Notes under the pieces: generated by a model
What the model was told of the DNA's origin: nothing
Seen by the model: only the letters and a program-made list of their open reading frames with translations
Database searches by the model: none
Part shown: piece by piece, positions 1 through 8,419 of the stretch
Layout of the letters: the number at the start of each line of letters is the position of its first letter
How positions within the stretch are numbered: position 1 is the stretch's first letter
Source of the DNA: JACRDV01 sp024860865 [NCBI: Methanobacteriota archaeon]
GTDB lineage: Archaea > JACRDV01
Length of the DNA stretch: 8,419 nt
Assembly (NCBI GenBank): GCA_024860865.1
Contig: JACRDV010000114.1
Span: 1 to 8,419, forward strand
Direction: 5' to 3'
Translations under genes and position numbers: made by a program

Positions 1-222
1 CTTTTTTCTAACTTGAAAGCACTTATGGGTAGAATATCTAATTATCCAATGAGAAAATAACTTTAAACAAAAGTAGGTCGCACTCGTGGAATACCAAATG
101 TTAGGATTTTTCTTAGGTGGATGAAGGAGCTAAATACATACGTTTAATAAATATTGCTGAATTCGGCGTTAATTATCATGTCATAGTTATTGCATGCCCA
201 ACCCTCGCATTTAGGGCAGTTG

Positions 223-252
223 GCTCACAGGTCCTATTGGTTCCCTATGAGC
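223..252 (-). promoter_or_regulatory. SECIS element 1 (archaeal type) in the 3' UTR of mvhD
   Basis: In the minus-strand RNA a 9-bp stem, GCUCAUAGG paired with CCUGUGAGC (one U-G pair), encloses a 5' internal-loop GAA (243-241), a CC (240-239), a four-base loop AAUA, a GG (234-233) and a 3' single A (232). GAA on the 5' side, A on the 3' side, and a short GC helix above the internal loop are the defining features of archaeal SECIS elements, which normally sit in the 3' UTR. The element starts one base after the terminal UGA of mvhD and contains the UAG at 247-245. Its position behind a gene with two internal UGA codons at conserved cysteine positions makes the call strong. The structure was folded by eye, not computed. 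Confidence 0.87.
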
Positions 253-253
253 A

Positions 254-649
254 TCATCCTTTTAATGGATTTAAGCCCAATTTTTGGACCATTTCGGTCA
301 TTTCTTTTACCGCTTCAACGAATTTATCTGCTTCAGCTGAAGTTATGAAATATATGTTGACTCTATCGCTTCCAAGTCCAAGATCTGCGAGCAAGCGTTT
401 AGTTAAAAGCACTCGCCTTTCAGCTGCGATATTTCCGCTGGTATATCCACACTCGCCTTTCTTTCATCCCACAACCATAACTCCATCAGCGCCTTTTTCA
501 ATAGCCCTCAGCAACAATGGAACATCGATGATCCCTGTGCATGGAACTCTGATTATTCGAACAGCAGATGCATATTGAGCTCTTGAAACTCCTGCTAAAT
601 CAGCGGCAGCATAACCTCACTTATAACATGCAAAACAAATTATCTTTAT
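254..649 (-). CDS. mvhD: Selenoprotein MvhD/VhuD-like iron-sulfur electron-transfer subunit (two in-frame UGA = Sec)
   Basis: Small [2Fe-2S] subunit that carries electrons from a hydrogenase or formate dehydrogenase to HdrA; cytoplasmic. The reading frame gives 131 residues, close to the usual length of about 140. The conserved family blocks are present: CxxC-type start with GYAAADLAGVSR, then RIIRVPCTG, then GADGVMVVG followed by KKGECGYTSGN, and a helical C-terminus. The five expected cysteine positions are C8, U11, C37, U62 and C67, and two of them are encoded by UGA (619-617 and 466-464). The 5' end is unusual. The frame has no ATG, GTG or TTG; I number from ATA at 649. A GAGGTG site (665-660) lies exactly 5 bases before a TTG at 654 that is one base out of frame. 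The end is taken as UGA at 256-254, but UAG at 247-245 is possible. The gene directly follows hdrA, the usual order. Family call very sure; start unsure. Confidence 0.9.
464..466 (-). other. Second in-frame UGA of mvhD, predicted Sec62
   Basis: The codon lies between GVMVVG and KKGECGYTSGN. The family normally has a cysteine here (GxxVAGC-x4-C-x-Y-x-SGN). It is in the same frame as UGA 619-617, 51 codons downstream, and conserved protein sequence continues on both sides for the full gene length, so neither UGA behaves as a stop. Confidence 0.88.
617..619 (-). other. First in-frame UGA of mvhD, predicted Sec11
   Basis: The codon follows CFACYK and precedes GYAAADLAGVSR. MvhD proteins have a second cysteine of a Cys-x-x-Cys pair at this place, likely a ligand of the [2Fe-2S] cluster. 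VhuD of Sec-using methanogens is a known selenoprotein. The recoding is inferred from the conserved frame and the downstream SECIS. Confidence 0.9.
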
Positions 650-656
650 CCCAAGT

Positions 657-3600
657 CTACACCTCGCTCTTTAGCAATGCTTCTAATTGAGCAATTAATT
701 GTTTATCTCTGTAATATCTTAATATCGCTGCTCCAGTTGGACAAGCGCCAGCACAGATTCCACAACCTTGGCAGAGAACTTCATTTACTTTTGCAAATCT
801 CTTTTTGTCAACTAATACCATTTCAATCGCACCATATGGGCAAACTCGTTTGCAGATCGCACATGATATGCAAGCATCTTTATCAATTATTGCTTTTATG
901 AGTTCGAGTTCAATTTGTCCCATTTTAAGAGGAATTAAAGCCGCAGATGCTGCTCCTTTAGCTTGTGCAACTGTATCGCTGATGTCCTTAGGAAATTGAG
1001 CACAACCGCATATGTAAATTCCTGATTTTCTAGTATCTAATGGGCCAAGTTTTGGATGGGACTCCTCGAAGAAGCCATCCGGTGAAAGAGTTAGCCCTAG
1101 TTTGTCAGCAAGCTCCTTTGTTCCAGGCGATGGTACAAGTGGGCAAGATAATACAACATAATCAGATTCAAGATCCAGCTCACTGCTGAGGAATTGGTCG
1201 AAAATTTTTAAAGATATTTTTTGCCCGTTAGGTTCAATACGAGGTGGATTATTAGAATGAAAATTTAAAAATGCAACTCCCATTTCTTGGGCTTTCAGGT
1301 AATACTCTTCCATCCCTCGGCCATTAGCAATAATGTCTTGATAACATACATAAACATCAGCGTGTGGATATTTCTCTTTAATAAGTTGTGCATTCTTCAA
1401 AGCAGTGTTGCAACATATTCTTGAGCAATATTTTCTCCCTTTAGTTTCACGGGCTCCAACGCATTGAATCATTGCGATAATTTTAGGATTTCCCAGTTTA
1501 TTTTGTTTTAATAACTGTTCTAATTGCAATTGCGTTATGATGTTTGGATGTGTTCCGAATCCATATTTTCCAATTGGAGTAAACTCTTGCGCTCCAGTAG
1601 CTACTATAATTACACCCGCTTTCAATTTGGTCCCATTTGGGCCTAATTTAACTTCAAAATCTCCAATATTACCTTTTACTTCATCTAAAGTGGTTGAGGT
1701 ATGCAGTATAATATTTGGGTCACTCTTTACCTGCTTAATTAGGGATTCAATTATTACAGCAGCATTTTCATTAGTTGGGGAGACTTTGTTCAATTTGGTT
1801 ACAATTCCTCCTACATCTTTTTGCATTTCTACAACATTCACTTTAAATCCTTGATTTGCAATTTCAAGTGCTGCTGTTAGTCCAGCTACTCCTCCTCCGA
1901 TAACTAATGCACTAGGTTCAACTGATACGATTTTTGACGGCACTATTTCTAAGAATTTAGCTCGAGCAACTGCAGCTCGCACAAGTTCTTTTGCCTTATC
2001 AGTTGCAGCTTTTCGGTCATACATATGAGTCCAAGAATCATGTTCCCGAATATTTGCCATTTCGAAGTAATATGGACTCAAGCCAGCTTGACGAAGAGCA
2101 TTTCTAAAAGTTTGCTCGTGCATTTTAGGTGAGCAGGCAGCAACAACTATGCGATTAAGATCTAGTTCCTTCACTTTTTCTCTAATTTTAGCCTGTGCAG
2201 GTTCAGAACACATAAAGAGGTCATCAGTAGAAAAAACGACATCTGGCAAAGACTTAGCATATTCAACGACTTTTGAGATGTCAACTGTTCCTGCTATATT
2301 TATGCCACAATGACAAACAAAAACTCCAATTCGTGCTTTATCAGGTGGTATTTCTTCGTACTCAACTTTCTTAACTTCCATAACTTTGGTAGGCTTTCCT
2401 AAGGAATTAGCAGCTGCACAGGCGGCAGCGCGTCCTTGAGCAACTGAATCTGGAATATCCTTTGGACCTTGGGCCAAACCAGCCAAAAATATGCCTTCCT
2501 TTGGTGTGGCAACTGGATTACTCTTTAAATTAAATTCTCTGAAGAAACCATCTTGAGCAAGCTCTATTCCAAGTTTTTTTGCCATTTCTGATTGATTTTT
2601 AGTTTTAATTAAGCCAGCTGATAACACAACTAGGTCGGCTTGTAATTCAATTACTTCATTGGTTATAGTGTTTATAGCTTTTACAAAGAGATTTTTTGTT
2701 AAAGAGTCTTCTATTATTTGCGCTACTCGTCCGCGAATATATTTTACCCCAAATTGTTGCTCTGCGCGCTTGCGATATTCTTCATAACCTTTACCATATG
2801 CTCTAAGATCCAAATAACATACGTAAACTTCGGCAGATGGATCATGTTGTTTAATTAGCTGAGCATTTTTAGTCGCAAACATACAACAAACGCGAGAACA
2901 GTATTGATTCGTTTTTTGATCGCGAGAACCGACACATTGAATAAAAATAACTCTTTTAGGCTCTTTTCCATCTGACAAGCGCTTTAGATTACCTTGTGTC
3001 GGCCCGGTAGGAGAGAGCATTCTTTCAAGTTGGAGAGTTGTAATTACATTTTCATAAACACCATAGCCATATTCTTTCTTAATGTGCGGATCGAACTCAT
3101 CAAATCCAGTTGCAACAATAATCGCATTTACATTTAAAGTAATTTCTTGTGATCGTTGGTCAAGATTTATTGCATCAGGGTCACAAACATCAATACACAG
3201 ACCGCAACCAATACAAAAATCCTGGTCAATTGTATATATTAGTGGAACTGCTTGCGGAAATGGAACATAAATTGCTTTTCGTACACCCAAACCTACTTCA
3301 AATTCATTTGGTATTTCTATTGGGCAAACTTCGGGGCACAAACCACAACCAGTGCACTTTTTTTCGTCAACATATCTGGACTTCTTAAGTATTTTAATAG
3401 CAAAATTACCTGCACTACTGGTTACTTCCTGCACTTCAGAGTAGGTGAGGAGATTGAGATTCGGATGGCGGGCTGCTTCAACTAATTTTGCGGCTAAAAT
3501 TCACATAGCACAGTCATCGGTAGGGAAAGTCTTATTTAGCTGAGCCATTCGGCCGCCTAAGCTTGGGCTTCTTTCAACTAGATGCACCTGATAGCCTTGG

Positions 3601-3668
3601 TTTGCTAAATCAAGCGCAGCCGTTATGCCTGCTATTCCTCCACCGATAACTAAAACCGATTTTTCCAT
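657..3668 (-). CDS. hdrA: Selenoprotein HdrA, CoB-CoM heterodisulfide reductase iron-sulfur/FAD subunit A, duplicated-module form
   Basis: FAD- and iron-sulfur-containing core of the electron-bifurcating heterodisulfide reductase complex; cytoplasmic. It starts at ATG 3668, 5 bases after GGAGGT (3679-3674), and has 1003 residues against about 650 for ordinary HdrA. Module 1: FAD-binding GGGIAG (about 9-14), the segment DCAM-Sec56-IL where the family has DCxxCI, an inserted 2x[4Fe-4S] ferredoxin (C105/108/111/115 and C152/155/158/162), and the YCSRVCC motif (257-262). Then a complete HdrA N-terminal domain (VCHCG at 451-455, C487, C512). Module 2: GGGVAG (591-596), with no cysteines at the DCxxC place (reads PTNENAAV) and no ferredoxin insert, but YCSRICC retained. 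Last, a C-terminal 2x[4Fe-4S] ferredoxin (C933/936/939/943, C966/969/972/976). The UGA at 3503-3501 would make an ordinary caller start at GTG 3434 and lose 78 residues. mvhD follows at once. HdrA identity is certain; Sec is very likely. Confidence 0.95.
660..665 (-). promoter_or_regulatory. Ribosome binding site for mvhD (GAGGTG)
   Basis: GAGGTG overlaps the last codons of hdrA. At the N5 spacing used by dsrE and fkp in this window it points to TTG at 654-652. That TTG runs TTG GGA TAA and stops, while the MvhD frame is shifted by one base. The site therefore suggests that the true start is this TTG and that a base is missing in the GGG run at 652-650, or that the frame is changed during translation. 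Confidence 0.55.
3501..3503 (-). other. In-frame UGA of hdrA, predicted Sec56
   Basis: Upstream of the codon the frame reads [12 protein letters not shown] and downstream [14 protein letters not shown], which is the conserved HdrA block normally written TFPT-x-DC-x-x-CI-L. The UGA replaces the second cysteine, a ligand of the FAD-proximal iron-sulfur cluster. HdrA of Sec-using Methanococcales is a known selenoprotein in this segment. Confidence 0.93.
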
Positions 3669-3673
3669 CTAAT

Positions 3674-3679
3674 ACCTCC
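3674..3679 (-). promoter_or_regulatory. Ribosome binding site deciding the true hdrA start
   Basis: GGAGGT lies 5 bases before ATG 3668-3666, the same spacing as the GAGGTG sites of dsrE and the AAGGTG site of the FKBP gene. It fixes the HdrA start 78 codons upstream of the GTG at 3434 that would otherwise be called, and so shows that the UGA at 3503-3501 is read through. Confidence 0.85.
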
Positions 3680-3749
3680 AGCTTAAGCTCAATTTCTCCT
3701 TTGCTCATTTTCAGCAGCTGAAATCGAGTCGGGCTTGACCAACTCTCCT

Positions 3750-3774
3750 GTGCGATCCATATAGGTTCTCGCGC
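3750..3774 (-). promoter_or_regulatory. SECIS element 2 (archaeal type) in the hdrA leader
   Basis: Minus-strand RNA: stem GCGA (3772-3769) with UCGC (3755-3752), 5' loop GAA (3768-3766), CC (3765-3764), apical UAUAU, GG (3758-3757) and a 3' single A (3756). One more G-C pair (3774 with 3750) lies beyond a C-A mismatch. The upper half has the same layout as SECIS 1. The lower stem is shorter, so confidence is lower. It sits 82 bases upstream of the hdrA ATG and 30 bases after the stop of the preceding gene. A 5'-UTR SECIS is known for fdhA of Methanocaldococcus; most archaeal ones are in 3' UTRs. The preceding gene has no internal UGA, so hdrA is the likely client. Confidence 0.72.
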
Positions 3775-3803
3775 TTTCATAGCGATTTCAGACAGCTTTC
3801 TCC

Positions 3804-4070
3804 CTAGGATTGTTTGAGCTTTGCTGCCGATATTTTTATTAATGAACCCAATTCATCTGCGAGAGCTTGCATTTCATCCTTTAAGAATTCTTCTATGGTT
3901 TTTTCTGAGCTAAGTATTTTAGCCAGTTCCTTTAGAACTTTACATTTCCCTCTCACACTATGTAACTTCTGCTGAACAAATATCGGAGGCCCTTTAGCAA
4001 GCTCATCTTCAGCCACTTTTTCAAGGGTTTCTATGTCTTCTAACAACTCTTTTGCTTTCAATTCTACCAC
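3804..4070 (-). CDS. Small helical protein of unknown function, 88 aa
   Basis: I do not recognise this protein. It has 88 residues, highly charged, with almost only helix-forming stretches (KAKELLEDIETLEKVAEDEL at 4-23 and EEFLKDEMQALADELGSLI at 60-78), a short break with GPP at 27-29, one cysteine (C43), and no signal peptide or membrane segment. A coiled-coil or helical-bundle fold is likely. The start taken is GTG 4070, which has no ribosome site; TTG 4061 would fit a leaderless transcript from the AT-rich block about 26 bases upstream. It ends with TAG, 135 bases before hdrA on the same strand, so it may share a transcript with hdrA, but no functional link can be shown. The divergent neighbour is the phosphoesterase. 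The long clean frame and codon use make it a probable real gene. Confidence 0.6.
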   Translation of the reverse strand: MVELKAKELLEDIETLEKVAEDELAKGPPIFVQQKLHSVRGKCKVLKELAKILSSEKTIEEFLKDEMQALADELGSLIKISAAKLKQS

Positions 4071-4078
4071 ACATAATG

Positions 4079-4094
4079 AAAAAATATTTATTCA
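4079..4094. promoter_or_regulatory. Shared AT-rich TATA-like block between divergent genes
   Basis: The block, with AAAAAATATTTATT at its centre, reads as a TATA-like box on both strands. It lies about 35 bases before ATG 4121 of the phosphoesterase, which has no Shine-Dalgarno motif and so is probably expressed from a very short or absent leader. On the minus strand it lies 17-26 bases from the possible starts of the 88-aa gene. Confidence 0.45.
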
Positions 4095-4120
4095 CAGTCA
4101 AAGTCTTTTTGGTAGATAAT

Positions 4121-4783
4121 ATGCGTATTCTAGTTATATCTGATATTCATGGGGCCAGGTTTGTCCCTTCTTTGGTAAGGAATTACTTAAAAAAAGAAAC
4201 TATTGATTGCATAGCAATTAACGGTGATATTACTAATTTTGGGCCTTTATCTGTAGCTGAAGAAATTCTTAGTGAAATTACAGACAGCGGTATCCTAACT
4301 TTGGTTGTTCCAGGAAATTGCGATCCAAAAGATATCCTAAATATCATTGATGATTCACCAGCATCAAATCTTCACGGCAAAAGTGAAATTATTAAAAATA
4401 TAGCTTTTGCTGGACTTGGCGGCTCTAACATAACTCCATTTAACACACCTTTTGAGCTAACTGAAGAAGAAATTGAAACGACCTTGAGTAAGGCTTTGGC
4501 TGGTATAGAGGAAATTCCTACAAAAATTTTAATTACACATGCTCCACCGAAAAATACTCGTGCAGATGTTACCGGTTCGGGAATGCATGTGGGCAGCAAT
4601 AGTATTAGAAAAATTGTAGAAGATTTTCAACCATCAGTTTTGATCTGTGCGCACATTCATGAGGCAAGAGTAATTGATAAACTTAATAATACAATTATTG
4701 TGAATCCAGGTGAAGCCTCCAAAAGAAGAGCAGCTTTAATTCAGGTAGAGAAAGAGACTAGTGCGAAATTAATTGAGCTTTAA
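4121..4783 (+). CDS. Icc-like metallophosphoesterase, 220 aa
   Basis: Calcineurin-like metal-dependent phosphoesterase of the archaeal Icc-related group, probably hydrolysing a phosphodiester or phosphomonoester; the substrate cannot be told. All metal-binding motifs are in order: DIHG (D8, H10), GDIT (G35, D36), GNCD (N66, with C67 where many relatives have H), ITHAPP (H140) and AHIH (H178, H180). The C-terminal NPGEAS and a beta strand ending are typical for the family. I start at ATG 4121 (MRILVISDIHG), because the family begins directly with this strand and the frame upstream to 4052 overlaps the divergent gene. There is no ribosome site; a TATA-like block at 4079-4094 supports a short-leader transcript. 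Length is normal for the family. It is a monocistronic unit as far as visible. Confidence 0.9.
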   Translation: MRILVISDIHGARFVPSLVRNYLKKETIDCIAINGDITNFGPLSVAEEILSEITDSGILTLVVPGNCDPKDILNIIDDSPASNLHGKSEIIKNIAFAGLGGSNITPFNTPFELTEEEIETTLSKALAGIEEIPTKILITHAPPKNTRADVTGSGMHVGSNSIRKIVEDFQPSVLICAHIHEARVIDKLNNTIIVNPGEASKRRAALIQVEKETSAKLIEL

Positions 4784-4962
4784 TTCAGTCATAATGCTTG
4801 CTTCTAAGAAAATTTACTTTCGATGACCTCTCTCTTACAAAGGAATTTCAAAAGCAATCGAGAGGCGCCAGAATTTTTCGATTATGCGGTCTTATGCTTG
4901 CCTTCTTTCCCGAAAATCGAGAAGTTTGGCAAAATTTGAAATATACGAAACAATCGCTACCC

Positions 4963-4972
4963 ATTATAAAAA
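4963..4972 (+). promoter_or_regulatory. TATA box of dsrE-like gene
   Basis: ATTATAAAAA is a good archaeal TATA box. A start of transcription about 25 bases downstream (near 4993) would give a leader of about 40 bases that includes the GAGGTG site (5023-5028), 5 bases before ATG 5034. Confidence 0.5.
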
Positions 4973-4992
4973 GGATTTGATGGACCAAATCC
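4973..4992. repeat. Perfect inverted repeat between TATA box and dsrE-like gene, candidate operator
   Basis: GGATTTG and CAAATCC are exact inverted copies, 7 bases each, around a 6-base spacer ATGGAC. The repeat begins directly after the TATA box and ends at the predicted transcription start, where archaeal repressors commonly bind. It could instead be an RNA hairpin at the end of an upstream transcript, but no T-run follows. Confidence 0.45.
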
Positions 4993-5033
4993 TATTAGTA
5001 ATTCAAGAAAATTAGAGAAATTGAGGTGAATAG

Positions 5034-5444
5034 ATGAAAAAGGTATCAGTGATGTGTTTTCATGATGAGCTTTGCCAAGTTTTTAATGCGTTAATGACTG
5101 CTCTAAGCCTGCTTCGCTCTGGTTCAGATGTTACAGTATTCTTCGGGTCTCGCGGTATAAATGCTGTACACAAGCAAAAAATAAAAGAGTTAAAGTGTAT
5201 GCCGGATGCACCAAAAGAAATAAGTGACGCTGTCATGAAAAAAATGGAGGAGATGGCGCTACCAACCGCAGAAGATTTGTTGACTATGCTTTTAGCAGAG
5301 GGCGCACTAGTTCTAGCATGCCCCTTAAATAGAGACGTATTCGGTTTCAAAGACTGGGATTTCGTAGAGGGCGTAAAAATAGCTGATCCATCAACATATT
5401 ACACAGAAATAGTCATGAAGGCAGACATGAACCTGACATTTTGA
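5034..5444 (+). CDS. DsrE2-like DsrE/DsrF family protein, 136 aa
   Basis: Small cytoplasmic protein of the DsrE/DsrF fold, family sometimes called peroxiredoxin-like; relatives bind or relay sulfur on a conserved cysteine. The visible family pattern is a first strand KKVSVMCF, then a helix, the strand SDVTVFFGSRGINAV (31-45), the late motif ALVLACPLNRDVFGF (91-105) with the conserved C96, and the ending with ADPSTYYTEIVMKADMNLTF (117-136), as in DsrE2 proteins. Extra cysteines are C8, C14 and C55. Start ATG 5034 is set by GAGGTG at N5. It ends with tandem stops TGA TAA. It has its own promoter with a possible operator. A run of seven T at 5532-5538 lies 90 bases downstream. A sulfur or selenium relay role beside a Sec operon is tempting, but nothing in the sequence proves it. 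Confidence 0.82.
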   Translation: MKKVSVMCFHDELCQVFNALMTALSLLRSGSDVTVFFGSRGINAVHKQKIKELKCMPDAPKEISDAVMKKMEEMALPTAEDLLTMLLAEGALVLACPLNRDVFGFKDWDFVEGVKIADPSTYYTEIVMKADMNLTF

Positions 5445-5531
5445 TAATCGAACTAAGAAAATGAGTAATTATAATAAATTGAATACAATTGTTAAAGGAA
5501 AAAAGTCTAAGGCAACTAAAAAATATGTCTC

Positions 5532-5538
5532 TTTTTTT
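5532..5538 (+). terminator. T-run, probable archaeal terminator after the dsrE-like gene
   Basis: Seven consecutive T on the coding strand, with no strong hairpin before it, 88 bases after the stop. Archaeal RNA polymerase stops on such U-tracts. A TATA-like TAAAAAATAT at about 5517-5526 just upstream could serve the following methylase gene. Confidence 0.4.
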
Positions 5539-5590
5539 CACCATTCCTACTGGGGATATACTCGCAGTTTTCACATTTGATTATCAGTAG

Positions 5591-6469
5591 TTGGGGAAGA
5601 GCTTGCAAATTTTTGATTATAAATCAACTGATCTTTCTAAACAGTTAGCACAAGAATATGGTTACGATGAATTTTTGATTCGAAGATACCTCACATTCTT
5701 TGGTCAGGAAGAAACTATCCAATTACTAGAAGCTAATGAAAGACCTCTCAAAACTTCAATATTGGTAAACACGCTAAGAATATCTGTTGATAGTTTAAAG
5801 TCACGCTTAGAGAGCAAAGGAATTAAACTTGAAAAAATTCCTTGGATTCCGAACGGATTTTGGGTTCTTGAAGCCCCTTTTTCAGTTGGAGCGACAACAG
5901 AGTATTTGCTTGGCCATTATTACTTGCAAGAAGCAGCTGCTATGTTGCCTGCTTTTGTTTTAGATCCAAAGCAAAATGAAGTTGTTATCGATATGTGCGC
6001 AGCTCCCGGCGGCAAAACAATTCAGCTAGCGCAGTTAATGGAAAACCATGGATGTATATTGGCACTTGAAGTTGATTTGCGCCGTACGAAAGCTTTGCGT
6101 TCAAATTTATCTAGATGTGGAGTTAAAAATGCTATTATTTTTAGAATGAGTGCATTAGATTTAACCCAGCTAGACGTTCAAGCTGATAAAATTCTTTTAG
6201 ATGCTCCATGCACTGGAGAGGGAGTAATTAGAAAAGACCCAACAAGAAAAAAGAGTCGAGGTCCACCTGATATCGAATTTTGCTCTGCGCTTCAAACGAA
6301 GTTGATTGATGTTGCTGTTAATTGCCTTAAAGAAGGTGGTATTTTGGTTTACTCAACTTGCTCGCTTGCTCCAGAGAAAAATGAGTTGGTAATTGATTAT
6401 GTAATCAAAAAACATAACTTGAAAGTCTTGCCAACCGAAATCGAAGTGGGTGAAAGCGCACTCACATGA
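5591..6469 (+). CDS. NSUN/NOP2/Sun-family RNA m5C methyltransferase, C-terminally short
   Basis: SAM-dependent enzyme that forms 5-methylcytosine in tRNA or rRNA. The 292 residues contain an N-terminal RNA-binding region (about 15-110, with LVNTLR and FSVGATTEYLLGHYYLQEAAAM), the SAM motif DMCAAPGGKT (134-143), acidic residues E160 and D162, motif IV DAPCTGEG (204-211, C207) and motif VI STCS (255-258, C257), so both catalytic cysteines are kept. The protein stops after VGESALT. Relatives continue for roughly 30-50 residues with a motif around R-x-x-P-H ... GFFxAKL, absent here. Start is TTG at 5591; TTG at 5603, 6 bases after GGGGA, is an equally good choice. The stop overlaps the next gene as ATGA, so the two are translationally coupled, and the PUA partner may supply RNA binding. 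The family is certain; tRNA or rRNA specificity is unknown. Confidence 0.92.
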   Translation: MGKSLQIFDYKSTDLSKQLAQEYGYDEFLIRRYLTFFGQEETIQLLEANERPLKTSILVNTLRISVDSLKSRLESKGIKLEKIPWIPNGFWVLEAPFSVGATTEYLLGHYYLQEAAAMLPAFVLDPKQNEVVIDMCAAPGGKTIQLAQLMENHGCILALEVDLRRTKALRSNLSRCGVKNAIIFRMSALDLTQLDVQADKILLDAPCTGEGVIRKDPTRKKSRGPPDIEFCSALQTKLIDVAVNCLKEGGILVYSTCSLAPEKNELVIDYVIKKHNLKVLPTEIEVGESALT

Positions 6470-7008
6470 AAGTGGAAAAAGCTACAAGCAATGAAATAGA
6501 GAGGATTAAAAAAACAATTGACCAAGATTTTGAAGAGCAAGGATTATTTGATAAGGCTTTTAAGGACATGGAATTTGTTGCAGTTAGAGGGCGGTGGACA
6601 GAAATCTTTATATTTCCAAAAGAAAATTCTGAATTCTTAGTTAATGTTCTTAAGCGTTATTTGCCCTATTCTCTCGGGATATGTATAGGAGAATTCCATG
6701 ATAAATTTTTTAGAATTGGATTAGAGGGAATCTATGAAATATCCAAATATACAACAAAGAAGAAAGTTTGGATTATTCCTAAAGCAGAACAATTAGTTTT
6801 ATATGGTCGAGATGTCTTTGGAAGTTCAGTCAGCCGTGTTTGTTCGTATATTAAGAAAAATGATCGTGTTATTGTTGTTAATGAATTCGATGATCCCATC
6901 GCAATTGGCAAAGCATTAGTTCCAAGTGATGAAATAAAAGAAGCTGGCAATAAAGTTGTAATAGAAAATCTTCTGGACAGAGGTTGGTACCTAAGGAAAG
7001 GAAGGTGA
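6466..7008 (+). CDS. Pre-PUA/PUA-domain RNA-binding protein, Nip7-like, 180 aa
   Basis: Likely RNA-binding protein acting with the upstream RNA methylase or in ribosome maturation. The C-terminal part (about 104-178) has the PUA pattern: LVLYGRDVFGSSVSRV, NDRVIVVNEFDDPIAIGKAL, then an ending strand with RGWYLRKGR. The N-terminal part (1-95) resembles the alpha/beta pre-PUA domain of Nip7-type and related archaeal proteins, with an IFIFP strand and YSLGICIGEFHDKFFRIGLEG. No catalytic motif is visible. The start ATG overlaps the TGA of the methylase, and the stop TGA sits in the ribosome site of the FKBP gene, so all three are one operon. Assignment to Nip7 itself is uncertain; PUA is clear. 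Confidence 0.82.
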   Translation: MKVEKATSNEIERIKKTIDQDFEEQGLFDKAFKDMEFVAVRGRWTEIFIFPKENSEFLVNVLKRYLPYSLGICIGEFHDKFFRIGLEGIYEISKYTTKKKVWIIPKAEQLVLYGRDVFGSSVSRVCSYIKKNDRVIVVNEFDDPIAIGKALVPSDEIKEAGNKVVIENLLDRGWYLRKGR

Positions 7009-7012
7009 TTTC

Positions 7013-7801
7013 ATGGAGAGCAAAGTTGAAGTTAAAGCCCCAATAAAGATTCAAAAAGGCGATTTCATTCGCTTAAACTATGTTGCTCGAATTAAAGATA
7101 CTGGTAAATTATTTGATTGTACTATTGAAGAAATTGCAAAAAGAGAATTGGGAGAAGAAGTAAAGGGAGTTCAGTTCAAACCAACTAATCTTATTGTAGG
7201 AGCGCGTCAGGTAATAGAAGGACTGGATGTTGCTTTAGAAGGAGTTGAAGTAGGGCAACAAAAAGAAGTGGAAATACCTCCTGAAAAAGCATTTGGACTT
7301 AGAGATCCAAAGTTAGTGAAAATAGTTTCTGCCAAGCAATTTACAGGTCAAGGTCTTAAACCTAAACCTGGTATGCGTGTGACAATTGATGACAGATCAG
7401 CTCGAATTCAAAGTGTAAGTGGCGGCCGGGTTATAGTTGATATGAACCATGAGCTTGCTGGTAAAACTATAAAGTATGAATTTAAAGTTGAAGAAAAAAT
7501 CGAAAACCCGGTTGAGCAAGTTCGATCTCTCCTTGAATATTATTTCCCTGGTGCTGAAGCACATCAGGTCGAGGTTAAAGGATCTGAAGTTACAATAAAA
7601 CTGGCTGAAACTTATAAGTTCGATCAACGTGCAATAGTCGGCAAACAACGCTTTTTATGGCAAATTTTCCGGCATATCCCTACCATTACAAAAATCACTT
7701 TTATTGAAGAGCATTTAAAGCCAGAAGAAAAGAAAGAGAAAATAGATTTGGGTAGCTTAGTTGAAGGCTTACCAAAAGCAGAAGATATCAAGCCAATATA
7801 A
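7013..7801 (+). CDS. Long-type FKBP peptidyl-prolyl cis-trans isomerase, 262 aa
   Basis: Cytoplasmic prolyl isomerase and probable folding chaperone. The FKBP domain is split in the archaeal/SlyD manner. Its first part is GDFIRLNYVARIKDTGKLFD (16-35), then the VIEGLDVALEGVEVGQQKEVEIPPEKAFG stretch (67-95). A flap (insert-in-flap) domain follows at about 97-145, and the FKBP fold closes with AGKTIKYEFKVEEKI (149-163). A C-terminal extension of about 100 residues (164-262) ends in a lysine/glutamate-rich tail; this long form is known from Thermococcales and many other archaea. Start ATG 7013 follows AAGGTG (7002-7007) at N5. There is no signal peptide or membrane anchor. It is the last gene of the methylase-PUA-FKBP operon and ends with TAA. 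Confidence 0.93.
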   Translation: MESKVEVKAPIKIQKGDFIRLNYVARIKDTGKLFDCTIEEIAKRELGEEVKGVQFKPTNLIVGARQVIEGLDVALEGVEVGQQKEVEIPPEKAFGLRDPKLVKIVSAKQFTGQGLKPKPGMRVTIDDRSARIQSVSGGRVIVDMNHELAGKTIKYEFKVEEKIENPVEQVRSLLEYYFPGAEAHQVEVKGSEVTIKLAETYKFDQRAIVGKQRFLWQIFRHIPTITKITFIEEHLKPEEKKEKIDLGSLVEGLPKAEDIKPI

Positions 7802-8123
7802 ATGACTCTTGTTATCTCTAAGTCCCTATTTTGCTATAAAAGTTTATTCCGCGATACTTTCTGATAAAGCACCAAAATTAACATTTGTACTATTAGTAGT
7901 TACAGCAATGAAAAATTTGTTTTTCGGCCTATAAAATATTCGCATTTTTTAGTCAACATTGCAGTTCTATATTTGTAGCATTTCTTCTATTTGTTACCAC
8001 CGGTCAAGCAGACCAGTGGGATTTTAAATTTTCAGGTTAGAAATGGATTAAAAAGCCAAATAGAAAATTTTAAGGATTTCTATTATTTATTAAATTTTAG
8101 AACTTTTAGAGGTGAAATAACCC
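7802..8123. other. 322-base intergenic region with TATA-like boxes and a hairpin, no supported gene
   Basis: There is no coding frame with a ribosome site here. Two similar TATA-like boxes, CTATAAAA at 7834-7841 and again at 7929-7936, could each start a plus-strand transcript. An imperfect hairpin lies at 7997-8019. The 84-residue frame at 7991-8245 has no ribosome site and overlaps the better membrane-protein frame, so I read it as chance. The AGAGGTG site at 8108-8114 belongs to the next gene. Confidence 0.5.
7997..8019. repeat. Imperfect hairpin in the leader of the membrane-protein gene
   Basis: CCAC-c-GGTC (7997-8005) pairs with GACC-a-GTGG (8011-8019) around the loop AAGCA: 8 pairs with one C-A mismatch. 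A T-rich stretch follows (8021-8032). It may be a terminator-like or regulatory RNA structure in the long leader of the gene at 8124, or a protein-binding site. It lacks the GAA / A internal loop, so it is not a SECIS. Confidence 0.4.
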
Positions 8124-8419
8124 ATGGTAAGCTATATAGAAACTGGAATTGGGTTAATTATGATTTTTGTTGGACTTATCTCTATATTTTTAATTGGGCG
8201 CTGTATGCCAGAATTAAGCAAAGGTGCACTCAAAGCATTTTGTAATAGGTTTACAATTGCTATTGCATTTGTATTATGTTTTTCTATTTGGCATACTCTG
8301 AGGGAGTACTTTGAGTGGAAAGAGAATATAGGGGAATTTATGGAATATCCTGAGTTTATTTTCATTATTTTGGCTTATATTTCGTTTTTCATCACTGCTT
8401 GGAAGATGACCGAAGTAGC
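8124..8419 (+). CDS. Small membrane protein, partial at the right edge
   Basis: The first 98 residues of an unrecognised integral membrane protein; the frame is still open at the window end. Three hydrophobic helices are visible at about 7-25, 42-59 and 77-93. The loops between them contain GRCMPELSKGALKAFCNR and REYFEWKENIGEFMEYPE. Cysteines are C27, C40 and C52. Start ATG 8124 follows AGAGGTG (8108-8114) at N9, a little wide but acceptable. There is no signal peptide other than helix 1. It could be a stand-alone small membrane protein, or the sensor part of a longer protein that continues outside. Confidence 0.65.
   Translation, partial: MVSYIETGIGLIMIFVGLISIFLIGRCMPELSKGALKAFCNRFTIAIAFVLCFSIWHTLREYFEWKENIGEFMEYPEFIFIILAYISFFITAWKMTEV

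Follow-up and report, generated by a model that had tools for sequence, protein, structure and literature searches.

The locus at positions 254 to 649 raises the question of whether a reading frame broken by internal UGA codons is a selenoprotein gene or the remains of a dead one. It lies on the reverse strand of an archaeal contig of 8,419 nucleotides, the whole of which was analysed and is called the window here. We suggest, with a probability of about 0.92, that the locus is the second gene of an archaeal hdrA-mvhD selenoprotein pair. UGA would be decoded as selenocysteine (Sec) at codons 11 and 62 of mvhD and at codon 56 of hdrA, a single SECIS element at the 3' end of mvhD would direct Sec insertion, hdrA included, and a third UGA, inside the SECIS core, would act as the terminator. 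Sec insertion itself, the use of the SECIS for hdrA as well, the start of mvhD, the partner subunits and whatever selenium changes in the chemistry are our inferences. The features are as follows.

254 to 649, minus strand: mvhD/vhuD (FlpD, PF02662) coding sequence, with UGA taken as Sec at two codons and the terminating UGA included; the first codon, ATA at 649-647, is a proposal only
617 to 619, minus strand: UGA codon of the predicted Sec11, at the family cysteine after strand 1
464 to 466, minus strand: UGA codon of the predicted Sec62, at the family cysteine where strand 3 ends, in GUxxxEC
254 to 256, minus strand: third UGA, read as the stop, after ...NPLKG; it supplies the UGA of AUGA in the SECIS core
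206 to 269, minus strand: SECIS at the mvhD 3' end, supported by covariation
258-260 with 213-215, minus strand: lower stem of the SECIS, with AUGA (254-257) opposite AA (220-221)
244-252 with 223-231, minus strand: 9-bp stem of the SECIS, with GAA (241-243) opposite A (232) and a CC/GG ministem (239-240 with 233-234)
657 to 3668, minus strand: hdrA with two FAD domains, 1003 aa when TGA is taken as U, upstream of mvhD and in the same direction
3501 to 3503, minus strand: UGA codon of the predicted Sec56 of HdrA, in FPTDDCAMU

With TGA translated as U, the frame 254-649 is open from end to end, has U at residues 11 and 62, and holds no TAA or TAG. The first-pass annotation had proposed a hidden mvhD/vhuD with two internal UGAs, and had named a profile search of the read-through translation as a check. 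This search bears the proposal out, since the product matches Pfam FlpD (PF02662) over profile positions 1-123 of 123 with 153.3 bits (E 3.8e-45), the curated cut-off being 22.3 bits. When the whole genome was searched with PF02662, the locus scored 143 bits, with two TGA codons inside the match. The product also aligns by phmmer to MvhD-type chains of solved complexes, the top one being 9sfi_K (151.5 bits), which has X at both UGA positions in the alignment. All five family Cys/Sec positions are present (C8, U11, C37, U62 and C67). An AlphaFold2 model, made from a 25-row alignment (A1, which consists of 24 of the 41 mostly bacterial contig loci plus P0001), has a pLDDT of 90.3 and a pTM of 0.85. 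Searched against a structure library without 9sfi, it matches 5odc_D, the MvhD of the Hdr-hydrogenase complex (Z 22.6, rmsd 1.7, 137 aligned, 42% identity), and 7bkb_F (Z 22.6), and the first row from outside the family comes at Z 9.9; thus the fold is that of MvhD. A search of viral contigs gives no relative. The MvhD tree (75 rows, 127 columns) gives the window no settled place among the methanogen-like and Asgard-like rows, and its group 'bact' (39 rows) wrongly takes in five archaeal loci (L034, L035, L036, L043 and L048).

The product had also been called complete. This holds for the domain, which is matched whole, and fails at the start, since none of ATG, GTG and TTG occurs in frame after the upstream TAA (673-671) and before mvhD reaches its first Sec codon. 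The codons that follow this TAA are AGA GCG AGG TGT AGA CTT GGG ATA AAG ATA ATT TGT TTT GCA TGT TAT AAG. Thus, mvhD either has a non-canonical start, or is started by frameshift from hdrA, or has lost its start by mutation or sequence error. The ATA at 649 would fit as the start, and the GAGGTG stretch before it is readable as a ribosome-binding site. The strongest of the rival explanations is that MvhD has no start of its own: ribosomes would shift by +1 near the hdrA stop and produce an HdrA-MvhD fusion. In its favour are the lack of a canonical start and the place of the hdrA stop, TAG at 657-659, which immediately precedes the conserved region; hdrA adjoins mvhD on the same strand, 7 bases before ATA 649. 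Fusions of HdrA and MvhD are known in nature, one on contig C132 of the same genome and others as the type Ia HdrA in the consulted portion of PMC12054007. The Cys-type mvhD of contig C67 (L068, about 6781, minus strand), directly after an hdrA, is likewise without an in-frame ATG, GTG or TTG, and for this startless pair (650-670 in the window, and C67) a non-AUG start, a frameshift fusion and a sequence error are listed as alternatives. However, an in-frame ATG, GTG or TTG is found upstream in the other 28 of the 29 TGA-bearing mvhD genes, the putative ribosome-binding GAGGTG, picked out by eye, ends 10 nt before ATA 649, and a single-base change or an assembly error would be simpler. We therefore consider a frameshift fusion improbable, and keep to a separate mvhD gene.

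The first-pass annotation had further claimed that both UGAs replace family cysteines, and the wider family agrees. We compared 122 distinct MvhD domains (129 rows minus duplicates and contained sequences), a set that is enriched for selenium forms because TGA-bearing matches were fetched on purpose. In this TGA-enriched set, Sec occurs at column 11 in 34 domains, at column 62 in 31 and at both in 26, whereas columns 8, 37 and 67 have it in none, and there is no UGA elsewhere in a domain. Four of the 122 are without one of the five Cys/Sec (L053, L057, L069 and L145) and were kept. PF02662 is present in at least 109 of the 297 genomes searched. In 23 chosen genomes, including that of the window, TGA is found in 30 of 115 PF02662 matches, twice in 26 and once in four, one of these four being a fragment (G009:C1:562251, L126) that is in none of the alignments; at least one two-TGA match occurs in 15 of the 23. 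Decay of the frame in related genomes, which had been named as the sign of a pseudogene, is not what is found, as 26 of the 30 TGA-bearing matches keep both UGAs. Among 41 mostly bacterial loci, ten have one UGA (five at column 11 and five at column 62) and none has two. Since UGA stands at 11 or at 62 alone in some loci, both columns serve as exchange points, each also on its own. We label some families 'methanogen-like' (f10, f23 and f42) or 'Asgard-like' (f53), going by SECIS type and by SepSecS in three genomes. Identity to the window MvhD is 54-65% for the methanogen-like rows (12 of 12) and 41-55% for the Asgard-like rows, where 10 of 14 were compared and those of other length (L114, L122, L124 and L125) were skipped. 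Two Sec near the MvhD cluster would be the common state among the collected archaeal selenium MvhDs, Cys/Sec exchange being confined to columns 11 and 62. The collection offers a clean basis of comparison for the question of why selenium serves at an electron relay.

The first-pass annotation was silent on the SECIS, as it was on the third UGA and the missing start codon. A SECIS core could be assigned, by script or by eye, in 26 of the 29 TGA-bearing mvhD genes, and 11 and 10 of these 26 loci went into two alignments; neither of these includes L102 and L104, whose loops are longer, or L067, L115 and L119. The first alignment, A2, has 11 rows, the window and ten SECIS from methanogen-like mvhD loci. 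In A2, 97.4% of the cells pair, and both partners have changed in 31 cells, where shuffling gives 9.1 on average and none of 500 shuffles reaches 31; sliding the structure by 1-3 columns lowers the pairing to 31-62%. Two weaker measures, further pair types and pairs with a double change, were matched in 194 and 41 of the 500 shuffles, respectively. The window has the kink-turn motif GAA_A, in which GAA faces A, with CC/GG pairs on top and a G-C pair underneath, and the A2 pairs 30-41, 31-40 and 26-43 are formed in all 11 rows. These features assign the window SECIS to the methanogen kink-turn type. With a covariance model trained on A2, the window scores 67.3 bits genome-wide, the next match being at 15.3; the window score is not independent, since the window is a training row. 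The second alignment, A3, consists of ten Asgard-like loci, is 96% paired and has nothing from the window genome in its training. Over 52 kb, its model ranks the window first (17.9 bits, E 0.12), which is not significant alone, yet lies where a SECIS is expected. The same is true of its second match, right behind selD (L163 1175-1239, 17.8 bits, E 0.13). This selD site has a 9-bp stem and an AUGA_GA core, directly behind the Sec-type selD. In folding against shuffles, the 64-nt SECIS has a z of -2.49, and the whole 253-nt 3' region, with a z of 0.35, folds no better than shuffles. An Rfam search of the window gives nothing up to E 1, and RF00031 has no match in the genome. According to the portion consulted of PMC11881835, M. 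maripaludis requires the kink-turn-like motif and cannot use a lokiarchaeal SECIS. Elsewhere in the genome, the mvhD of C132 has no convincing SECIS (at most 7.7 bits with the R1 model and 9.7 bits with the R2 model), and the sole candidate at the expected place behind the mvhD of C147 is weak (8.1 bits, E 2.8).

The genome (1.54 Mb in 160 contigs, 92.45% complete) has several Hdr/Mvh clusters and part of the Sec machinery. PF02662 has eight matches in it, with two TGA codons in the window (C68) and in C147, one in C132 and none in the other five. SelB is found with 297.5 bits (cut-off 242.25), its match running up to the edge of contig C153. SelD has 260.8 bits (cut-off 125), and its single in-frame TGA stands in GUACK. 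A PSTK homologue on the same contig as SelB scores 195 bits (E 8e-58), under the curated cut-off of 290.5, as does the PSTK of genome G095. For comparison, among 14 control genomes, matches of any strength occur in 14 for SelB, in 14 for SelD and in 9 for PSTK, and matches over the cut-off in 2, 2 and 1. If the PSTK homologue is accepted, the tally of Sec machinery is three (SelB, PSTK and SelD). In this 92.45% complete assembly of 160 contigs, SepSecS (TIGR03531) was not found and no tRNA-Sec scored over the cut-off. The two best tRNA-Sec candidates are tRNA-Ser(tga) and tRNA-Ser(gct) by ARAGORN, and a tRNA-Sec match in L012 ('anticodon cc') reads by eye as an intron-bearing tRNA-Arg. The GC content is alike in seven stretches of the genome (0.356-0.392), which argues against gross contamination.

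These results bear on whether the locus is a decaying pseudogene, with the UGAs as ordinary stops and the start codon gone. The three in-frame UGAs, the absence of an ATG, GTG or TTG start, and the failure to find SepSecS and tRNA-Sec in the genome would agree with decay. However, the frame has no TAA or TAG, and most changes from the C132 paralogue are at third codon positions (0.28, 0.20 and 0.60 mismatches per codon position). Both internal UGAs fall on cysteine columns common to 25 other two-UGA matches, the SECIS is intact, and SelB and a Sec-type selD are present. We reject the pseudogene as very improbable on conservation, SECIS and machinery. Because the UGAs are on family cysteines, the SECIS is supported by covariation, and SelB, a PSTK homologue and a Sec-type selD are at hand, the window at 254-649 is most likely a selenoprotein gene. 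Thus, a gene that ordinary ORF calling overlooks is very probably real.

The third UGA is best read as a stop. Many homologues end near 254-256 (PNPLKG, PNPLKA and similar), and, by our reading, UGA ends the frame in 7 of the 29 TGA-bearing mvhD genes, the terminating UGA being inside the SECIS core in four of the 29 (the window, L114, L117 and L124). That it too encodes Sec, giving a C-terminal Sec-Cys-Ser tail, has the slightest chance of all: though the frame does run on for two codons (UCS) to TAG at 245-247 and two relatives have a Cys near the C-terminus (QCG and QCR; L103 and L109), its position within the SECIS core, which is 359 and 206 nt downstream of the two Sec codons in the window, the endings of the homologues and of the other TGA-bearing genes, and the frequent overlap of UGA stop codons with the AUGA motif in Lokiarchaeia (PMC11227280, in part) make it unlikely.

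What selenium might do at the cluster can be approached from the conservation of the five positions. A [2Fe-2S] cluster usually has four protein ligands. In the AlphaFold2 secondary structure, all five Cys/Sec lie at or just past the ends of strands 1-3, so they could face, and share, one pocket. Column 11 is lost in 3 of the 122 domains (S, S and N), column 8 in one, and columns 37, 62 and 67 in none. No other conserved cysteine is lost as often as that at residue 11, so the cluster may do without Sec11 as a ligand. These small numbers mildly favour 8, 37, 62 and 67 as ligands, with Sec62 among them and Sec11 close by, and mildly suggest that Sec62 is the likelier ligand of the two. The first-pass annotation had spoken of a diselenolate-ligated or mixed Se/S cluster, which is an unproven proposal. 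In the portions consulted, the literature searches found no residue numbers for the [2Fe-2S] ligands of MvhD. PMC12350162 and PMC6019823, as far as consulted, support an electron path through MvhD.

The neighbouring HdrA had been credited with a Sec56, and 9sfi_A agrees in having X at this position. Residues 2-378 of the window HdrA correspond to 143-520 of 9sfi_A, 446-610 to 5-169, and 852-1000 to 503-651, and the N-terminal Fe-S domain stands in the middle, between two FAD domains. It resembles the 'type II' HdrA of PMC12054007, going by the portion consulted. Upstream of hdrA in the window (3804-4070, minus strand) is an 88-aa frame without a Pfam match at E 0.001. The HdrA of C147 (L067 8908-10887, minus strand) has two UGAs, one in the usual FPTDDCAMU and one in an N-terminal VGVYICKUGVNIG, which holds the only U among 39 distinct such N-terminal motifs in the collected loci. 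On C132 (L066, 1890-7893), a Sec-hdrA, a one-Sec mvhD and a Cys-type hdrA-mvhD fusion stand in a row, with no convincing SECIS in this stretch.

There is a further question of where this lineage stands. The Sec-using archaea named in PMC13188914, in the text consulted, are Methanococcales, Methanopyrales and Asgard, and no title on another Sec-using archaeal phylum appears among the matches listed in our literature searches. The genome is the only member of its family and phylum among the genomes searched, and the f53 genomes, with their Lokiarchaeia-like SECIS, are related to it at 'same domain' only. This would place the Sec trait in a further archaeal phylum, if the ranks follow GTDB and f53 is Asgard. 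We tentatively hypothesize, while thinking it somewhat doubtful, that the organism is a Sec-using archaeon outside Methanococcales, Methanopyrales and Asgard. Its mvhD SECIS would join the methanogen GAA_A kink-turn with a stop-containing AUGA_AA core as in Lokiarchaeia, its selD SECIS candidate would be Asgard-like, its elements would be intermediate between methanogen and Asgard SECIS, and UGA would mean Sec twice and stop once in one frame. If the phylum is truly separate, the picture of how the Sec trait is spread among archaea and of where the SECIS core came from would have to be redrawn.

Several known systems come close to this locus, and the suggestion that a two-Sec MvhD is new does not stand. 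The legend of Fig. S5 in a 2022 paper, of which part was consulted, states that 'vhuD contains two TGA codons' in M. maripaludis (PMC9622424), and Table 1 of a 2026 review, likewise seen in part, gives two Sec for MvhD/VhuD, and the review mentions that some FrhD/VhuD have multiple Sec (PMC13188914). To these come the two-UGA MvhDs in 15 of our 23 chosen genomes and the double X of 9sfi. The VhuD of M. maripaludis, other Methanococcales and Methanopyrus is like that of the window in its two UGA codons and a nearby hdrA, and the methanogen SECIS, as described in the consulted portion of PMC11227280, has the same GAA_A kink-turn with [A/G]UGA_[G/A]A. The SECIS core, however, overlaps the stop in the window, whereas it is 13-22 nt after the stop in 12 methanogen-like loci; compared with Methanococcales and Methanopyrus, the window HdrA has two FAD domains and the genome is listed outside their phylum. 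Among the selenoproteins of Asgard archaea, HdrA and FrhD are the most abundant and are said always to be found together, and the UGA stop often overlaps AUGA in Lokiarchaeia, as it does in the window (both from the portion consulted of PMC11227280). The FrhD/MvhD that we call Asgard-like, a label which is our inference, has two UGAs at the same columns in 14 of 14 TGA-bearing matches among 40 in four f53 genomes. Its SECIS (A3) has an A-rich apical loop and is without the GAA_A and CC-GG top of the window. Bacterial one-Sec MvhD (Desulfofustis, Syntrophobacteraceae, Zixibacteria and Chloroflexota) has UGA at 11 (5/41) or at 62 (5/41) and, unlike the window, at both in 0/41. The MvhD- and HdrA-type chains of PDB entries 9sfi and 9t1s have X at both MvhD Sec positions and at the HdrA Sec position, and X in chains A and K of 9sfi would stand for Sec. 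Thus, the kind, place and number of Sec in MvhD are already known, and the gene in the window is a new instance in an unplaced lineage.
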